A stretch of DNA of 64,000 nt. Origin: Gammaproteobacteria bacterium. Its GTDB lineage: Bacteria > Pseudomonadota > Gammaproteobacteria > UBA6429 > Thiohalophilaceae. Each line of letters begins with the position of its first letter. The stretch's first letter is position 1. The notes below the pieces were generated by a model that saw nothing but the letters and a program-made list of their open reading frames with translations, made no database searches and was not told the origin of the DNA. The position numbers and the translations under genes were made by a program. The stretch is from the NCBI GenBank assembly GCA_016194635.1, contig JACQBC010000037.1, positions 124,001 through 188,000 on the forward strand, read 5' to 3'. Below, one piece after another: positions 1 through 64,000 of this stretch.

Positions 1-480
1 GGGTTTGCTGATCAAACTAGGATCTTTTTCCGCGCGTGAACCCAAGGTGATTAACAAGGTGGCATCGCCACCATCGTCGAGGATCATATTTGGCGTGCCC
101 GCGTCGCTCCATTCAAAAATACGGTGGGTGTAGTCCCAATATTCTTCCAGGGTTTCACCCTTGTAGGCGAAGACCGGTGTGCCACTGGCGGCAATGGCGC
201 TGGCGGCGTGATCCTGGGTTGAATAGATGTTACACGAGGCCCAGCGAACGTCCGCGCCCAAGATTTTTAAGGTTTCGATCAGCACCGCGGTTTGGATCGT
301 CATGTGCAATGATCCGGCGATGCGCGCGCCCTTGAGCGGAAATTTACCGTGGTATTCCTCGCGGATCGCCATCAAACCGGGCATTTCGGTTTCGGCGATT
401 TCGATTTCTTTGCGGCCCCACTTGGCCAGTTGGATATCCGCGACTTTGTAATCGGTGGAAGATTTGACGACAGCATTCAT
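1..480 (-). CDS. ahcY: Adenosylhomocysteinase, N-terminal part (runs off the window)
   Basis: Hydrolyses S-adenosylhomocysteine to adenosine and homocysteine, clearing the product of SAM-dependent methylation. The 160 visible codons begin [16 protein letters not shown] and include the family segments [25 protein letters not shown] and [14 protein letters not shown], which lie in the N-terminal substrate-binding domain. The NAD-binding domain lies beyond the left edge. The start at 480 is preceded by AGGAG about 8 nt upstream. Downstream of metK on the same strand and directly behind an SAH riboswitch, so its product cycle and its regulator match. No disruption is seen in the visible part. Confidence 0.97.
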
Positions 481-505
481 GGCATCACTCCTATTTGCAT
501 ATGAG

Positions 506-590
506 TGAGCGCCGTTATTACAGATAGAGCATCAAGCTTGAGCCTGACAGAGAGTATCTCTGCTGCAGCGCCCCTCAAGTGATGCTCGTC
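506..590 (-). promoter_or_regulatory. SAH riboswitch upstream of ahcY
   Basis: Read on the minus strand, the leader has an outer stem GAGCATCA...TGATGCTC plus TTGAG/CTCAA, the hallmark segment GGGGCGCTGCAGC, a small hairpin loop, CAGGCTC, and the 3' conserved CGGCGCTCA that forms the pseudoknot in this class. This is the known layout of SAH riboswitches, which turn on ahcY when S-adenosylhomocysteine accumulates. It ends about 25 nt before the ahcY start, close to the ribosome binding site. The assignment is by consensus reading; no covariance model was run. Confidence 0.9.
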
Positions 591-626
591 GAGAAACGAA
601 AGTTTAGCAGCTAACCGCTTGGGTCA

Positions 627-646
627 CCTCTCCCGTGAGGGGAGGG
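627..646. repeat. C/G-rich CCTCTCCC-type hairpin
   Basis: CCTCTCCC, GTGA, GGGGAGGG forms an imperfect stem just past the metK stop. It lacks a following T-run on the minus strand, so it is not a clear intrinsic terminator. Similar C/G-rich hairpins lie at 36983-37003, 62093-62113 and 62973-63006. Confidence 0.45.
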
Positions 647-651
647 ACTGC

Positions 652-1818
652 TTATTTTTTAATACCGGCCGCGTCACGCAAGGCCTCGGCTTTGTCGGTA
701 TGTTCCCAGGTAAAATCCACATCGGAACGGCCAAAATGGCCGTACGCGGCGGTTTTCTTATAAATGGGTCGCAGCAAATCCAACATTTTAACCAGGCCCT
801 TGGGCCGCAGGTCAAAGTGTTTGCGCACCAGCTCGACAATACGTTCATTGGGGAGTTTGCCCGTGCCGAAGGTATCGATGGTAATCGAGGTAGGCTCGGC
901 CACACCAATCGCGTAGGAAATTTGGATTTCACACCGCGCCGCGATCCCGGCGGCGACGATATTTTTGGCCACATACCGTCCGGCATAGGCGGCCGAGCGA
1001 TCCACCTTGGAGGGATCCTTGCCCGAAAAGGCACCGCCGCCGTGACGCGCCATACCGCCATAGCTGTCGACAATGATTTTGCGACCGGTCAAGCCGCAAT
1101 CGCCTACTGGACCACCGATCACAAAGCGTCCGGTGGGGTTAATAAAATACTGGGTGTTTTTGTGTAACCATTCTTTAGGTAATACCGGCAGAATAATCTC
1201 CTCCATCACCGCCTCGGTCAGGGTTTTTTGCGGAATGTCCGGGTTGTGCTGGGTGGACAGCACCACCGCGTCAATCGCCACGGGTTTACCCGCGTCATAG
1301 CGGATGGTGATTTGGCTTTTTGCATCGGGGCGCAGCCACGGCAGGGTAGCGTTTTTGCGGACCTCCGACTGGCGTTTCACCAAGCGGTGGGCATAGGTGA
1401 TCGGGGCCGGCATCAAGACATCGGTTTCGTTGCTGGCATAACCGAACATTAAGCCTTGGTCGCCCGCGCCCTGTTCGTGTTCCTTGGTTTCATCCACCCC
1501 CATGGCGATATCGGCGGATTGTTTGCCGATGGCCGACAGTACCGCGCAGGATTCCCAGTCAAAACCCATGTCAGCGGAGTTATAGCCAATGTCCCGCACC
1601 GTTTGACGTACCACGGCTTCCATATCGACCCAGGCGCTGGTGGTGATTTCACCGGCTACCAGCACCATGCCGGTTTTCACCAGCGACTCACACGCCACCC
1701 GGGCCTGTTTATCCTGCGCCAGGATCGCGTCCAGCACGGCATCGGAGATTTGATCACAGACCTTGTCGGGATGACCTTCGGACACGGATTCCGAGGTAAA
1801 AAGAAATTGTTCAGCCAT
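652..1818 (-). CDS. metK: S-adenosylmethionine synthetase
   Basis: Makes S-adenosylmethionine from methionine and ATP in the cytoplasm. The 388-residue length is normal for bacterial MetK. Visible signatures are [17 protein letters not shown] at the N-terminus (ATP/methionine site), [12 protein letters not shown] near residue 117, and [16 protein letters not shown] near residue 260 (phosphate-binding loop). The start at 1818 is preceded by GAGGAAG. The gene is followed on the same strand by the SAH riboswitch and ahcY, placing SAM synthesis and SAH removal together. No SAM riboswitch was recognised in the 190 bp upstream. Confidence 0.98.
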
Positions 1819-1933
1819 CGAGCTTCCTCATGAATTTAAGGCGCGAGTGTAACGATTTCGGCCGGTGCTGAACAGTCTTTAATTCTCCCCAAACGCGGTT
1901 CCAAACAGATTTAGCGCAAACACCCAAACCCCT

Positions 1934-1949
1934 TGCCTGTGTGCAGGCA
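1934..1949. terminator. Short hairpin between lipoprotein gene and metK
   Basis: TGCCTG, TGTG, CAGGCA forms a 6-bp stem that extends to about 9 bp with the flanking CCC/GGG. It lies 60 nt past the stop of the repeat lipoprotein and upstream of metK. No strong T-run follows, so a terminator role is only possible. Confidence 0.3.
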
Positions 1950-2010
1950 GGGATGAGGGGGCTTGCTCAACTCTGTATTTCAAAACCAGTAGCGGGTATC
2001 GATCCCAGAA

Positions 2011-3168
2011 CTAATAGTAGGGGCTGAATTCTATATATGCTGAACGGATATCATCAGGGGTAAACCAGCGACCGTCGGCACCAGGATTAGAATAGGAAAT
2101 GTATTGGCGGCGCAAGCCAGTCGCATCTTGGATATAATCCGCATAGGTTTCGACAACATCGTCTCCCGTAAACCATAGTGTGTCTGGTCCCGCAGCGTTG
2201 TAGGTGATTGAACGGGCGGAATTATTGGATGAATCCTGGCTGTACGAATTATAGGTTTGTATACCGTCGTCAGGCGTAAACCAACTACCATCCAACCCCG
2301 TGCTGTTATAAGTTATGAGCAGTGTGAGGTTGCCGTTCGTGTCACGTCGTGTGACATAATAGCTTGAAATGCCATCATCGGAATCAAACCAAACACCATT
2401 AGGACCAGGGTTGGTATAGTTTACAGAACGGACCAGCATTCCGTTAACGTCATAGATAACCCCAGTGTATTGTAAGACCACATCGTCTGCCGTAAACCAG
2501 AGGCCATCGGGGCCTGCACCGCTATACTGGGCCCAACGTACTTGACGTCCATTTCCATCGTAAGTCGACGCGATGTAGCTTATTACCACATCGTCCGCGT
2601 TGAACCAGATTCCATCAGGGCCTGCGCTACTATAGGAGGCGTTGCGTATAGAAGTGCCATTCCCGTTATACGTGGTTTCTGCGTAATTTTGAATCACATC
2701 ATCTGCTGAGAACCAAACACCATCGGTGCCCGCGCCGATGTAATAAATATGGCGAATCACATTACCTTTTGCATCGTAAATAGTTTCGTCATAGCCTGTT
2801 ACCTGATCGTCAGCGGTGAACCATTTTCCATCCATCCCGGCCCCGTTGAACGACACGTTACGCTGGATCTTCCCATTGGCGGTATCACTGAAGTCTTGGT
2901 AGAACCCAATCACATCATCGTCCGTAAACCAAGTGCCATCGGCTCCGGGGCTGATGTACGCGATCATACGCACCATCTTACCGGTAGCGTCATTGATATA
3001 ACGGGTATATAGGCTGACATCACCGTTGATTTTGTAGTTAACGGACAATGTCTCGGCCGACCCCTGAGGGGTCGGCTGACTGCTTCCCCCACTCCCGCCC
3101 CCACAACTCATTAAAAGCAGCGTGAACACGGGTCCACCCAAACGCCAAATTTTCCATGGTATTTTCAT
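2011..3168 (-). CDS. Lipoprotein built of nine GxDGxWFxxDD repeats
   Basis: Function not recognised. The protein has a basic N-terminus, a short hydrophobic stretch and a lipobox LLMSC followed by a glycine/serine linker, so it is probably a lipid-anchored envelope protein. The rest is nine tandem repeats of about 38 residues, each centred on a motif such as GADGTWFTDDD, GPDGIWFNADD or GADGRWFTPDD, followed by a Y-rich strand with a 'YDxxGxxxR' pattern. The acidic clusters suggest calcium or another divalent ion, by analogy with other Asp-rich repeats; that is inference. The repeats have diverged in sequence but keep their spacing. The start at 3168 is supported by GGGGAAAA upstream and by the signal peptide. 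Confidence 0.8.
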   Translation of the reverse strand: MKIPWKIWRLGGPVFTLLLMSCGGGSGGSSQPTPQGSAETLSVNYKINGDVSLYTRYINDATGKMVRMIAYISPGADGTWFTDDDVIGFYQDFSDTANGKIQRNVSFNGAGMDGKWFTADDQVTGYDETIYDAKGNVIRHIYYIGAGTDGVWFSADDVIQNYAETTYNGNGTSIRNASYSSAGPDGIWFNADDVVISYIASTYDGNGRQVRWAQYSGAGPDGLWFTADDVVLQYTGVIYDVNGMLVRSVNYTNPGPNGVWFDSDDGISSYYVTRRDTNGNLTLLITYNSTGLDGSWFTPDDGIQTYNSYSQDSSNNSARSITYNAAGPDTLWFTGDDVVETYADYIQDATGLRRQYISYSNPGADGRWFTPDDIRSAYIEFSPYY

Positions 3169-3593
3169 ACGTTTTCCCCATTCCTAAGGTCATAAGGCGT
3201 TATTGAGATCCAAACTGGATGAAGATACCCGATATTCAAATAGGCGTATCACGCCAAAATTGCTGGGGATCTCACATATTTTGTAATTGTTGTTTTCTGG
3301 AATTACCGCTTTATGGCCGCAGGAGTGAGGCGGGTAACGCATGGATATGATCGTGGGTGACAGGGATGTCGCCGCCGAGCTACAGGGACGTATTTATGCG
3401 TGTCATATCCATGCGTTACCCGCCTCACTCCTGCAACTAACGTCCAACCCCTGCGTTATCTCGCGCAAGGCACTGCAGGTGCTTACCCGTTTGGAGCGAT
3501 GAGTCATACCAAGACCCCACTTTATCCTGGCATCGTGCCCGCGGAATGGGGATAATTGGCAGTCTATTCTCGCCACGCTCAAAGGAGAATCCC
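3169..3593. other. Gene-free stretch holding foldback element A
   Basis: Lies between the divergent lipoprotein and thioredoxin-fold genes. The only strong structure is the foldback element at 3319-3434. The AT-rich part at 3225-3315 probably holds the lipoprotein promoter, but no clear -35/-10 pair could be assigned. Confidence 0.6.
3319..3434 (+). repeat. Foldback element, copy A (32-bp perfect arms, 52-nt core)
   Basis: Left arm 3319-3350 and right arm 3403-3434 are perfect reverse complements over 32 bp (left arm begins GCAGGAGTGAGGCGGG). The core, 3351-3402, aligns without gaps to the cores of copies C, D and E: AGGGAT, then GAG at core positions 26-28, TACAGGGA at 31-38 and GTATT at 40-44. 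The arms share no sequence with the arms of the other copies. No target-site duplication is visible. Confidence 0.9.
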
Positions 3594-4154
3594 ATGGTAC
3601 GCATGGAAACCCCGCTGTGTGATTTTGACCGGCCCGCCATCGAGTTTGCTCTGCCCGGTGTGGATGGCAAAACCTGGACCCTGAAGGAATGTGCCGGGCC
3701 GAAGGGTTTACTGGTGATGTTTATCTGTAATCACTGCCCGTATGTACAAGCGGTACGCGATCGGATCCTGCGCGATGTTACGGAATTGTCCAGCCACGGT
3801 ATCAAATCGGTGGCGATCAGCGCCAATGACGCCTCCCATTACCCCGAGGATTCGTTCGACAACATGAAAAAACTGGCCAAGGAATTGAAATGGCCGTTCC
3901 CTTATTTATACGATGAAAGCCAGCAGGTGGCGCGCGCCTACGGCGCGGTCTGCACGCCGGATTTTTTTGGGTATAACGGTAAGTTGCAGTTGCAGTACCG
4001 TGGCCGACTGGATGAAAGCCGCAAACAAACCGCCGCCCCCAGCGCTCGCCGCGACTTGTTTGAGGCCATGCTGCAGGTGGCAAAGACGGGAAACGGACCG
4101 AAGGATCAGATACCCAGCATGGGTTGTTCGATTAAATGGAAAGGGCAACCCTAG
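3594..4154 (+). CDS. Thioredoxin-fold (AhpC/redoxin-like) protein
   Basis: A 186-residue cytoplasmic protein with a redoxin-like fold. FALPGVDGKTWTLKE resembles the N-terminal strand-turn of the AhpC/TSA family, and FICNHCPYV holds a CxxC redox pair near residue 45. The later strand VAISANDASHYPEDS and the C-terminal C-S-I-K-W segment are typical of a subgroup usually annotated only as 'thioredoxin family protein'. No signal peptide. The start at 3594 was chosen because AAAGGAG lies 8 nt upstream; an in-frame ATG 48 nt earlier lacks this. Substrate unknown. Confidence 0.85.
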   Translation: MVRMETPLCDFDRPAIEFALPGVDGKTWTLKECAGPKGLLVMFICNHCPYVQAVRDRILRDVTELSSHGIKSVAISANDASHYPEDSFDNMKKLAKELKWPFPYLYDESQQVARAYGAVCTPDFFGYNGKLQLQYRGRLDESRKQTAAPSARRDLFEAMLQVAKTGNGPKDQIPSMGCSIKWKGQP

Positions 4155-4159
4155 CCCAC

Positions 4160-4177
4160 AGGGTTACCGTTAACCCT
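4160..4177 (+). terminator. Possible weak terminator after thioredoxin-fold gene
   Basis: AGGGTTA, CCGT, TAACCCT forms a 7-bp stem 6 nt past the stop codon, followed by TTGTATTG, a poor T-tract. The remaining bases up to the transketolase start at 4432 contain no gene that I can support and presumably hold the operon promoter. Confidence 0.35.
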
Positions 4178-4431
4178 TTGTATTGAATGATAAATCCAAT
4201 TTATCTAGCCGAACCGGGCCGCTGTCAAGCCCCGCCCGTCGGTATTGCCCCCGTGGGGCAAATAATGGGAGAATCGCCCGCTCTTTTTAAAGGCAGGGGC
4301 ACACCGACTCTGCTCTTCCGCGGTTGGCCTAGGAGCTAGTTACCGGTAAACCGTTGGGATTCACGGCGATCCAGATGATACCGCGCGACGGACGCGGACG
4401 AATTCATTTTTTCAACTTTGAGGCAGGTACG

Positions 4432-6465
4432 ATGAGTATTGAGACAGCAAGCAAGACCCCGAACAGTAGCCAACTGTCACGCCGCGAACTGGCCAACGCC
4501 ATTCGAGCCCTGGCGATGGACGCGGTACAAAAGGCTACCTGTGGCCACCCCGGCGCGCCGATGGGCATGGCGGACATTGCCGAGGTAGTGTGGAACGATT
4601 ATTTGCGCCACAACCCCGCCAATCCCAAGTGGCCGGATCGTGATCGGTTTGTGTTATCCAACGGCCACGGCTCCATGCTTATTTATTCTTTATTGCACCT
4701 GAGCGGTTATGCGCTGCCGATGGACGAATTGAAAAATTTTCGCCAGCTGCATTCCAAAACCCCCGGTCACCCCGAATACGGCTACGCCCCCGGTATCGAA
4801 ACCACCACCGGCCCGCTGGGCCAAGGGCTCACCAATGCCGTGGGTATGGCGATCGCCGAGAAAATGCTCGCGGCCCAGTTTAACCGCCCCGGTCACGAAA
4901 TCGTTGATCACTACACCTATGTGTTCTTGGGCGACGGTTGTTTAATGGAAGGGATCTCGCACGAGGCCTGTTCCTACGCCGGTACCTTGGGGCTGGGCAA
5001 GTTGATTGCGTTTTATGACGACAACGGTATCTCCATTGACGGTGAAGTCCACGGCTGGTTTACCGATAACACCCCCAAACGCTTTGAAGCCTATGGCTGG
5101 CATGTGATCCCAGCGGTAGACGGCCACAACGCCGAAGCGGTACGCAAGGCGGTCGAACAAGCGCGCGCCGAAAAGAATAAACCGACCCTGATTTGTTGCA
5201 AGACGGTGATCGGTTTTGGCTCGCCCAACAAGGCCGGCAAAGAAGAAGCCCACGGCGCCGCATTAGGAGTGGAAGAAGTCGCCTTAACCCGCAAACAGTT
5301 GGGTTGGAACTACGAACCGTTTGTGATCCCAACCGAGATTTATGCCGCATGGAATGCCAAGGACAAGGGCAGTAAATTAGAAAACGAATGGAACAAGAAA
5401 TTCGATGCGTATAAGAAAGCCCACCCGGCGCTGGCGGCGGAATTTACCCGGCGCTTGGCCGGAGAATTTCCCAAAGACTGGAATGCCAAGGCTGATCAGG
5501 CGCTTGCCAACGCGGTCAGCAATAATAAAAAAATGGCGACCCGCAAGGCGTCGCAAGCCGCGATCAATGAATATGTGGCGATCCTGCCGGAAATGATTGG
5601 CGGTTCGGCGGATTTAACCGGATCGAACAACACCAACGCCAAAGGTGTTACGCCGTTTGGTGCAAAAAATCCCACCGGTAACTATTTACATTACGGAGTG
5701 CGTGAATTCGGCATGACCGCCATGATGAACGGCATGGCCCTGCACGGCGGCCTGATCCCCTTCGGCGGTACCTTCTTGGTGTTCTCTGATTACGCACGCA
5801 ACGCCGTGCGCATGTCGGCCATCATGAAACAACGCGTGATCAACGTGTACACCCACGACTCCATTGGTCTGGGGGAAGACGGTCCGACCCACCAACCGAT
5901 CGAACACATCGCCACCTTGCGCATGATCCCAAACATGTCGTTGTGGCGTCCCTGTGATTTGGTGGAGACCACGGTGGCCTGGCGCATGGCGCTGGAACGC
6001 AAAGACGGACCGACCAATTTAATTTTGTCGCGCCAAGACTTGGAACCGCAAACCCGTAGCGCGCAACAGGTCAAAGACATTAGCAAGGGCGGTTACATTT
6101 TAAAAGACAGCAGCGGTAGCCCCGATGCCATTATCATCGCCACCGGTTCGGAAGTTGGCTTGGCCATGGGCGCTGCCAAGGAATTGGAGGCTAAAGGTAA
6201 AAAGATCCGCGTGGTTTCCATGCCCAGCACCGATGTGTTTGATAAACAAGACGCGGCGTATAAAGAATCGGTATTACCCAAGGCCGTCAGCAAACGTATC
6301 GCGGTGGAGGCTGGGGTCACCGATTACTGGTTGAAGTACGTTGGCCTAAACGGCAAGGTGGTTGGGATCAATCGTTTTGGCGAATCCGCGCCTATATCCG
6401 CATTGTTCAAAGAATTTGGGTTTACCGTGGACAATGTGGTTAAAACCGTTGAAGCGGTTTTGTAA
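4432..6465 (+). CDS. tkt: Transketolase
   Basis: Thiamine-diphosphate enzyme moving two-carbon units between sugar phosphates; in an autotroph it serves the regenerative phase of the Calvin cycle. The 677-residue protein shows the N-terminal [20 protein letters not shown], the TPP/metal motif [13 protein letters not shown] near residue 166, and the pyrimidine-domain segments [11 protein letters not shown] and [15 protein letters not shown]. The start at 4432 (MSIETASK) was chosen over an ATG 78 nt upstream because the upstream extension is not family-like and GAGGCAGG precedes 4432. First gene of a five-gene operon; gap follows after 39 nt. Confidence 0.97.
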
Positions 6466-6486
6466 CAATTTAATATTAAACACTAG

Positions 6487-7503
<1,017 letters not shown>

Positions 7504-7519
7504 AACGGAGAACCCTTGC

Positions 7520-8701
7520 ATGTCGTTTAAGCGCCTGAGCGATCAGGATCTCAAAGGAAAACGGGTTTTGATCCGTGCCGACCTCAACGTGCCGGTAAAA
7601 GACGCTAAGGTCACCTCCGACGCGCGGATCAGCGCGTCGATGGCCACGTTTCAGCATTGCATCAAGGCCGGCGCCCGGGTCATGGTGATGTCGCACTTGG
7701 GCCGTCCCGAAGAAGGCGTGTATTCCGAAGAAAACTCCTTAAAGCCGGTCGCCGATGAGCTGGGTAAAAAACTCGGCAAACCGGTGCGCCTGATCAAGGA
7801 TTGGGTCAAGGGCGGTTTTGAGTTGGCCGCGGGTGAGCTGGTCTTGCTGGAAAACTGCCGGTTTAATAAGGGCGAGAAAAAGAATCACGATGACCTGGCC
7901 AAACAGTACGCGGCGTTGTGCGATGTGTTTGTGATGGATGCGTTTGGTACCGCGCACCGCGCGGAAGCCTCGACGCATGGGGTGGCCAAATACGCCAAGA
8001 TCGCCTGCGCGGGTATTCTGCTGACCGAAGAATTGGATGCCTTGGACAAGGCCCTGGCCAATCCCAGGCGGCCGATGGTGGCGATTGTCGGCGGATCCAA
8101 GGTCTCGACCAAATTAACCGTGCTGGAGTCGCTCGCGGATAAAGTCGATCAACTGGTCGTGGGCGGTGGTATCGCTAATACCTTTTTAGCCGCGGCGGGC
8201 AAGAAGATCGGTAAATCCTTGGCTGAAGCCGATTTGATCAGCACGGCCAAGGGGCTTACTGAAAAAATGCAGAAACGCGGCGCCAAGATCCCCATCGCCG
8301 TGGATGTGGTGGTGGGCAAAAAGTTTGATGCCAGTGAACCGGCGGTATTAAAAGACGCCGGAAGTGTTGCCGACGACGATATGATTTTTGATATCGGACC
8401 CAAGAGCGCGCAGGAATTAGCCGACATCATCATGCGGGCGGGGACGGTTGTGTGGAATGGCCCGGTCGGTGTGTTTGAGTTTGATCAATTCGGTGCGGGT
8501 ACCAAAAAGATCGCCGATGCGATTGCGACCACCAAAGCATTTACTCTGGCGGGTGGCGGTGACACGATTGCCGCGATCCAAAAATATAATATCTATGACA
8601 AAGTGTCCTATATCTCCACCGCCGGTGGCGCCTTCTTGGAATATTTGGAAGGCAAGGTATTACCGGCAGTGGCCATCCTAGAAGAGAGGGCTAAAAAGTA
8701 A
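7520..8701 (+). CDS. pgk: Phosphoglycerate kinase
   Basis: Transfers phosphate between 3-phosphoglycerate/ATP and 1,3-bisphosphoglycerate; the ATP-consuming step after RuBisCO in the Calvin cycle. The 393-residue protein has the N-domain signature [35 protein letters not shown], and the C-domain nucleotide segments [10 protein letters not shown] and [12 protein letters not shown] with the terminal GGGDTIAA loop. The start at 7520 (MSFKRLSD) follows GGAGAACCCTTGC; a longer frame extending into gap is not family-like. Third gene of the operon. Confidence 0.98.
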
Positions 8702-8759
8702 CGAGTCTTAAGTGGGCTAGACACCGCTGGTTAGCCGCTTAGTACTCGCCACGTAATTT

Positions 8760-10220
8760 ATGTTACGACGTACAAAAATTATCGCCACCATGGGTCCGTC
8801 CACGGACGATCCGAAAATGCTCGACAAGGTGATTGAAGCCGGGGTTGATGTAGTGCGGATTAATTTTTCCCACGCCAACGAACAAGAACACATCGACCGG
8901 GTGGAGCGGATCCGCAACCGCACCCGCGCCCACGGCCGTCAGGTCGGGGTACTCGCCGATTTACAAGGCCCCAAGATCCGCATTGAACGTTTCACCGGCG
9001 GTAAGGTTGTGCTGGAGGAAGGGGAAAATTTTGTCCTGGACATTAATTACGATATCAAATGCGGTAACAAGGAACGGGTGGGTGTCAGCTACAAACAATT
9101 GCCCCAAGATGTTAAACGCGGCGATACCTTATTACTCGACGACGGGCGCATCGTCTTGTGGGTTAATGAAGTCAATACCACCGAGGTGAATTGCCGGGTG
9201 GTGATCGGCGGTGAATTATCGGATCGCAAAGGCATTAACCGTCAGGGCGGTGGGCTCACCGCGCCGGCCTTAACCGACAAGGATCGGGCCGATATTATCA
9301 CCGCCGCCAAGATGCAGGCCGATTATGTCGCGGTGTCGTTCGTGCGCAATGCCGCCGACGTTAACGAGGCCCGGCAGTTGCTCCGCGAGGCCGGCGGTCA
9401 TGGCGGTATCATCGCCAAGATCGAACGCGCCGAAGCGCTCAATAATATCGAAGCGATCATCGAGGCCGCGGATGTGATCATGATCGCGCGCGGTGACCTG
9501 GGGGTGGAGATCGGCGATGCCGCCTTACCGCCGGTGCAAAAACGCCTGATCCGTGCCGCGCGCACCCTCAATCGTGTGGTGATCACCGCCACCCAAATGA
9601 TGGAGTCGATGATCTTAAATCAATTACCGACGCGCGCTGAAGTCTTTGATGTGGCCAACGCGGTGCTCGATGGTACCGACGCGGTGATGTTGTCGGCCGA
9701 AACCGCCACCGGTAAATACCCTGACAAGGCCATCGCCGCCATGGATCGGATTTGTCGTGAAGCGGAAAAACAACGCGAAGTAACCCATTCGGACCACCGT
9801 ATCGACAGTACCTTTAAACGGATCGACGAGGCCATCGCCATGGCCACGATGTATACCGCCAACCATTTGCACGTCAAGGCCATTGCAGCGCTGACCGAGT
9901 CCGGATCGACGACCTTGTGGATGTCGCGGATCAGCTCCGGTATCCCTATTTACGCCTTGACGGGCCATGTCGAGACGCGTAGAAAAGTTACTATATACCG
10001 GGGAGTTTACCCGATTAGCTTTGAGCTGAGTACCACCAATCATGCTGAGGTAAATCGTGAAGCGGTGGATGAATTACTCCGTCGCGGCGCGGTGCGTGAA
10101 GGCGACCTGGTCATTATCACCAAGGGTGATCTGATGGGGGTCTTAGGAGGTACCAACGGTATGAAAATTGTGCGAGTCGGTGAGTTGGGGCCGGTTTTAA
10201 ACCCAGCTAATTCGCAATAG
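8760..10220 (+). CDS. pyk: Pyruvate kinase
   Basis: Converts phosphoenolpyruvate and ADP to pyruvate and ATP. The 486 residues carry TKIIATMGPSTDD, RINFSHAN, DLQGPKIRIERF, the metal/active-site helix IIAKIERAEALNNI, MIARGDLGVEIG and TATQMMESMI, with a C-terminal regulatory domain ending in ITKGDLMGVLGGTNG. Fourth gene of the operon, 58 nt after pgk; no strong Shine-Dalgarno sequence is seen before the ATG. A catabolic kinase between Calvin-cycle genes implies that the operon also feeds fixed carbon towards pyruvate. Confidence 0.97.
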   Translation: MLRRTKIIATMGPSTDDPKMLDKVIEAGVDVVRINFSHANEQEHIDRVERIRNRTRAHGRQVGVLADLQGPKIRIERFTGGKVVLEEGENFVLDINYDIKCGNKERVGVSYKQLPQDVKRGDTLLLDDGRIVLWVNEVNTTEVNCRVVIGGELSDRKGINRQGGGLTAPALTDKDRADIITAAKMQADYVAVSFVRNAADVNEARQLLREAGGHGGIIAKIERAEALNNIEAIIEAADVIMIARGDLGVEIGDAALPPVQKRLIRAARTLNRVVITATQMMESMILNQLPTRAEVFDVANAVLDGTDAVMLSAETATGKYPDKAIAAMDRICREAEKQREVTHSDHRIDSTFKRIDEAIAMATMYTANHLHVKAIAALTESGSTTLWMSRISSGIPIYALTGHVETRRKVTIYRGVYPISFELSTTNHAEVNREAVDELLRRGAVREGDLVIITKGDLMGVLGGTNGMKIVRVGELGPVLNPANSQ

Positions 10221-10271
10221 TAGCGTAATATATTTAGCACCATAAACTTGAAAACTTAAAGGAGGTCCCTC

Positions 10272-11345
10272 ATGGCCATGATTAGCTTACGTCAATTGCT
10301 CGACCATGCCGCAGAACACGGTTATGGCATGCCGGCATTCAATGTCAACAATATGGAACAGGTGCATGCCATCATGCAGGCCGCCACCGCAGTGGACAGC
10401 CCGGTGATCCTGCAGGCATCCGCCGGTGCCCGTTCCTACGCCGGCGAACCGTATTTACGCCACTTGATCGTCGCATCAGTTGAACAGTATCCGAATATTC
10501 CCATCTGCATGCACCAAGACCACGGTGCTTCTCCCGGCGTATGTTTCCGCTCGATTCAATCCGGTTTCACTTCGGTGATGATGGACGGTTCCTTAATGGA
10601 AGATATGAAAACCCCGGCATCGTACGAATACAATGTCGACGTTACCCGCCGCGTGGTGGAACTAGCCCATTCTTGCGGTGTGTCGGTCGAAGGTGAGCTG
10701 GGTTGCTTAGGATCGCTGGAAACCGGTATGGCCGGTGAAGAAGACGGCGGTGGCGCCGAAGGTAAATTAGATCACTCGCAATTGCTGACCGATCCCGAAC
10801 AAGCGGCCGATTTTGTCGCCAAGACCGGGGTGGATGCCTTAGCGATTGCCATCGGTACTTCGCACGGTGCGTATAAATTCACCCGCCCGCCCACCGGAGA
10901 CATTTTAGCTATCAAACGGATCAAGGAGATCCATGCCCGCATCCCCAATACGCACCTGGTGATGCACGGTTCGTCCTCCGTACCGCAGGAATGGTTGCAG
11001 ATCATCAACAGCTTTGGCGGCGACATGGGGCAAACCTACGGTGTACCGGTCAAGGAGATCCAAGAAGGCATCAAACACGGGGTACGCAAGATCAATATCG
11101 ATACCGACCTGCGTATGGCCTCTACCGGCGCGGTACGTAAATTCCTCGCTGAAAACAAAAAAGAATTCGATCCACGCAAATGGCTCAAGGCATCGACCAA
11201 GGGCATGATGGAAATTTGCAAGGCACGGTTTGAAGCCTTTGGTTGTGCGGGTCAAGCCTCTAAACTCAAGGCGATTGGTCTGGAAGCGATGACCAAGCGC
11301 TATGCCTCGGGGGAATTAAACCAAAAGGTCACCAAAGCCGCATGA
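10272..11345 (+). CDS. fba: Class II fructose-bisphosphate aldolase, Calvin-cycle subtype
   Basis: Zinc-dependent aldolase joining dihydroxyacetone phosphate to glyceraldehyde-3-phosphate, and in the Calvin cycle probably also to erythrose-4-phosphate. The 357-residue protein shows [13 protein letters not shown], the zinc ligand region [30 protein letters not shown] and the second metal segment HGSSSVPQ. Length and motifs fit the CbbA-type subgroup. A strong AAAGGAGG lies before the ATG. Last gene of the operon, followed 28 nt later by an intrinsic terminator. Confidence 0.97.
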
Positions 11346-11373
11346 TCCAGCGGTTTTAAGCCAACTGTAATCA

Positions 11374-11400
11374 ACGGGGCCTTTGGCCCCGTTTTGTTTT
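11374..11400 (+). terminator. Intrinsic terminator of the tkt-fba operon
   Basis: Perfect 8-bp stem ACGGGGCC / GGCCCCGT with a TTT loop, followed by TTTGTTTT. Located 28 nt after the fba stop codon. Confidence 0.93.
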
Positions 11401-11566
11401 GCGCCAAGAGTTTGTGTGATCCACATAACGGTTTTCCTGCCTGGTCCGTGCGGTTGTAACCACTGCGGTTGTGCGCCGCGCAAAGAAAATTAAAGCGCCT
11501 TACCCCCATGACGATACAACCTTTAGGTAGTTTGTTAATTACGCCAGCGGTGGCAGGAAGGTTAGC

Positions 11567-12379
11567 ATGCGTCGTTTCCAGTATCGTCCCAGCACTCAAG
11601 CAGCTCGGTTGCCCGTGACGGTAGCAGCTCGCCCGCTACCGTGGTTTATCTTGGGGTGTATTGTCGCTCTTGCCAGTGCGCTGATTAAGCCCGCGCACGC
11701 CAGCCTAAGTTTCAACGTGGATGCGGTCAGTATCCAGCACAGCGTGTCTGTCCCGCCGATCGATATTGGTTATAGCTTGGCCAACAGCCGTGATGCTTAC
11801 CAAAACGCTAATCACGCCTATGACGAGGGCGAGGTCTATCTGGCGTTTCGCTTATGGTCCGCCCTGGCCGAACAAGGCCATGCCGATGCCGCTTTTAAGC
11901 TGGGGATGCTGTATGACCGGGGTGAGGTGGTCGAGCATGATGCCAGCCGTGCCGCGTATTGGTACAAACAGGCGGCCCAATCCGGAAATGCCCTGGCGCA
12001 GCACAATTTAGGGGTCGCCTATGCCAATGGAGACGGTGTGGAAATTAACATGGAAGCCGCCATGGAGTGGTGGATCAAGGCCGCACAACAAGGAAATGTT
12101 GATTCCCAGTACAATTTAGGTATTGTATACGCCATGGGCAGCCACGGTTACCAACGTGATACGATCAAGGCCGCCCAGTGGTGGCGACGCGCCGCCAATA
12201 AAGGGGATGCGATGGCGCAGTATAATTTAGGCGCCTTATACGCCAACGGTGATAAAGCAGTGCGCGATGTGTGTGAAGCGCTGCATTGGTTATCACAGTC
12301 GGCGGCACACGGTATCCCCCAGGCCACTCAGGTGTTAGAAGCTGTAAAGAGTCAACGCGAGGCTGGCACCTGCCGTTAA
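11567..12379 (+). CDS. Exported Sel1-repeat protein
   Basis: A 270-residue protein with an arginine-containing n-region, a hydrophobic segment WFILGCIVALASALI and an A-H-A cleavage-like site, so probably periplasmic. From about residue 75 come four to five Sel1-like (TPR-related) repeats of about 36 residues, for example AAFKLGMLYDRGEVV, AQHNLGVAYANGDGV, SQYNLGIVYAMGSHG and AQYNLGALYANGD. Such alpha-alpha repeats mediate protein-protein contacts; the partner is unknown. Located after the operon terminator and 38 nt before a rhodanese gene on the same strand, with which it may be co-transcribed. Confidence 0.85.
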   Translation: MRRFQYRPSTQAARLPVTVAARPLPWFILGCIVALASALIKPAHASLSFNVDAVSIQHSVSVPPIDIGYSLANSRDAYQNANHAYDEGEVYLAFRLWSALAEQGHADAAFKLGMLYDRGEVVEHDASRAAYWYKQAAQSGNALAQHNLGVAYANGDGVEINMEAAMEWWIKAAQQGNVDSQYNLGIVYAMGSHGYQRDTIKAAQWWRRAANKGDAMAQYNLGALYANGDKAVRDVCEALHWLSQSAAHGIPQATQVLEAVKSQREAGTCR

Positions 12380-12417
12380 ACCTAGGATAGGTATAAAAAC
12401 TATTAAGGGGGTGTACT

Positions 12418-13230
12418 ATGAAATTGCATTCCGTTGGGGTAGTCGCGGTAACATTACTCATGGCCACGCAACTATGGGCGGCCGGCGAAGACGAGTTTCC
12501 CGGACGCAAATTCTTTCCCGCGGTCCCCTACATCGGGTTGGAAGAACTGTATAACAAACGTAATGACGTCATTATTGTCGATGTGCGTACAGCGTATGAA
12601 TATGAAACGCTACGGATAAAAGGCGCGATCAACATCAGTGTGCACAATGCCAGTTTTCCCGACGAGATGCAGAAACTGCGCGATGCCAATCCATCCAAGC
12701 TGATCGTCACCTACTGTAACGGCAAGACCTGCAATAAATCCTATGAAGCTGTACAAGCCTGCCGCAATCATAATATCCCCAACGTGGTGGCCTACGATGC
12801 GGGTATCTACGATTGGGCCAAGAAATACCCGCTTGAATCCGAGTTGCTGGGCAAGGGCCCGTTGGACCTGAGTAAATTGATCACCAACGAGGCTTTCAAG
12901 AAGCACAACCTGGATATTAAAAAGTTCAGCTCGATGGTAGGTAACGACGATGTGATCGTATTGGATGTACGCGATCGGTTTCAGCGCGATGCCTCTTCGT
13001 TGTTTCCCGGCGTGGACCGCCGCGCCGCCTTGGATGACAAACCCAGTTTGGAACGGTATTTTCAAAGGGCTAAGCGCGAGAATAAAACCCTATTGATCTA
13101 TGATGCTGCCGGCAAACAAGCAGAATGGTTGATCTATTATCTGGAAGATAAAGGTATAAGCAATTATTATTTTATGAGCGGCGGGGCGACTGCGTATTAT
13201 AAAGAGCTACGCAAGGAATTTGCCCAATAA
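12418..13230 (+). CDS. Exported tandem rhodanese-domain protein
   Basis: A 270-residue protein with a signal peptide ending near L-W-A-A-G. Domain 1 (about residues 35-140) is a rhodanese with VIIVDVRTAYEYE and an active-site loop VTYCNGKTCNKS; Cys100 is the likely persulfide carrier. Domain 2 (about 155-268) keeps VIVLDVRDRFQRD but its loop reads LIYDAAGKQAEW, with no Cys, so it is probably non-catalytic. AAGGGGGTG precedes the ATG. A periplasmic sulfur-handling or sensing role is inferred from the family and from the other sulfur genes in the window. Confidence 0.88.
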   Translation: MKLHSVGVVAVTLLMATQLWAAGEDEFPGRKFFPAVPYIGLEELYNKRNDVIIVDVRTAYEYETLRIKGAINISVHNASFPDEMQKLRDANPSKLIVTYCNGKTCNKSYEAVQACRNHNIPNVVAYDAGIYDWAKKYPLESELLGKGPLDLSKLITNEAFKKHNLDIKKFSSMVGNDDVIVLDVRDRFQRDASSLFPGVDRRAALDDKPSLERYFQRAKRENKTLLIYDAAGKQAEWLIYYLEDKGISNYYFMSGGATAYYKELRKEFAQ

Positions 13231-13309
13231 TGTCTAGCCGCCGGTTGCAGCGGCGTCGGAGGGCGGGCGCATCTTGGTGTTGGATTTGGACTCAAACGAC
13301 AACCGCTGA

Positions 13310-14809
13310 TCACGTTTTTAACGGACGACTAGTGGTAGTCCAACGCAACAGTGGGAAACGCCGGTAACACAAGCCGCGCAGCATTTGCCGTTGTTGATCG
13401 ATATCAATACTCTTGCCTTGGTACAGGGCCTGGGATAGTTCAACAACCAGCCGTGGGTTTAATGCTATAGGGCGATGCCGGGTTTGCCACTGCTGTGCCC
13501 AGGCGCTGAGGGACAGGTTCGGCGGCCAGGCTTCAATCACGGCGATCTGCCGCAAGACATCACGCAGTTCGACCACCGACGTCAGCGTATTCACATGTTG
13601 TAATAACCGACGATAGCCCCAGCGCTGTCGTAGCGCGTCAGCGGCGGTACGCATCAACCCGGCGCCTGCCCATGCTAGAAACCAAACCAGCAACAGTATT
13701 GTCATCGCCGCCCAGACGGGTGCAATCGCAATATAAGCCGGCAAAGGGGTTACCAAACTCCGCAACTTAGCCGTATGTGGATCAAAATACTGCAATTGCA
13801 CGCTGCCGGGAGAGTAGTAGCCGCTGTGCGCTAGGCTAAATGGGATCTGGTAATGCGTGGTGCTGGTCATCGGCCGGTCGAAACGCGTTATGAGACGTTG
13901 TGTTGCCGTGTACAGGGTCAGTGCGTTGCGCGAATGTAATTGGCGATCCAACGGCGGCAGGTCGCTGGGTAGTACATCGGTGGCCAGCAGCTCAAACCCC
14001 AAGCTATACAACCGATCAGTGAATCGCCAGCGGGGTGAGGTTGTGGTTGCGTGTAGTTGTAGATTGCCCACCGGCAGCGTCGCCGGTAGGTAAGGCGGTA
14101 AGGGTTGCACCTCGATACGCGGCGGGCGGATATAAAAGCTGTGGGTCATCACCCCGTCCCGTTGCACTACGACGAATAAGGGCTCAAGGGTTTGTGTGCC
14201 GCGTTGTTGTGGAAACCAGATCCAGCCGCTGTGGTGCCGGGTCCGGCCCGCGCTAAGGGTTTCGTGTGTCACGCGCTGTGGATACACCACGCCACTGGCC
14301 GTGGTTGGGGTGTTGGTCTCCACCACCATGATCGGGCTGGTGCTGATCAACTCGGCGTTGATATAAACCGCCTGTTTTAGCCATGGCCGCGGCGGATTGA
14401 TCGCCGTACGGAATTCCATTGGCGTATGCGTTTTGGGATCAACCGCAGGCGTTACATCGACGACCAGGGCTTGGCTGTGTTGACCGGCAAAGTTCAATAC
14501 CGGAATGGGTTGCGACCCCAAGGCATAGGGGTATAAACGCACCTGCCAACGTTGCCCGTGGGGCCGTTTCTCAATGTCTGTGATGGGCATGACGTGAAAG
14601 GCTTGCCGCCAAGGTGTCAAGTCGATTGCATCCAATGAAGGGTGGCGTTGGTTGAAACGTAGCGTCAGGGTAAACGGTTTGCCTAATTCAACCTGGGGAT
14701 TATTCACCCGCACGTCTAATCCTGGATTGCCGTTTACCACGGTAGGTATCGCGGTGGTGGCCAGGATCAGCGCGATAACGATTAATACACACCGCGCGCT
14801 GATTACCAT
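13310..14809 (-). CDS. batD: BatD-like membrane-anchored protein
   Basis: A 499-residue envelope protein: N-terminal signal segment (VLIVIALILATTAIP), then beta-rich extracytoplasmic sequence beginning LDVRVNNPQVELGKPFTLTL as in BatD ('oxygen tolerance') proteins, one transmembrane helix near residue 385 (AAMTILLLVWFLAWAGAGL) and a cytoplasmic tail of about 100 residues. The start at 14809 overlaps the end of the upstream fused BatB/BatC gene by 7 nt, which supports the choice over a longer frame. Last gene of the MoxR/Bat operon. The system is linked in other bacteria to aerotolerance and envelope stress; the precise job is unknown. Confidence 0.82.
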   Translation of the reverse strand: MVISARCVLIVIALILATTAIPTVVNGNPGLDVRVNNPQVELGKPFTLTLRFNQRHPSLDAIDLTPWRQAFHVMPITDIEKRPHGQRWQVRLYPYALGSQPIPVLNFAGQHSQALVVDVTPAVDPKTHTPMEFRTAINPPRPWLKQAVYINAELISTSPIMVVETNTPTTASGVVYPQRVTHETLSAGRTRHHSGWIWFPQQRGTQTLEPLFVVVQRDGVMTHSFYIRPPRIEVQPLPPYLPATLPVGNLQLHATTTSPRWRFTDRLYSLGFELLATDVLPSDLPPLDRQLHSRNALTLYTATQRLITRFDRPMTSTTHYQIPFSLAHSGYYSPGSVQLQYFDPHTAKLRSLVTPLPAYIAIAPVWAAMTILLLVWFLAWAGAGLMRTAADALRQRWGYRRLLQHVNTLTSVVELRDVLRQIAVIEAWPPNLSLSAWAQQWQTRHRPIALNPRLVVELSQALYQGKSIDIDQQRQMLRGLCYRRFPLLRWTTTSRPLKT

Positions 14810-16641
14810 GGGTTCACCCCCGGTATGCTGTGCGGCGTACTGACCGGCGCGGGAAAATTTTCTTCCCATTCAAACAGACGCTGCCATAGATAACTCTCAT
14901 TATGCGCCTGTAATAAATTTTGCAGCAAGGCCGGATCGATCCGATCGGTGTCGTAGGTCCAGCGGGTATCGTCGTCACGCTCGATCGTACTTACAGCGGG
15001 TTTGGCCTGGTTAAAGTCGGGGTTTAGCGCCGCGGGAGCTGAGGTGATCGGGGGTTCCGGCAAGACCGACGGGCTCGGACTGTCGTCAATACTTAGTGAG
15101 CCTTGCGTAACAGACAGGTCCGCGACGGCGGTAGCGCTGCGTGGACCGCGGCCGGCGCGTTTAGCGATCAACTGCGCCTGTTCGATGCGTTGCTGATGCA
15201 AGGCTTCGGCGTAGGTTAAATTGGTTGCGGCGGCTTGCAGCTGGGGCGCATACGCCAAGGCATCACGGTAAGTAGCGATCGCCAAGGGATAATTTTCTTG
15301 TTGGTAATAGCAATTGGCCAAATTAAATAACGCCTGGGCACGTTGCGCATCGTCACTGGCGGCCAAGACCGCTTGAATGAAAACAACACTGGCGGCGGGA
15401 TACCGTTTTAGCCGGTACAAGGCGCTGGCCTCGCCCATCCGCGCGGCATAACCTGGGAGTTTGGCAAAGTCTTGTGCCGCGCGCTCATAGTCTTTGTGTT
15501 GGTAGCGGTAATAGGCGTCGCGATAGTTGCTGGAGTCTGCGTGCGAGGCAGGGATCACGCTTACCAGCAACACCGCGATCAACGCCACGGCCACGCCGGG
15601 TGGCGCGCGGCGTGCGGTTGGACGGGGCGCGCGCTCCCACTGCGCCAGCATGAAAAGCAGCAGCGCGGTTAACAATGGATAGGTATACAATTCGCGCCAT
15701 ACAATCACTGCGCGGTTGTTACCGCGATCCAGACCATGACTCAACGCTACAAGATCCTTGTCGACGATTTCCGGCCAAATACTGGCGGCGTCGCTGTTGG
15801 CATAATAATGCCCGTTGGCGCGGGTCGCGATAGAGGTTAATCGTTCGCTGGCTAAGCGGCTGATGACGGCTTGATCATGGTATTGCAACCAGCCCTGTTG
15901 TGGATCTACTAAAGCCGCCCCGGTCGGGGTGCCGACCCCCACCACCGATACCCGGATCTGATGTTGTTTAAGATCCGCGATGACATTAGTTAATGCCAGT
16001 TGCGCGGCCGCAGTGTCAGCATCGGTTTCACCGTCCGTGAACAGCAACACCGTGCGCGCCACCGCGCGGTCATGGAATTGTTTGCCCGCGAATTCTAGCG
16101 CTGCGGTTAGATCACTGCCTTCGGTGGCCAGCATCTGGGTATGGAGTTGCTGGACATACTGTTCGAGTACCGCGTAATCCGCAGTGGGTGGCGACAACAG
16201 GTGCGGTCTTGCTGCGAATACCACGACGCCGATGCGCAGTTGCGGGCTGTGATGCAGTAGTTGGGTAATTTCGAGTTTAGCCCGTTCCAAACGCGAAGGG
16301 AGTACATCGGCGGCCGACATCGAACGGGACAGATCGATTACTAATAGTACCTCGGCTATATTATCGCTGGCCGCGTGATAAATCTTGTCCGCCAACCGTG
16401 GTCCCGCCAAGGCGATGGCCAGACAACACCATACCAGGAATAATAACAGTTGCCGCCACAGGTGGGAGCGCAAGCTATTCAAACGCGGCGCGCGTACCCA
16501 AGGCAGTAACGCCGGTTGACAATAGGCGCTGGCATCGCGACGGCGTTGTAGATAAACGCTGCCCAATAACAGCAGCGGTTGCAACGCCAGTAATAACCAT
16601 CCCGGTTGACGAAATTCGATACTCGCCAGGCCGTCGATCAT
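14803..16641 (-). CDS. Fused BatB-BatC: von Willebrand A domain plus TPR
   Basis: A 612-residue membrane protein. Two N-terminal helices (WLLLALQPLLLLGSVYL and LLLFLVWCCLAIALAG) lead into a vWA domain at about 85-300 with MIDAS motif DLSRSMS and later T and D ligands (GSDLT, FTDGETD). Another helix (TALLLFMLAQW) and an internal export-like segment precede a TPR region at about 375-480 (AQALFNLANCYYQQENY), followed by a Pro/Asp-rich tail. vWA plus TPR equals BatB plus BatC in one chain, a fusion reported in this family. The start at 16641 overlaps the batA stop by 4 nt. Divalent-metal-dependent protein binding is the expected activity. Confidence 0.85.
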   Translation of the reverse strand: MIDGLASIEFRQPGWLLLALQPLLLLGSVYLQRRRDASAYCQPALLPWVRAPRLNSLRSHLWRQLLLFLVWCCLAIALAGPRLADKIYHAASDNIAEVLLVIDLSRSMSAADVLPSRLERAKLEITQLLHHSPQLRIGVVVFAARPHLLSPPTADYAVLEQYVQQLHTQMLATEGSDLTAALEFAGKQFHDRAVARTVLLFTDGETDADTAAAQLALTNVIADLKQHQIRVSVVGVGTPTGAALVDPQQGWLQYHDQAVISRLASERLTSIATRANGHYYANSDAASIWPEIVDKDLVALSHGLDRGNNRAVIVWRELYTYPLLTALLLFMLAQWERAPRPTARRAPPGVAVALIAVLLVSVIPASHADSSNYRDAYYRYQHKDYERAAQDFAKLPGYAARMGEASALYRLKRYPAASVVFIQAVLAASDDAQRAQALFNLANCYYQQENYPLAIATYRDALAYAPQLQAAATNLTYAEALHQQRIEQAQLIAKRAGRGPRSATAVADLSVTQGSLSIDDSPSPSVLPEPPITSAPAALNPDFNQAKPAVSTIERDDDTRWTYDTDRIDPALLQNLLQAHNESYLWQRLFEWEENFPAPVSTPHSIPGVNPW

Positions 16642-17681
16642 CCTGGTCGTACCCATAACGGCAGGAGTTGCCATGCGCACAACCAGATCACCGCCAGCAA
16701 CAACGGCCAGTGGTATAACGGCAGTTGCACGAATTCCGCGGCCGCTTCCAGCGGGCGGCGTTCGGCGCGTTGAATCTCTTCTAACACCTGCTGTAACTGC
16801 TGGGTGTCCTTGGCCCAGAAGAATCGACCCTGACCGGCCTGTGCAACTTCTTGTAGCAGTGAGAAATTCACCGGCTGGTAGACAAGCCCAACATGGTCAC
16901 GCTCCTGCGCGGCATAACTGCCCGCGCCGATCGCGACCACGTGCAGGCGATAGTGTTGCGCTGACACATAACGGGCGGCGGCGCGTGGGTCAATGCGGCG
17001 GTTAGGCCGGGTCGCGTCGGTGAGTAATACCAACACCGGCGGTTCGGACCCGGGGCTTAAAAACTGCTGCGCGCTGTATAACAGTGCCAAACTGAGATCA
17101 CTGGTACGGCCGGTTAATACCGCCGGTTCCAGCCGTTGAATTTGATAACGCAGTAACGCGTAATCGTTGCTGAGCGGCACCACGGTATAAGGTTGCTCGG
17201 AATAGGCCACAACGGCGATGCGATTACCCGCGAGCTGCTGGATAAAATGATCTAACACGCTTTTGAGCATGGTCATCCGCTCGGTGCGTTGCCCCTTCAC
17301 CAAATAGTCACGCAGCAACATGCTTACCGAGGTGTCGACGACGAAGACGATATCCCGCTGTGGCGGGGGCGTGGGGATCTTTTGTCCGTAGCGATAGGGT
17401 TGTGCCAGACTCAGATGGATCAATCCGAGTAATACCAGGTACGCGCTCCCTTGTTTAATGCGGGCCAGTAACGGGCGGGGTGTCGCGGTTTGATCGGCCA
17501 GCGCCAGTTGCGGCAGTAACGGGTGACGGTAGCGGCGGCGGGTGAGCGCTGTGTAGGGGACGTGCCAGGCCAGTAATGTGGCCGGGTAATACCCTAACCA
17601 GCCGCCGATTACCACGATACTCAGCGGATACAGTTGCAATGCTAACGGGTAGGCGAAATGTAAATTGCCGTCAGCGATCAT
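16638..17681 (-). CDS. batA: BatA-like von Willebrand A membrane protein
   Basis: A 347-residue protein with N-terminal hydrophobic segments, a vWA domain at about 105-290 and a C-terminal transmembrane helix (WPLLLAVIWLCAWQLLPL). The MIDAS motif is intact: DTSVS, the distal T in LTGRTSDLS, and LLTDATRPN. Its neighbours on both sides belong to the same MoxR/Bat system, with an 11-nt overlap with the DUF4381 gene upstream and a 4-nt overlap with the BatB/C gene downstream. It presumably forms a membrane complex with BatB/C under control of the MoxR ATPase. Confidence 0.85.
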   Translation of the reverse strand: MIADGNLHFAYPLALQLYPLSIVVIGGWLGYYPATLLAWHVPYTALTRRRYRHPLLPQLALADQTATPRPLLARIKQGSAYLVLLGLIHLSLAQPYRYGQKIPTPPPQRDIVFVVDTSVSMLLRDYLVKGQRTERMTMLKSVLDHFIQQLAGNRIAVVAYSEQPYTVVPLSNDYALLRYQIQRLEPAVLTGRTSDLSLALLYSAQQFLSPGSEPPVLVLLTDATRPNRRIDPRAAARYVSAQHYRLHVVAIGAGSYAAQERDHVGLVYQPVNFSLLQEVAQAGQGRFFWAKDTQQLQQVLEEIQRAERRPLEAAAEFVQLPLYHWPLLLAVIWLCAWQLLPLWVRPG

Positions 17682-18120
17682 GGCGCAACGGGGTGTGGCG
17701 TAGCCAGACGCGCGCTTGCTCGATCAGCTCAAGGAGTAACGGCGTCGTAGGCGACTGTGGTTGGTAACAAGCTTGGGTTAATGCCGCGCAATAGCCTTGC
17801 CAGGGTAACCGTTGCGGCGGGGGTAGGTGCGCCTGGTGCAACTGAATGACGTGCATGCCGCTGCACAGGGTTTGACGTAGGGCAAAGGCCAGCTGTTTGG
17901 GATCATCGGTGGTTTGCTGGGCACGTCGCGCCAAATAGCGTAAGCGCCGCAGCGCCCGTTGGCGCGGGTGGCGCCACCACCAGCGGGCCACGATCAGCAA
18001 CACGCCCAGCACGGCCAAGGTTAATAATACGCTGTCCACGCCGCTCAACAGCGGTGCGGGTGCCGTGGGTTCGATTAGATCCACCCAGGGAGGATTAATT
18101 ATTACGGGTGGGCTGGGCAT
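17671..18120 (-). CDS. DUF4381-type membrane protein of the Bat operon
   Basis: About 149 residues: a Pro-rich N-terminus (PPVIINPPWVDLIEP), one transmembrane helix (LLTLAVLGVLLIVARWWW) and a basic cytoplasmic tail with helices resembling DUF4381. This family typically sits between the DUF58 and BatA genes, as here. The start at 18120 is a best guess; it overlaps the DUF58 gene by 26 nt, and a longer frame exists. Function unknown. Confidence 0.75.
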   Translation of the reverse strand: MPSPPVIINPPWVDLIEPTAPAPLLSGVDSVLLTLAVLGVLLIVARWWWRHPRQRALRRLRYLARRAQQTTDDPKQLAFALRQTLCSGMHVIQLHQAHLPPPQRLPWQGYCAALTQACYQPQSPTTPLLLELIEQARVWLRHTPLRHDR

Positions 18121-19075
18121 GGGAGGTGTCGAGGGTGGTTTGCAGGGCGTCGCTGCTGCTGAGCCAGCGCTGATACTGCACACCGCCTTGATACAAGCGG
18201 GATTCCAGTGCGCTGTGGTATTGCCGCAGAGTTGTAGTATAACGTTGACGCTGCGGCGCGGTGTTACAGTTTAAACGTTGGGTGGTGTCGGTTGTTGCAT
18301 CCCATAAAACAAAATCACCTTGCGCGGGTGCTTGCAGTTCAATGGGGTCGACGATGTGATAAGCGCTTAAGTGATGCTTACGTGACATCGCCAACAACAC
18401 CGGCACCATACTGTCATCCAGATCATGAAAGTCGCTGATTAAAAAAATTAAACAACCGGGTTTGAGCTGGACGTGTAATTCGTGTAACACGGCGGCGAGT
18501 GGTATCTCCTGCGTATCAGGCTGCGGTGGCGCGGCCGCAATGATCGCCTGTTGCAGCGGGTATGCCGCGCTGAGTGTGCGGATCGGTTTAAACCAGTGGG
18601 CCTGTTGTTCCAGCAGCACGGCGGCACTGGGCAATTGTTGGCGTAATCCACGGTATAAACACAGCATCGCCAGGCGCGCCGCTTGAGTAACTTTCAAGCG
18701 CACTTGTGTGCCAAAACGCATACTAGAACGGCGGTCAAGGATGATCCACAGCGACGGGCGGCGTTCTTCCAGAAATAATTTTCGGTATAACTGACCACTG
18801 CGCGCGTATAAACGCCAATTAATAAACCGCGTGTCTTCCCCCGCGCTATGCAGGCGATTATCGGTGAATTCATAACCACTGCCGGCAAACACGGAATTGC
18901 GTTCACCCAGCAGGGGGTGACGTACTTCACGCGCGGTCGGTAGCGTGCTGCTGGCGTGTTGATACAAGTCTTGCAATTCAGTAGACGTGAGCAACGGCTG
19001 CGGTTTGGTGCTAAACCGCTGTTGCCACCAGCGGTAGCGATGTTGGATTAACCACAGCAAGGTATTAAAACGCAT
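18095..19075 (-). CDS. DUF58 family protein of the MoxR/Bat operon
   Basis: A 326-residue soluble protein. The family signature is visible as RHPLLGERNSVFAGSGYEF, then GEDTRFINWRLYARSGQLYRK, then a vWA-like core LWIILDRRSSMRFG and LIFLISDFHDLDDS. The MIDAS-like motif reads DRRSS rather than DxSxS. Lies 4 nt after the MoxR gene. In MoxR systems the DUF58 protein is the usual partner of the ATPase. Role inferred from family and operon only. Confidence 0.88.
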   Translation of the reverse strand: MRFNTLLWLIQHRYRWWQQRFSTKPQPLLTSTELQDLYQHASSTLPTAREVRHPLLGERNSVFAGSGYEFTDNRLHSAGEDTRFINWRLYARSGQLYRKLFLEERRPSLWIILDRRSSMRFGTQVRLKVTQAARLAMLCLYRGLRQQLPSAAVLLEQQAHWFKPIRTLSAAYPLQQAIIAAAPPQPDTQEIPLAAVLHELHVQLKPGCLIFLISDFHDLDDSMVPVLLAMSRKHHLSAYHIVDPIELQAPAQGDFVLWDATTDTTQRLNCNTAPQRQRYTTTLRQYHSALESRLYQGGVQYQRWLSSSDALQTTLDTSHAQPTRNN

Positions 19076-19079
19076 CGGC

Positions 19080-20045
19080 TTATGGGATCGGGACCCGCTC
19101 GATCAGTTTCTGGATGATCGCGTCGACACTGATTTGATTGGCGCGCGCCGCGAAACTGATGATCAGCCGATGGCGTAATACATTCGCGCTGATGGCGAGG
19201 ACATCTTCGGGGATCACATAGTCACGTCCTTGTAAATACGCGTAGGCACTGGCGGCGCGTACCATCGCCAGCGAGGCGCGGGGCGACGCGCCGTATTCGA
19301 TATAACCCTTCCAGGGAGCGTGCCAGTGGTGTAATTCACGGCTGGCGTGCACCAAGGTGACGATATATTTTTCCAGCGCCGCTTCGATGTGCATCTCGGC
19401 GACGGCACGCCGTGCTCGCAATATCGATTCCGGATCTAGACGGCTTTCTAACGCCGGGTGATCGCTACCAAAATGGCTACGCCGATCACGTTGCACGATT
19501 TCTAATTCTTCGTCGACGTTGGGATAGTCGATGCGCACGTGCATTAAAAATCGATCCAACTGTGCTTCGGGCAGTGGATAGGTGCCGGCCTGTTCCAAGG
19601 GATTTTGCGTGGCCATGACCAGAAATAATTCCGGCAGCGGATGGGTTTGACCACCCACGGTAATTTGATGCTCTTCCATGGCCTCCAGCAAGGCCGACTG
19701 TACCTTGGGCGGGGCGCGGTTGATTTCATCCGCCAAGATAATTTCATGAAACAGCGGGCCTTGCATAAAACGAAAACTGCCGTTGGCGGGATCAAACATA
19801 TCACTGCCGGTGAGATCCGCGGGCATCAGATCCGGGGTGAATTGAATCCGTTGGAAATGCGCGTGGACCGCCGCCGCCAGGGTTTTTACCGCCGTGGTCT
19901 TGGCCAAGCCGGGTGGGCCTTCCAATAAGATATGACCGCCGGTGAGTAAGCCGATCATCAAGCGATCGAGCATCGCCTCCTGGCCGACGATGACACTTTT
20001 TAAATGGCTGCGCACCGTGGTTAATTGTTGTTGGATGTTATCCAT
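19080..20045 (-). CDS. MoxR-family AAA+ ATPase
   Basis: A 321-residue ATPase: Walker A GPPGLAKTT near residue 45, Walker B ILADEINRAPPKVQ near 104, sensor-1 MATQNPLEQAGTYPLPEAQ, and a lid domain to the end. These are diagnostic of the MoxR branch, whose members remodel vWA-containing partner proteins. The start at 20045 (MDNIQQQL) overlaps the ArsR stop by 8 nt, so translational coupling is possible. First structural gene of the MoxR-DUF58-DUF4381-BatA-BatBC-BatD operon. Confidence 0.93.
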   Translation of the reverse strand: MDNIQQQLTTVRSHLKSVIVGQEAMLDRLMIGLLTGGHILLEGPPGLAKTTAVKTLAAAVHAHFQRIQFTPDLMPADLTGSDMFDPANGSFRFMQGPLFHEIILADEINRAPPKVQSALLEAMEEHQITVGGQTHPLPELFLVMATQNPLEQAGTYPLPEAQLDRFLMHVRIDYPNVDEELEIVQRDRRSHFGSDHPALESRLDPESILRARRAVAEMHIEAALEKYIVTLVHASRELHHWHAPWKGYIEYGASPRASLAMVRAASAYAYLQGRDYVIPEDVLAISANVLRHRLIISFAARANQISVDAIIQKLIERVPIP

Positions 20046-20373
20046 GCGGGGGTCCTGCGGGGTTAGGAGTAGGCACATTGCTGGCCAGCCAGTCGGCGAG
20101 GTTCGCTAGTATCTCAAGCAAACCGGTATCGTACAAACAATAGTAGATAAAGGCGCCGCGTTTTTCGCCTTTTACCAAGCCGGCTTCGCGCAAGATGCGC
20201 AGATGGAACGAGACATTGGTCTGCGACAGGCCGGTCTTGGCGATGATGGCCGAGACCGGCACGCACTCCAATCCCATGCCGTTGAGGATGCGCAGCCGGT
20301 TCGGCTCGCTGAGGATCTTCAGGACCGTGGTTAAGCCCTTGACAGGCACGCGGTGTGGCGTGGTATTCTTCAT
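20038..20373 (-). CDS. ArsR-family transcriptional regulator
   Basis: A 111-residue winged-helix repressor: LKILSEPNRLRILNGM, recognition region TGLSQTNVSFHLRILREAGLV and wing KGEKRGAFIYYCLYD. Two cysteines (Cys37 and Cys79) could form a redox or persulfide switch as in SqrR/BigR proteins, but their spacing differs from those, so this is only a suggestion. It faces a persulfide dioxygenase-like gene across an 81-bp gap with a palindrome, and its end overlaps the moxR start, so it may control both directions. Confidence 0.88.
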   Translation of the reverse strand: MKNTTPHRVPVKGLTTVLKILSEPNRLRILNGMGLECVPVSAIIAKTGLSQTNVSFHLRILREAGLVKGEKRGAFIYYCLYDTGLLEILANLADWLASNVPTPNPAGPPHG

Positions 20374-20387
20374 ATGCGTCTAGGCTC

Positions 20388-20407
20388 ATATGTGTATTTA
20401 CGCATAT
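20388..20407. promoter_or_regulatory. Palindromic ArsR operator candidate
   Basis: ATATGTGTA, TT, TACGCATAT is a 9+2+9 palindrome with one mismatch, centred between the divergent arsR and metallo-hydrolase genes. A further half-site ATATGCGT at 20372-20379 overlaps the arsR start codon. Position and symmetry fit an ArsR dimer site. Confidence 0.6.
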
Positions 20408-20454
20408 TAAGGGCAATTTTCTCGCTCGTGTCAAGCACCCTTCGGAGATCAATC

Positions 20455-21222
20455 ATGTTTTTCAAACAGTTAGCAACAAAAGAGGCTTCGCTGTCGTATT
20501 TGTTCGGCTGTGGCAGTAAGGGCAAGGCCGTGGCGGTTGATGTGGTCGCCGATGACGAAGCCTGGTTTGTCGAGCAGGCCCAGGCGCAAAATGTCACTCT
20601 TACCCATGTCATCGACACTCACCTGCATGCCGATCACTATTCCGGCGGCCGCCGCCTGGCGGCAATGGTTGGCGCGTCGTATTGCATGCACGAGAGTGAT
20701 AGCACACGGGTAAAATTTGATTTTCAACCGTTATGCGATAACCAGCTGATCGAAGTTGGCAATGTGTTGATCAAGGTGTTGTATACACCCGGCCATACCG
20801 CTGACAGCATCTGTTTATTGGTGACCGATAAACGCCGCGCCGACGACCCCTGGTTTGTGTTGACCGGCGACACGTTGTTCGTCGGCAGTGTCGGTCGACC
20901 GGATCTGGCGGGTCAGGAAAAACCAATGGCCGCGCAGCTGTTCGACAGTTTGCATACGCGTTTATTGACGTTACCGAACGAAGTGGAGATTTTTCCCGGC
21001 CACCAAGCGGGCAGTGTTTGTGGCGCGGGCTTGTCGGGCAAACCCTCGTCGACGATCGGATTTGAAAAACGCTTTAACAGCGGCTTGCGGATTACCGACA
21101 AACAAGAATTCGTGCGCTATCTGACCGCGGAGATACCGCCGCGGCCCGCGCAAATGGATCGCATTGTTGCCGCCAACAGCGCCGTTGGGACCGAGGCGAG
21201 GGACGCGGCAGGGGCGGTTTGA
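20455..21222 (+). CDS. Persulfide dioxygenase-like metallo-beta-lactamase fold hydrolase
   Basis: A 255-residue protein of the ETHE1-like branch, which oxidises glutathione persulfide to sulfite. The metal motif THLHADH lies at residues 55-61; later ligands are in TPGHTADS, TGDTLFVGSVGRPDL and PGHQAGSVCG. The GRPDL and AGSVCG segments resemble persulfide dioxygenases rather than glyoxalase II. No signal peptide, so cytoplasmic. The start at 20455 follows TTCGGAGATCAATC. Divergent from an ArsR regulator and overlapping an MFS gene by 1 nt, which suggests a sulfide- or persulfide-responsive two-gene unit. Confidence 0.82.
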   Translation: MFFKQLATKEASLSYLFGCGSKGKAVAVDVVADDEAWFVEQAQAQNVTLTHVIDTHLHADHYSGGRRLAAMVGASYCMHESDSTRVKFDFQPLCDNQLIEVGNVLIKVLYTPGHTADSICLLVTDKRRADDPWFVLTGDTLFVGSVGRPDLAGQEKPMAAQLFDSLHTRLLTLPNEVEIFPGHQAGSVCGAGLSGKPSSTIGFEKRFNSGLRITDKQEFVRYLTAEIPPRPAQMDRIVAANSAVGTEARDAAGAV

Positions 21223-22577
21223 TGCCGCCTTCCGCGCCTAAGCTCGACATGTCGGCACCACGGGATCACCTTTCGGCCTTATACCGTTATGGCATCCGCG
21301 ACAACCTGACGCAATTTCTGCATCAATTGTTGCAGGTGTTTTTTGTCGGCTTGACACTGGGCATGATGCGCACGGTGGTGCCGGCGTTGGCGGAGTCTGA
21401 ATTCGGGGTGCCAAAAAATTCCTTCATGATGCTGACGGCCTTCGTGGTGGCCTTCGGTTTTGTCAAAGGCACGCTCAATTTCATCGCCGGGCGTTTGTCC
21501 GAACGCAGGGGTCGTAAAACCGTATTGCTGCTCGGCTGGGCGGCGGCGCTGCCGATCCCGTTCATGATCCTGTATGCGCCCAACTGGAGCTGGATTGTCG
21601 CCGCGACGGTGTTGCTCGGCGTCAACCAGGGGTTTACCTGGTCGATGACGCAAACCGCCAAACTCGATCTGACGCGCGCCGATCAGCGCGGCCTGACCAT
21701 CGGCCTGAATGAATTCGCCGGTTACGTGGGCGTAGCGATCGCGGGGATCGTTACCGGCTATCTCGCCACGCTGCTGGGCGCGCGCCACGGCTTGTTGGTG
21801 TTCGGTCTGCTGGTGGTGGTGCTGGCGCTGATCCTGACGGCGATCTGGGTCAAGGAAACCCTGCCCTATGCCAAGGCGGAAGGCGCGCGTCATGCCGCGG
21901 GCTTGCAACAGGGTCCCGTACCGCGCTATCCGCACAACATCAGCGTGACGCCGACCACCTGGGAAGTGTTTACCTTGATGAGCTGGCGCGATCGGCGCAT
22001 GGCGGCAATCAGTCAGGCAGGCTTGGTGGAAAAATTTGTCGACGCGCTGATCTGGGTATTTTATCCGCTGTACCTGTACAACCACGGCTTGAGTCTGGCC
22101 GGGATCGGCTGGGTGGTCGGTGTGTATGGGTTCACCTGGGGACTCTCGCAATTTTTCACCGGCAAACTGTCCGACCGCATCGGCCGGCAAAAACCCATCG
22201 TCTGGGGCATGTGGTTGTGCGGCGGCGGTGTCGCACTGATGTTACTCGGCGAGCAGGTATGGTGGTGGAGCATGTCCGCGGCGATCACCGGTTTTGGTAT
22301 GGCCTTGTTGTATCCCAACCTGTCGGCGGCGGTGGCGGATATCGCCCATCCTAATTGGCGCGGCTCGGCGATCGGCATCTACCGGTTTTGGCGGGATGTG
22401 GGTTACGGTATCGGCGCGCTCGCGCTGGGTTATGTCGCCAAGGCGGGTGGTTCGCTGACCGCGGGGTTTTGGTTTGTCGCGATTGCGATGGGGATTTCGG
22501 GTGCGCTGGTTTGGTGGTTGGGTGAAGAGACCCATCCGCGTTTGAACCCGGTGGAGCCTGCAACCGGCAAACTATGA
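21222..22577 (+). CDS. Major facilitator superfamily transporter
   Basis: A 451-residue inner-membrane protein with about 12 hydrophobic segments and MFS signatures: GRLSERRGRKTVLL in the loop between helices 2 and 3 and GKLSDRIGRQKPI at the equivalent place in the second half. The ATG overlaps the upstream stop (TGATG), so translation is coupled to the persulfide dioxygenase-like gene. Substrate not evident; the coupling suggests export or import of a sulfur compound or of the inducer of the ArsR regulator. An internal cytoplasmic loop with YAKAEGARHAAG separates the halves. Confidence 0.85.
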   Translation: MPPSAPKLDMSAPRDHLSALYRYGIRDNLTQFLHQLLQVFFVGLTLGMMRTVVPALAESEFGVPKNSFMMLTAFVVAFGFVKGTLNFIAGRLSERRGRKTVLLLGWAAALPIPFMILYAPNWSWIVAATVLLGVNQGFTWSMTQTAKLDLTRADQRGLTIGLNEFAGYVGVAIAGIVTGYLATLLGARHGLLVFGLLVVVLALILTAIWVKETLPYAKAEGARHAAGLQQGPVPRYPHNISVTPTTWEVFTLMSWRDRRMAAISQAGLVEKFVDALIWVFYPLYLYNHGLSLAGIGWVVGVYGFTWGLSQFFTGKLSDRIGRQKPIVWGMWLCGGGVALMLLGEQVWWWSMSAAITGFGMALLYPNLSAAVADIAHPNWRGSAIGIYRFWRDVGYGIGALALGYVAKAGGSLTAGFWFVAIAMGISGALVWWLGEETHPRLNPVEPATGKL

Positions 22578-22607
22578 GACCTGGTCGCGCTCGTTGCTAC
22601 TGCGATG

Positions 22608-22637
22608 AAAAAATGCGATCCCTGAAATAGGGATCGC
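22608..22637 (-). terminator. Intrinsic terminator, minus strand
   Basis: GCGATCCCT, ATTTC, AGGGATCGC followed by ATTTTTTC when read on the minus strand. The 9-bp stem is perfect. It would end transcripts of the Cys-rich protein and YeiH genes, though it lies about 280 nt beyond the last stop. Confidence 0.7.
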
Positions 22638-22777
22638 TAACCATCGAGATCATGTCAAAAATCATTGCCCATCTATCCTGGCAACACCCGTAACGTATTT
22701 CATCTAGGGCTGGTAGGTAGGATCGATTCTAGCCGAAACAGGGTTCTAAAGAATTAATTCCGGATTAAAGTAAAATA

Positions 22778-22805
22778 TTTTTGTAGATAACTTTTTGTAG
22801 ATAAC
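22778..22805. repeat. Perfect 14-bp tandem repeat
   Basis: TTTTTGTAGATAAC occurs twice back to back with no spacer. No role evident. Confidence 0.85.
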
Positions 22806-22917
22806 AATGGGATCGATAAACAGCGCATGAGTTAACCGTGACGATTAATCCGAAGCTCGGCGGTTATTTAAAATCAATTTAGGCTTAAAGTTCTTTTAAT
22901 TCTGAATTTAAAATTCA

Positions 22918-23130
22918 TTAAGTTTTAAATCCGTGATTGCCATCCGCGGGCTCGAAATCTGCGCAGCTGGACGTGAGCGCGGTAAACATCTCATGCCGAT
23001 TGCACAGTCCCGTATTGTGGCAGACTGAGCCGTAGGCCGAACTCAGAATATTTAAGCCAGGGATAGTCTGTTCTAATTGACGTGGTTGCCGGATCAGTTG
23101 ACGGCAATTCTGGCATAGTGCTTGACTCAT
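22918..23130 (-). CDS. Small Cys-rich, probably zinc-binding protein
   Basis: A 70-residue protein not assigned to a named family. It has LCQNCRQL (CxxC), then SVCHNTGLCNRHE and SSCADFEPA, a spacing of Cys and His that fits one small zinc site or cluster. AGGGGCG lies 8 nt before the ATG. It directly follows YeiH on the same strand but behind a strong terminator-like hairpin, so it would be made only by read-through or from its own promoter. Confidence 0.6.
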   Translation of the reverse strand: MSQALCQNCRQLIRQPRQLEQTIPGLNILSSAYGSVCHNTGLCNRHEMFTALTSSCADFEPADGNHGFKT

Positions 23131-23142
23131 TCTCGCGCCCCT

Positions 23143-23175
23143 AAAAAAAGCATGGCCGACATGAGCCGGCCATGC
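23143..23175 (-). terminator. Intrinsic terminator after the YeiH gene
   Basis: Perfect 9-bp stem GCATGGCCG / CGGCCATGC with an 8-nt loop, followed on the minus strand by seven T. It lies 8 nt past the YeiH stop codon. Confidence 0.92.
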
Positions 23176-23182
23176 GAGGTGG

Positions 23183-24580
23183 TTACAGCGCGCTCCAATG
23201 ATCCGCAAACACATGGACCGAGAGGAAATAACCCAGGACCACATTCACCGCAACACCCAGGGTGAATGCGGTAAAGGGTTTCCAACCGACCGGCTTGAGT
23301 TCGCGGAAGCGAGTGGTCAGCCCAATGCTCAGGAAGCAAAAAATGAATGCCCAGGTGCGTAACGAGACGAGCGGCATGATGAGATCGGGTTTAACGGTTT
23401 TATTAAAATCCGCGGTGCTGTAGCCACTGGTTACTAGGGTCATGAGGATGGAAGCAACAAAGAAACCAATGACAAATTTCGGGAAACGCAGCCAAATTTC
23501 CTTGGCGCCGGGTTTGGTTCCGGTTTCCTTTTTTTCCCACGCCATGGTCGCGATCAGCGCCCATACAATTGACCAGATGCCGATCCAGAGATCGCGGCCG
23601 ATGACTTTCATGAGGGTGAAGGCCTTGATGGCCGCGTCTTCATTACCGGCCATCTTACCGTAGGCGCTGGCCGCGGCAAAACCCGCCGCATCCGCGAATT
23701 CGGACGTGCCGACCCATGCACCGGCGACCCCCGGATGCAGACCCAATGCTTTAGAAATGAAAGGTAAAACCAAGATCATGACTAAGGCCCAGCCGACAAC
23801 CAATGTTACCGAGGTGTAGAGGTGATCCTTTTTGGCGTTTACCGACGCCGCAATCGCCATGGAGGCCGACACACCGCAAACTGATCCGCCCACACCGATG
23901 ACCGCCGCCAGCCGGTTATCCAACCCAAACAGGCGAGTGGCCGCGAAATAAATGACGAGGCAGGTGGTCACGGAAATGATCGTCGCTTGCATGATCGCCA
24001 CGGGGCCGGCGGTCACCACCAAGGTGATCGGGAAAGTCGCGCCCAGTAGAACGATACCGATTTTAATGAAGTATTCGACACGAAAGGCACTGTCCATCCA
24101 TGCCGGCAACCGGATCGTGTTGGCCAATACCAACCCGACCACCAGGGCGACTAACGGCGCTTCCAAGTTAAACTTGGCAGCGTTAGCCCAACCCGCCACG
24201 GAGAACATAATAATTGACATTATATATAAGAAGATAAACCCGGGGATGAACTGGGATAATTTGTTGCCCATGATGCGGCAACTGACCCCGAAAATTATCA
24301 ACCAACTGACGAACTGTAATCCATACAATTGCGCATTCTGTGAAAAATGGTTGATCAGTTGCTCGCCGGAGGTCCACTTCAGACCGCCGGGATTAATCGC
24401 CAGAGACTTGAGGAGCGGATTGCCTTTATTAAACAAGATAATCGCCACCGCCATCAAGCCAATGCCTATCCATATAGCCCACCAGTCTTCCTTCAGGTAG
24501 ATCTCCTGCCATCCACGTGTGGCCCGGGGGGTGGTATCACCACTTTCGTTCCACGCATCTTTCGTTGTGCTCGTTGTCAT
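23183..24580 (-). CDS. YeiH/UPF0324-family putative exporter
   Basis: A 465-residue inner-membrane protein with about ten hydrophobic helices, matching the UPF0324 (YeiH, 'putative sulfate exporter') family: LEAPLVALVVGLVLANTIRLP, VEYFIKIGIVLLGATFP, GVGGSVCGVSASMAIA and GTSEFADAAGFAAAS are typical segments. The length exceeds E. coli YeiH because of an N-terminal extension with two extra hydrophobic stretches. GGAGGCAAT precedes the ATG. In sulfur oxidisers such genes are often placed near sulfur genes; the sulfate/sulfite export role remains an annotation guess. Confidence 0.87.
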   Translation of the reverse strand: MTTSTTKDAWNESGDTTPRATRGWQEIYLKEDWWAIWIGIGLMAVAIILFNKGNPLLKSLAINPGGLKWTSGEQLINHFSQNAQLYGLQFVSWLIIFGVSCRIMGNKLSQFIPGFIFLYIMSIIMFSVAGWANAAKFNLEAPLVALVVGLVLANTIRLPAWMDSAFRVEYFIKIGIVLLGATFPITLVVTAGPVAIMQATIISVTTCLVIYFAATRLFGLDNRLAAVIGVGGSVCGVSASMAIAASVNAKKDHLYTSVTLVVGWALVMILVLPFISKALGLHPGVAGAWVGTSEFADAAGFAAASAYGKMAGNEDAAIKAFTLMKVIGRDLWIGIWSIVWALIATMAWEKKETGTKPGAKEIWLRFPKFVIGFFVASILMTLVTSGYSTADFNKTVKPDLIMPLVSLRTWAFIFCFLSIGLTTRFRELKPVGWKPFTAFTLGVAVNVVLGYFLSVHVFADHWSAL

Positions 24581-25172
24581 GATTGCCTCCTTAGATAGTA
24601 TTAATTTTTGGCAAATACTGCTGACGCCTTGATTAAGCCGTCATTAAGATACCTGCCACTGTATGCGGGGCATGAAGCCCCTGCTTTTTATTCCCGCTTA
24701 ATGGAATTGCTCGGCACGTGCGGGTATTGCGTCGTTATAAAGCTAAACATTAGTAAAATAAAATTAGTTTGCTTGCAATAAAAATATTACAAATTTTAAG
24801 CCGCACTTTATAGAAAAGTGCGCAGGCGTGTGCATGTCATGGAAACCACTCGAACAAACGGGCAATAAATTAATAATTAATTAAATTAATATTAAATATT
24901 TATTAATACGCCACAGTGTGATGCGCGCGCGGATCTGGCCTCATCGGCGATTACCAGGCGGCTGATAATTTCAATACCAGGGGATTTATGGTGGTGGGTT
25001 GAACGGTAAAGGCGAAGCCCAGTTACTATAAATGAGGCGTATGGATAGGATACCCCTCCACCAAGACCGTCCGCCGCAGGGATGCTGCTGTCGAGTCTAC
25101 GGGGAGGTATTACGGCGTGTCTTGGTGGGAGGGTATCCTTTCCATGTGACTCCGTAATAACATGGAGAAGTG
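24581..25172. other. Gene-free stretch holding foldback element B
   Basis: The part from 24601 to 25030 is AT-rich and contains no gene I can support; it should hold the YeiH promoter. The right part holds foldback element B at 25041-25145. Confidence 0.6.
25041..25145 (+). repeat. Foldback element, copy B (27-bp arms, 51-nt core)
   Basis: Left arm 25041-25067 and right arm 25119-25145 are reverse complements at 24 of 27 positions. The core, 25068-25118, matches the shared core: GCAGGGATGC, TCGAGTC, TACGGGGAGG, TATT. The right arm and the bases after it (CCATGTGACTC-GTAAT) are nearly identical to copy C, so B and C form one sub-family. It lies 27 nt past the last gene of the chromate-type operon. 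Confidence 0.88.
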
Positions 25173-25631
25173 TTAGCCACTGGCCTGTGGCGGCCAGAGG
25201 TGCGACTCGTGCTGACAGCGTTGGCACCAGGCATATAGCGCATCGTAGATCACCATGCCCTGTGCCAGCATCGCGAGATCGTCGCGGAAGTTATGTGACA
25301 GTCCCAGCGAGATCGCATACAGCCCCGCCGATTGTGGCGTTAGATCCAAGCGTGAGGTATCGGCGCCACGCACGATCTCGGCCAGTTGCTGCAACGCCGG
25401 ATCAACCAGATGGTACTTTTTCAAGAACGCATCAAAGCTGCATAATTCACCGACGTGGCTCATCTCCACGCCGGGAATGTCGTAGGGAGTCGCACCGGTT
25501 TGTTTAGCGGTGGTGAGGACTTGATCGGAGGGCACATACAAAAACTCCGGTGTCGTGTCGATAAAGCGTGCGATCAACCACGGGCAGGCAATACGATCAA
25601 TCTTGGGGCGTTCGCGGGTTATCCATTTCAT
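25173..25631 (-). CDS. Stand-alone ChrB C-terminal domain protein
   Basis: A 152-residue protein that is homologous to the C-terminal half of the chrB product at 30172: both share the core WxTRxxPxxDRxACPWLIxRFID, DxxxAxFxHxGxxxxFxxxL and LAxxVxxxD patterns. Here these read KIDRIACPWLIARFID and ELCSFDAFLKKYHL. Family members are annotated as chromate resistance proteins, but their activity is unclear. Last gene of the seven-gene operon, 15 nt after the metallo-hydrolase gene. It lacks the N-terminal domain thought to bind DNA. Confidence 0.85.
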   Translation of the reverse strand: MKWITRERPKIDRIACPWLIARFIDTTPEFLYVPSDQVLTTAKQTGATPYDIPGVEMSHVGELCSFDAFLKKYHLVDPALQQLAEIVRGADTSRLDLTPQSAGLYAISLGLSHNFRDDLAMLAQGMVIYDALYAWCQRCQHESHLWPPQASG

Positions 25632-25646
25632 CGTATCTATACCTCG

Positions 25647-26669
25647 TTAAAATCCATCTTCCTGGCTTTCAAGATAGGCCTGGTAGGCGTTGCGGTTGGC
25701 CAGCGCGGTATAATTTTCCAGTCCCTGCCAGGCGGCATCATTCCACTGGTCAATGGCACGATTAATTTCCATGCCTTGTTGTACCGCCTTGTCCATATGG
25801 GACTTAAGCAAGGTCAAATACGACAGGGTCGGATGGTCGAAGCTGGATAACTTGCCAGGCGGGCCATGGCCGGGGATAAAGATGTCCGCGTCCAGCGTGC
25901 GCAGCCGCTGGTAAGCCGCAATCCATTCCTTGATGCTGCCGTCGGGTATCACTGCCAGCAAGCGTCCAGCCATCAACACATCCCCGGCGAACACCACGCG
26001 ATCCGGTTGTACCTGTACCACTAGACTGCCGCGGGTGTGGCTGCGGCCAACCGGTGTGATCGTGAGTGTGCTATCACCTAATGCGATCGTGATAGGGTGG
26101 TCGAACTCGAGCAATTGATCAGGCGCAGCCGGTGCGTGTAACTCGGCGGGGGGGATACCCAAGGTGGTCGCGATGCTCGCGGCAAATTGTGCTTCTTCAT
26201 TGTGCATGCGTTCAGCGGCTTCGCGCGTTGCTATGATCTTGGCGCCCGCCTTACGAAATACCTCGTTGCCGAAGAACCGGTGAGGTTGCGAATTGGTGTT
26301 AATCACATAACGCACCGGTTTGGGGGTGATGCGACGGATATGGGACAACATCGCCTTGGCCATCGCCGGGGTATAACCGCTGTCGATCACCGCGACGGCC
26401 TGGCTGCCCACCACGAACCCCAGATTCATACGATAACCTTGGTTGGCTTTTGAAGCGGGTCCATAGGGTCCGATCCACGCCCAGCAATGCGGCGATACCT
26501 GTTGCGGTGCGGGTAAGATCGCAGCGTGCAACTCACCTATGGCGATAAACAATATGCAGCCAACTAAATAGCCGTTCCAAGTCCGGTGCCATCGTATTGG
26601 GTACGCCTCTGCCCGTCGCTGCGTAGGTCGGATTTCAGCCCGACAATTCTGTTTATACTGTGGTCTCAT
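25647..26669 (-). CDS. Exported metallo-beta-lactamase-fold protein with replaced metal motif
   Basis: A 340-residue protein with one hydrophobic segment (LVGCILFIAIGELHAA) that may be a signal peptide after a long n-region. The fold is recognisable: LGFVVGSQAVAVIDSGY, then the position of HxHxDH, then GRSHTRGSL, FAGDVLMAG and FIPGHGPPG. The nearest type is the SoxH/quinoprotein-relay group, in which the loop reads THxHPDHVFGN; here it is TNSQPHRFFGN, so both histidines and the Asp-His pair of the first motif are changed while the later ligands remain. Metal binding is therefore doubtful. GGGAGG precedes the ATG. Sixth gene of the chromate-type operon. Confidence 0.82.
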   Translation of the reverse strand: MRPQYKQNCRAEIRPTQRRAEAYPIRWHRTWNGYLVGCILFIAIGELHAAILPAPQQVSPHCWAWIGPYGPASKANQGYRMNLGFVVGSQAVAVIDSGYTPAMAKAMLSHIRRITPKPVRYVINTNSQPHRFFGNEVFRKAGAKIIATREAAERMHNEEAQFAASIATTLGIPPAELHAPAAPDQLLEFDHPITIALGDSTLTITPVGRSHTRGSLVVQVQPDRVVFAGDVLMAGRLLAVIPDGSIKEWIAAYQRLRTLDADIFIPGHGPPGKLSSFDHPTLSYLTLLKSHMDKAVQQGMEINRAIDQWNDAAWQGLENYTALANRNAYQAYLESQEDGF

Positions 26670-26690
26670 GCGTATTACCTCCCGTAGTAT

Positions 26691-27011
26691 TCAGTTAGGC
26701 AGGGTTGTCCCGCCGTCGGCCTTCCATGCCTCGATGCCACCTTCGATAAACGCAGCGTCGATACCTTGCTGGCGTAATTGATCCACGGTGGCATTACTCA
26801 CCGATCCGCCACGCACGCAATAAATCACCACGGCGCTGTGCTTGTTGAGGGTTTTACTCCAGTCGGCGATTTTATCCGGATCACGCCATTGCGCCCCTGG
26901 AATTTGTACCTGGTCCATGTCGTAATCGGTTTTACGACGCACATCGAGTAGCGTGACCGAGTGTTTATCGAGCAGGGGCTTGAGGGCGCGGGGTTTAATC
27001 GTGCGATCCAT
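26691..27011 (-). CDS. Single-domain rhodanese, ChrE-like by context
   Basis: A 106-residue cytoplasmic rhodanese with VTLLDVRRKTDYDM and the catalytic loop VIYCVRGGSVSN (Cys is the persulfide carrier), ending FIEGGIEAWKADGG. In the Cupriavidus metallidurans chr determinant a rhodanese-type gene, chrE, accompanies chrC and chrA, and the same trio occurs here. AAAGGAG lies before the ATG. Lies 13 nt after the SOD gene. Could detoxify chromate-thiol products or serve sulfur transfer; not settled by sequence. Confidence 0.87.
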   Translation of the reverse strand: MDRTIKPRALKPLLDKHSVTLLDVRRKTDYDMDQVQIPGAQWRDPDKIADWSKTLNKHSAVVIYCVRGGSVSNATVDQLRQQGIDAAFIEGGIEAWKADGGTTLPN

Positions 27012-27024
27012 AAATAGGTCTCCT

Positions 27025-27615
27025 TTAGGTTTGGACCTGTGTGTATAACTGTGCGACGTGGCCCCAGTGAATATTATTCATAAATGCATCCACGTAGGCA
27101 GCGGCTTTAGCGCCATAGTCGATATGGTAGGAGTGTTCATACATATCCAAGGCGAGGAGCGGCCTGCCAGCCGCCAAAGTAGTCGTGTGATCCGCTCCCC
27201 ATTGGTTGATCAGTTTTTTATCGCGCGATGAATAAGTAAGTAACACCCAACCCGCGCCACCACCTTGCGCTTTACCCATGAAGCTAAATTCGGCGTGCCA
27301 GCGATCAACACTGCCGAAGTCGCGTTCGATGGCTTGTTTTAACGTCGCGGGTATGGCGGTGGAAGTACCTAGACTCTCGAAGTACAGTTCATGCAGGATC
27401 ATCGAATTGCTGGCGATGAGTTCTTCACGTTTTAAACCATTGATGGTGAACGCCGGTGCCTTGCTGAAATCCAGCGCTTGCAACTGTTCGGTAATAACAT
27501 TAAGGCGTTTGACCGCGCCACTATAATTATTTTCATAGTGGCTGAGGATCAATTTTTCCGATAAGCCTAAGAGTTTTCCAGGGTCGCAGGCCAGGGGTTT
27601 TATGTTGTAAGTCAT
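27025..27615 (-). CDS. Fe/Mn-type superoxide dismutase, ChrC-like by context
   Basis: A 196-residue protein of the iron/manganese SOD fold. Expected metal ligands are present: His in LSHYENNYSG, His in ILHELYFESL, Asp and His in ALDMYEHSYH. The usual aromatic positions differ (LDMYEH instead of LDVWEH; LHELYFESL instead of NHTFYWxxL), as in the ChrC group. Chromate reduction generates superoxide, which would explain its place in the operon. CGGAG precedes the ATG. Metal preference cannot be read with confidence. Confidence 0.87.
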   Translation of the reverse strand: MTYNIKPLACDPGKLLGLSEKLILSHYENNYSGAVKRLNVITEQLQALDFSKAPAFTINGLKREELIASNSMILHELYFESLGTSTAIPATLKQAIERDFGSVDRWHAEFSFMGKAQGGGAGWVLLTYSSRDKKLINQWGADHTTTLAAGRPLLALDMYEHSYHIDYGAKAAAYVDAFMNNIHWGHVAQLYTQVQT

Positions 27616-27631
27616 GCTGATTTCTCCGTTA

Positions 27632-28804
27632 TCAAGAATTTATAATCCACCCGATTAAACCACCCGCCAGCATCAGCGGCAGTGGACTGCTATAGCGTAT
27701 GTAGAGTAAACCGATGGTGGTGATGAACAATATTCCACTTGGCCAATCCACAACTGTTTTAGGCAGCATCTGGATCATCGCGATTGCAATCATGCCAATG
27801 ACGGCGGGGCTGATGCCCTTGAGCGCTGCCTTCATCCATACCACGCGTTTGATAGGTTCGTATACCGGCAAAACGGCTAGCATCAATACAAATGACGGCA
27901 GAAAAATCGCCAGCGCCGCAGCGAGCGCGCCCACCAAAGAAGCTTTTTGATAACCGACAAACGCGGCAACCATCAGTATCGGACCGGGTGTCAATTGGCC
28001 CAAGGCCAAACCATCCAGAAACTGTTGCTGTGTTAACCAATGTAATTGGTTTACCACCTGTTCTTGCATGAAGGCCAACATTGACAAGCCGCCACCAAAC
28101 GAAAAGGCGCCTACTTTAAAAAAGAAAATAGCGATACCACCCAGGTTTGCTGCCTGACTTGGGTTGCTAGTGGTTGTGACGCTGCCCATCCCTGACCAAT
28201 GTACTATGCCATAACCGATTAGTATCAACACAGTGGCAATAACCCCCCAGCGCCGCGTGCCATAAAATACAATACCCAGTGCGCCCGCCAACAGCAATAT
28301 TGGAACGAGGTTAACCGGTGTCAAGGCCAGTAATAGGGCCGAGGCCAGCGCAAATATACTTTGTTTACGATCCCTGATCGCCGCTTTACCTAAGCGCCAG
28401 ACTGCAACCGAAAAAATCCCGACCACGATCGATGTCAGGCCGTAGAATACACCGCGCATTGAGGGTAATGCACCGTAACGCGAATAGGCCCAGGTCAGTC
28501 CGAACATGATGAGAAAGGCCGGCAACACAAAACATAAACCGGCGAGTAATCCGCCCCACCATCCGCCACGTATAAAACCCAGAAAAATACCCAACTGCGT
28601 GGCGCCCGCGCCGGGCAACATATTTACCAGCGCCAAACCTTCCATAAAACCTTCTTTCGATAACCAACCGCGTTTTTCCTGCAGCTCGGTCTGCATCATG
28701 CCCATGATGGCCGGGCCGCCATAACTCAACGCGCCCAATTTCAAGAATACACCGGTAATTTCGCGCCAGTGCTGCTGTAGCTGTATGGGTACGCTAGTCT
28801 TCAT
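27632..28804 (-). CDS. chrA: Chromate transporter ChrA, second copy
   Basis: A 390-residue membrane protein of the chromate ion transporter family, which exports chromate (and may handle sulfate-like oxyanions). Two homologous halves are seen: LGALSYGGPAIMGMMQ with ALVNMLPGAGATQLGIFLG in the first, and VGAFSFGGGLSMLAFMQ with LALGQLTPGPILMVAAFVG in the second. The start at 28804 was chosen because GGAGC lies upstream; a longer frame begins 24 nt earlier. Adjacent to a paralogue, so the operon has two transporters. Confidence 0.92.
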   Translation of the reverse strand: MKTSVPIQLQQHWREITGVFLKLGALSYGGPAIMGMMQTELQEKRGWLSKEGFMEGLALVNMLPGAGATQLGIFLGFIRGGWWGGLLAGLCFVLPAFLIMFGLTWAYSRYGALPSMRGVFYGLTSIVVGIFSVAVWRLGKAAIRDRKQSIFALASALLLALTPVNLVPILLLAGALGIVFYGTRRWGVIATVLILIGYGIVHWSGMGSVTTTSNPSQAANLGGIAIFFFKVGAFSFGGGLSMLAFMQEQVVNQLHWLTQQQFLDGLALGQLTPGPILMVAAFVGYQKASLVGALAAALAIFLPSFVLMLAVLPVYEPIKRVVWMKAALKGISPAVIGMIAIAMIQMLPKTVVDWPSGILFITTIGLLYIRYSSPLPLMLAGGLIGWIINS

Positions 28805-28834
28805 GTCAGTCTTGCTCCGTTCATTCAATGAAGG

Positions 28835-30175
28835 TCAGACGAAAGAATACGCCAGGCCCAGTAACGCGCACACGCCGATCACCTGCATGATATCGATCTT
28901 GTATTTCCACAACGCCACAAATGCCGCGAGGGCAACGATCACCGGAAATGCATCAAACCCGCCGGAAAACGGCGCGCTGGCGGTTGCTTTGGGCCAGACG
29001 GTGTGCCAGGCGAAGAACACGGCGAGGTTGAGGATTACACCTACGACAGCAGCGGTGATACCGGTGAGGGGCGCGGTGAATTTCAATTCATTACGCGTTG
29101 CTTCCACCAATGGGCCCCCGGCCAGGATAAAAAAGAACGACGGTAAAAAAGTAAAAAAGGTGGCCACGGTTGCGCCAGCAATGCCCGAGGCAATCGAATT
29201 CGCGAATACACCTTGGCTGACCCCGCCCAGATAACCGACCCAAGTGACGATCATTATGAGCGGGCCGGGAGTGGTTTCACCCAAGGCCAAACCGTCCATC
29301 ATCTGCGGACCGGTTAACCACGCAAAGTGTTCGACCCCTCCTTGATACACATAGGGCAACACCGCATAGGCACCGCCGATGGTTAAGAAGGCCGCCTTGG
29401 TAAAAAACATCCCCATTGCTTTCATGGGCGGGTGCATGCTCAGTGTCAACAAGGCCGCCGCGCCTATCAATACAAAGATGCCGGTCGTGGCGATGAATTT
29501 TCCCCAGGAAAATTTGGCATGGGCAGGCGTGGGTGTGTGGTCATCGATGATCGCGGGACCGTATTGTTTATTACTCGCACCGTGGCCTCCACCTCCTTTG
29601 AATTTAGCCGGTAGCAGTTTGCCGCCGGCCGCGCCGAGAATCCCCGCGGCCAAGACGATCCATGGAAAGCCGATATCGAAAACAAACACACCGATAAAGG
29701 CTAATGCGGCCATGCCCCATAAAATTTCATTTTTCAACGCCCGCGAGCCAATACGCCACGCGGCAAATACGACTACGGCAACCACGGCCGGTTTAATACC
29801 GTAGAAAATCCCTTGCACCAACGGTACCTGTCCCCAGGTGAGATAAATCCCGGCGAGTAATGACAGCAACACAAACGCAGGCAGGAAAAACAACACGCCC
29901 GCAATCACCGCGCCGCGTACCCCGTGCATCAACCAACTAATATAAATGGCCAGCTGAATCGCCTCCGGCCCCGGCAACAACATGCAGTAATTCAGCGCGT
30001 GCAGGTATCGATGCTCGGAGATCCAGCGGCGTTTTTCCACCAACTCCTGATGCATCAGGCTGATCTGTCCGGCCGGGCCGCCAAAGCTGATAAAACCAAG
30101 CTTGAGCCAATATTTAAAGGCATTGCCCAGGCTCACCGGCGCCGGTGGTGTCGTAGGTAGGGCGGTTGGTGTCAT
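28835..30175 (-). CDS. chrA: Chromate transporter ChrA, first copy
   Basis: A 446-residue paralogue of the next gene, with the same two-half design: LGFISFGGPAGQISLMHQE and CMLLPGPEAIQLAIYIS in the first half, and AAFLTIGGAYAVLPYVYQGG and LALGETTPGPLIMIVTWVGYLGG-type sequence in the second. A Gly/His-rich central loop (KGGGGHGASNKQ) is a difference from the shorter copy. The start at 30175 overlaps the chrB stop by 4 nt and has AAGGAAAA upstream. Substrate is inferred from family and from chrB. Confidence 0.93.
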   Translation of the reverse strand: MTPTALPTTPPAPVSLGNAFKYWLKLGFISFGGPAGQISLMHQELVEKRRWISEHRYLHALNYCMLLPGPEAIQLAIYISWLMHGVRGAVIAGVLFFLPAFVLLSLLAGIYLTWGQVPLVQGIFYGIKPAVVAVVVFAAWRIGSRALKNEILWGMAALAFIGVFVFDIGFPWIVLAAGILGAAGGKLLPAKFKGGGGHGASNKQYGPAIIDDHTPTPAHAKFSWGKFIATTGIFVLIGAAALLTLSMHPPMKAMGMFFTKAAFLTIGGAYAVLPYVYQGGVEHFAWLTGPQMMDGLALGETTPGPLIMIVTWVGYLGGVSQGVFANSIASGIAGATVATFFTFLPSFFFILAGGPLVEATRNELKFTAPLTGITAAVVGVILNLAVFFAWHTVWPKATASAPFSGGFDAFPVIVALAAFVALWKYKIDIMQVIGVCALLGLAYSFV

Positions 30176-31143
30176 GTGATTTTCCTTTTGCAAGGTAATT
30201 GTTGTGGAGTGCTGAAGGCTTGGTACAAATCGTCGAGGATCGGCAACATGGCTTTAAGCAACGCATTGTCGTTGCGGCAACGTGCCCGGGCTCCGGTGAG
30301 GATGGCGGCAAAGCCATCGGCTTCACTGATAGCCACACCGCCGACATCCAGATAATGGATCATCGCGGCGAGTTGGCTGAGCGCTGGATCGGCTTGCAGG
30401 TTAAAACTGGCGAGCAGGACCTCGAAGGTCACCTTGTCGCCGCTATGGGTAAAGCAGGCGTTATCAAAATCAAACCCCAACGCGTGTTTGGGACACTTAG
30501 CGGTATCCTTGAGCCAGACAAAACGCGCACGTTTATCGATGAAACGTTGTATCAGCCAAGCACAGGCGACCCGATCTACCCACAAGTGCTGACGAGTCGC
30601 CCAGGTACGACCTTGATAGTCGGCAATCGCACGCTGCGGAATAATGCCACGACGCGGGTGGGGCTCGCCGTCACTGAAATGCTGATCGACCGCGAGCGTA
30701 CACGCGGTTAGCGAAGTACCTGTCTTGGTTTGTAGATCTGTTGGGAAAAAATCCATGGCCACGGTGGTGTCGAAATCTGTTTGTAACTGCGCCAGTTTCT
30801 GGCGCACGCGGCCCTCGGTACCGCGGAGCAATTGCCGCAGCAGGGTTTGAATGGATTTTTGCAACGCCATATACGCCGCTGAGCGGTCGAACAAGGGTAA
30901 CCACTCGCGACGCTGGGTGCTGGACAATTCGACCGGAAAACGATACGCCCGGCCGCCCGACTGTTCAATCTCTTGCTGACAGCGATCCAGGCACAACAGG
31001 GTGTGATTATTTTCGGCCGCAAGGTACACCCCGTCGCGCAATAGCGCCGCGCCGCTGGTCTTCAGCGCCCGCCACAACCGCATCCGTGACGCTGTTTGGC
31101 GGCCGGAGAGGCGTACGATGAACAAAAACCAGCGAGGCTGCAT
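30172..31143 (-). CDS. chrB: ChrB, chromate-responsive regulator
   Basis: A 323-residue protein with the N-terminal ChrB domain (WFLFIVRLSGRQTASRMRLWRAL, then GVYLAAENNHTLLCL) and the C-terminal ChrB domain from about residue 185 (HLWVDRVACAWLIQRFIDKRARF, FTHSGDKVTFEVLL). In characterised operons ChrB acts as a chromate-sensing regulator of chrA. The start at 31143 (MQPRWFL) is preferred over a TTG 24 nt upstream, which would lie inside the palindrome. First gene of the operon. Confidence 0.92.
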   Translation of the reverse strand: MQPRWFLFIVRLSGRQTASRMRLWRALKTSGAALLRDGVYLAAENNHTLLCLDRCQQEIEQSGGRAYRFPVELSSTQRREWLPLFDRSAAYMALQKSIQTLLRQLLRGTEGRVRQKLAQLQTDFDTTVAMDFFPTDLQTKTGTSLTACTLAVDQHFSDGEPHPRRGIIPQRAIADYQGRTWATRQHLWVDRVACAWLIQRFIDKRARFVWLKDTAKCPKHALGFDFDNACFTHSGDKVTFEVLLASFNLQADPALSQLAAMIHYLDVGGVAISEADGFAAILTGARARCRNDNALLKAMLPILDDLYQAFSTPQQLPCKRKIT

Positions 31144-31156
31144 AGTACGAAGAGTA

Positions 31157-31174
31157 TATAACATCAATGTTATA
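31157..31174. promoter_or_regulatory. Perfect palindrome before chrB, operator candidate
   Basis: TATAACAT, CA, ATGTTATA is an 8+2+8 perfect palindrome 13 bp upstream of the chosen chrB start. Its position overlapping the expected promoter and its symmetry fit a repressor site, most simply for ChrB itself. Confidence 0.6.
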
Positions 31175-31758
31175 AATACAACAGAATAATAATCTGCGCG
31201 GTAATTTATGTTATTTAGTTATCGCTACGGCGGTTGAGTTCACCCTCTTTGAGAGCGCATTACCCGGTACATTTATCTACACAAAAAACACTTCTGTTTT
31301 TCATTAAATGCGTATAGAGAACAAAAGCCGTGAAAAACCGGAAAATTGACCGTATTGTTAAAAGGGGAAAGTAGTTACACCCGGCAGAATTAGTCTGGAC
31401 AATTTAACAGTGATAGATAAAATGATGGCGAGTCTATTGGTTGGGCGGTCTGATCGTCGATGCTGGCTTGGCCAAGGAGTGGAACGATGTCGACAAACGC
31501 ATCGCCATTATTCAGCGGCCGGCAGCAATTATCGGGCGGGGAGTGGGAATTGGTCGCGTTTATGTATCGTATTTTAAGTATATAAACGCTAGAAACCAGC
31601 CCTATATTTAGCTCAAACCCTGTGCGATCTCGGTTATACTACGTCTATGGATTGACCGCATAGATCATATTATTTAGGTTACCGCCAGGGATTAGGGATA
31701 GGGATACGTCAAAGAATAATAAACAGGTTTTCATCGACACAGGTGAGGGGATACAACA
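31175..31758. other. Gene-free stretch, possibly with a gene remnant
   Basis: No complete gene is supported. A stop-free stretch of 61 codons at 31426-31611 on the plus strand lacks a start codon and encodes protein-like sequence (GLIVDAGLAKEWNDVDKR, then RVYVSYFKYINAR), so it may be the tail of a decayed membrane protein gene. The AT-rich part after 31611 presumably holds the promoter of the lipoprotein at 31759. Confidence 0.35.
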
Positions 31759-34700
31759 ATGACACATCGCGTAAATGTTCTATTTATTTCGGTACTGTTT
31801 GCAATAACGGCTTGTGGGGGAAGCGGGGGCGGGGATAGTCCTCCGGTTGTATCCTGCAGCAACGCACCCCCTGCCTCCCCTCCACCAGTACTTCCCAAAT
31901 TGACTTCCCCGGCCGTTGTTCAAGTCAGCGTGAGCGTCGCGGACCCCGGAGTGACAGGCGGGACGGTAAGTTATCGGTGGAAAACCACCGATGGCAGTAT
32001 TGTCAATTCTAACGCTTCGACAACCGACTGGACACTGCCAAACGGCCCCGGAATACACTATGCCTATGTGCTCGTTGCAAATGGTTATGGGGGCTATACC
32101 GAACGTCGTATCGGCGTTAATACCGACACCTTTGGTTTGACAACGGTGGTTCCCCCTGACGCGAATTATGCCGCCCCGGCGGGAGGTGTGCAGACCGGCA
32201 ACTATTACAGCAGTTATGTGGATGGCGACAGTATTTTGGAAAAGACCTATGATGAAAATGAGTTTCGTACTTACATGCCCGACGTGCAGGTCTACCTGCT
32301 AAATAACGTTACCAACACCACGTTTCCCGCGGCAGGCGCCGCCGCACCGGTGAAGACCAATGCCCGTGGACAATTTGTGATTCCGGGGGTTAGCCCACAA
32401 GCGGCGGATCCAGCATATACATTCGGTGTATATACCCTGCGCTGTTCAGGCGGTGGGGTGCCCTGGGGTGATTGCAATGCTATCACCGAGATGCCCGATA
32501 TCGCGGTCAATGAAAGCCGCAGCACCGGCCGGGTTGCGGGCGCCACGATCAATGGCCGGTTCCGCCTGGCCGATAAATCCGCGTGCGGAACCGTGAATGA
32601 GTTCTTTGCCGTGGAAGTGACCGCCACCGCCACTCTGTTGAATCGATCCGGGGCGCCGCTGCCCAACCGTGTGCCGATTCGTTTAAGTTACGAAGGCGAC
32701 TATACCTTTTTACAGGATGCGGCGGCGGCCTTTGTGGACATCGCCTGTGAAGCGAATGCCACGGTTCGTATACCCGTGGGCCAGAATGACGCGACCCAAA
32801 ATAAATTTTTGGGCATTGCGACACTGGCGGGCGTCCGAGCGCCGATCATTTCGGCGATGAGCGCGACCCTCAGCACTGTCGCGGTGGGCCAGTTTTCACC
32901 TCCACCGACGGGCCTGCCCTCCGATTGGGTGCCTAGTAAGGAAAAATTCCTGGCTTACCGGGGATTGGATAGCCGCAAAGGCGCGTGTGAGTATTATAAA
33001 TCCATTGGCGCCGTTAGCAGTTGCGATGCCAACGGCCATTTCAGCGGCGCGATCAGTTTTAATGATTGGAAACGCACGGTCCGCATGGCGCCCTATGCGG
33101 TGGCGGGTACCACGGAATATCAGGCTACTTATGTCAATCAGGTGGATTTAAATTTGACCCGCAATCATCATTCTATTTCGTATGGGCCGGGCGATACCGC
33201 AGGCTATGTCTGTAATCATCTAGGGCCCAAGGACACTACCCAGCCCGAGATCAATACCGCGATCGACAATGCGGTGAACGGCAAGGATCTGGTGGCCTGT
33301 GTCGCGATGGATCACCGCGTCAGTCCGGGCGTGAATGGCAACCAGCCCTATACGCGTTTCTTGGTATTTGGTCCGGACGGTAGCTTGTTGCCGTCGATCA
33401 ATCTGGACGGACGCAGCGAGAAGTTCGTGCCGGGTACTTGCGTGGTGTGTCATGGTGGCGATAAATATACCGGTAAGTTCCCGGAAGACGGCAGCGGTTT
33501 TGCCAATATCGGGGCACATTTCCTCCCCTATGACATAGGCAATTTTGCCTTCTCGTGTAAACCCGGGTTGACCCGCGCCGATCAAGAAGAGGCGCTGTAC
33601 CACTTAAATCAGAATGTGCTCAACAGCGGGCCCACTCTGGCGGCGCAAGATCTCATTACGGGTTGGTATGCCGCGGGTTCGCATACGATGAATGTTGACT
33701 ACCTGCCCGACAGTTGGCAGGAAGCCAATCTTCCTGTTGTTAACCAAGGTAAAGGCATGGCGAAGGTGTACCAGACCTTGATTTCGCACAGTTGTCGGAC
33801 CTGCCACGTCAACCTGCCGGAAAAATATAATTTTGATCATTTCCTAAATACCGTGGATTTTTTGAATTCCACGGTATGCGGGACTACATCCGATCAATGG
33901 CGCGGTTACTCGATGCCAAACTCATTGGTCACCTTCAATCGTTTTTGGCAATCCCCCGAGCAAGTCGCGGCGTACACAACCCTCAAAGAAGCTTGTGAAC
34001 TGCGCAAACACGCCTATCTGGGCAACGGTGATCTTGCGGCGGGAGATTCACATACCGTGAATACCAATATCGACGGTACCCTGTGGGCGCGCGGCAATAA
34101 CGCCTCGGGGCAGCTCGGCGATGGGTCGACCACCCACCGTGCCACCCCGGTGCAGGTGGGGAGTGATGCAAACTGGTTACGGGTTGGCGCCGGTAAGAAC
34201 CATACCCTCGCGATCAAGAATGATGGCACCTTCAACGACGGTACCTTATGGGCGTGGGGTGATAATACCTATGGACAACTCGGCATCGGCACCAAGAGCC
34301 CAACCCCTAATCTTGTGCCGGTCAAGGTAGGGACCGATAGCGATTGGCGGGACGTTGTCGCCGGCGAGCGGCATACCATCGCATTGAAATCGAACGGCAC
34401 CTTATGGGCGTGGGGCAGCAATGAATTCGGCCAGCTGGGTATTGGTCCCGTGGCAGAATCGTTAGCCCCGGCGCTGATCGGCACGCTCGCTGATACTGAT
34501 TGGATAAGTATTGCCGCGGGCAGCTTTCATACCCTGGCGGTAAAGGGATATCCGTTTAACACACCGTCAACGGCGACACTGCGTGCCTGGGGAAAAAATG
34601 ATCTGGGCCAACTCGGCGATGGAACATTTAACAATCGTAATCTGCCCGTGCAAATAGGCTCAGACACGCACTGGCTCTTTGTTGCGGCCGGTTCCAACCA

Positions 34701-35433
34701 CAGCCTCGCAATTAATATTATCAACCTACCCATTTACATATCGACATTATGGGGCTGGGGGGATAATGCCGTGGGCCAGCTGGGGGATGGCACGTCTAAT
34801 TCGTATAACCAGCCGACTCAGATCGACAGCTACACGGGTTGGCAATCGATCGCGGCGGCGGGCAACCATAGTATTGGAAGCGGTCCGGGTTTATTGGGCT
34901 GGGGAGACAATAGCTTTGGACAGTTGGGTGACAACACAACGACCAATCGCTCCAGCCCAACGCCCATCAGTTCTAATAATAGCTGGAACTGGTATCCTCA
35001 AATCGCGGTCAATCGTCCGGCAATTGGCATCGGTACGAATCATACGGTGATGTGGGATACCTATGGTTATTTGTGGTCGTGGGGTAGTAACGCGGCGGGT
35101 CAGTTGGGGGACGGCACGACCACTCCGCACCTTGTCCCGTCACGCAGCCTAATGGCACCTATTATTACCGCGATCCCGCCGGAAACGACCATTCCCACCG
35201 GGTCCAATTTTCAATTTAACTTCTCGGTATTGAATATCAATGCACAGCCGTCATTAAAATTCAGCACGGTTTCAATACCCGCGTGGCTAACGTTTAATCC
35301 TAACTCGGGACTCCAGAACACGGCCATACTGAGCGGGACCTCGCCCAGTACCCCAGGTTCTAACACGGTCACGTTGTCCGTCGACGATGGCATTTTGACA
35401 ACAAACTATACGTTTACGTTTACCGTCCAATAA
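31759..35433 (+). CDS. Diheme lipoprotein with a seven-blade RCC1 propeller
   Basis: A 1224-residue cell-envelope protein of unrecognised function. Order: signal peptide and lipobox ITAC; Gly/Ser/Pro linker; Ig-like region (VSVSVADPGVTGG); a conserved middle region with GACEYYKSIGAV and NQVDLNLTRNHHSISYGPG; heme c motifs CVVCH (near residue 565) and CRTCH (near 678); then seven RCC1 repeats from about 755 to 1130 (for example LWAWGDNTYGQLGIG); a C-terminal cadherin/He-PIG-like domain ending FTFTVQ. Residues up to about 755 are paralogous to the gene at 56532. Two hemes suggest electron transfer at the cell surface or in the periplasm; the propeller suggests binding. Confidence 0.85.
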   Translation: MTHRVNVLFISVLFAITACGGSGGGDSPPVVSCSNAPPASPPPVLPKLTSPAVVQVSVSVADPGVTGGTVSYRWKTTDGSIVNSNASTTDWTLPNGPGIHYAYVLVANGYGGYTERRIGVNTDTFGLTTVVPPDANYAAPAGGVQTGNYYSSYVDGDSILEKTYDENEFRTYMPDVQVYLLNNVTNTTFPAAGAAAPVKTNARGQFVIPGVSPQAADPAYTFGVYTLRCSGGGVPWGDCNAITEMPDIAVNESRSTGRVAGATINGRFRLADKSACGTVNEFFAVEVTATATLLNRSGAPLPNRVPIRLSYEGDYTFLQDAAAAFVDIACEANATVRIPVGQNDATQNKFLGIATLAGVRAPIISAMSATLSTVAVGQFSPPPTGLPSDWVPSKEKFLAYRGLDSRKGACEYYKSIGAVSSCDANGHFSGAISFNDWKRTVRMAPYAVAGTTEYQATYVNQVDLNLTRNHHSISYGPGDTAGYVCNHLGPKDTTQPEINTAIDNAVNGKDLVACVAMDHRVSPGVNGNQPYTRFLVFGPDGSLLPSINLDGRSEKFVPGTCVVCHGGDKYTGKFPEDGSGFANIGAHFLPYDIGNFAFSCKPGLTRADQEEALYHLNQNVLNSGPTLAAQDLITGWYAAGSHTMNVDYLPDSWQEANLPVVNQGKGMAKVYQTLISHSCRTCHVNLPEKYNFDHFLNTVDFLNSTVCGTTSDQWRGYSMPNSLVTFNRFWQSPEQVAAYTTLKEACELRKHAYLGNGDLAAGDSHTVNTNIDGTLWARGNNASGQLGDGSTTHRATPVQVGSDANWLRVGAGKNHTLAIKNDGTFNDGTLWAWGDNTYGQLGIGTKSPTPNLVPVKVGTDSDWRDVVAGERHTIALKSNGTLWAWGSNEFGQLGIGPVAESLAPALIGTLADTDWISIAAGSFHTLAVKGYPFNTPSTATLRAWGKNDLGQLGDGTFNNRNLPVQIGSDTHWLFVAAGSNHSLAINIINLPIYISTLWGWGDNAVGQLGDGTSNSYNQPTQIDSYTGWQSIAAAGNHSIGSGPGLLGWGDNSFGQLGDNTTTNRSSPTPISSNNSWNWYPQIAVNRPAIGIGTNHTVMWDTYGYLWSWGSNAAGQLGDGTTTPHLVPSRSLMAPIITAIPPETTIPTGSNFQFNFSVLNINAQPSLKFSTVSIPAWLTFNPNSGLQNTAILSGTSPSTPGSNTVTLSVDDGILTTNYTFTFTVQ

Positions 35434-35689
35434 CCCGCACCGGCGGTGCTAGGTGTTGCAACAGTCAACGGTTTTTTTTATATGACCGCGTCGGCTACGC
35501 CAGTCCATGGAGGGACTTGCTAGGCGGTGTTAAGAACGAACCGTCGAGTAATTGTCTGGGGGCCACGCGAGTTGCTAGCTGGCTGCCGGAATGTCAGTTT
35601 ATCTCCGCGCATTAAATAAAGCACAAAATATCAAAAACCCTCACCAGGGCAACGCTACCATCCTCTCACTGCAATGACCGGAGAGTGTG

Positions 35690-36052
35690 ATGAGTGCTAA
35701 TTTTAAAAATACCTGGGAAATATACGTGGCGGCGTGGAAAGCCGCCAGCGCCGCCGAAAAACATGCCTTATTCAAGGCGTGCCTAGACTCTGCCTGCGTA
35801 TATACCGATCCGCTGATAAAAACCCAAGGGTGGGAGGCGCTGCAGGCGTATATGTTGGATTTTCACCGCCAAATTCCCGGAGGGCATTTTGTAACAACGT
35901 ATTTTCTGGCGCACAACCACAAAAGTATTGCACAATGGCAAATGCGCAACGCGGATAATACTGTGCTGGGCGTGGGAATGAGTTATGCTGAATACAATGA
36001 CACGGGCAAACTGGTGGCCATGACCGGTTTTTTCGAGCCCCCGGGCGGATAG
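35690..36052 (+). CDS. SnoaL/NTF2-like protein
   Basis: A 120-residue protein with the cone-fold pattern of SnoaL-like/NTF2-like proteins: N-terminal helix (FKNTWEIYVAAWKAAS), CVYTDPLIKTQGWEALQAYM, then beta strands GGHFVTTYFLAHNHKSIAQW and VGMSYAEYND ending TGFFEPP. The family includes isomerases and small binding proteins; the reaction here is unknown. GGAGAGTG precedes the ATG. Ten nucleotides before an AraC-type regulator, so the two are probably one unit. Confidence 0.75.
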   Translation: MSANFKNTWEIYVAAWKAASAAEKHALFKACLDSACVYTDPLIKTQGWEALQAYMLDFHRQIPGGHFVTTYFLAHNHKSIAQWQMRNADNTVLGVGMSYAEYNDTGKLVAMTGFFEPPGG

Positions 36053-36062
36053 GTGATCGGCC

Positions 36063-36935
36063 GTGAATTATCTAAAGCAGGTGCAGATAGGCATCGACTA
36101 TATCGAAGCCCATCTGGATACTGAAATCAGCTTGGCGCAGGTGGCGGAGGCCGCGGGCATCAGTCAGTGGCATTTCCAGCGGATCTTCAAGGCGCTGACC
36201 AACGAAACCTTAAAAACCTATATTCGCTCCCGACGATTCGCCAGCGCTTTGGAAAAACTCCTGGTCACCAAAACCAGGATCATCGATATCGCCCTCGGCG
36301 CGGGCTTTGAGTCGCAAGAAAGTTTTACCCGTGCGTTCAAAAAAACCTTCGCCATGACCCCCAATCAATACCGCAAGCTGGGCAACAAAAGCCTGTTTCT
36401 GAAAAAGATACAGTTTAACAGCGATTATTTACGGCATATCAACCAGAATATTTCATTACAACCACAGATATACCATCAGGAAAAAAAACTGCTGGTCGGT
36501 CTACGGACGTGTTTTTATGGCGTGGATTCCGAGAAAAACAATATCGCCGAGAAATTGCCGCCGCTGTGGGATAATTTTTTGCGACGCAAGGGTGAAATAC
36601 AAAACTTGGTCCTTGGCATGGGTTACGGTGTGGTGCAACAGACCCAAGAAAAAACCGATCAACTGGAATATTACGCCGCTTTCGAGGTGAGCCAACTTGG
36701 CACGGTTCCAGAGAAAATGCTCAGCATCGAGTTACCCGCCGCCACCTATGCGAAGTTTACCCATCGCGGCGAAGTGAAAAATATTAACAATACGGTTAAT
36801 TACATTTACTCAAACTGGTTGTTGCAATCGGGTCTGCGGCATACCTACGGCGCCGATCTGGAGTTCTATGGGGCTGAATACCATCCGCTATCGGATAAAT
36901 CGGTTATTCACTATGCGATTCCAGTGGAGATGTAA
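36063..36935 (+). CDS. AraC-family regulator with GyrI-like ligand domain
   Basis: A 290-residue protein starting with GTG. Residues 1-105 form the double helix-turn-helix DNA-binding domain (ISLAQVAEAAGISQWHFQRIF and IDIALGAGFESQESFTRAF...FAMTPNQYRK). Residues about 130-290 resemble the GyrI-like/AraC effector-binding domain (LVGLRTCF, LEYYAAFEV, PAATYAKFTHRG, LEFYG). This is the Rob/SoxS-like 'N-terminal HTH' architecture. Likely controls the SnoaL-like gene directly before it, but no operator was identified. Confidence 0.88.
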   Translation: MNYLKQVQIGIDYIEAHLDTEISLAQVAEAAGISQWHFQRIFKALTNETLKTYIRSRRFASALEKLLVTKTRIIDIALGAGFESQESFTRAFKKTFAMTPNQYRKLGNKSLFLKKIQFNSDYLRHINQNISLQPQIYHQEKKLLVGLRTCFYGVDSEKNNIAEKLPPLWDNFLRRKGEIQNLVLGMGYGVVQQTQEKTDQLEYYAAFEVSQLGTVPEKMLSIELPAATYAKFTHRGEVKNINNTVNYIYSNWLLQSGLRHTYGADLEFYGAEYHPLSDKSVIHYAIPVEM

Positions 36936-36982
36936 AACCACAGCAGTGACAGCGGCCGGTGCACTGCGTCCCCGGATCCCTG

Positions 36983-37003
36983 CCCTCTCCCAGTGGCAGA
37001 GGG
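36983..37003. repeat. C/G-rich CCCTCT...AGAGGG hairpin
   Basis: CCCTCT, CCCAGTGGC, AGAGGG forms a 6-bp stem 47 nt past the AraC-type gene. No T-run follows. Resembles the hairpins at 627, 62093 and 62973. Confidence 0.4.
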
Positions 37004-37086
37004 GATTCATGTTAAGGAGGGAGGGCGTAGGTAATGGATGGGGCGGTGGTAGAATGCGTAGTGCAAAAAAATCAAGGACACCGCCA

Positions 37087-37476
37087 ATGAAACATACTTC
37101 CAGTAAAAAGATCCGTCATGGGTTTGAAAACAGAAGTCAGCCGCCACTATCGCCTCGGGCGTTTAGAATTAGGCTAGGCAAATATACGTTGGCCGCGTTA
37201 TTGTTAGTGGCTGTGGTTTTGTACAGTGGGATGCTGGGTTATCACTATTTAGAAGCCTTGAATTGGATCGATGCTTTTCTAAATGCGTCAATGATCCTAG
37301 GAGGTATGGGACCGGTGAATGAATTAAAAACCACGGCGGGTAAACTCTTCGCGGGCTTGTATGCCTTGTTTTCCGGATTAATATTCCTAGTGGTCGCCGG
37401 CTTGGTGTTTGGGCCGTTATTACACCGTTTGATGCATAAATTCCATTTTGACACGGAAATGGATAATGACAACTAA
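37087..37476 (+). CDS. Two-helix membrane protein with channel-like pore segment
   Basis: A 129-residue protein with a basic N-terminus and two transmembrane helices: LAALLLVAVVLYSGMLGYH at about 35-55 and LYALFSGLIFLVVAGLVF at about 96-115, followed by a His-rich tail (HRLMHKFHF). Between them lies a re-entrant-like segment WIDAFLNASMILGGMGPV. Helix-pore-helix resembles two-helix potassium channel subunits, although the filter position reads GGMG rather than GYG. AAGGACACC precedes the ATG. Conducting ions is a hypothesis only. Confidence 0.65.
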   Translation: MKHTSSKKIRHGFENRSQPPLSPRAFRIRLGKYTLAALLLVAVVLYSGMLGYHYLEALNWIDAFLNASMILGGMGPVNELKTTAGKLFAGLYALFSGLIFLVVAGLVFGPLLHRLMHKFHFDTEMDNDN

Positions 37477-37494
37477 TCAACCTAACAATTAGCC

Positions 37495-37941
37495 ATGCCT
37501 GACATTATCGGAATCGATCACCTCTATGTCACGGTCTCGGACCTTGCGCGGTCCGAGCAATTTTACGATCCACTGATGGCTATCCTCGGTTTTCGCAAAA
37601 GCCTGTTTCAACTCGGTGGTGAGAACCATATTCACTATTACAACCGTCACTTCGGTTATGTGCTGCGGCCCGCCCGATCGGCCCAGGCGCACAATCCCTA
37701 CGCCCCCGGGCTGCATCATTTTTGTTTGCGGGTGGAGGACAAAGCCGAGGTCAACGAGGTGGCGCAAAGACTCAAGCAGCTAAATATTGCCGCGAGCGAA
37801 CCCAGGTTATATCCGGACTACGCGCCGGATTATTATGCGGTTTTCCTCACCGACCCCGATGGAATGCAACTCGAAATCACCAACTACCGTCAGGAGCGGC
37901 GGCAACGTCACGATCATTGGCAAGACCTGGAGGTCAAATAG
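37495..37941 (+). CDS. VOC-family glyoxalase/dioxygenase-like protein
   Basis: A 148-residue single-module VOC protein: IGIDHLYVTVSDLARSEQFYDPLM at the N-terminus (His is a typical metal ligand), PGLHHFCLRVEDKAEVNEV in the middle, and YYAVFLTDPDGMQLEIT at the C-terminus (Glu is a typical ligand). The presence of His, His and Glu suggests metal binding is retained. Eighteen nucleotides after the two-helix membrane protein. Substrate unknown. Confidence 0.85.
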   Translation: MPDIIGIDHLYVTVSDLARSEQFYDPLMAILGFRKSLFQLGGENHIHYYNRHFGYVLRPARSAQAHNPYAPGLHHFCLRVEDKAEVNEVAQRLKQLNIAASEPRLYPDYAPDYYAVFLTDPDGMQLEITNYRQERRQRHDHWQDLEVK

Positions 37942-37988
37942 TTGTATCCTTCGCGGGTCGGTTATCTAAACAACTCAAGGAGTCGGTA

Positions 37989-38378
37989 ATGAACAAAAAA
38001 ATCCAATTACTAATGAGTCACATGGAAAGGATACCCTCCCATCAAGACCGTCAGCCGCAGGGATACGGCTGTCGAGTCTACAGGGAGGTATTGACGGTGT
38101 GTCTTGGTGGGAGGGTATCCTTTCCATGTGACTCAGTAATATATGCACCCAGCGATACGGGTGCGGTACAACCTGGACGAGGATTGTTGTGTGGCATGGT
38201 TATACTACTGTTGGCGGGATCAGGTTGTACTTCAGAACGCGCCTATGACTCCGGCCAAGCCTACCAGCGCAACGAATGCAACAAGATCCTCGACAACAAT
38301 GAACACGAACGCTGTCTAAACAAAATCAACACAAGTTATGACGATTATAAGCACCAAACCGAGGAGATCAAACAATAG
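37989..38378 (+). CDS. Small lipoprotein whose signal peptide is interrupted by foldback element C
   Basis: The frame begins MNKKIQLLM after AAGGAGTCGGTA, an ideal basic n-region, but is then taken over by element C (38015-38134), whose translation has no hydrophobic core. The frame stays open and resumes with VILLLAGSGCTSERAYDS, a hydrophobic segment plus lipobox, and a polar 50-residue tail containing CNKILDNNEHERCLNKI and ending KHQTEEIKQ. I infer that the element inserted between n-region and h-region of an ordinary small lipoprotein without shifting the frame. An internal ATG at 38196 could still start a short product but would lack the basic n-region. Function of the lipoprotein unknown. 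Confidence 0.6.
   Translation: MNKKIQLLMSHMERIPSHQDRQPQGYGCRVYREVLTVCLGGRVSFPCDSVIYAPSDTGAVQPGRGLLCGMVILLLAGSGCTSERAYDSGQAYQRNECNKILDNNEHERCLNKINTSYDDYKHQTEEIKQ
38015..38134 (+). repeat. Foldback element, copy C (34-bp arms, 52-nt core)
   Basis: Left arm 38015-38048 and right arm 38101-38134 pair at all 34 positions, with one G-T wobble. The core, 38049-38100, reads CGTCAGCCGC, AGGGATACGG, CTGTCGAGTC, TACAGGGAGG, then TATT. The arms match those of copy B. The flanks ATTACTAAT and AGTAAT extend the symmetry loosely. Confidence 0.9.
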
Positions 38379-39014
38379 TCGTTGAGATTATTCAAGACAA
38401 TCCGCGTAAAAGACCAGAAACCTTTGTCCTGGCATCGAAGTTGTAACAACGATGGAAACCCCCTTGATACAAAAGCCCACGCCGCGCAATGGGGTTCGTG
38501 TTGCATTGCAACGTTATATGCACCTTCTATTTGTGAAGCTTTTAAACGGGTTGAATCGACGAATGACAATTCACCCCTAACATGTAGAAGTCATTAGGCC
38601 CGTAGGCGTTTTGAAATCCTGTTTGATCAGGCTCACGGCCGGTTGGGATCTGAAAAATGCACACCCCGCCCGAGAAAAACACCAGAAACCGTAATAGCGG
38701 AACGGGCTCTGTGGCTAGACGCATCGTTAAAGGCTTCGAGCAGCGTCGGTTATTCTAGCACTGCAGCTTCCTAGCATTTATGAGCTATGATCAATAGCGA
38801 TACCTAAATAGTTATTCTATATTCCTGAGCACCCGTGTTAATAGAGTATCTACCCTGTGCAAATTGCAGAGTTGCGCGGAACAGCTATTTAGTTAAGGAG
38901 TTGCTCGAAGTAAGGGCATGACCGGTACCGCGTGGCAGTGACACAAAACCTACCAAGTTCACGCGCTGACTTCCGCTTAATTCGCGTCGCATGACGCCTC
39001 GATAAGACACAGGC
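38379..39014. other. Gene-free stretch before the PAS kinase
   Basis: No gene, repeat or clear terminator can be supported in these 636 bases. Base composition is lower in G+C than in the kinase gene that follows. Promoters for the kinase presumably lie in the right half. Confidence 0.55.
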
Positions 39015-42000
39015 ATGGATACCACCACCCTACACGATTTTCTTGAAGCCGCCCCCGACGCCATGTTGTTGGTGAACGCGCGCGGTGAGATCGCCCAGGC
39101 CAATGCCCAGGCGCTGCGGTTGTTCGGTTACAGCGCGGCCGAGCTTATCCAACAAAGCATCGATATCTTGGTGCCACAATCGGTGCGTGGTACTCATGCC
39201 GCGCGACGTGAAGCCTATCAGCATGATCCCAAGGCCCGGCCGATGGGCGCCGGCATCGAACTGGTCGGCTGTCGCAAGGACGGCAGCGAGTTCCCGGTGG
39301 AGATCAGTTTGTCGCCGATGCCGTTCGCGGGCGAACCCTTCACCGCCGCGGCGGTGCGCGACATCAGCGAGACGCGACGCGTGCTGCGCGAGTTACGCGA
39401 ATCACAGGAGTACAACCGTGGTCTGATCGAATCCAACATTGACGCGCTGATGACCACCGATCCACTTGGGCTCATCACCGACGTCAATCGTATGATGTGC
39501 GAGATGACCGGCCACCCGCGCGAAGCCTTGATCGGCAGGCCGTTCAACCGGTATTTCACCGATCCGAAACAGGCTGATGCCGGGATTCGCAAAGTGCTTG
39601 CGGAAGATCGTGTGACCAACTACGAATTGACGTTGTGTTCGCGTGATGGTAAGGAAACCATGGTTTCGTACAACGCCACGACTTTTAAAGATGCTAACGG
39701 CCGCTTGAAAGGTGTGTTCGCCGCCGCGCGCGACATCACCGCGCAGAAGTTGCTGGAAGAAGAGTTGCGCCAAACCCAGAACTATACGCGCGGTTTGATC
39801 GAATCCTCGGTGGACGCGCTGGTGACGGTCGATCCCGACATTGTCGTCACTGACGTCAACGAGCAAATGATCAAACTCACCGGCTACACCCGCGAAGAAT
39901 TGATCGGCAGCGCTTTCACCGATTATTTTCCCGAGCCTGAACGCGCGCAAAGCGGCGTCAAAAAAACCCTCGACGAGGGTTTTGTTACCGACTACGTACT
40001 GGTATTACGTGCCAAGAACGGCAAGGAAACCACGGTATCGTTCAATGCCTCGGTGTTTAAGGATACCGAAGGCCAGGTCAAAGGCATCTTTGCCGCGGCG
40101 CGTGATATCACCGACCAGAAGCGCCTGGAAGAACAATTACGCCAAGCGCAGAATTATACCCGCGGCCTGATTGAATCCTCGGTCGACCCGATGATCACCG
40201 TTGATCCCAGCCTCACCATCACCGATGTTAACCAACAGATGGTGCGGCTCACCGAGATCTCCAAGGAGCAGCTGATCGGCAGCCGTTTTGATGGCTATTT
40301 CACCGAACCCGATCGCGCGGCTATCGGGGTGCGTAAGACCCTGAAAGAATCCTACGTCACCAATTACGAGCTCACCCTGCGCACGCCCAGCGGGCGCGAG
40401 GTGTTGGTATCGTTTAATGCCTCGGTCTTCAAGGACACTGAGGGTCTGGTCCGGGGAATTTTTGCGGTGGCGCGCGATGTTACCGCGCAACGCGGTTTGG
40501 AATATGAACTGCGCGAGCAGCAAAACTATTCGCGTGGCCTGATCGAGGCCTCCGTCGATGCGCTCATGACGGTCAACCCCGAAGGGGTGATCACCGACGT
40601 CAACGAACAAACTGTTAAACTCACCGGTTACAACCGCAAGCAATTAACCGGCAGCCCGTTCGCGCAATACTTCACCGACCCGGATCGGGCGCGGCTTGGT
40701 GTGCGTCAGACCTTCGACGCGGGTGCGGTGACCAATTACGAATTGATCTTGCGCAGCCGGGGGGGCGCCGAAACGGTGGTATCGTTCAATGCCTCGGTGT
40801 TTAAGGATACCGCCGGACAAGTCGCGGGTATTCTCGCCGGTGCGCGCGACATCACGCAGCAGAAAAAGATCGAACTGGCGGTACGCGACCAACAGGCCTA
40901 CAACCGTGGTTTGATCGAGTCTAATATCGACGCGCTGATGACCACCGATCCGATCGGTGTCATCACCGATGTCAACCGCCAAATGTGCGCCATCACCGGA
41001 CGCGCCCGCGAGGAGTTGATCGGTACACCGTTCAAAAATTATTTCACCGATCCGCAGCGTGCCGAGGACGGTATCCGCAAGGTGCTGGCTGAAAGCCGGG
41101 TGACCAACTACGAGCTGACGCTGCGCGCCAAGGACGGCAAGGAAACGGTGGTGTCGTATAACGCCACGACCTTCACGAGCGAAGACGGGAAGTTGCGCGG
41201 TGTATTCGCCGCGGCGCGTGATATCACCGCGCAAAAAAACTTGGAAGAACAATTTCGACAGGCACAGAACTACACGCGCGGCCTGATTGAATCCTCGGTC
41301 GATGCCATGCTCACTGTCGATCCCGATCTGACCATTACCGATGTCAATGAACAGATGGTGAAACTCACCGGTTACACCCGCGATCAGTTGGTCGGCAGCG
41401 CGTTCCAAGATTATTTCACCGAGCCCGATCGCGCCAGCAGCGGGGTTAAAAAAACCCTTAACGAGGGTTACGTCACCAACTATGAACTCACGCTACGCTC
41501 GCGCCACCGGCGCGAGATCCTGGTGTCCTTCAACGCTTCGGTGTTCAAGGACACCGAGGGCAAGATCAAAGGCATTTTTGCGGTGGCGCGCGATGTTACC
41601 GAGCAGCGCCGTTTGGAAGAGCAACTGCGCGAACAGCAGAACTATTCACGCGGCCTGATCGAATCCTCGGTCGATGCGCTGGTAACCGTGGACCCGGACA
41701 TCGTCGTTACCGACGTCAACGATCAAATGATCAAACTCACCGGTTACGCGCGCGAAGAGCTGGTCGGCAGTCCGTTCAAGGATTATTTCACTGAGCCGGA
41801 TCGCGCTGCCGCCGGTGTGCGTAAAACCCTGGGCGAAGGTTCGGTGACCAATTACGAGCTGGTGCTCAAATCCAAAAGCGGTAAACGCACGGTGGTGTCA
41901 TTTAACGCCGGTACCTTTCGCGATACCGCCGGGCGTGTTGCAGGTATCCTGGCGGCGGCGCGCGATATCACCGCCCAGAAGCGCCTGGAAGAACAGTTGC

Positions 42001-44774
42001 GTGATCAACAGAGTTATAACCGCAGCCTGATTGAATCCTCGGTCGACGCGTTGATGACGGTTGATCCCAACGGTGTAATCACCGACGTCAACGATCAAAC
42101 CGCCAAGCTGTTCGGCTACAACCGCAAGCAATTGATCGGCAGTCCCTTCAAAGAATATTTTACCGATCCCGAGCGGGCCCAGACTGGCGTGCGCCAGACC
42201 TTCGAGGCGGGTAGCGTGACTAACTATGAATTGGTAGCGCGTGCTAAGACCGGGCGTAAGCTGCCAGTATCATTTAACGCCGCAGTGTTTCGCGACACTG
42301 CCGGGCAAGTGGTCGGCATCCTAGCGGCGGCGCGCGATATCACCGAACAAAAACGCATCGAGTTGCAATTGCGCGAGCAGCAGACCTATACCCGTAGCCT
42401 GATCGAATCCAATATCGATGCGCTCATGACCACCGACCCGCTCGGGATCATTACCGACGTCAACCGCCAGATGTGCGAGGCCACCGGACGCGCGACGGAA
42501 GAACTGATCGGCACACCGTTCAAGCATTATTTCACCGATCCACAGCGTGCCGAGGCCGGGGTGCGCCAAGTGTTGGCCGAAGACAAGGTGACGAACTATG
42601 AACTCACCATCCGCGCCAAGGATGGACGCGAAACCGTGGTGTCCTACAACGCCACCACCTTTCGCGACGCCGACGGCCGCTTGAAGGGCGTGTTCGCCGC
42701 CGCGCGCGACATCACCGAGCAAAAGCGTCTTGAAGGTCAGATCACCCTGCGCAACCAAGAACTCACCGAGGCCACGACCTTTCTCAACAACGTGCTCGAA
42801 TCCTCGACCGAGTATTCGATCATCGCCAAGGACTTGAAAGGGAATATTCTTACCTGGAACGAAGGCGCGCGCCGCAACTACGGTTACAACGCCGAAGAAA
42901 TGGTCGGCAAGGGCAATACTTCGCTGTTGCACACGCCCGAGGACTTGGCCGGCGGGCGGGTCAAGGCGCTGTTTGAACAGGCGCTGGCCTCTGGCAAGGC
43001 CGAAGGTGTATTCGAACGCCGCCGCAAATCCGGCGAACGCTTCACCGCCAGCGTCTCCATGACCCTGCGCCGCGACGCCGGCGGCACGCCCGTTGGTTAC
43101 TTGCTGATTTCCAAAGACATCACCGAGCAAAAGCGCTTGGAAGAACAACTCACACGCAAGAACGAGGAACTGGAAGAACAATATCGGCGCGTGCAAGAGG
43201 CCAATCGTTTGAAGAGTGAGTTCCTCGCCAACATGTCGCACGAGTTACGCACGCCCTTGAACGCTATCATCGGTTTCTCCGAATTGATGCACGACGGCAA
43301 GGTCGGTCCGGTCTCACCCGATCACAAAGAATATCTAGGCGATATCCTCACCAGTTCCAAACATCTGCTGCAATTGATCAACGACGTGTTGGATCTCGCC
43401 AAGGTCGAATCGGGTAAGATGGAATTTCATCCCGAGCCGGTGGAGCTGACCAAGATCATCGGCGAGGTGCGCGACGTGTTGCGCACGCTGATGTCGCGCA
43501 AGCACATCAATGTCGGTATCGAGGTCGACCCCGGACTCGCGAGCATTGTGGCCGATCCCGCCAAGCTCAAGCAGGTACTATATAACTACCTGTCCAACGC
43601 GCTGAAGTTCACCCCCGAGGGTGGCAAGGTGGTGGTGCGCGCGCAAGCTGAAAGTACCGAACACTACCGTATCGAAATCCAAGACAGTGGCATCGGTATT
43701 AAGGCCGAGGACATGCACCGCTTGTTCATCGAATTCCAGCAACTGGATACCAGCATGGCCAAGAAATACCAAGGCACGGGCCTGGGATTGGCGTTGACCA
43801 AGCGCATTGTCGAGGCCCAGGGCGGACAGGTCGGTGTCAGCAGCAAGGTCGGAAAAGGCAGCGTGTTCTACGCGGTGTTGCCGCGTGTCATGCAGGGAGG
43901 CGTTGAGGTTGAGGTCGCAGCGCTGTCGCCAGAACTGCTGCGGGGTGCCGCACGGGTTCTGGTGGTTGAAGACAATCTGCAGGATCGTGTCTGGTTGCAG
44001 CAGGTTTTGCAAACCGAAGGTTATAACGTTGAGACCGTCGGTAATGGTAACGAGGCACTCAATCGCTGTGGTGCCAGCCGTTATGATGCCATCATGCTCG
44101 ACATCCTCTTACCCGATATCACTGGCTGGGAGGTATTGAAGGGCATGCGTGCGCACGGACCCAATCAAAAAACCCCGGTGATCGTGACCTCGGTCACCAG
44201 TGATGCCCATGTTGGTCAGGCTTTCACGATCCACGGTTTTCTGATGAAGCCGGTGGATCGCGACGAGTTATTGCAAACACTGGAGGAGGCGAAGATTACC
44301 GTCGGTGGCCCGGGTCGCGTGCTGGTGGTGGACGACGATCCGCATGCGTTAAAGATCATGGAAAAATCCTTGCAAGATCTAGGCTATCATCCCTTGATCG
44401 CGTCCGAGGCTCGAAACGGTTTGATTCTGGCACACCAGGACCCCCCCGACGCGGTGATCCTCGATCTGCTGATGCCCGACGTCGACGGCTTTGAGTTCCT
44501 ACGCCAATTTCGAGGTGTTGCGGGCTGTGCCGACGTGCCGGTGATGATCTGGAGCGTGAAAGACCTAAGCGCGGACGAACGCAAACAATTGCAGAGTGCC
44601 GCGCAGGCGATCATCACCAAGGGCAGTCAGGAAGGGATTACGCCTTTATTAAATGAATTGCGCAAACACCTGTCGCTGCCTCCTACAGCGACCACCGACT
44701 CACCCTCGATCACGGCGGCGAAACCGAACGGCGTGTCTAAACGCGCGACCCGCGGGAGTCGACGTGGCCGATGA
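39015..44774 (+). CDS. Multi-PAS hybrid histidine kinase with eleven PAS domains and two receiver domains
   Basis: A 1919-residue cytoplasmic sensor kinase without transmembrane helices. Order: PAS1 (about 1-125); nine near-repeated PAS units of exactly 124 residues (133-1248); PAS11 (about 1255-1375, more diverged, with NYGYNAEEMVGK); a coiled-coil linker; HisKA with H1409 in NMSHELRTPLN; HATPase with YLSNALKFTPEGG, DSGIGIK and GTGLGLALTK; two receiver domains, phospho-Asp in IMLDILLPD and VILDLLMPD. No cofactor-binding PAS residue can be assigned. The gene overlaps a CheY-like gene by 11 nt and is followed by a c-di-GMP protein, so the three likely form one phosphorelay. Confidence 0.93.
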   Translation: MDTTTLHDFLEAAPDAMLLVNARGEIAQANAQALRLFGYSAAELIQQSIDILVPQSVRGTHAARREAYQHDPKARPMGAGIELVGCRKDGSEFPVEISLSPMPFAGEPFTAAAVRDISETRRVLRELRESQEYNRGLIESNIDALMTTDPLGLITDVNRMMCEMTGHPREALIGRPFNRYFTDPKQADAGIRKVLAEDRVTNYELTLCSRDGKETMVSYNATTFKDANGRLKGVFAAARDITAQKLLEEELRQTQNYTRGLIESSVDALVTVDPDIVVTDVNEQMIKLTGYTREELIGSAFTDYFPEPERAQSGVKKTLDEGFVTDYVLVLRAKNGKETTVSFNASVFKDTEGQVKGIFAAARDITDQKRLEEQLRQAQNYTRGLIESSVDPMITVDPSLTITDVNQQMVRLTEISKEQLIGSRFDGYFTEPDRAAIGVRKTLKESYVTNYELTLRTPSGREVLVSFNASVFKDTEGLVRGIFAVARDVTAQRGLEYELREQQNYSRGLIEASVDALMTVNPEGVITDVNEQTVKLTGYNRKQLTGSPFAQYFTDPDRARLGVRQTFDAGAVTNYELILRSRGGAETVVSFNASVFKDTAGQVAGILAGARDITQQKKIELAVRDQQAYNRGLIESNIDALMTTDPIGVITDVNRQMCAITGRAREELIGTPFKNYFTDPQRAEDGIRKVLAESRVTNYELTLRAKDGKETVVSYNATTFTSEDGKLRGVFAAARDITAQKNLEEQFRQAQNYTRGLIESSVDAMLTVDPDLTITDVNEQMVKLTGYTRDQLVGSAFQDYFTEPDRASSGVKKTLNEGYVTNYELTLRSRHRREILVSFNASVFKDTEGKIKGIFAVARDVTEQRRLEEQLREQQNYSRGLIESSVDALVTVDPDIVVTDVNDQMIKLTGYAREELVGSPFKDYFTEPDRAAAGVRKTLGEGSVTNYELVLKSKSGKRTVVSFNAGTFRDTAGRVAGILAAARDITAQKRLEEQLRDQQSYNRSLIESSVDALMTVDPNGVITDVNDQTAKLFGYNRKQLIGSPFKEYFTDPERAQTGVRQTFEAGSVTNYELVARAKTGRKLPVSFNAAVFRDTAGQVVGILAAARDITEQKRIELQLREQQTYTRSLIESNIDALMTTDPLGIITDVNRQMCEATGRATEELIGTPFKHYFTDPQRAEAGVRQVLAEDKVTNYELTIRAKDGRETVVSYNATTFRDADGRLKGVFAAARDITEQKRLEGQITLRNQELTEATTFLNNVLESSTEYSIIAKDLKGNILTWNEGARRNYGYNAEEMVGKGNTSLLHTPEDLAGGRVKALFEQALASGKAEGVFERRRKSGERFTASVSMTLRRDAGGTPVGYLLISKDITEQKRLEEQLTRKNEELEEQYRRVQEANRLKSEFLANMSHELRTPLNAIIGFSELMHDGKVGPVSPDHKEYLGDILTSSKHLLQLINDVLDLAKVESGKMEFHPEPVELTKIIGEVRDVLRTLMSRKHINVGIEVDPGLASIVADPAKLKQVLYNYLSNALKFTPEGGKVVVRAQAESTEHYRIEIQDSGIGIKAEDMHRLFIEFQQLDTSMAKKYQGTGLGLALTKRIVEAQGGQVGVSSKVGKGSVFYAVLPRVMQGGVEVEVAALSPELLRGAARVLVVEDNLQDRVWLQQVLQTEGYNVETVGNGNEALNRCGASRYDAIMLDILLPDITGWEVLKGMRAHGPNQKTPVIVTSVTSDAHVGQAFTIHGFLMKPVDRDELLQTLEEAKITVGGPGRVLVVDDDPHALKIMEKSLQDLGYHPLIASEARNGLILAHQDPPDAVILDLLMPDVDGFEFLRQFRGVAGCADVPVMIWSVKDLSADERKQLQSAAQAIITKGSQEGITPLLNELRKHLSLPPTATTDSPSITAAKPNGVSKRATRGSRRGR
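39411..42758 (+). repeat. Nine tandem 372-bp PAS units inside the kinase gene
   Basis: Each unit begins at a codon for Tyr in 'Y-N/T/S-R-G/S-L-I-E' and the starts are 39411, 39783, 40155, 40527, 40899, 41271, 41643, 42015 and 42387, always 372 bp apart. Units 1, 5 and 9 share 'ESNIDALMTTDP' and 'TDVNRxMC'; units 4 and 8 share 'NRKQL' and 'GVRQTF'. This four-unit pattern suggests duplication of a 1488-bp block. Confidence 0.93.
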
Positions 44775-45156
44775 GGCGGTGTTAATCGTCGATGACAACC
44801 TGACCAATTTAAAATTGGCCAAGGTATTACTCACCTCCGAAGGTTATCGCGTGCGCACCGCCATCGATGCTGAACAGGCGCTGGAAATATTGACCGAGTT
44901 CCAGCCGCGCTTGATCTTGATGGACATTCAACTGCCCGGTATGGACGGCCTCGAATTAACGCGCCTACTCAAGGCCGATCCCAAAACACGCGACATCACC
45001 GTGGTGGCACTGACCGCCTACGCCATGAAAGGCGACGATGAAAAAGCCTTGGCCTCCGGCTGTAGCGGCTATATTTCCAAACCCATCGATACCCGCCGCT
45101 TCGGTGCCGAAGTTGCACGTTATCTGCAGGGGTCCGGCACCGAGGCGAAGGCATGA
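44764..45156 (+). CDS. Single-domain CheY/DivK-like response regulator
   Basis: A 130-residue receiver domain: acidic pocket VLIVDDNLTN, phospho-Asp in LILMDIQLPGMDG, Thr/Ala switch VALTAYAMKGDD and Lys in GYISKPIDTRRF. No output domain. The start is taken as GTG at 44764, which overlaps the kinase stop by 11 nt and has GGGAG upstream; the upstream codons are not receiver-like. Likely target of the multi-PAS kinase. Confidence 0.88.
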   Translation: MADEAVLIVDDNLTNLKLAKVLLTSEGYRVRTAIDAEQALEILTEFQPRLILMDIQLPGMDGLELTRLLKADPKTRDITVVALTAYAMKGDDEKALASGCSGYISKPIDTRRFGAEVARYLQGSGTEAKA

Positions 45157-45200
45157 ACACCACTCACAGCATCTAAGTATTAGTAACACGGAGAAGTGTC

Positions 45201-48200
45201 ATGCCCACGGGAACGATTCAAAAAAACACGGTGACTGATCTTAACCAAGCACTGATTATGGTGGTCGAGGACAATCCCATCACCCGCAAGAGTGTGCGCT
45301 TGGCATTACAGGCCGAAGGTTATCGCGTCACCGAGGCCGAGGACGGCCGCCGTGCGCTCGAACAAATGCACGCTCAGCCCCCCGACCTGGTGTTGCTTGA
45401 TCTGCTGTTGCCGGATATCCACGGGGCCGATCTGGTGCTGCAATTGCGCGCGCTACCTGGGGGTAGCGATATCCCGATCCTCGCGTTTAGCGGTTTCGTC
45501 TCGAAAATGGAAGAGGCACGCGTGGCCGGTGCCGGTTTTACTGATTTTCTCCTCAAGCCGGTCGAACCTTCGCGTTTGGTGCAGACGGTGGCGAGTTTTT
45601 TGGCGTCCCGCAACGGGGCCGACCCGGCCCCAGGTGCGAATCGGCGCTTGTTACTGGTCGATGACGATCCGGTACAACTGAAATTATTGCGTTTGCAATT
45701 CGAACACGCCGGTTTCGACGTACACATAGCGCATCATGGCGCGGAAGCGCTGCTGATGTTGCAAGCCGAACCCCCGGATCTGGTGGTGTCGGATGTGCTA
45801 ATGCCGCACCTGGACGGCTTTGAGTTGTGCCTGGCGCTGCGCCAGGAGCCGCGCCTGCGTAACCTGCCGTTGGTCATGGTCAGCGCGAATTATCTCGAGG
45901 AGGCGGACCAACAGCTCGGCGCGCGTGTCGGTGCCAGCGCCTTTGTGTATCGCGAGCAGGGCTTTGACACCTTGTTGCAGGCGGTCTTGGAGAGTCTTGA
46001 GCGGCCGGTACCGGTGGCCACCGCCAGCGTGCAGCAACTCGAAACCGAGCGGCACGCGCAAATTGTTCGCCAACTTGAACGTCAAGTGAGTCTGCACGCC
46101 GCCTGCGCGCAGCGCAACGTGGTGCAAAGCGCGATCTTGCACGAGCTGGGGTTGATCGCCGAAACCCTGGCTAAGCGCAAAGATCTGGAGTCGGCGTTGG
46201 ATGAGATCCTGGCGTATTGCCTGGACGGCGCGGGCCTATCCAAGGGCGCGCTGTATCTGACCGTGGCCGACGCGCCCCTAACTCTGAGCGCGCAATACGG
46301 CTGCGCTACTATATTAGAGGCAACGCGTGGTTTTTTTGGGATACCGCATATATTTCAGCGGGCGCTACAAACCGGTGATTCACTAATGATCCCCTCGGCC
46401 GATGTATCGGTCACACAGGGAGAGAAGCTGCTCGACCTGGCCCAGGCCAAATCGGCCTTGATCATTCCGGTGCGTTCCGGAGAAGAAGACCTGGCGGTAT
46501 TACTCTTGTTGTCGCTGCATAGTGACCTGCTGGAAAATGACTGGCTGGCCTTTGGGCGCGCATTGGCTTCGCAGATCGGTCAATCGGTAGCACTTTCGCG
46601 TACCTTCTATCGCTTGGCCGAATCGGAGCAACGTTATCGCTCCTTGTTCGAGGCCGCTAACGATGGTATCTGCGTGACCGACGACAACGGTCATGTGTTG
46701 GATGCCAATCCCGCTTGCTGCGCCTTGGCGGGCCATCCGCTCGAGATCTTTCGTGGCATGGATATAAGTCAAGTACTTACTGGCGTGGATCGCCGTCGTT
46801 GGCCGGAAATGTTGCGCGACTATGTGCGCACCGGGGTTGTGGACGGTGAGTTTAGCTACCGAATGCGCAATGGCACCGAGAAAACCGTTGAGGTGCATGG
46901 CTCGCGTGTTGCACCGGGGATGTATTTGAATGTGATACGCGACATCACCGAGCGCAAACGCGCCGAGGTGACCATCCAGCGTCTCGCCTATCACGACACC
47001 CTCACCGCTATGCCCAATCGCGTCGCGTTGTTGGCTCGACTCAAACAGGCGGTGGAGGGTGCCGCGCGTGAACAACAAAACCTGGCCCTGCTGCTGATTA
47101 ATCTGAACAATTTTCGCGATACCAATGACACCTTGGGGCATCACAATGGCGATCAACTGCTGATCCAGGTGGCCGAGCGGTTGCGCCAAGTTTTATGGGA
47201 ATCGGACATGGTGGCGCGCCTCACCGGCGATGAGTTCGCGGCGCTGCTGCCGCGTTTGTCCCAGCAAGCCCATCTTGACCTGGTGGTGCATAAGATCACC
47301 GAGGCCTTGCAGCCGGCGTTTGTAATTGCCGACATCCCACTCGATGTACAAGTGGCCATCGGGGTGGCGCTCTATCCGGCACACGGTCAGGATACAGACA
47401 CCTTATTCCAGCATGCCGACGTGGCCTTGCACGAGGCTAAACGCAATCACCAGAGCTGTGTCGTCTACGACGCCGCCTTCGACCATTTCCAACCGCAGCA
47501 GTTGAGCTTAATGGCCGAGCTGCGCGTGGCGATCGCGCAGAATGCGCTGGCGCTGCATTACCAGCCCAAGGTCCAGCTTAACAACAATCAGCTCATGGGG
47601 GTTGAGGCGCTGGTGCGTTGGTACCACCCCAAGCGCGGCTTGTTACCACCGATGGAATTTATACCGGTGGCGGAAAAAACCGGTTTGATCAGCGATCTAA
47701 CCTGCTGGGTGATTAAAACCGCGCTGCAGCAGGCCAAGCAGTGGCACAAAATGGGACTGGAGATCAAAATCGCGGTCAACATCTCCGCGCGTAACTTGCA
47801 GGATCGCGACTTTGTACCGCAAATCACCGAGATATTATCGCCCACCACGTTCACGGCGGAGCAATTGATTTTCGAGATTACCGAGAGCGCCATCATGCAC
47901 GACCCGACGGGCGCTAAACGCAAGCTGGAAGAACTGCATCAACGCGGTATACGGTTTTCGATCGACGATTTTGGTACCGGGTATTCCTCGTTGAGCTATC
48001 TCAAGGAGCTGCCGGTCAGCCAGCTGAAGATCGACAAATCCTTCGTCATGGATTTTAAGGACCCGCGCAACGCTGCGATCGTCCGTTCGACGATTGAATT
48101 GGCCCACAACCTCGGATTGGAAGTGACCGCCGAGGGCGTGGAAGACGCCGTGACGCTGCAAGCCCTCACGGCCCTGGGTTGCGACGAGGCCCAGGGATAT

Positions 48201-48281
48201 CACATCGGTCGGCCGATGCCGGTGGCGGACGTCGCCGCGTGGTTGGAACGCTGGTCGGCGCAAGTCTCCTCGCGCGCTTAA
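45201..48281 (+). CDS. REC-REC-GAF-PAS-GGDEF-EAL c-di-GMP protein
   Basis: A 1026-residue cytoplasmic protein. Receiver 1 at about 14-128 (VVEDNPITR, LVLLDLLLPD), receiver 2 at about 149-265 (LLVDDDPVQ, DLVVSDVLMPH), GAF-like region at about 310-465, PAS at about 475-590, GGDEF-type at about 595-755, EAL at about 770-1020. The GGDEF site reads LTGDEF and the metal-binding strand LINLNNFRDTND has lost its first Asp, so cyclase activity is doubtful. The EAL domain has GVEALVRW, EITESAIM, DDFGTGYSSL, KIDKSFV and TAEGVE, so phosphodiesterase activity is likely. CGGAGAAG precedes the ATG. Predicted output of the upstream phosphorelay. Confidence 0.92.
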   Translation: MPTGTIQKNTVTDLNQALIMVVEDNPITRKSVRLALQAEGYRVTEAEDGRRALEQMHAQPPDLVLLDLLLPDIHGADLVLQLRALPGGSDIPILAFSGFVSKMEEARVAGAGFTDFLLKPVEPSRLVQTVASFLASRNGADPAPGANRRLLLVDDDPVQLKLLRLQFEHAGFDVHIAHHGAEALLMLQAEPPDLVVSDVLMPHLDGFELCLALRQEPRLRNLPLVMVSANYLEEADQQLGARVGASAFVYREQGFDTLLQAVLESLERPVPVATASVQQLETERHAQIVRQLERQVSLHAACAQRNVVQSAILHELGLIAETLAKRKDLESALDEILAYCLDGAGLSKGALYLTVADAPLTLSAQYGCATILEATRGFFGIPHIFQRALQTGDSLMIPSADVSVTQGEKLLDLAQAKSALIIPVRSGEEDLAVLLLLSLHSDLLENDWLAFGRALASQIGQSVALSRTFYRLAESEQRYRSLFEAANDGICVTDDNGHVLDANPACCALAGHPLEIFRGMDISQVLTGVDRRRWPEMLRDYVRTGVVDGEFSYRMRNGTEKTVEVHGSRVAPGMYLNVIRDITERKRAEVTIQRLAYHDTLTAMPNRVALLARLKQAVEGAAREQQNLALLLINLNNFRDTNDTLGHHNGDQLLIQVAERLRQVLWESDMVARLTGDEFAALLPRLSQQAHLDLVVHKITEALQPAFVIADIPLDVQVAIGVALYPAHGQDTDTLFQHADVALHEAKRNHQSCVVYDAAFDHFQPQQLSLMAELRVAIAQNALALHYQPKVQLNNNQLMGVEALVRWYHPKRGLLPPMEFIPVAEKTGLISDLTCWVIKTALQQAKQWHKMGLEIKIAVNISARNLQDRDFVPQITEILSPTTFTAEQLIFEITESAIMHDPTGAKRKLEELHQRGIRFSIDDFGTGYSSLSYLKELPVSQLKIDKSFVMDFKDPRNAAIVRSTIELAHNLGLEVTAEGVEDAVTLQALTALGCDEAQGYHIGRPMPVADVAAWLERWSAQVSSRA

Positions 48282-48543
48282 GGTTGCAGCGTCGCTTGCT
48301 TGTTAAACCCAGCGGCAGGTACCGCAGCCCGTTTAAACCTCCCTTGCGCGGCCCGTTTACTAATGATAACAGGCTCTGGGCGTTGCTCTGATGATCGGCG
48401 TATTTAAAACCTATAATAGCCGCAACCCTGGCTTTCATAACCCTGGCAAAACGGTATACTTTGATCACTTGAACAACCTTGCACACTGCTACCCAACCAG
48501 GGGTGTAGCATTGACGGTTTACATTGGAGTTTGTGGAAGAATC

Positions 48544-49374
48544 ATGAAATCATCTACGCGCGTTATATATTTACTTTGCGCCCTCTGGTGCGGCAATATA
48601 TCGGCGGCCTGTGAACCCAAAAGCGTATCGGTGGGTGGCATCGAGCGCACCGGCATCGTATGCGCGCCCGCGGTGATGACGCTACCGGTTGCAACCGTGC
48701 TCGCCTTCCACGGGCGTGGAAGTAATGCACGCGAAATGGCCGTGGGTACCCAGTTACATAGCGCCTGGCCAGAAGCCTTGGTGGTGTATCTCGACGGACT
48801 GACCGGTAATCCCGGGCCTAATGATCCGCAAGGCCAAAAAACGGGTTGGCAGATCAACCCCGGCGAGATGAACGACCGCGATGTCGCGTTTAGCGACGCG
48901 GTGTTGGAGTCATTGGCGCAACATTACAACATTGATCGGCGCAGGGTGTTTGCGGTGGGGCATTCCAACGGTGCGCGTATGGTCGGCATTTTATGGGCGC
49001 TGCGCGCCCAGTATTTTACGGCGCTGGCCTTTTCCGCCGCCCAGGCCGATACCCTGATTGAAACAGCGCAACCGCGTTCGGTTTTTATGGGAATGGGGAT
49101 CCACGATGCGGTGGTTCCCTTTGATTGGCAATACCGATCCATCCAATACGCGGCGGCGCGGTTCGGTATCGAACTGGAGGAGGGCAAGCACGCGGGGGTT
49201 CAACGGTTACGCAACCACGACGGGATTGAATTGATGTCGTTTATCCATTCGGGGGGGCATATTTGGCCCGCCGAACAAACCCACATGATCGTCGATTTTT
49301 TCAAGCGCCAGGGTCAATCCTCTAACCTGAGCGCCAAGCGAGATGTCCCGCACCTGGCAGGTGTATTACCTTGA
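48544..49374 (+). CDS. Exported alpha/beta-hydrolase esterase (PHB depolymerase/LpqC type)
   Basis: A 276-residue secreted hydrolase. A signal peptide (VIYLLCALWCGNISA, then A-C) is followed by TVLAFHGRGSNAREM (oxyanion region) and the nucleophile motif VGHSNGARM; the catalytic His is probably in SGGHIWP. These features match the polyhydroxybutyrate depolymerase/feruloyl esterase-like group. The start at 48544 was chosen for its signal peptide and GGAAG upstream. Actual substrate unknown. Confidence 0.85.
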   Translation: MKSSTRVIYLLCALWCGNISAACEPKSVSVGGIERTGIVCAPAVMTLPVATVLAFHGRGSNAREMAVGTQLHSAWPEALVVYLDGLTGNPGPNDPQGQKTGWQINPGEMNDRDVAFSDAVLESLAQHYNIDRRRVFAVGHSNGARMVGILWALRAQYFTALAFSAAQADTLIETAQPRSVFMGMGIHDAVVPFDWQYRSIQYAAARFGIELEEGKHAGVQRLRNHDGIELMSFIHSGGHIWPAEQTHMIVDFFKRQGQSSNLSAKRDVPHLAGVLP

Positions 49375-49393
49375 AGCGGGGGCCTAAACTGAA

Positions 49394-50092
49394 ATGGGCA
49401 TTACACGACACATTGAACGCCATAGAACCCAACGCATCGGCTGGCTGCGCGCGGCGGTGTTGGGCGCAAACGACGGTATTGTTTCCACGGCCAGCCTTGT
49501 CTTAGGTGTAGCGGCGGCAGGCGCGAGCACAAGCAGTATTTTGATCGCGGGTGTGGCCGGTTTGGTGGCGGGAGCGATGTCAATGGCGGCGGGCGAATAT
49601 GTGTCGGTGAGTTCGCAGGCCGATACCGAACGTGCCGATTTAGATCGAGAACGCAAGGAGTTGGCGGCCGCCCCCGAACAAGAGCAGGCCGAAATGACGG
49701 CTATTTATATCGAGCGTGGACTGGATGCGACGCTGGCCGCCGAAGTCGCTAGACAACTAATGCTACATGACGCTCTCGGCGCGCACGCGCGTGACGAACT
49801 GGGGATCTCCGCGCTATTAAGCGCGCGACCGGTTCAAGCGGCATTGGCTTCGGCGCTGACTTTTTCCGCGGGCGCGCTGCTACCGTTGTTGATAGTGCTT
49901 TTGATGCCGTTGGCGGCGATCATAGGGGCGGTGGCGGGTAGCACATTGGTGTTTCTGGCGTTATTGGGCGCGCTCGCGGCGCGCACCGGTGGCGCGTCGG
50001 TGTTGACGGCCACCACGCGGGTTACGTTCTGGGGCGCCTTGGCGATGCTATTGACGGCGGGGGTAGGGGCGTTGCTTGGGGTAACGGCTTAA
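49394..50092 (+). CDS. VIT1/CCC1-family iron or manganese transporter
   Basis: A 232-residue membrane protein: GWLRAAVLGANDGIVSTASLVLGVAAA as helix 1, AGAMSMAAGEYVSVSSQADTE as the helix-2 signature, an acidic cytoplasmic loop rich in Glu (ELAAAPEQEQAEMTAIY), and three further C-terminal helices. This matches the VIT family that moves Fe2+ or Mn2+. Its 3' end overlaps that of the convergent GDYXXLXY gene by 4 bp. Confidence 0.9.
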   Translation: MGITRHIERHRTQRIGWLRAAVLGANDGIVSTASLVLGVAAAGASTSSILIAGVAGLVAGAMSMAAGEYVSVSSQADTERADLDRERKELAAAPEQEQAEMTAIYIERGLDATLAAEVARQLMLHDALGAHARDELGISALLSARPVQAALASALTFSAGALLPLLIVLLMPLAAIIGAVAGSTLVFLALLGALAARTGGASVLTATTRVTFWGALAMLLTAGVGALLGVTA

Positions 50093-50625
50093 ATTTTTTC
50101 ATCTTGGCATGAAACAGTTTGTGCCGGTGTAGTAGCGGGCTGTGATAACCATTGAAAATCTGCATCACAGACCCCTGTCAACACCGCTTCACCCTTGGTG
50201 CTCACCCGGAACCGCCCATAACGCGCGTTGTTATAGGTCGCCGCCTGCCCTTCTTGAAAGAAGAACGCATCGGTGGCGATTTTGACCGCGCCGCCACGCA
50301 TCCGGTAATGCAATAAATAATCCCCCTCGTGCAGCGGTTCGTTTGTATTATGCAGGCGTACAAATTCGGCCACTTGGTTTTTATCCAACCGCACCACGGC
50401 ATCGCCATCGACATCCGTGCTGGAGGCAGTTATAGATTCAATCGCTTGTGTCAAGCGGTAACGCAGCGCCATGTAGTCGCCTTGTAACAGCGAGCGCGGG
50501 TCGCGCGGCGCCAAATCCAATAACATCACACGGCCGTTGGCGAGGGTATGTTGTTTGCCGATGATGAGGCTATTCACAGCGGCTAGGATAATAACCAGCC
50601 CCAACCATAACACTACCTTACGCAT
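50089..50625 (-). CDS. GDYXXLXY-domain membrane-anchored protein
   Basis: A 178-residue protein with an N-terminal helix (VVLWLGLVIILAAVNSLII) and the family motif LLQGDYMALRY near residue 65. Domain family GDYXXLXY is usually encoded with DUF4401 and DUF2157 proteins, as here. The function of the trio is not established. Overlaps the DUF4401 gene by 8 nt. Confidence 0.85.
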   Translation of the reverse strand: MRKVVLWLGLVIILAAVNSLIIGKQHTLANGRVMLLDLAPRDPRSLLQGDYMALRYRLTQAIESITASSTDVDGDAVVRLDKNQVAEFVRLHNTNEPLHEGDYLLHYRMRGGAVKIATDAFFFQEGQAATYNNARYGRFRVSTKGEAVLTGVCDADFQWLSQPATTPAQTVSCQDEKI

Positions 50626-51742
50626 GGCCGGCCTCGCGCTGTTGCACGCGTAGCAAATACCAGCCGACTAAAAGCAGCGCACCGCTGCCTAGTAAGGTAT
50701 AGGATTTATGCAATAACGAGACTTCGATGCCGTAGAAGAATGTGGTCAGGAAAATACTAAAGAAGGCGATGGCGATACCGGTGATCAGGCGGTTGGCGGA
50801 CTGAAACCCAAGCAGTATCACCAGCAGGGATAACACCAAGCCCGGCGCTTTCCAACTCAGCCCGATAAATGCCGCCGCGCCGATCAGACAGACTATTTTA
50901 ATGGTGTCGCGCACCGGGGTTGTCGTGCCATGGGTTAATCGCACAACCGTATATAAGAGTACCCCACCCAGGGCCAGGGTGGAAAGCCACGGACGGGGAA
51001 AGATCGCGGTGTGCGGCAGTTCGGGCAAGACATAGACCGTCGACAGCAACATCGTGGCCAACATGCCGATCAACACCGCGTAGTGGATGGGGACGTATAC
51101 CTTGGCAAACGGGGTTGTATAGTACCTACCTTCAGACAAGACCAGGTGCACGAAGCCCATTGCTAACACCAGGATAAGCCCATGGATGAATAACGCCGCG
51201 TCATATATATAGAACAGGATTACGGCTTCGGCGATCATGGCGATGCAGGCGAGGAATCGCAGGGTGTTATCGGGATAAACTGCAACCAACAACGCTTGGC
51301 TGAGTATCAGACTGACCAGGATCTGGGTTTCGGCGGTGTGCGAACCGTAGCTATGGAGGTAGTGATCGGATAGGAGGGCGATACCAACCGCCAATAACGC
51401 TTCGCCCGCCAAGCATACCGCCAAGCAACATTGAACTAGAAATTCCTGGGCGTGCTGTCGTCGCACTAGGGTCGCGCTAACCAGGCACACTATACTAAAG
51501 AGTAGCAAGGCCGAGCGTTCAAAACTATCGTGGAAGATTAACCAGCCCAATAAGGCGATAAATCCCAGCAAAAATAGGCTGGCGAACCACGCCCCCAGTG
51601 CGATGAATCCGCGGATATACCACGCGGAAGATTCCGCCTCGCTGCAAAACTCCGCGGCCAGCGGCTCGGACCAGTTGGCGGCCACCAGCCCTTCGTGTTG
51701 CAGCTGTGCGAACACGCTATCCAGGGTTGGGATGGGCATCAC
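50618..51742 (-). CDS. DUF4401 membrane protein
   Basis: A 374-residue protein with about ten hydrophobic helices after a short N-terminal region (DSVFAQLQHEGLV). Position and composition fit DUF4401, the usual middle gene of the DUF2157-DUF4401-GDYXXLXY trio. It overlaps both neighbours (26 nt upstream, 8 nt downstream), so the three are translated together. No catalytic motif seen. Confidence 0.78.
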   Translation of the reverse strand: MMPIPTLDSVFAQLQHEGLVAANWSEPLAAEFCSEAESSAWYIRGFIALGAWFASLFLLGFIALLGWLIFHDSFERSALLLFSIVCLVSATLVRRQHAQEFLVQCCLAVCLAGEALLAVGIALLSDHYLHSYGSHTAETQILVSLILSQALLVAVYPDNTLRFLACIAMIAEAVILFYIYDAALFIHGLILVLAMGFVHLVLSEGRYYTTPFAKVYVPIHYAVLIGMLATMLLSTVYVLPELPHTAIFPRPWLSTLALGGVLLYTVVRLTHGTTTPVRDTIKIVCLIGAAAFIGLSWKAPGLVLSLLVILLGFQSANRLITGIAIAFFSIFLTTFFYGIEVSLLHKSYTLLGSGALLLVGWYLLRVQQREAGHA

Positions 51743-52823
51743 TGTTTCTCCACTGCTGACGGATCGCGCGCAACCAGCGGCTCATGGTATAGATCTGCCC
51801 AATGATCGCCCCTCCAATGAATAATAAAACCAACATCCATCCGCCGATATCCCAATGCAGATTATCGATCGAACTAAAAACCGTCTTCACCAATAAAGAC
51901 GACAGGATAATGATCCAACTGAATAAAATCACCGCCAGCATAAACATATCGCGCCGCCGGGTTTGATAAAACCAGAATCCCGCGACGGTGCCGCTGATAT
52001 ACAACACCGGACTCAACACGGAAAAACGCGCGCCATTATCGCCGTGCCCATCAAACAGCAGCGATAAAACATTTGCCATGACCATTATTAATGCAACAAA
52101 GCCCAATAAACGCGGCAGATAACGTGATTGCAACCAGTCTGGGCCGCGCAAGGCAAGCGCCTCCCATGCCAGGACACTCAGCGCATTGAGGATAAACAAC
52201 CATTGCGCCAAACCAATATCAAATAACCGCTGTAGGATCCATTGTAACGGCCCCCCGCTACGCCAACCTTGCCAGCGCGGCGGATGCAACACTTGCGCCC
52301 AGTACAATATCAGACTCAGATCCAGTAGTACCATCACCAATAACCATAACCCCGCCGAGCGGCCGATCAATGCCCATGGCAGAATCAATAACGCCCAGGC
52401 CACAAACAACCCATAGGGATCCGCGCCGGTTTGATAGGTTTGGCCGTACATGGCCAACGCCGCACCGACGAATACCGACGCGGCCAACAGTGCCGCCTTA
52501 CTGCCCGCCGACTCCAAACCGCGTAACCCCACGAGCATGACACACGCCAGCATTAAAATTTGTGGTAACGCTAGTTTGGCGTAGTAAGGCAACTGCGCCC
52601 AATTAAAGGCAAAAAACGCCAGCACACCCACCAGCAACAACGCCACCCCGCTGAACAGAAATAAACGTTGTAGAAATTGTTGCCAATCACTGGGCCGTGG
52701 CGTCACTCCGGCGATCTGTAGCACGCGGCTAAAACTCGCCGCGGGTAGGGATAAGACACGCGCTACAGTGCGCAGGTGTTGTGCTGACGCGGGTATGTTG
52801 ATCAAGGCCATGTCCCATACCAT
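51717..52823 (-). CDS. DUF2157 membrane protein
   Basis: A 368-residue protein with about ten helices. Typical DUF2157 sequence is seen in FFAFNWAQLPYYAKLALPQ and AMYGQTYQTGADPYGLFVAWALLILPWAL. First gene of the trio. The start may be the in-frame ATG at 52811 (MALINIPAS) rather than 52823; neither has a strong ribosome-binding site. Foldback element D lies 38 bp upstream. Confidence 0.82.
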   Translation of the reverse strand: MVWDMALINIPASAQHLRTVARVLSLPAASFSRVLQIAGVTPRPSDWQQFLQRLFLFSGVALLLVGVLAFFAFNWAQLPYYAKLALPQILMLACVMLVGLRGLESAGSKAALLAASVFVGAALAMYGQTYQTGADPYGLFVAWALLILPWALIGRSAGLWLLVMVLLDLSLILYWAQVLHPPRWQGWRSGGPLQWILQRLFDIGLAQWLFILNALSVLAWEALALRGPDWLQSRYLPRLLGFVALIMVMANVLSLLFDGHGDNGARFSVLSPVLYISGTVAGFWFYQTRRRDMFMLAVILFSWIIILSSLLVKTVFSSIDNLHWDIGGWMLVLLFIGGAIIGQIYTMSRWLRAIRQQWRNSDAHPNPG

Positions 52824-52861
52824 AGCATAATTATTTTCATAATGATTCTATAGGAGTGAAA

Positions 52862-52981
52862 TTGGTGGTGGCCGGGTTCCCCCGGTGCCGGTGACTCGCT
52901 GTAAATACATCCCTGTACGCTCGATGGCGGCATTCCTGCCGCCAACGGTCACCCACACCGGGGGAACCCGGCCACCACCAA
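52862..52981 (-). repeat. Foldback element, copy D (34-bp arms, 52-nt core)
   Basis: Arms 52862-52895 and 52948-52981 pair at 32 of 34 positions. The core, 52896-52947, matches the shared core when read on the minus strand: CGTTGGCGGC, AGGAATGCCG, CCATCGAGCG, TACAGGGATG, TATTTACAGCGA. Arms resemble those of copy E but differ by several substitutions made in both arms. Confidence 0.9.
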
Positions 52982-53239
52982 CGGAGATAACATGACTTGT
53001 TTGCGAACAAAATAGATCAGAAGTCTGCTCGTCGCGTTGATAGTTATAGAGATAATTAGTGGTTCTGAATTTCCGAGTATTTCACTTAAGGTAATTCCAA
53101 GATGGATATCGGCTGGGGTTTCGTCGAGCAATTGTTGTGTCGAACTAAAGTCCGTGCATCCTTTTCCCTTATACATAGTAAAGTAGAACCATTTTTAGCG
53201 AAAGAAAGAAATCAATCCCAATTATCTCCGAGGATGCGG

Positions 53240-53357
53240 TTGGTGGTTACCGGGTTGACCGGTGTGGGTGACCATCGGCCGCAGGGATGCGGCCGTTGAG
53301 CGTACAGGGATGTATTTACAGCGAGTCACCCACACCGGTCAACCCGGTAACCACCAA
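53240..53357 (+). repeat. Foldback element, copy E (33-bp perfect arms, 52-nt core)
   Basis: Arms 53240-53272 and 53325-53357 are perfect reverse complements over 33 bp (TTGGTGGTTACCGGGTTGAC and so on). The core, 53273-53324, reads CATCGGCCGC, AGGGATGCGG, CCGTTGAGCG, TACAGGGATG, TATTTACAGCGA. Within it CGGCCGCA/TGCGGCCG makes a perfect inner stem closed by GGGA. Confidence 0.92.
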
Positions 53358-53480
53358 CTTCCTCCCCAGACGAAGCTATTTTTTTAATACACCGCTCACT
53401 CTTTCGGGACATCTACTTGAATCAACCGGCTATATTTGCACTATTATATATAGCATAACAACCTGTTATACCGAGCCAGC

Positions 53481-53975
53481 ATGCGACCATCGATTTACTG
53501 CTTACTACCCTTACTCAGCGTTGCGGGACTGTATGGCTGCGCCACACCCGTGGACATCGGTAACGCCGTCACCACGCTTAGCCCCGCGGCCGTCGCTTCT
53601 AATCCAGCCGTGTTGCCGACCTTGCCCGTGGCCTGGGGCGGCACGGTCATTAGCGGTAATAAAATCGGCGATCATATCCAGCTGGAAGTGTTGGCCTACC
53701 CGCTGGATGCACAACACCGTCCACAACTTCAACTCGATCCGATTGGACGCTTCATCGTAATAGTAGCGGGACAGCTTGACCCGGAAGGTTATAAACCTGG
53801 GCGTGAAGTTACCGTGGTGGGTGATGTTATCGAAATCCGCGCCAGCAAACTGGGCGAGCTGAGCGTCAATTACCCGCTGTTGGGTAACAGCCGGGTTTAT
53901 CTTTGGTCCAGAGAACCCTCTCCTAGCAATGAACCGCACTTTTATTTTGGTATTGGCGTGGGGCTCGGGCATTAG
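53481..53975 (+). CDS. slp: Slp-family outer-membrane lipoprotein
   Basis: A 164-residue lipoprotein: signal peptide IYCLLPLLSVAGLYGC with lipobox LYGC. The Slp/YeaY signature is seen in VAWGGTVISGNKIGDHIQLEVLAYPLD, GRFIVIVAGQLDPEGYKPGREVTVVG and a C-terminal W-x-R-E. The family is induced by starvation or acid in enterics; role here unknown. Followed 4 nt later by the CPXCG gene. Confidence 0.88.
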   Translation: MRPSIYCLLPLLSVAGLYGCATPVDIGNAVTTLSPAAVASNPAVLPTLPVAWGGTVISGNKIGDHIQLEVLAYPLDAQHRPQLQLDPIGRFIVIVAGQLDPEGYKPGREVTVVGDVIEIRASKLGELSVNYPLLGNSRVYLWSREPSPSNEPHFYFGIGVGLGH

Positions 53976-53979
53976 CGGC

Positions 53980-54174
53980 ATGCAAGCGCTTATCCCTCAT
54001 GACATTTATTGTCCCTATTGCGGCGAGGTCATCGAGATTCTGATCGATAATTCGGTGCCCGCGCAACAGTACATCGAAGATTGTCAGGTTTGTTGTCGAC
54101 CCATCACCATCAAAACCAAGCTTACGCGCAGGGGGGAGCTGGAAGTTGCCGTGTCGCATGAAAATGAGGTATAA
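53980..54174 (+). CDS. CPXCG-motif zinc-ribbon protein
   Basis: A 64-residue protein with IYCPYCGEVIEILID and EDCQVCCRPITI, that is, two CxxC pairs spaced as in the CPXCG cysteine-rich protein family (about 60 residues). The start at 53980 gives the usual family length; an earlier ATG at 53929 would overlap slp by 47 nt. Function unknown. Confidence 0.82.
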   Translation: MQALIPHDIYCPYCGEVIEILIDNSVPAQQYIEDCQVCCRPITIKTKLTRRGELEVAVSHENEV

Positions 54175-54206
54175 GTAGTACGAGGATCAATACACGGGAG
54201 AGGAAC

Positions 54207-55052
54207 ATGGTTACGGTTGGACTTCGTATTACATGCATCATAGTGTTGTTGGTAGAACTGGTGGGTTGTGCGTCAGAGTCGATCAAACCTGTACGGTTAT
54301 ATGTGTTTCATTGCGGCACGATTGATGTCAAAGACGTTTCGGTGTTTCATCCGGGCATCGGCAAGGGTGAGCACAAAATCCTTACTGATTCGTGTTACCT
54401 CATTGTCCATCCGAAGGGAAGTTTAATGTGGGACACCGGTATATCCGACGAGCTGGCCAAGCTGCCGGAGGGTAAAACCATGTACGAGGTATTTACCTTC
54501 CGCATGACCCAACCGCTGGCGGTGCAATTCCAGGAAATCGGTGTTTCACCGGCGTCGGTGCAATTCCTAGGGATTTCACACCTGCACAGCGACCATGTCG
54601 GCAATGCCAATTTATTTCCTCAAGCGCAGCTGCTGATACAAAAAGAAGAATATGCGGCGGGGTTTGGTCCGGAACCGGCTAAATTTGGTTTTGACCCCAG
54701 CAGTTACCCGACCTTAAAAAACAATCCTGTTAAACAGCTTGAAGGCGACTACGATGTCTTTGGCGATGGCAAGGTGGTGATTAAACGCATGCTCGGCCAT
54801 ACGCCGGGCCATCAAGCCTTGTTCGTGAAACTGGCCAAGAGCGGCAATATATTGTTGTCGGGCGATATGGTGCATTTCACCGACAACTGGGTACATAAAT
54901 ACGTTCCCGGTTTTAATTTTGACAAACAGCAATCGCTCAAGACCATGCAGGCGGCGGAAAAATTCCTAACAGACAACAACGCGCGGTTGTGGATTCAACA
55001 CGATCTAGAACAAAACAATACACTTAAACATGTCCCGGAATATTATGAGTAA
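54207..55052 (+). CDS. Lactonase-like metallo-beta-lactamase-fold lipoprotein
   Basis: A 281-residue protein with signal peptide and lipobox LVGCA. The metal motif SHLHSDHVGN is intact, with MLGHTPGHQ, LLSGDMVH and a C-terminal QHD supplying further ligands. The N-terminal CGTIDVKDVSVFHPG and LTDSCYLIVHPKGSLMWDTG resemble N-acyl homoserine lactonase-family proteins. A lipid-anchored enzyme would act in the periplasm or at the cell surface. GGAGAGGA precedes the ATG. Quorum-signal cleavage is possible, not shown. Overlaps the dioxygenase gene. Confidence 0.87.
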   Translation: MVTVGLRITCIIVLLVELVGCASESIKPVRLYVFHCGTIDVKDVSVFHPGIGKGEHKILTDSCYLIVHPKGSLMWDTGISDELAKLPEGKTMYEVFTFRMTQPLAVQFQEIGVSPASVQFLGISHLHSDHVGNANLFPQAQLLIQKEEYAAGFGPEPAKFGFDPSSYPTLKNNPVKQLEGDYDVFGDGKVVIKRMLGHTPGHQALFVKLAKSGNILLSGDMVHFTDNWVHKYVPGFNFDKQQSLKTMQAAEKFLTDNNARLWIQHDLEQNNTLKHVPEYYE

Positions 55053-55800
55053 CACGGAGCTTTCCTTGGACAAGCCGATGCAAACAATCGCGGCCACGAC
55101 ATTTCAGGCACAACGCCGACGTCTTATGCAGTTAATCGCCGCGGGTTTGGTCAGCGGCGATGCGGTGTCGCTGTTCGCGGCGGCGACGGGTTCCGCTGAA
55201 CCGCCGGACTGTGTGCTGACACCCGAGCAGACCACCGGCCCCTATTTTGTCGATGAAAAATTGCAGCGGGTTGATATCCGCGTAGATCCGACCGATGGAT
55301 CAGTTTCGCCGGGTGTGCCGCTGGCGCTTAAGTTGCGTGTGCAAGCGGTTCGGAAACAACAGTGTCTACCCTTGCTGGGCGCGCGGGTGGACCTGTGGCA
55401 TTGTAACGCCGCCGGTGTGTATTCCGGTGTGACCGATCCAAGTTTTGATACGCAAGGTAAGCAATTTCTGCGTGGTTATCAGATCACCAATGCCCAGGGC
55501 GAGGTCGAATTTAAGACGATATATCCCGGCTGGTACCCAGGCCGTACCGTACATATCCATTTTTTAATCCGTACCGCATCCGCTACGGCTAAGACGATAG
55601 AGTTCGCCTCGCAGTTGTACTTCGCCGATGACTTGAGTGATAAGGTTTTTAAATTACCACCCTACGCCGGACGCGGTAGCCGCCAGCTGCGTAATGACCA
55701 CGACGGGATATTCCGCCAGGGTGGCCGCCAGTTACAACTGAAGCTGGCGTCGAGCGCCGAAGGTTACCAGGCCGCTTATGTGGTGGGAGTGGTGGCCTAA
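55045..55800 (+). CDS. Intradiol ring-cleavage dioxygenase-type protein
   Basis: A 251-residue protein with an R-R-R-L-M-Q segment and hydrophobic stretch near residue 30 that could be a Tat-type signal. The catalytic barrel follows: CVLTPEQTTGPYFVDE, ARVDLWHCNAAGVYSG, and YPGWYPGRTVHIHF, which contain the Tyr, Tyr, His, His pattern expected for the ferric iron. Exported intradiol dioxygenases with this opening are common, but their aromatic substrates are rarely known. The start at 55045 overlaps the upstream stop by 8 nt. Confidence 0.87.
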   Translation: MSNTELSLDKPMQTIAATTFQAQRRRLMQLIAAGLVSGDAVSLFAAATGSAEPPDCVLTPEQTTGPYFVDEKLQRVDIRVDPTDGSVSPGVPLALKLRVQAVRKQQCLPLLGARVDLWHCNAAGVYSGVTDPSFDTQGKQFLRGYQITNAQGEVEFKTIYPGWYPGRTVHIHFLIRTASATAKTIEFASQLYFADDLSDKVFKLPPYAGRGSRQLRNDHDGIFRQGGRQLQLKLASSAEGYQAAYVVGVVA

Positions 55801-55842
55801 CATGCTCTGCGAGTAATTTTGAAATACACGTGTTGGAAGGGG

Positions 55843-56259
55843 TTAATCGCGCCGGCGTGGGTGCAACGCAAGCACGTTGTCCGTGGATAACGCGGTATGT
55901 TGAGAGAGTTGTTCGCCGACGATCAGCGGCAGGGCGTCCAGAACCCTGTCCACTATCATCGTGGCGTGGGCATGGTAGGTGCGGCGTTGGCAGGGGATGG
56001 GTTGGTGTAACGTGCTGCGCCGCTGTGTCGCGAAATTCAGCCAGGCGACGATGGGAAAGTCATTGAGGGCACAATCGACCACCACCCAGGCGTCGGCTTC
56101 TAAAATCAGCTCTAAGGTGCGCAACCGTGGCAGTTCAAAACGCAGCGGCTTGTCTAAACGGTTTAACGCCACCTTGACCAGATTAAAATAACCGGCCGCG
56201 ACCTGGCTTTCACGTGACTCATAACTGGGTAACTCTTCTAACCTTGATCGCAGGCTCAT
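55843..56259 (-). CDS. Conserved-looking protein of unknown function
   Basis: A 138-residue soluble protein that I do not recognise. It begins MSLRSRLEELPSYESRESQV and contains WVVVDCALNDFPIVAWLNF, a basic segment (QRRSTLHQPIPCQRRTYHAHA) and VDRVLDALPLIVGEQL. No signal peptide or helix-turn-helix is clear. Convergent with the dioxygenase gene, and reads away from the second diheme lipoprotein. Confidence 0.65.
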   Translation of the reverse strand: MSLRSRLEELPSYESRESQVAAGYFNLVKVALNRLDKPLRFELPRLRTLELILEADAWVVVDCALNDFPIVAWLNFATQRRSTLHQPIPCQRRTYHAHATMIVDRVLDALPLIVGEQLSQHTALSTDNVLALHPRRRD

Positions 56260-56531
56260 GACGGCAGTGTTATTCTAGGCAGTGAGTACACTATATGCTA
56301 GGGATGGCGGCCTGTCATGGCGCCTTATTTATAATAATTGCTTCACAAGAAGCGTATATTTGACTAGCGATATACATAAGGATTATGCTAAGTTATCTTA
56401 AAAATACATTATCTAAAATAGATTGGATGTTTGGCGTGTTGGTAAGACATGGCCATTTTTAATAATACGCGTTAAGTATACTGATTTTATTATTTAAACT
56501 TAGTCCACGCCATGGGTGAGGTAATACCGCA

Positions 56532-58847
56532 ATGACTTTCGTACGTATCGTGTTTCTAATCCTCACGGCGTGTGCAACCTTTATGCTGGGTGCTTGTGGC
56601 GGCGGCGGGGGAACAAGCGGTCAACCCGTCGTCTCAAGCTGCGATACGAAAAATTTAATTACCGCGCAGCTGAGTGTGACGGTCAGCGATCCGGGCGCCG
56701 CTGGCGCGACACCGGCCTATCAATGGAAATCCTCTGACGGCTGTATTGTCGATGTGAATGCTGCAAAGACAAGCTGGACCCTGCCCGCCGGACCGGGGTT
56801 GCATTTTGCGTATGTGCTCGTGTCCAATGGCAAGGGTGGGTATACCGAACGTCGAGTCGAGGTGAATACCGATAATTTGGGTATTGCCAAGGTTGTTGCG
56901 CCGCCAGCGAACTACACCGCGCCGGCCGCGGCCGCGCCCACCCTCGGAAACTATTTCCGCGGCGGTGTCATTTCACACGGGACCTACGACACCGCCGACA
57001 AGGCGAATGTGCATGCCTTCATGCCGGATGTGTGGGTGTATTTGAAGGATACGGACCCGGCAAACCCACAGATGTTTCCCGCCGGCGGGCCCTTGTCACC
57101 GGCCAAGACCGATGTGCGTGGGCAATATATTATTCCCGCGTTACCGCCCGACGATCCCGCTAAACCGAAATTCTATCAAGGTTATTGCTCGACGGACGCG
57201 GGGCAAACCTGGGATCAATGCGGTGCCGCAATGGAGAAAATGCCGGATTATGCCGCTACCACTTATGCCACCAATGACTATAGTGGGCTTCCACCTTCCT
57301 CAAGCGCCACAAATTTACTGTTTCATTACGGCAAGGTGTTGCTCGAGGACGGTTCGACCTGCGGTAGTGTGAACGAGTTTTTCCAGAAAGAGATCACGGG
57401 CACGGCCGAGTTGCTCGATGCCGCCGGCAACGTCATAGGCGGCCCGGTAAGATTAAGTAGTTACGGAGATTTCTCGTTACGTTATAACCCAAAGACAGCC
57501 AACGTCAGGATTTCATGCGAAGCAATAAATCCGCTGCTGATTCCTGTAAATACCGGCAACGTCAGGATTTTTGGATTGACCAAGCTCACCGGCTACAAGG
57601 CGCCGGTGGTCTCGGCCATGACGGCGGAGATCAATGGTGTGGTAGTTGCCACCTTACCCACAGCCCCGGCCAATCCCTTACCGTCCGATCGCTTGCCGGA
57701 CGCGGAGCAATTTTTCTCAATCAAAGGGATCGATTCCCGCAAGGGGGCCTGCCAATATTACAAGGCCATCGGCGCGGTGAGAGATTGTGACGCCTCGGGT
57801 AAATTGATTGGAGCGATTAATTTCGAGGATTGGAAAAGAACGGTCGGTGTCGTGCCCTATGACGTTCCAGGGGGACCTAAAGAATATAGCGCAACTTACA
57901 TCAATCAAGTCGATTTGAACCTGACGCGCAATCAACATTCGATCAGTTATGGCCCGGATAATACCGCCGCTTACGTGTGTAATCACAAAGGGCCGCAAGC
58001 CACCGATCAAGCGTCTATCAACACCGCGATAAGCAATGCCGCCGCGGGCAAGGATCTTATTGCTTGCGTCGCCATGGATTATCGTAAAAGCAGCGGGGTG
58101 AACTCCGATAAGCCGTTTACCCGTTTTCTGATCTTTGGACCCAGCGGCGAATTGCTACCCTCCGTTAATCTTGACGGCCGCCGCGAAAAATTTGTCCCCG
58201 GCACCTGTGTGGTATGTCACGGTGGAGACAAATACGCGGGTAAGTTTCCTGAGGACGGGACTGGCTTTGCCGACATCGGCGGGTATTTCCTGCCGTACGA
58301 TATTGGCAATTTTGCTTTCTCCGACGCGGCGGGCTTGACTCGAGCTGATCAAGAGGAGGCGATTTACCAGCTGAATCAGAACGTTCTGCGAAGCGGACCG
58401 ACCGTGGGCGCACAGGAATTGATCGCGGGCTGGTACCCCAACAACACGCATACGATGGATACACTGTATTTACCACCCAGCTGGCAAGAAGCCAACCTAC
58501 CGGCAATCTATAAGGGTAAAAATATGGACAAGCTTTATCACACCACGGTGGCGCGCAGTTGCCGGACTTGTCACGTGAACTTGCAGGGAAGCAATAATTT
58601 TGACCGTATCACCGTTGACCAAGCCGGTTCTCCTTCATTTAGTGATCGTGTGTTTACGTATCCGGTATGCGGTCAGATCAGCGCTAAAAGTAAATGGATT
58701 AGTTATTCAATGGCCAATTCGATTGTAACCTTCAACCGGTTTTGGCAATCGACAAATACACTTGACGATCAGGTCGCGCCAGTGACTGCCTTTATAAAAA
58801 TTTCGACGCCTACGGCCGGGCCGTGTAATTTGGCGCCGCTACCGTAA
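56532..58847 (+). CDS. Diheme lipoprotein, paralogue without the propeller
   Basis: A 771-residue envelope protein with signal peptide and lipobox LGAC and a poly-Gly linker. It parallels residues 1-755 of the gene at 31759 almost throughout: VTVSDPGAAGATPAYQWK, GPGLHFAYVLVSNGKGGYTERR, GACQYYKAIGAV, INQVDLNLTRNQHSISYGP, and heme motifs CVVCHGGDKY and CRTCHVNL at matching places. It stops where the RCC1 repeats would begin. Two c-type hemes and a lipid anchor suggest surface or periplasmic electron transfer. Stop codon lies 7 nt from the convergent gene. Partner proteins are not evident. Confidence 0.85.
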   Translation: MTFVRIVFLILTACATFMLGACGGGGGTSGQPVVSSCDTKNLITAQLSVTVSDPGAAGATPAYQWKSSDGCIVDVNAAKTSWTLPAGPGLHFAYVLVSNGKGGYTERRVEVNTDNLGIAKVVAPPANYTAPAAAAPTLGNYFRGGVISHGTYDTADKANVHAFMPDVWVYLKDTDPANPQMFPAGGPLSPAKTDVRGQYIIPALPPDDPAKPKFYQGYCSTDAGQTWDQCGAAMEKMPDYAATTYATNDYSGLPPSSSATNLLFHYGKVLLEDGSTCGSVNEFFQKEITGTAELLDAAGNVIGGPVRLSSYGDFSLRYNPKTANVRISCEAINPLLIPVNTGNVRIFGLTKLTGYKAPVVSAMTAEINGVVVATLPTAPANPLPSDRLPDAEQFFSIKGIDSRKGACQYYKAIGAVRDCDASGKLIGAINFEDWKRTVGVVPYDVPGGPKEYSATYINQVDLNLTRNQHSISYGPDNTAAYVCNHKGPQATDQASINTAISNAAAGKDLIACVAMDYRKSSGVNSDKPFTRFLIFGPSGELLPSVNLDGRREKFVPGTCVVCHGGDKYAGKFPEDGTGFADIGGYFLPYDIGNFAFSDAAGLTRADQEEAIYQLNQNVLRSGPTVGAQELIAGWYPNNTHTMDTLYLPPSWQEANLPAIYKGKNMDKLYHTTVARSCRTCHVNLQGSNNFDRITVDQAGSPSFSDRVFTYPVCGQISAKSKWISYSMANSIVTFNRFWQSTNTLDDQVAPVTAFIKISTPTAGPCNLAPLP

Positions 58848-58854
58848 CAGGCGA

Positions 58855-59169
58855 TTAATCGTCGTCACCCAGGTCAGGATTCCAACCCGCGGCTTTGGCG
58901 CGGTTTACCGAGGCGGCCTGGATCGACAGGTATTTTTCTTGGAGGGCGGGGGGTAATTTTCCAACCGAGAATTGATATTTTTCCCATTCGAGATTGACCT
59001 TGCGCCATAACTCCTCGATCCCCTGCGCTGTCCAGCCTTCACATGTCTCGGTTTCCGCGAGCAGGCCGAAGGCCCAAGCGTCGCGGATGATCTTGCCGGT
59101 ATCACTCATACCGCCATAGGTATCGTTAAAGATGCCCAGGTATTTTTTATATTTAGGATCAATACTCAT
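58855..59169 (-). CDS. Small soluble protein linked to the cbb cluster
   Basis: A 104-residue protein, family not recognised. It contains YKKYLGIFNDTYGGMSDTGK and helical, charged sequence ending in an acidic DLGDDD tail. It overlaps the YqhA-like gene by 4 nt and is the last gene of the cbbL-cbbS-cbbQ-cbbO-yqhA run. Overlap argues that it is translated together with its neighbour. Confidence 0.7.
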   Translation of the reverse strand: MSIDPKYKKYLGIFNDTYGGMSDTGKIIRDAWAFGLLAETETCEGWTAQGIEELWRKVNLEWEKYQFSVGKLPPALQEKYLSIQAASVNRAKAAGWNPDLGDDD

Positions 59170-59738
59170 AATTCATCCGCGCTGCCGCGGGCTTCGATGA
59201 GTGTTTTGCTCATCATGCGATCGGTTAGTGCCATGGCGATTGCCGAAAATAAGAAAGTAACATGGATGACCACTTGCCACAGAATCGTATGGTCACTCAT
59301 TTTATCGGCATCGATAAAGGTTTTGAGCAGATGGATCGAGGAGATACCGATCAAGGCCATGGATAATTTAATTTTCATGGTGGTGGCGCTGATGTGCGCC
59401 AGCCATTGCGGTTGGTCCGGATGCTCGCGCAAATTCAACCGCGATACGAAAGTTTCATAACCGCCGATGATGACCATGATCAATAGATTGGCAATCATCA
59501 CCACGTCGATCAACCCCAACACAATCAGCATGATCTTGGCTTCATTGTGTTCCGCCACGCCCAGTACGAGATGATAGAGTTCGACCATGAACTGATAGAC
59601 GTAGACCCCTTGGGCGACAATCAACCCCAGATACAGCGGGGCTTGCAGCCAGCGGCTCCAGAAAATCAACTGGGCCAGAAACGTCAAGGAGGGATTGCGT
59701 TTGATGTCGGCGGTTTTGGTTTGATCGGTTGGGTTCAT
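59166..59738 (-). CDS. YqhA/UPF0114-family membrane protein
   Basis: A 190-residue inner-membrane protein with four helices. The family (TIGR00645) is recognised from FWSRWLQAPLYLGLIVAQ, LGLIDVVMIANLLIMVIIGGYETFVSRL and LSMALIGISSIHLLKTFID. Function not established. Lies 19 nt after cbbO; its presence with cbb genes suggests co-expression with CO2 fixation, which is inference. Confidence 0.88.
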   Translation of the reverse strand: MNPTDQTKTADIKRNPSLTFLAQLIFWSRWLQAPLYLGLIVAQGVYVYQFMVELYHLVLGVAEHNEAKIMLIVLGLIDVVMIANLLIMVIIGGYETFVSRLNLREHPDQPQWLAHISATTMKIKLSMALIGISSIHLLKTFIDADKMSDHTILWQVVIHVTFLFSAIAMALTDRMMSKTLIEARGSADEL

Positions 59739-59757
59739 GGGATCTCGTATAGTCAGA

Positions 59758-62085
59758 TTAGGCCGTCAAGCTGGCGAATAGCCGCGGGAGTTTTTCCGGC
59801 AGGCGTTGGACATGATCAATAATGGTGTAATTATTGGCACCAAAAATTCTTTTTACATAGTCATCCGCGTTCGGGTCCAGTGTTAAACAATAACTGACTA
59901 TGCCGTTATTATGCAACTCCTCCACCGCCTGTTTAGTGTCATGGCGCAAATAGTGCGGGTCGCGTTCATCAATATCCGCCGGTTCACCGTCGGTGACGAT
60001 TAATAACAGTTTGCGCCGTTCGGGTTGATGCCGTAAATGATACGCGGCATGCCGCAGCGCGGCGCCCATGCGGGTGGATAAACCGCCTTGCATTCCGGCC
60101 AGCCGTGCCTTGGGCTCGGCGTCAAATTTTTGTTTGAAGTCTTTAAAACAAAAATACTGCACGTCGTGGCGGCCGTCCGAGGCAAAACCATGGATGGCAA
60201 AGGGATCGCCAATGCCGTTAATGGCGGTGCCCACCAGCGTGGCGGCTTCTTTGGTCAGTTGCAGCACGGATTTGTCCGAGCCCTGGAGCCGTTCATTGGT
60301 GGATTGCGATAAATCCATTAAAACCAATACCGCCAGGTCGCGGTTCTTGAGCACATGGCGCAAGGTGATGCGTGGGTTGGGTTGGGTGCCCATACGGATC
60401 GAAATCATGGCATCCACCGCGGCATTGATGTCGATCTCGTCGCCGTCTTCCAGGTTACGTTGACGAATCACACCGGCGGGGCTCAGCAGATCAATGATCC
60501 GCTTGATCCGTTGGGTAACCGGTTTGTATTCTTGCAGGATTTTTTCAATCTGCTCCGCGTTACCGCGCGGCTGGCGGCGTTCATACAGCGTGACCCAATC
60601 TGGTCGGTGCAGTTGCAGTTGATAATCCCATTCATGGTAGTGGTACGGTGCGGAGACCGGTTTTTTGCCTTCGAGTTCATTAAGGGTACGGCCTTCCTGA
60701 TCCAGATAAAACGGGGTTTGCAGGCGCCAGATCTCCTGGGCGTCATCTCCGGCCAGTTCGCAATCCAATGTATTAACCATGTCCATGAGGCTGGCGGTTT
60801 TGCGTACTTGTTTCTGCTGGGCGGCGGGGTATTCCACGCCGCGTTCAAAATCAAATTCTTCGCCTGACCAGATGACTCGATTATCATCCCGGTAGGGGAT
60901 ACGGATGCTTTCCAACACGCGCAGACTCGGCATATCGCGGCGATCGGCAAAGTGGTGAAACAATTCAAAACCCAGATCCCAGGAAAATTGGTTGTTCAGT
61001 TTATTGGAGGGGATACCCTGATGGAATCTATGCGCCAAGTTATTTAAAACACCGTCGTCAGTGTGAACGCTGGCGTCGATCAACATTAGGGCGAACTTCT
61101 CCAGTTTGATGACCGCCGGGTGTTCAACCTTGCTGTCATGCCCCCGCCCATGAATTTTCTTCCACAACACTTCCAGTCCAGGGAATTCTTGAATAGCGCA
61201 ATACTCTACACGCGCATCTTCCAGCAGACCGATAAAAAACATCTGTGCCGGGGTAAGCTGTTGCGCCGATAAGGCGCGTGTGGTGTAGCACAGGTGCGCG
61301 GCCATGTGCGCCGTGGTGGCGCGATAAAATTCCAAGCCGCTAATAGCGACAAGATTATCAACCGCATCGTGCACATGCATCACATGATCATCGATATAAG
61401 GTTTGAAGTTGGAAACATCGGTGGTGGTGGGGCGCAGAAAAAAATCCCGGCCCCACAAGGCGCGCAGATAGAAATTCAGTTTGCGTTGGTTATCGATGAA
61501 CAGTGTTCCGCGGCGCTCTTTTTGTAGCACCGCCAGGCTGTCCTGGGTTTCCAGACCAAAATATTTCACTTGGTTGGTTAGATCTCGCCGATAGGCATCG
61601 ACGCCGAAGTTGACCCAGCGACGCAAACCGCTCAAGGTCAGTTTGGACAACAGTTCATCGATACGGCCCAACATGGGGCGTAAACCGCGCGGCGCCTTGG
61701 AGGCCATGGCGTGGATCACTTGTAAATAACCGCGAAACAGCTCTGGATCACCCAGACGCCGCGCTGCCGTCGGCAGCGAGGAGAACATCAGGGCAATCAC
61801 TTCAGCCGAAGTCATCGAAGCCAGTTTCAAGGCGGCGCTGATACAATCCGTGATCACAGCCTCACCGCACTCTTTTACGACCAGGGGCATTTCCTGTAAA
61901 TAAGAAATCACCAGATCACTTCCCCGTCCCAGATTACACAACCCCTTGCCGCCTTCCATGTATGCTTGTAAACCGGCCGGAGACATGAGACGCGCTGCCT
62001 CGGCAAACGTGCCTTGCAACACGGCGCGTACCTCCGGCGCGGCTTGTTTGAGGCAGTCTGCGTAATCTTTAAGGTCAATCGTCAT
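59758..62085 (-). CDS. cbbO: CbbO-type RuBisCO activase subunit
   Basis: A 775-residue protein with a long helical N-terminal part and a C-terminal von Willebrand A domain from about residue 575. The MIDAS motif is DLSQSTN near residue 590, with later GLSTRMG and TDGEPAD. CbbO works with the AAA+ CbbQ to remove inhibitory sugar phosphates from form I RuBisCO; the vWA domain is the RuBisCO adaptor. Length and place after cbbQ fit. A hairpin of the C/G-rich type lies between the two genes. Confidence 0.93.
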   Translation of the reverse strand: MTIDLKDYADCLKQAAPEVRAVLQGTFAEAARLMSPAGLQAYMEGGKGLCNLGRGSDLVISYLQEMPLVVKECGEAVITDCISAALKLASMTSAEVIALMFSSLPTAARRLGDPELFRGYLQVIHAMASKAPRGLRPMLGRIDELLSKLTLSGLRRWVNFGVDAYRRDLTNQVKYFGLETQDSLAVLQKERRGTLFIDNQRKLNFYLRALWGRDFFLRPTTTDVSNFKPYIDDHVMHVHDAVDNLVAISGLEFYRATTAHMAAHLCYTTRALSAQQLTPAQMFFIGLLEDARVEYCAIQEFPGLEVLWKKIHGRGHDSKVEHPAVIKLEKFALMLIDASVHTDDGVLNNLAHRFHQGIPSNKLNNQFSWDLGFELFHHFADRRDMPSLRVLESIRIPYRDDNRVIWSGEEFDFERGVEYPAAQQKQVRKTASLMDMVNTLDCELAGDDAQEIWRLQTPFYLDQEGRTLNELEGKKPVSAPYHYHEWDYQLQLHRPDWVTLYERRQPRGNAEQIEKILQEYKPVTQRIKRIIDLLSPAGVIRQRNLEDGDEIDINAAVDAMISIRMGTQPNPRITLRHVLKNRDLAVLVLMDLSQSTNERLQGSDKSVLQLTKEAATLVGTAINGIGDPFAIHGFASDGRHDVQYFCFKDFKQKFDAEPKARLAGMQGGLSTRMGAALRHAAYHLRHQPERRKLLLIVTDGEPADIDERDPHYLRHDTKQAVEELHNNGIVSYCLTLDPNADDYVKRIFGANNYTIIDHVQRLPEKLPRLFASLTA

Positions 62086-62092
62086 CGTAATT

Positions 62093-62113
62093 CCCCCTCC
62101 CTCTGGGAGAGGG
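62093..62113. repeat. C/G-rich hairpin between cbbQ and cbbO
   Basis: CCCCCTCCCTCTGGGAGAGG with a pairing of CCCTC/GAGGG. It lies 8 nt before the cbbO start and on the minus strand is preceded by a T-run rather than followed by one, so it does not look like a terminator. Confidence 0.5.
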
Positions 62114-62127
62114 AAAAAACAATTTTA

Positions 62128-62937
62128 TCATTTCACGAAGAACGTATGCACGGCTGCTTGAAGGGTTTCGCGCATATCGGGGTCGTCGGTTAACGGGGTG
62201 ACCATGGTCATCATACACGCGGCCACCGGGTCGATGCCTTTTTTGATCAATTGGCCGGAGTACACCAATAAACGGGTGGAGATGCCTTCATCCAAGCCGT
62301 GGCCTTTGAGGTTACGCGTGCGTTGGGCAATTTGCACCAGTTTAGCGGAGGTTTGGGTGTCGATAGCGGATTCGTTGGCGACGATCTCGGTTTCGATCGC
62401 GGCGTCGGGGTAATCAAAGTCAAGGGCACCGAAGCGCTGTTTGGTGGATTGTTTCAAATCCTTCATCAAACTTTGGTAACCGGGGTTATACGAGATGACC
62501 AATTGGAAATCCGCATGGGCCTCGATCAATTCGCCTTTTTTGTCGAGCGGTAAGCTACGGCGATGATCGGTCAGCGGATGGATCACCACGGTGGTGTCCT
62601 GACGCGCCTCGACGATTTCGTCGAGATAACAGATCGCACCGAATCGGGCGGCGGTGGTCAGTGGACCGTCCTGCCATTTGGTGCCGTCCTTATCCAACAA
62701 GAAACGTCCAACCAGATCCGAGGCGGTCATGTCTTCATTACATGCCACCGTGATCAAGGGGCGGTCGAGTTTCCACGCCATGTATTCAACAAAACGCGAC
62801 TTGCCGCAACCGGTCGGACCCTTGAGCATCATCGGCATGCGTGCGGCGTAGGCGGCTTCGTACAATGCAATTTCATTGCCTGCCGGTTTATAAAACGGCT
62901 CGTGTTTGATTTTGTATTGATCGACATGCGCGGTCAT
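62128..62937 (-). CDS. cbbQ: CbbQ-type MoxR AAA+ ATPase
   Basis: A 269-residue ATPase: Walker A GPTGCGKS at residues 40-47, Walker B ICYLDEIVEARQD near 101-113, sensor region VISYNPGYQ, and C-terminal lid. The N-terminal NEIALYEAAYAARMPMMLKG is typical of the CbbQ/NirQ/NorQ group. Partner of CbbO for RuBisCO activation. The start at 62937 (MTAHVDQY) was chosen because an upstream ATG would add non-family sequence translated from the hairpin repeat. Lies after a terminator that follows cbbS. Confidence 0.95.
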   Translation of the reverse strand: MTAHVDQYKIKHEPFYKPAGNEIALYEAAYAARMPMMLKGPTGCGKSRFVEYMAWKLDRPLITVACNEDMTASDLVGRFLLDKDGTKWQDGPLTTAARFGAICYLDEIVEARQDTTVVIHPLTDHRRSLPLDKKGELIEAHADFQLVISYNPGYQSLMKDLKQSTKQRFGALDFDYPDAAIETEIVANESAIDTQTSAKLVQIAQRTRNLKGHGLDEGISTRLLVYSGQLIKKGIDPVAACMMTMVTPLTDDPDMRETLQAAVHTFFVK

Positions 62938-62972
62938 AAATTGATTCCTGTAATGCAACAGTCCACATAATA

Positions 62973-63006
62973 TCCTCTCCCCCCGGAAGAGGGTAGGGTG
63001 AGAGGG
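62973..63006. repeat. C/G-rich CCTCTCCC hairpin upstream of cbbQ
   Basis: CCTCTCCCCCC, GGAAGAGGG, TAGGGTGAGAGGG: a C-rich and G-rich arm pair with the tail TAGGGTGAGAGGG. It is the longest of four such hairpins in the window. Confidence 0.5.
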
Positions 63007-63073
63007 CATGAATATACTTTACCTGCTTCTAACCTTTTCCCTACGGCTACAAGTCCCGAAGAAACAAGGGGCT

Positions 63074-63112
63074 AAAAAAAAACCTCTGATCAGCCGCCGC
63101 CGACCAGAGGTT
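63074..63112 (-). terminator. Intrinsic terminator after cbbS
   Basis: On the minus strand AACCTCTGGTC, a 10-nt GC-rich loop, then GATCAGAGGTT and a run of T. The 11-bp stem has one G-U pair. It would let cbbLS be made in excess over cbbQO by partial read-through. Confidence 0.9.
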
Positions 63113-63140
63113 TGTGCAGATGGATTACCCGGGCGCGGAA

Positions 63141-63497
63141 TTAAACCGGCTTACCGCGGAACACCACCATATCGGCGCCCTTGGATTGTTTGAGGTTGTC
63201 AAAACCCACCAAACGCACGTGATTGTGGGGATGCGCCTTGTGACAGGCTTCGGCTTCCGCCAGGATCTTGTTCACGTCGGTTTCACCGAACATCGGTAAT
63301 TTCCACATATACCAATAATGATCAAAGGCATTGGCGGGTTCGGTGTGTTCAATCGCCGGGTTCCAGCCCTGGTTCACAATATATGTCACCTGTTTCTCAA
63401 TGCGATCCTTGTCCATCGCGGTCAGGTACGAAAAGGTTTCAAACTTTCGGCTGGTAACATCCGACAAGCTGGACTTGTAATCTTGCATCTCACTCAT
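63141..63497 (-). CDS. cbbS: Ribulose bisphosphate carboxylase, small subunit (form I)
   Basis: A 118-residue protein: [21 protein letters not shown], a conserved segment [25 protein letters not shown] and the C-terminal [14 protein letters not shown] are standard for form I small subunits. It caps the L8S8 hexadecamer that fixes CO2. GGAG precedes the ATG. Lies 30 nt after cbbL and before a terminator. Confidence 0.97.
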
Positions 63498-63527
63498 GTG
63501 CTTTACTCCAAATGGGTTAATCTATAT

Positions 63528-64000
63528 TTATTTATGCGCCACGTCGAGTTTGTCGACGGTGTCGAATTCAAACTTGATCTCTTTCCAGGTTTCCATGGCG
63601 ATCTTCAGTTCGGGCGAGTGTTTGGCCGCGGTGCTCAGAACTTCCTTGCCGTGTTTTTCAATCGCGACGCCTTGGTTACGGGCTTCGACACAGGCTTCCA
63701 ACGCGACCCGGTTGGCCGCCGCGCCCGCCGCGTTACCCCACGGATGTCCCAAGGTCCCGCCGCCGAACTGCAGTACCGAATCGTCCCCAAAGATGGTGAC
63801 CAACGCCGGCATATGCCATACGTGGATACCACCGGACGCGACCGCGAAGACGCCGGGCATGGAGCCCCAGTCTTGATCGAACATGATACCGCGGCTGCGA
63901 TCTTCTTTAATGAACTTCTCACGCAGAATGTCGATCCAGCCCAACGTTGCACCACGATCACCTTCCAATTTACCTACGACCGTACCGGTATGCAGATGAT
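63528..64000 (-). CDS. cbbL: Ribulose bisphosphate carboxylase, large subunit, C-terminal part
   Basis: The visible 157 codons cover the C-terminal third of the large subunit. Active-site segments are [15 protein letters not shown] (loop 6, with the catalytic Lys), [11 protein letters not shown] (phosphate site Ser) and [28 protein letters not shown] is typical of the form I, green-like (IA/IB) group. Followed by cbbS. The N-terminal two thirds lies beyond the right edge. Confidence 0.97.

Follow-up and report, generated by a model that had tools for sequence, protein, structure and literature searches.

Two inverted stem-loop elements as members of a dispersed YPAL-like family with variable, paired arms in Gammaproteobacteria

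A 64,000-nucleotide stretch of a gammaproteobacterial genome (positions 124,001 to 188,000 of contig JACQBC010000037.1, assembly GCA_016194635.1), referred to here as the window, contains two long palindromic elements, D and E, which lie in opposite orientation and have related arms that differ between the copies while remaining paired within each copy. The question raised by this locus is how the two arms of a copy come to change together and to what kind of element D and E belong. The preliminary description had proposed arm-to-arm gene conversion or hairpin-templated repair as the cause of the joint change and had suggested that the pair could be a composite that inverts the segment between its members.

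Elements D and E and their family

The principal features of the locus are as follows.

52862-52981, minus strand (head strand): element D, whole, with stem arms at 52862-52895 and 52948-52981
52896-52947, minus strand: head of D, with two small hairpins, assigned from sequence, folding and family structure
52909-52914, minus strand: loop of D hairpin 2, AGGGAT
52932-52937, minus strand: loop of D hairpin 1, AGGAAT, one base off the ANGGAN form
52982-53239, no strand: D-E intervening segment, AT-rich
53239-53358, plus strand (head strand): element E, whole, with arms at 53239-53272 and 53325-53358, perfect over 34 bp
53273-53324, plus strand: head of E, assigned from sequence, folding and family structure
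53276-53295, plus strand: hairpin 1 of E, with loop AGGGAT at 53283-53288
53303-53314, plus strand: hairpin 2 of E, with stem TAC/GTA and loop AGGGAT at 53306-53311

The geometry first reported for this locus was reproduced: D and E form an inverted pair 258 bp apart with related arms and an AT-rich middle (GC 0.40), and a 9-bp inverted repeat, CGGAGATAA / TTATCTCCG, lies close to both ends of the intervening segment. The arms of E (53240-53272 and 53325-53357) are perfect over 33 bp, as had been stated, and an outer G-C pair (53239/53358) extends this to 34; those of D are 94% complementary, with one G.G and one T.G flaw adjoining the core. The differences between D and E had been said to occur in both arms of a copy. 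This holds for GG versus TA and for CCC versus GA, which are mirrored and amount to about four substituted pairs and a 1-bp indel, but there are two exceptions confined to one arm, which are the two mismatches of D. In RNA folding, the z-scores of E and D are −12.8 and −12.2, and none of 200 shuffles folds as well, so that these folds are not due to chance. A covariance model (R1) scores 79.8 bits on D (52886-52957, minus strand) and 87.5 bits on E (53263-53334, plus strand), but it should be noted that both were among its training sequences.

Both elements are in sense orientation to a downstream gene, D at a distance of 38 bp from a DUF2157 gene and E at about 123 bp from a gene for an Slp-family lipoprotein, but such a placement is not the rule in the family. 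No sigma-70 promoter or intrinsic terminator belonging to the D/E region was found, nor was an ortholog of the D/E locus, and the intervening segment has no second copy as a repeated unit among the other loci compared. Downstream of D, a three-gene set (DUF2157 / DUF4401 / GDYXXLXY) occupies 50089-52823 on the minus strand.

D and E are ordinary members of a large family of dispersed, non-coding mini-elements. A 19-base core pattern, with up to 2 mismatches allowed, gives 120 matches in the source genome (G000) and none when the pattern is reversed, and individual reading of the loci gives at least 104 distinct copies; the census rests on these core-pattern matches together with the loci read. 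Each copy has a variable stem, 25-49 bp long in the source genome, around a conserved head of about 52 nt with two hairpins. Besides D and E, the window contains three further copies, all outside the training set of the model.

3319-3434, plus strand: family member whose arms are unrelated and perfect over 32 bp, head at 3342-3411
25031-25160, plus strand: family member with class I arms, head at 25058-25128
38007-38141, plus strand: family member with class I arms, head at 38039-38110

The arms in the source genome fall into two classes, of which class I is fairly constant (TACTAATGAGTCACATGGAAAGGATACC...CAAGAC) and class II, which includes D and E, is highly variable, some of its arms having no kinship to those of any other copy. 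Derivation from the end of the flanking gene would be a possible origin of such unrelated arms, at sites that no close relative has in common. The same core is found with other arms in Marinobacter, Microbulbifer, Rheinheimera, Shewanella, Stenotrophomonas, Pectobacterium, Halopseudomonas and other Gammaproteobacteria, and of the 275 genomes of this class that were sampled, 53 have a match to the covariance model, for which 40 heads were used. A literature search with the exact words of the core returned no relevant paper. At the gathering threshold, an Rfam scan of the window returned solely an unrelated SAH riboswitch (RF01057; 500-582, minus strand, 57.8 bits). Another repeat in the window is internal to an open reading frame (39015-44774), in which head-to-tail repeats of 372 bp that are 62-76% alike extend over 39291-42735 and repeatedly show an RDITxQK motif like that of PAS/PAC sensor domains.

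Joint change of the arms and the strand on which they fold

Independent drift of the arms had been considered an inadequate explanation, and two comparisons bear this out. Over the inner 25 bp of the 42 class II copies of the source genome, an arm matches its own partner at 95.3% of positions and the partner from another copy at 43.1%; for 41 of the 42 the own partner gives the best pairing, and between copies 57% of left-arm positions are different. In orthologous loci of Stenotrophomonas, compared along a minimum-spanning arrangement of near neighbours only and over the inner 20 pairs, there are 25 double changes, where 3.4 would be expected with independent arms, and 22 of the 25 restore a Watson-Crick pair. 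A flank divergence of 0.134 was set aside, since badly aligned inner segments fall within the flank windows. Intermediates changed in one arm are common, and many such changes persist between species.

The residual mismatches are informative when each copy is oriented by its head before G-U and A-C are counted. On the head strand, the G-U:A-C ratio is 208:81 in other genera (81 versus 17 when counted by copy, p about 4e-11) and 103:33 in Stenotrophomonas; in the ortholog comparisons it is 96:21 for all arm pairs and 47:20 for the inner 20. Since a G-U on the head strand is an A-C on its complement, any process acting on double-stranded DNA, arm-to-arm conversion included, should yield equal numbers of the two, and the bias therefore indicates selection that maintains the folding of the head strand alone. 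Such selection on the folded head strand is thus shown in the relatives. In the source genome no bias was detected (28:27 in class II and 70:55 in class I), so that strand selection for D and E is inferred from the relatives. It should also be recognized that G.T outlasts A.C in single-stranded DNA, and the bias consequently fits RNA and single-stranded DNA alike. Given strand-specific selection, arm-to-arm conversion is not required, and this part of the original proposal, faced with the G-U bias, has not been established as the cause, although a contribution from hairpin-templated correction may be retained.

Two other accounts of the joint change have to be weighed against compensatory selection. 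In hairpin-templated repair, a polymerase switches to the opposite arm and copies a mutation into it, and no selection is needed; quasipalindrome correction by template switching is documented (PMC8604942, PMC8794818). Transversions, for which there is no G-U intermediate, make up half of the double changes (11 of 22 over the inner 20 pairs, 26 of 49 in another ortholog count), so that hairpin-templated correction may supply part of the double changes. The differences between D and E are clustered and include a mirrored 1-bp indel, and the near-perfect arms of the source genome, whose leftover mismatches have no strand bias, are also what this mechanism would give. As the main cause, however, it is a possibility that we hold to be somewhat short of an even chance, because it does not predict the excess of G-U over A-C on the head strand in other genera and at orthologous sites, many one-arm changes persist between species and no inverted spacer (head) is found among the orthologs. 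Alternatively, entire elements with ready-made arms might be swapped in by recombination or by fresh insertion. At one Stenotrophomonas locus (L286), both elements keep their place and orientation and the flanks are still 91-95% identical, yet the arms are distinct and very different alleles in mosaic combinations, as whole-copy replacement would predict. Within one allele at this same locus, however, a single pair occurs as A-T, T-A and C-G while the rest is nearly unchanged, and changes therefore also arise in place; moreover, the double changes were scored between near neighbours only. Replacement of whole copies accordingly appears unlikely as the general explanation. The paired orthologous loci form a natural test bed for the origin of stem perfection, in which compensatory selection can be set against template switching.

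Paired copies, mobility and known relatives

Among copies lying within 500 bp of each other in five genomes (G000, G096, G097, G100 and G102), 12 neighbouring pairs have their heads outward (−/+), none has them inward (p = 0.0005) and three are in tandem. In many Stenotrophomonas species homology ends at the outer borders of the pairs, and in some species the flanks are joined with 2 nt between them and the pair is absent. It follows that the Stenotrophomonas pair enters or leaves as one unit of about 450-600 bp. The suggestion that the pair is a composite unit is therefore supported by these pairs, which are present or absent as a whole, whereas the inversion of the middle that had been coupled with it finds no support in the orthologs. 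At one site (L284), the locus without the pair is a 21-bp terminator-like palindrome, 18-19 bp of which match both sides of the insert in filled sites, and this match points to duplication of the target or, alternatively, to terminators that the unit brought with it. At this and other Stenotrophomonas sites there is a dispersed composite of about 500 bp with GCAACAGC-rich inverted ends and two elements, several copies of which (query 411-919) occur per genome with about 76-90% identity.

An invertible switch for the AT-rich segment would be suggested by the 80-bp inverted repeats of D and E, which are 89% alike and separated by 297 nt, but the heads are never flipped, the 26 orthologous pairs of Stenotrophomonas in which both heads could be detected all agreeing in orientation and order, and no promoter or terminator pattern was found in the D-E region; we regard this reading as most improbable. 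Scarcely better placed, and very unlikely in our estimation, is a REP/BIME of the RAYT type, whose hairpins a Y1 (HUH) transposase would mobilize in single-stranded form. D and E share with such elements their palindromic form, intergenic location and many copies, and a transposase of single-stranded DNA would also select for folding of one strand; nevertheless, the Y1 transposase domain (PF01797) has no match in the source genome, which holds the most copies and is 99% complete, or in three copy-bearing relatives (G021, G023 and G029), there is no GTAG tag and the unit is 120 bp long. A Y1/RAYT transposase was therefore rejected as the mobilizer because of its absence from the source genome.

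The closest known relative is the YPAL repeat. De Gregorio 2006 reportedly deals with YPAL, or RU-2, according to papers that cite it. The printed sequence of RU-2 (YPAL of Yersinia) is 168 nt long (PMC2759123), and it aligns across the whole head of the present family, sharing with D and E the conserved internal sequence and the plan of head and hairpins (GCGTCCGCGCC-AAGGAT-GGCGCGG CTCGAG CCTACATGGATGTATTTACGGCGT). Because the head is the same, D and E are members of a YPAL-like superfamily. For YPAL elements, inverted repeats inside the element, duplication of 3-26 bp of the target, dyad symmetry at the targets and sites both empty and filled have been reported (PMC2229807). D and E likewise have internal inverted repeats forming a long stem-loop, and the likeness extends to the intergenic location; the Stenotrophomonas pair at L284, whose empty site is palindromic, offers a possible counterpart to the empty and filled sites, the target duplications and the targets with dyad symmetry. 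However, YPAL is about 167-168 bp long (or about 130 bp in a variant), whereas D and E are about 120 bp, and it has been reported from Yersinia and Erwinia, whereas the present family has a far wider range of hosts, arms free in sequence and outward-facing pairs. The Pectobacterium copies exceed the gathering score (70 bits) of the Rfam family Ysr224 (RF02770), the model of which represents the strand opposite to the head, whereas D and E reach only 23.5 and 22 bits. To judge by length, free arms and these 22-24 bits, D and E are not YPAL in the strict sense. The comparison joins a Yersinia repeat to a far larger gammaproteobacterial family, a wider version with a stem free in sequence and a conserved double head of predicted CsrA type. 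A further likeness is to the CGTC-1 REP dimers of Halothiobacillus neapolitanus, in which a conserved inner unit lies within 41-bp palindromes (PMC3733652) and 'attcacgG' recalls GTATTCACGGC; these are, however, described as REP dimers in target palindromes, with arms that fit one consensus.

Upstream of the head match at L016, a sequence that reads like the C terminus of an IS3-type transposase (SFFGTLKTERV) takes the place of the left arm and of some of the head. In Stenotrophomonas, other small palindromes are inserted within the GGA loops of hairpin 1 or 2 at L320, L322 and L324, and there are partial deletions of core or arms at L316, L318, L323, L325 and L326.

The head and its possible relation to CsrA/RsmA

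In the head, the stem meets hairpin 1 (columns 13-39), a GAG and hairpin 2 at a junction, and in hairpin 2 a closing helix (columns 41-43/61-63) surrounds a stem (44-46/53-55). When 25 proposed pairs were counted in 40 diverse heads with 10 arm pairs, 87.8% of the cells pair and 23 of the 25 pairs are changed on both sides; the covariation score is 0.652, whereas shuffling gives 0.172 ± 0.013 and sliding of the partners 0.07-0.18. Covariation across genera thus shows that the head fold is conserved. Both loops have the form A-N-GGA-N closed by C-G (C-A-N-GGA-N-G). For hairpin 2 this is informative at the N positions only, because A and GGA belonged to the search pattern, but pairing was the sole criterion for finding hairpin 1 (n = 211), which is conserved as follows: C 88%, A 90%, N, G 92%, G 91%, A 89%, N, G 88%. 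Columns 56 and 59, two bases apart, co-vary as T..A versus C..G (GTATTYAC versus GTACTYGC), a co-change that is common in Stenotrophomonas and Shewanella, with a loop of 2 nt that is too short for an ordinary RNA pair.

The SELEX consensus for CsrA is RUACARGGAUGU and the hexaloop bound by RsmE is ANGGAN (PMC7652899); CsrA sites are usually paired because the protein is a dimer (PMC4333381). Hairpin 2 of the family (GUACAGGGAUGU) is a full match to the SELEX consensus, and the head presents paired ANGGAN loops closed by C-G, hairpin 1 of D (AGGAAT) being a departure from the form, on a strand for which the excess of G-U over A-C indicates conserved structure in other genera, an excess not seen in the source genome. 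Binding of CsrA or RsmA to the head is therefore a strong guess from these motifs. The source genome encodes CsrA, which is also present in 238 of the 275 sampled genomes and in 51 of the 53 that carry the element, but this association is weak and confounded by descent, and the two element-bearing genomes in which CsrA was not found (G205 and G326) count against a strict need for the protein. Similar pairs of ANGGAN hexaloops closed by C-G are present in CsrB, RsmY and RsmZ; these, however, are single genes for small RNAs, whereas the present family has about 100 dispersed copies with sites that are predicted only. TwoAYGGAY RNA (RF01731) also has two hairpins with GGA loops and is a proposed CsrA-binding RNA (PMC4333381), and it had no match in the Rfam scans. 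No paper linking YPAL with CsrA was found in the literature searched.

The orientation of the head relative to genes is 23 sense and 23 antisense in other genera and 15 and 26, respectively, in the source genome, and the lack of a preferred orientation argues against a plain function in untranslated regions. An element of fixed orientation in such regions was rejected for want of a sense bias. What the orientation leaves open is transcription of the element's own, read-through from either side or a role of single-stranded DNA in mobility; with regard to the first of these, no enrichment of −10 sequences was found upstream of the arms in the source genome.

We tentatively suggest that the copies, up to about 100 per genome, may act together as a distributed decoy for CsrA, or place the neighbours of insertions under CsrA control, throughout the class, although we consider this reading less likely than not. 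If it is correct, it would account for loops that are conserved on a stem that is free in sequence but paired, and a selfish repeat would become part of the network of a global post-transcriptional regulator. In any case, the family gains a fold supported by covariation, and its only strongly conserved bases may be tied to a known protein-binding motif.

Taken as a whole, the best explanation, which we consider probable, is an element of the YPAL kind with a strand-selected stem, a head predicted to bind CsrA/RsmA and passenger-like spread. Both arms would change together chiefly through compensatory substitutions that keep one folded strand paired, and some double changes may also come from hairpin-templated correction at replication. 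The folded strand would be RNA, the paired ANGGAN hexaloops of which may dock a CsrA/RsmA dimer, and the elements would spread as transposon-like passengers, either singly or in outward-facing pairs inserted together as a unit.

Enlarged heads are present at L008, L027, L031, L036, L064, L066, L083, L084 and L197, where hairpin 1 encloses two or three extra small hairpins, each with a loop of the CA(N)GGA type.

Follow-up and report, generated by a model that had tools for sequence, protein, structure and literature searches.

The 64,000-nucleotide stretch of DNA analysed here (the window) harbours five copies (A-E) of what is probably a palindrome with present or past mobility, the GGA strand of which, if transcribed, would constitute a compact dual CsrA-binding RNA, the binding being deduced from the sequence. 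The element has a fixed core of ~52 nt and a long outer stem that is nearly unconstrained in sequence but keeps its pairing, is located between genes, mostly near their 3' ends, and has been amplified in a lineage-specific manner. As the same core is also found in Yersinia as YPAL/RU-2, the window copies add new and divergent members to a YPAL superfamily that spans the class. A repeat for which the literature we found names Yersinia and Pectobacterium (Erwinia carotovora) as the only hosts is thereby joined to this superfamily. An earlier, sequence-only reading of the window had left both the identity of the element (YPAL superfamily) and the loop motif (ANGGAN, a CsrA/RsmA site) unnamed.

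In copy E the core (53273-53324) lies at the loop end of a long palindrome, enclosed by a perfect 34-bp stem (Table 1). Folding the 52 nt of its GGA strand as RNA resulted in two hairpins (-21.6 kcal/mol, z -2.8; reverse strand -16.6), as the sequence-only reading had proposed for the core, including the GGGA-type tips. The stems quoted there are all present, i.e. CGGCCGCA/TGCGGCCG in E, GGCGGCA/TGCCGCC in D, AGCCG/CGGCT in C and, with a T.G wobble, GGTGACA/TGTCGCC in A, and so is its second hairpin, TAC-GGGA-GTA. Hairpin 2 of copy E comprises the stem TAC/GTA, the loop AGGGAT, the bulge TTTAC and lower pairs GC..GC in which x-x' is G.A. Copy D is the divergent partner of copy E and carries CAGGAATG as hairpin-1 loop. 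Copies were scored with R1, a covariance model derived from a class-wide alignment (A2) that had itself been gathered with a pattern fixing CAGGGANG and ACANGGANGT. The window also contains a SAH riboswitch (Rfam RF01057, 57.8 bits) at 500-582 on the reverse strand.

Table 1. Coordinates of the element copies in the window, of the parts of copy E, and of divergently arranged copy pairs.
Feature	Position	Strand	Basis and remarks
Copy A	3319..3434, arms 3319-3350 / 3403-3434 (32/32)	+	R1 61.0 bits; arms unrelated to all others
Copy B	25041..25145, arms 25041-25067 / 25119-25145	+	R1 65.3 bits; arms resemble those of C; weaker copy
Copy C	38014..38135, arms 38014-38048 / 38101-38135	+	R1 75.3 bits; arms unrelated to those of D and E
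Copy D, whole element	52862..52981, arms 52862-52895 / 52948-52981	-	R1 80.0 bits; inverted-repeat search
Copy E, 5' arm of outer stem (34 bp)	53239..53272	+	34/34 complementary to 53325-53358; inverted-repeat search
Copy E, hairpin 1, CGGCCGCAGGGATGCGGCCG, loop AGGGAT (ANGGAN)	53277..53296	+	RNA fold; stem covaries
Copy E, hairpin 2, GCGTACAGGGATGTATTTACAGCG	53300..53323	+	RNA fold; loop free only at both N's (103 source-genome copies)
Copy E, 3' arm of outer stem	53325..53358	+	pairs 34/34 with 53239-53272; inverted-repeat search
Divergent pairs	window 52862-53358; G000 C10:7104/7411, C36:88379/88646, C36:113189/113450, C1:37750/37986		
Further divergent pairs, G000	C31:299669/300013, C15:27961/28381, C21:28587/28819, C27:165963/166123		

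That selection keeps a Y-shaped fold, as the sequence-only reading suggested, is supported by the covariation of hairpin 1 and the arms, by near-invariant unpaired loops and bulge, and by a persistent mismatch. We aligned 51 copies from the source genome and its relatives (A1), which had been collected for their resemblance to copy E using a less strict anchor in hairpin 2, independently of the class-wide pattern. In this alignment 92.1% of the cells were paired (66.9% after shuffling), two-sided cells numbered 469 as compared to 148.5, with 0 of 500 shuffles reaching as high a value, and the covariation score was 0.599, versus 0.123 for shuffled alignments and at most 0.117 for slid structures. 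Covariation among many copies was the check that had been set beforehand, and the 51 copies far exceed both kinds of control. The paired base changes described earlier also held up, two-sided changes being observed for 7 of the 11 pairs in hairpin 1 and for 16 of the 19 arm pairs counted. The upper stem of hairpin 2 (TAC/GTA), in turn, scarcely varies, indicating conservation rather than covariation, and its lower pair x-x' is C-G, G-C, T-A or A-T in the 51 copies and non-standard (mostly G.A) in about half of them.

A second alignment (A3) comprised 103 source-genome copies, which were collected by means of the A2-trained model and aligned to R1. Here, x-x' is C-G in 63 copies and G.A in 22. 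Between copies, 12 left-arm positions are 40% identical and the unpaired core 94%; within copies, 92% of the arm pairs counted are Watson-Crick. The T.T or T.C mismatch of hairpin 1 is kept in 92 of the 103 copies, supporting selection, as mere palindrome correction would erase it. On the GGA strand, G-T exceeds A-C in the arms class-wide (92:47, p 1.7e-4), pointing to this strand as the folded one; in the source genome the ratio is 31:18, which is not significant (p 0.085). Wobble pairs are scarce in the arms (2-4%), so that upkeep of the arms at the DNA level is still conceivable.

The loops resemble the binding motif of CsrA/RsmA, a match noticed post hoc. Hairpin 2 of the 103 source-genome copies is ACANGGANGT and reads A C A N G G A N G T, with G80 A10 C5 T4 at the first N, G41 T40 C19 A2 at the second, and one base in 92-100% of the copies at all other positions (lowest A95 and C96); hairpin 1 is CAGGGATG. 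The consensus of RsmE/CsrA sites is A/U-CANGGANG-U/A and that from CsrA SELEX is RUACARGGAUGU, the bound loops being ANGGAN hexaloops. The hairpin-2 loop of the source-genome copies is such a hexaloop, and its two freely varying positions coincide with the two that are free in the published CsrA/RsmE consensus. Because the class-wide pattern required CAGGGANG and ACANGGANGT, A2 and R1 give no independent support for those letters. A CsrA dimer is able to bridge sites 10-63 nt apart, and in copy E, as read off the sequence, 20 nt separate the GGA at 53285-53287 from that at 53308-53310. SELEX ligands usually have stems of four or fewer pairs, and the stem of hairpin 1 is longer than in most of them.

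The source genome encodes CsrA (PF02599 match, E 3.4e-26). csrA is present in 25 of the 26 element-bearing genomes and in 137 of 158 others, a difference that is not significant (Fisher p 0.32). One genome (G210) has eight element matches and lacks a CsrA match; this assembly is 98% complete, in 270 contigs, and the lack could be a gap. Neither the window, at gathering scores, nor the surroundings of copy E, at E-values up to 10, matched the Rfam models of CsrB, CsrC, RsmY or RsmZ, and no link between YPAL and CsrA was found in the literature searched, which covered few subscription papers.

A rarer form of the element (L032, L291, L294, L295, L296 and L168) contains an insert of ~45-50 nt in hairpin 1 that adds the letters of a third ANGGAN hairpin and often also a CAGGATG hairpin; the extra hairpins are TGCACAAGGATGTGCA, TGTACAGGGACGTACA and GGGCAGGATGCCC. 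Folding these six copies, five from the source genome plus L168, yielded the third ANGGAN hairpin in five, L296 having the letters and folding differently. The letters GGCAGGATG occur in five of the six and fold as a GGCAGGATGCC-type hairpin in some. Repeats of CsrB are CAGGA(U/A/C)G.

R1 recognizes at least ~150 places in the source genome, of which ~138 score more than 50 bits and roughly a dozen are decayed. A genome of the same genus has 2 copies and two from other genera of the family Thiohalophilaceae have ~50 each; in most, no copy reached the threshold applied. Altogether the element occurs in 26 of 184 sampled Gammaproteobacteria genomes, a patchy distribution that argues against a general cellular role. 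Scanning named genomes with a pattern gave 117 stretches, nearly all titled Gammaproteobacteria (among them Halomonas, Marinobacter, Methylococcaceae, Microbulbifer, Rheinheimera, Pectobacterium, Yersinia and Shewanella) and one titled as a Rhodobacteraceae MAG. A pattern scan found no match in viral contigs, and BLAST gave nothing in phages and E. coli genomes and one weak match in plasmids. An in-situ comparison revealed no clear syntenic copies between same-genus genomes, and an empty-site comparison at the copy E locus yielded none, G001 being too diverged there. Stand-alone ANGGAN hairpins outside the family are few, and many of the 18 found resemble diverged members by eye. A lone hairpin with the same loop, GGGGGGAGCCTCAGGGATGAGGCTCCCCC, adjoins a YPAL copy (L106, 7801-7829), and in Alcanivorax (L107) two similar hairpins, AGGGTGACCGCC-ANGGAC-GGCGGTCATAAA, are located near each other at 1317 and 1391.

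We used a simple gene caller to place 104 source-genome copies, none of which is inside a gene. The gaps holding them are convergent in 32 cases, co-directional in 58 and divergent in 14, which differs from intergenic regions at large (p 1.8e-6), convergent gaps being enriched, and the copies are mostly close to gene 3' ends. In co-directional gaps 29 copies are sense and 29 antisense. Thus, there is no orientation bias, and half of these copies would not place their GGA strand in the neighbouring mRNA; a per-locus role of the sense strand is unsupported, as copies are near gene 3' ends in either orientation. Where two copies are close, with 160-420 bp between starts, they are divergent (- then +) in 9 of 11 cases (p 1.3e-4), and the orientation of the surrounding genes varies.

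No IS200/IS605-type transposase (PF01797) was found in the source genome. Flanks of the source-genome copies have no obvious shared ends, and the copies tested there and in relatives showed no target duplications above control. In Y. similis, in which R1 finds 86 copies, target duplications are clear by eye, and in L194, L197 and L209 they consist of a whole hairpin or palindrome (AAGCCCTCGAAAGGGCTT in L194, GGACACCAGATTTTGGTGTCCT in L209). In G012 (L061-L064), G002 (L072) and G007 (L053-L057) the hairpin is part of larger units whose ends are inverted repeats of the GTTCCGAAT type, and it is flipped relative to the flanks between copies of those units (L061 vs L063). Another inverted repeat, GCGAAAAAGGTGTCC / GGACACCTTTTTCGC, flanks the copies L065 and L181.

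The chief rival to the CsrA reading is that the core serves as a transposition substrate, i.e. that the element is selfish DNA whose core is kept as a single-stranded or cruciform hairpin recognised by some transposase or recombinase, its likeness to CsrA sites being accidental. Lineage-specific amplification, the patchy distribution, the Yersinia target duplications, several of which are a whole hairpin, and the units with terminal inverted repeats in G012 and G007 are in line with such an origin, as are the unbiased orientation, the small number of G-U pairs and the divergent pairing of copies. The source genome, however, lacks an IS200/IS605-type transposase (PF01797) and, like its relatives, detectable target duplications, and accidental likeness fits poorly with free loop positions that coincide with the N's of the CsrA consensus and with extra hairpins that repeat the motif in extended copies. 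We therefore regard this explanation as possible, if on the unlikely side.

Alternatively, the long stem might be selected as a 3'-end element that terminates transcription both ways, protects mRNA tails or is cut by RNase III, roles that have been put forward for repeats of this kind, with the core as a passenger. Copies lie by gene 3' ends in either orientation with convergent gaps enriched, the arms are paired yet free in sequence, and a review describes YPAL as expressed with upstream genes, with a possible effect on RNA stability; a role of the stem alone, however, leaves the 94%-identical unpaired core on unrelated arms unexplained, which renders this account doubtful. Paired changes could also arise without selection if quasi-palindromes are corrected by template switching and the copies are merely recent. 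Near-perfect arms and few wobble pairs agree with this idea, but the T.T/T.C mismatch and a TTYAC bulge persist, G-T exceeds A-C, the loops are conserved across the class, and arms of 40% identity indicate that the copies, as a set, are no recent duplicates. Template-switch correction without selection is thus disfavoured, and we consider it improbable.

For the favoured reading, a palindrome carrying putative CsrA sites, we propose that read-through of a neighbouring transcript, or some promoter, may produce an RNA of the GGA strand, and that the long stem would hold a three-way junction presenting two C-G-closed ANGGAN hexaloop hairpins 20 nt apart, a spacing at which a single CsrA/RsmA dimer could bridge the two. 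In extended copies a third ANGGAN hairpin would be present as well, usually together with a CAGGATG hairpin. In this way the element would scatter putative CsrA sites into gene tails, imposing at least a titrating (decoy) load on CsrA, and CsrA perhaps acts on the RNA bearing the element. Counted against CsrA binding are the few G-U pairs for an RNA stem and the orientation of Ysr224, the sole catalogued transcript, whose model represents the opposite strand. It is a tentative and rather speculative extension that a mobile repeat has carried dual CsrA-binding modules into many Gammaproteobacterial genomes, the ~150 copies of a genome such as this one jointly forming a distributed CsrA sponge that shifts the set point of the Csr/Rsm regulon and places gene tails under CsrA control as well. 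Should the RNA prove to bind CsrA, this would be a case of a global regulator rewired by a transposable repeat; the CsrA reading provides a testable reason for the conserved core.

Among known repeats, the element is closest in its core to YPAL or RU-2, the Yersinia palindromic sequence (De Gregorio 2006; Delihas 2007, PMC2759123). Both are intergenic, multi-copy and palindromic with the same two-hairpin core, which the published 168-nt RU-2 sequence includes; the YPAL loops are CCAAGGATGG and TACATGGATGTA. Like YPAL, source-genome copies are intergenic and close to stop codons. According to the review on YPAL, its target duplications are 3 to 26 bp long, with targets spanning or adjoining dyad symmetry, and comparison of empty with filled sites indicates recent mobility. 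Copies of YPAL, however, are uniform, with a length of 167-168 bp, conserved arms and target duplications, whereas source-genome copies have unrelated arms and no detected duplications, and we thus file the element as a branch of the YPAL superfamily, not as YPAL itself. Rfam RF02770 (Ysr224), a family built on Yersinia copies, is the reverse complement of a Y. similis copy (126.5 bits) and matches copy E weakly (E 0.0027, 22 bits as compared to a gathering score of 70).

With CsrB, CsrC, RsmY and RsmZ the element shares GGA hairpin loops and two sites spaced for one CsrA dimer, with more in extended copies. Each of those sRNAs, however, comes from a single locus and has many sites (E. coli CsrB has 22 GGA), whereas the element is a dispersed repeat with two. 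GTAG- and CGTC-tagged REPs and BIMEs are likewise dispersed intergenic palindromes that frequently form inverted pairs (PMC3733652). REPs, however, are single hairpins of 20-40 bp, whereas here a core of two hairpins tops a long stem that varies and mostly measures 25-47 bp. The IS200-type transposase of the GTAG REP/RAYT system has no counterpart in the source genome, and CGTC-REPs are likewise without a known transposase (PMC3733652).
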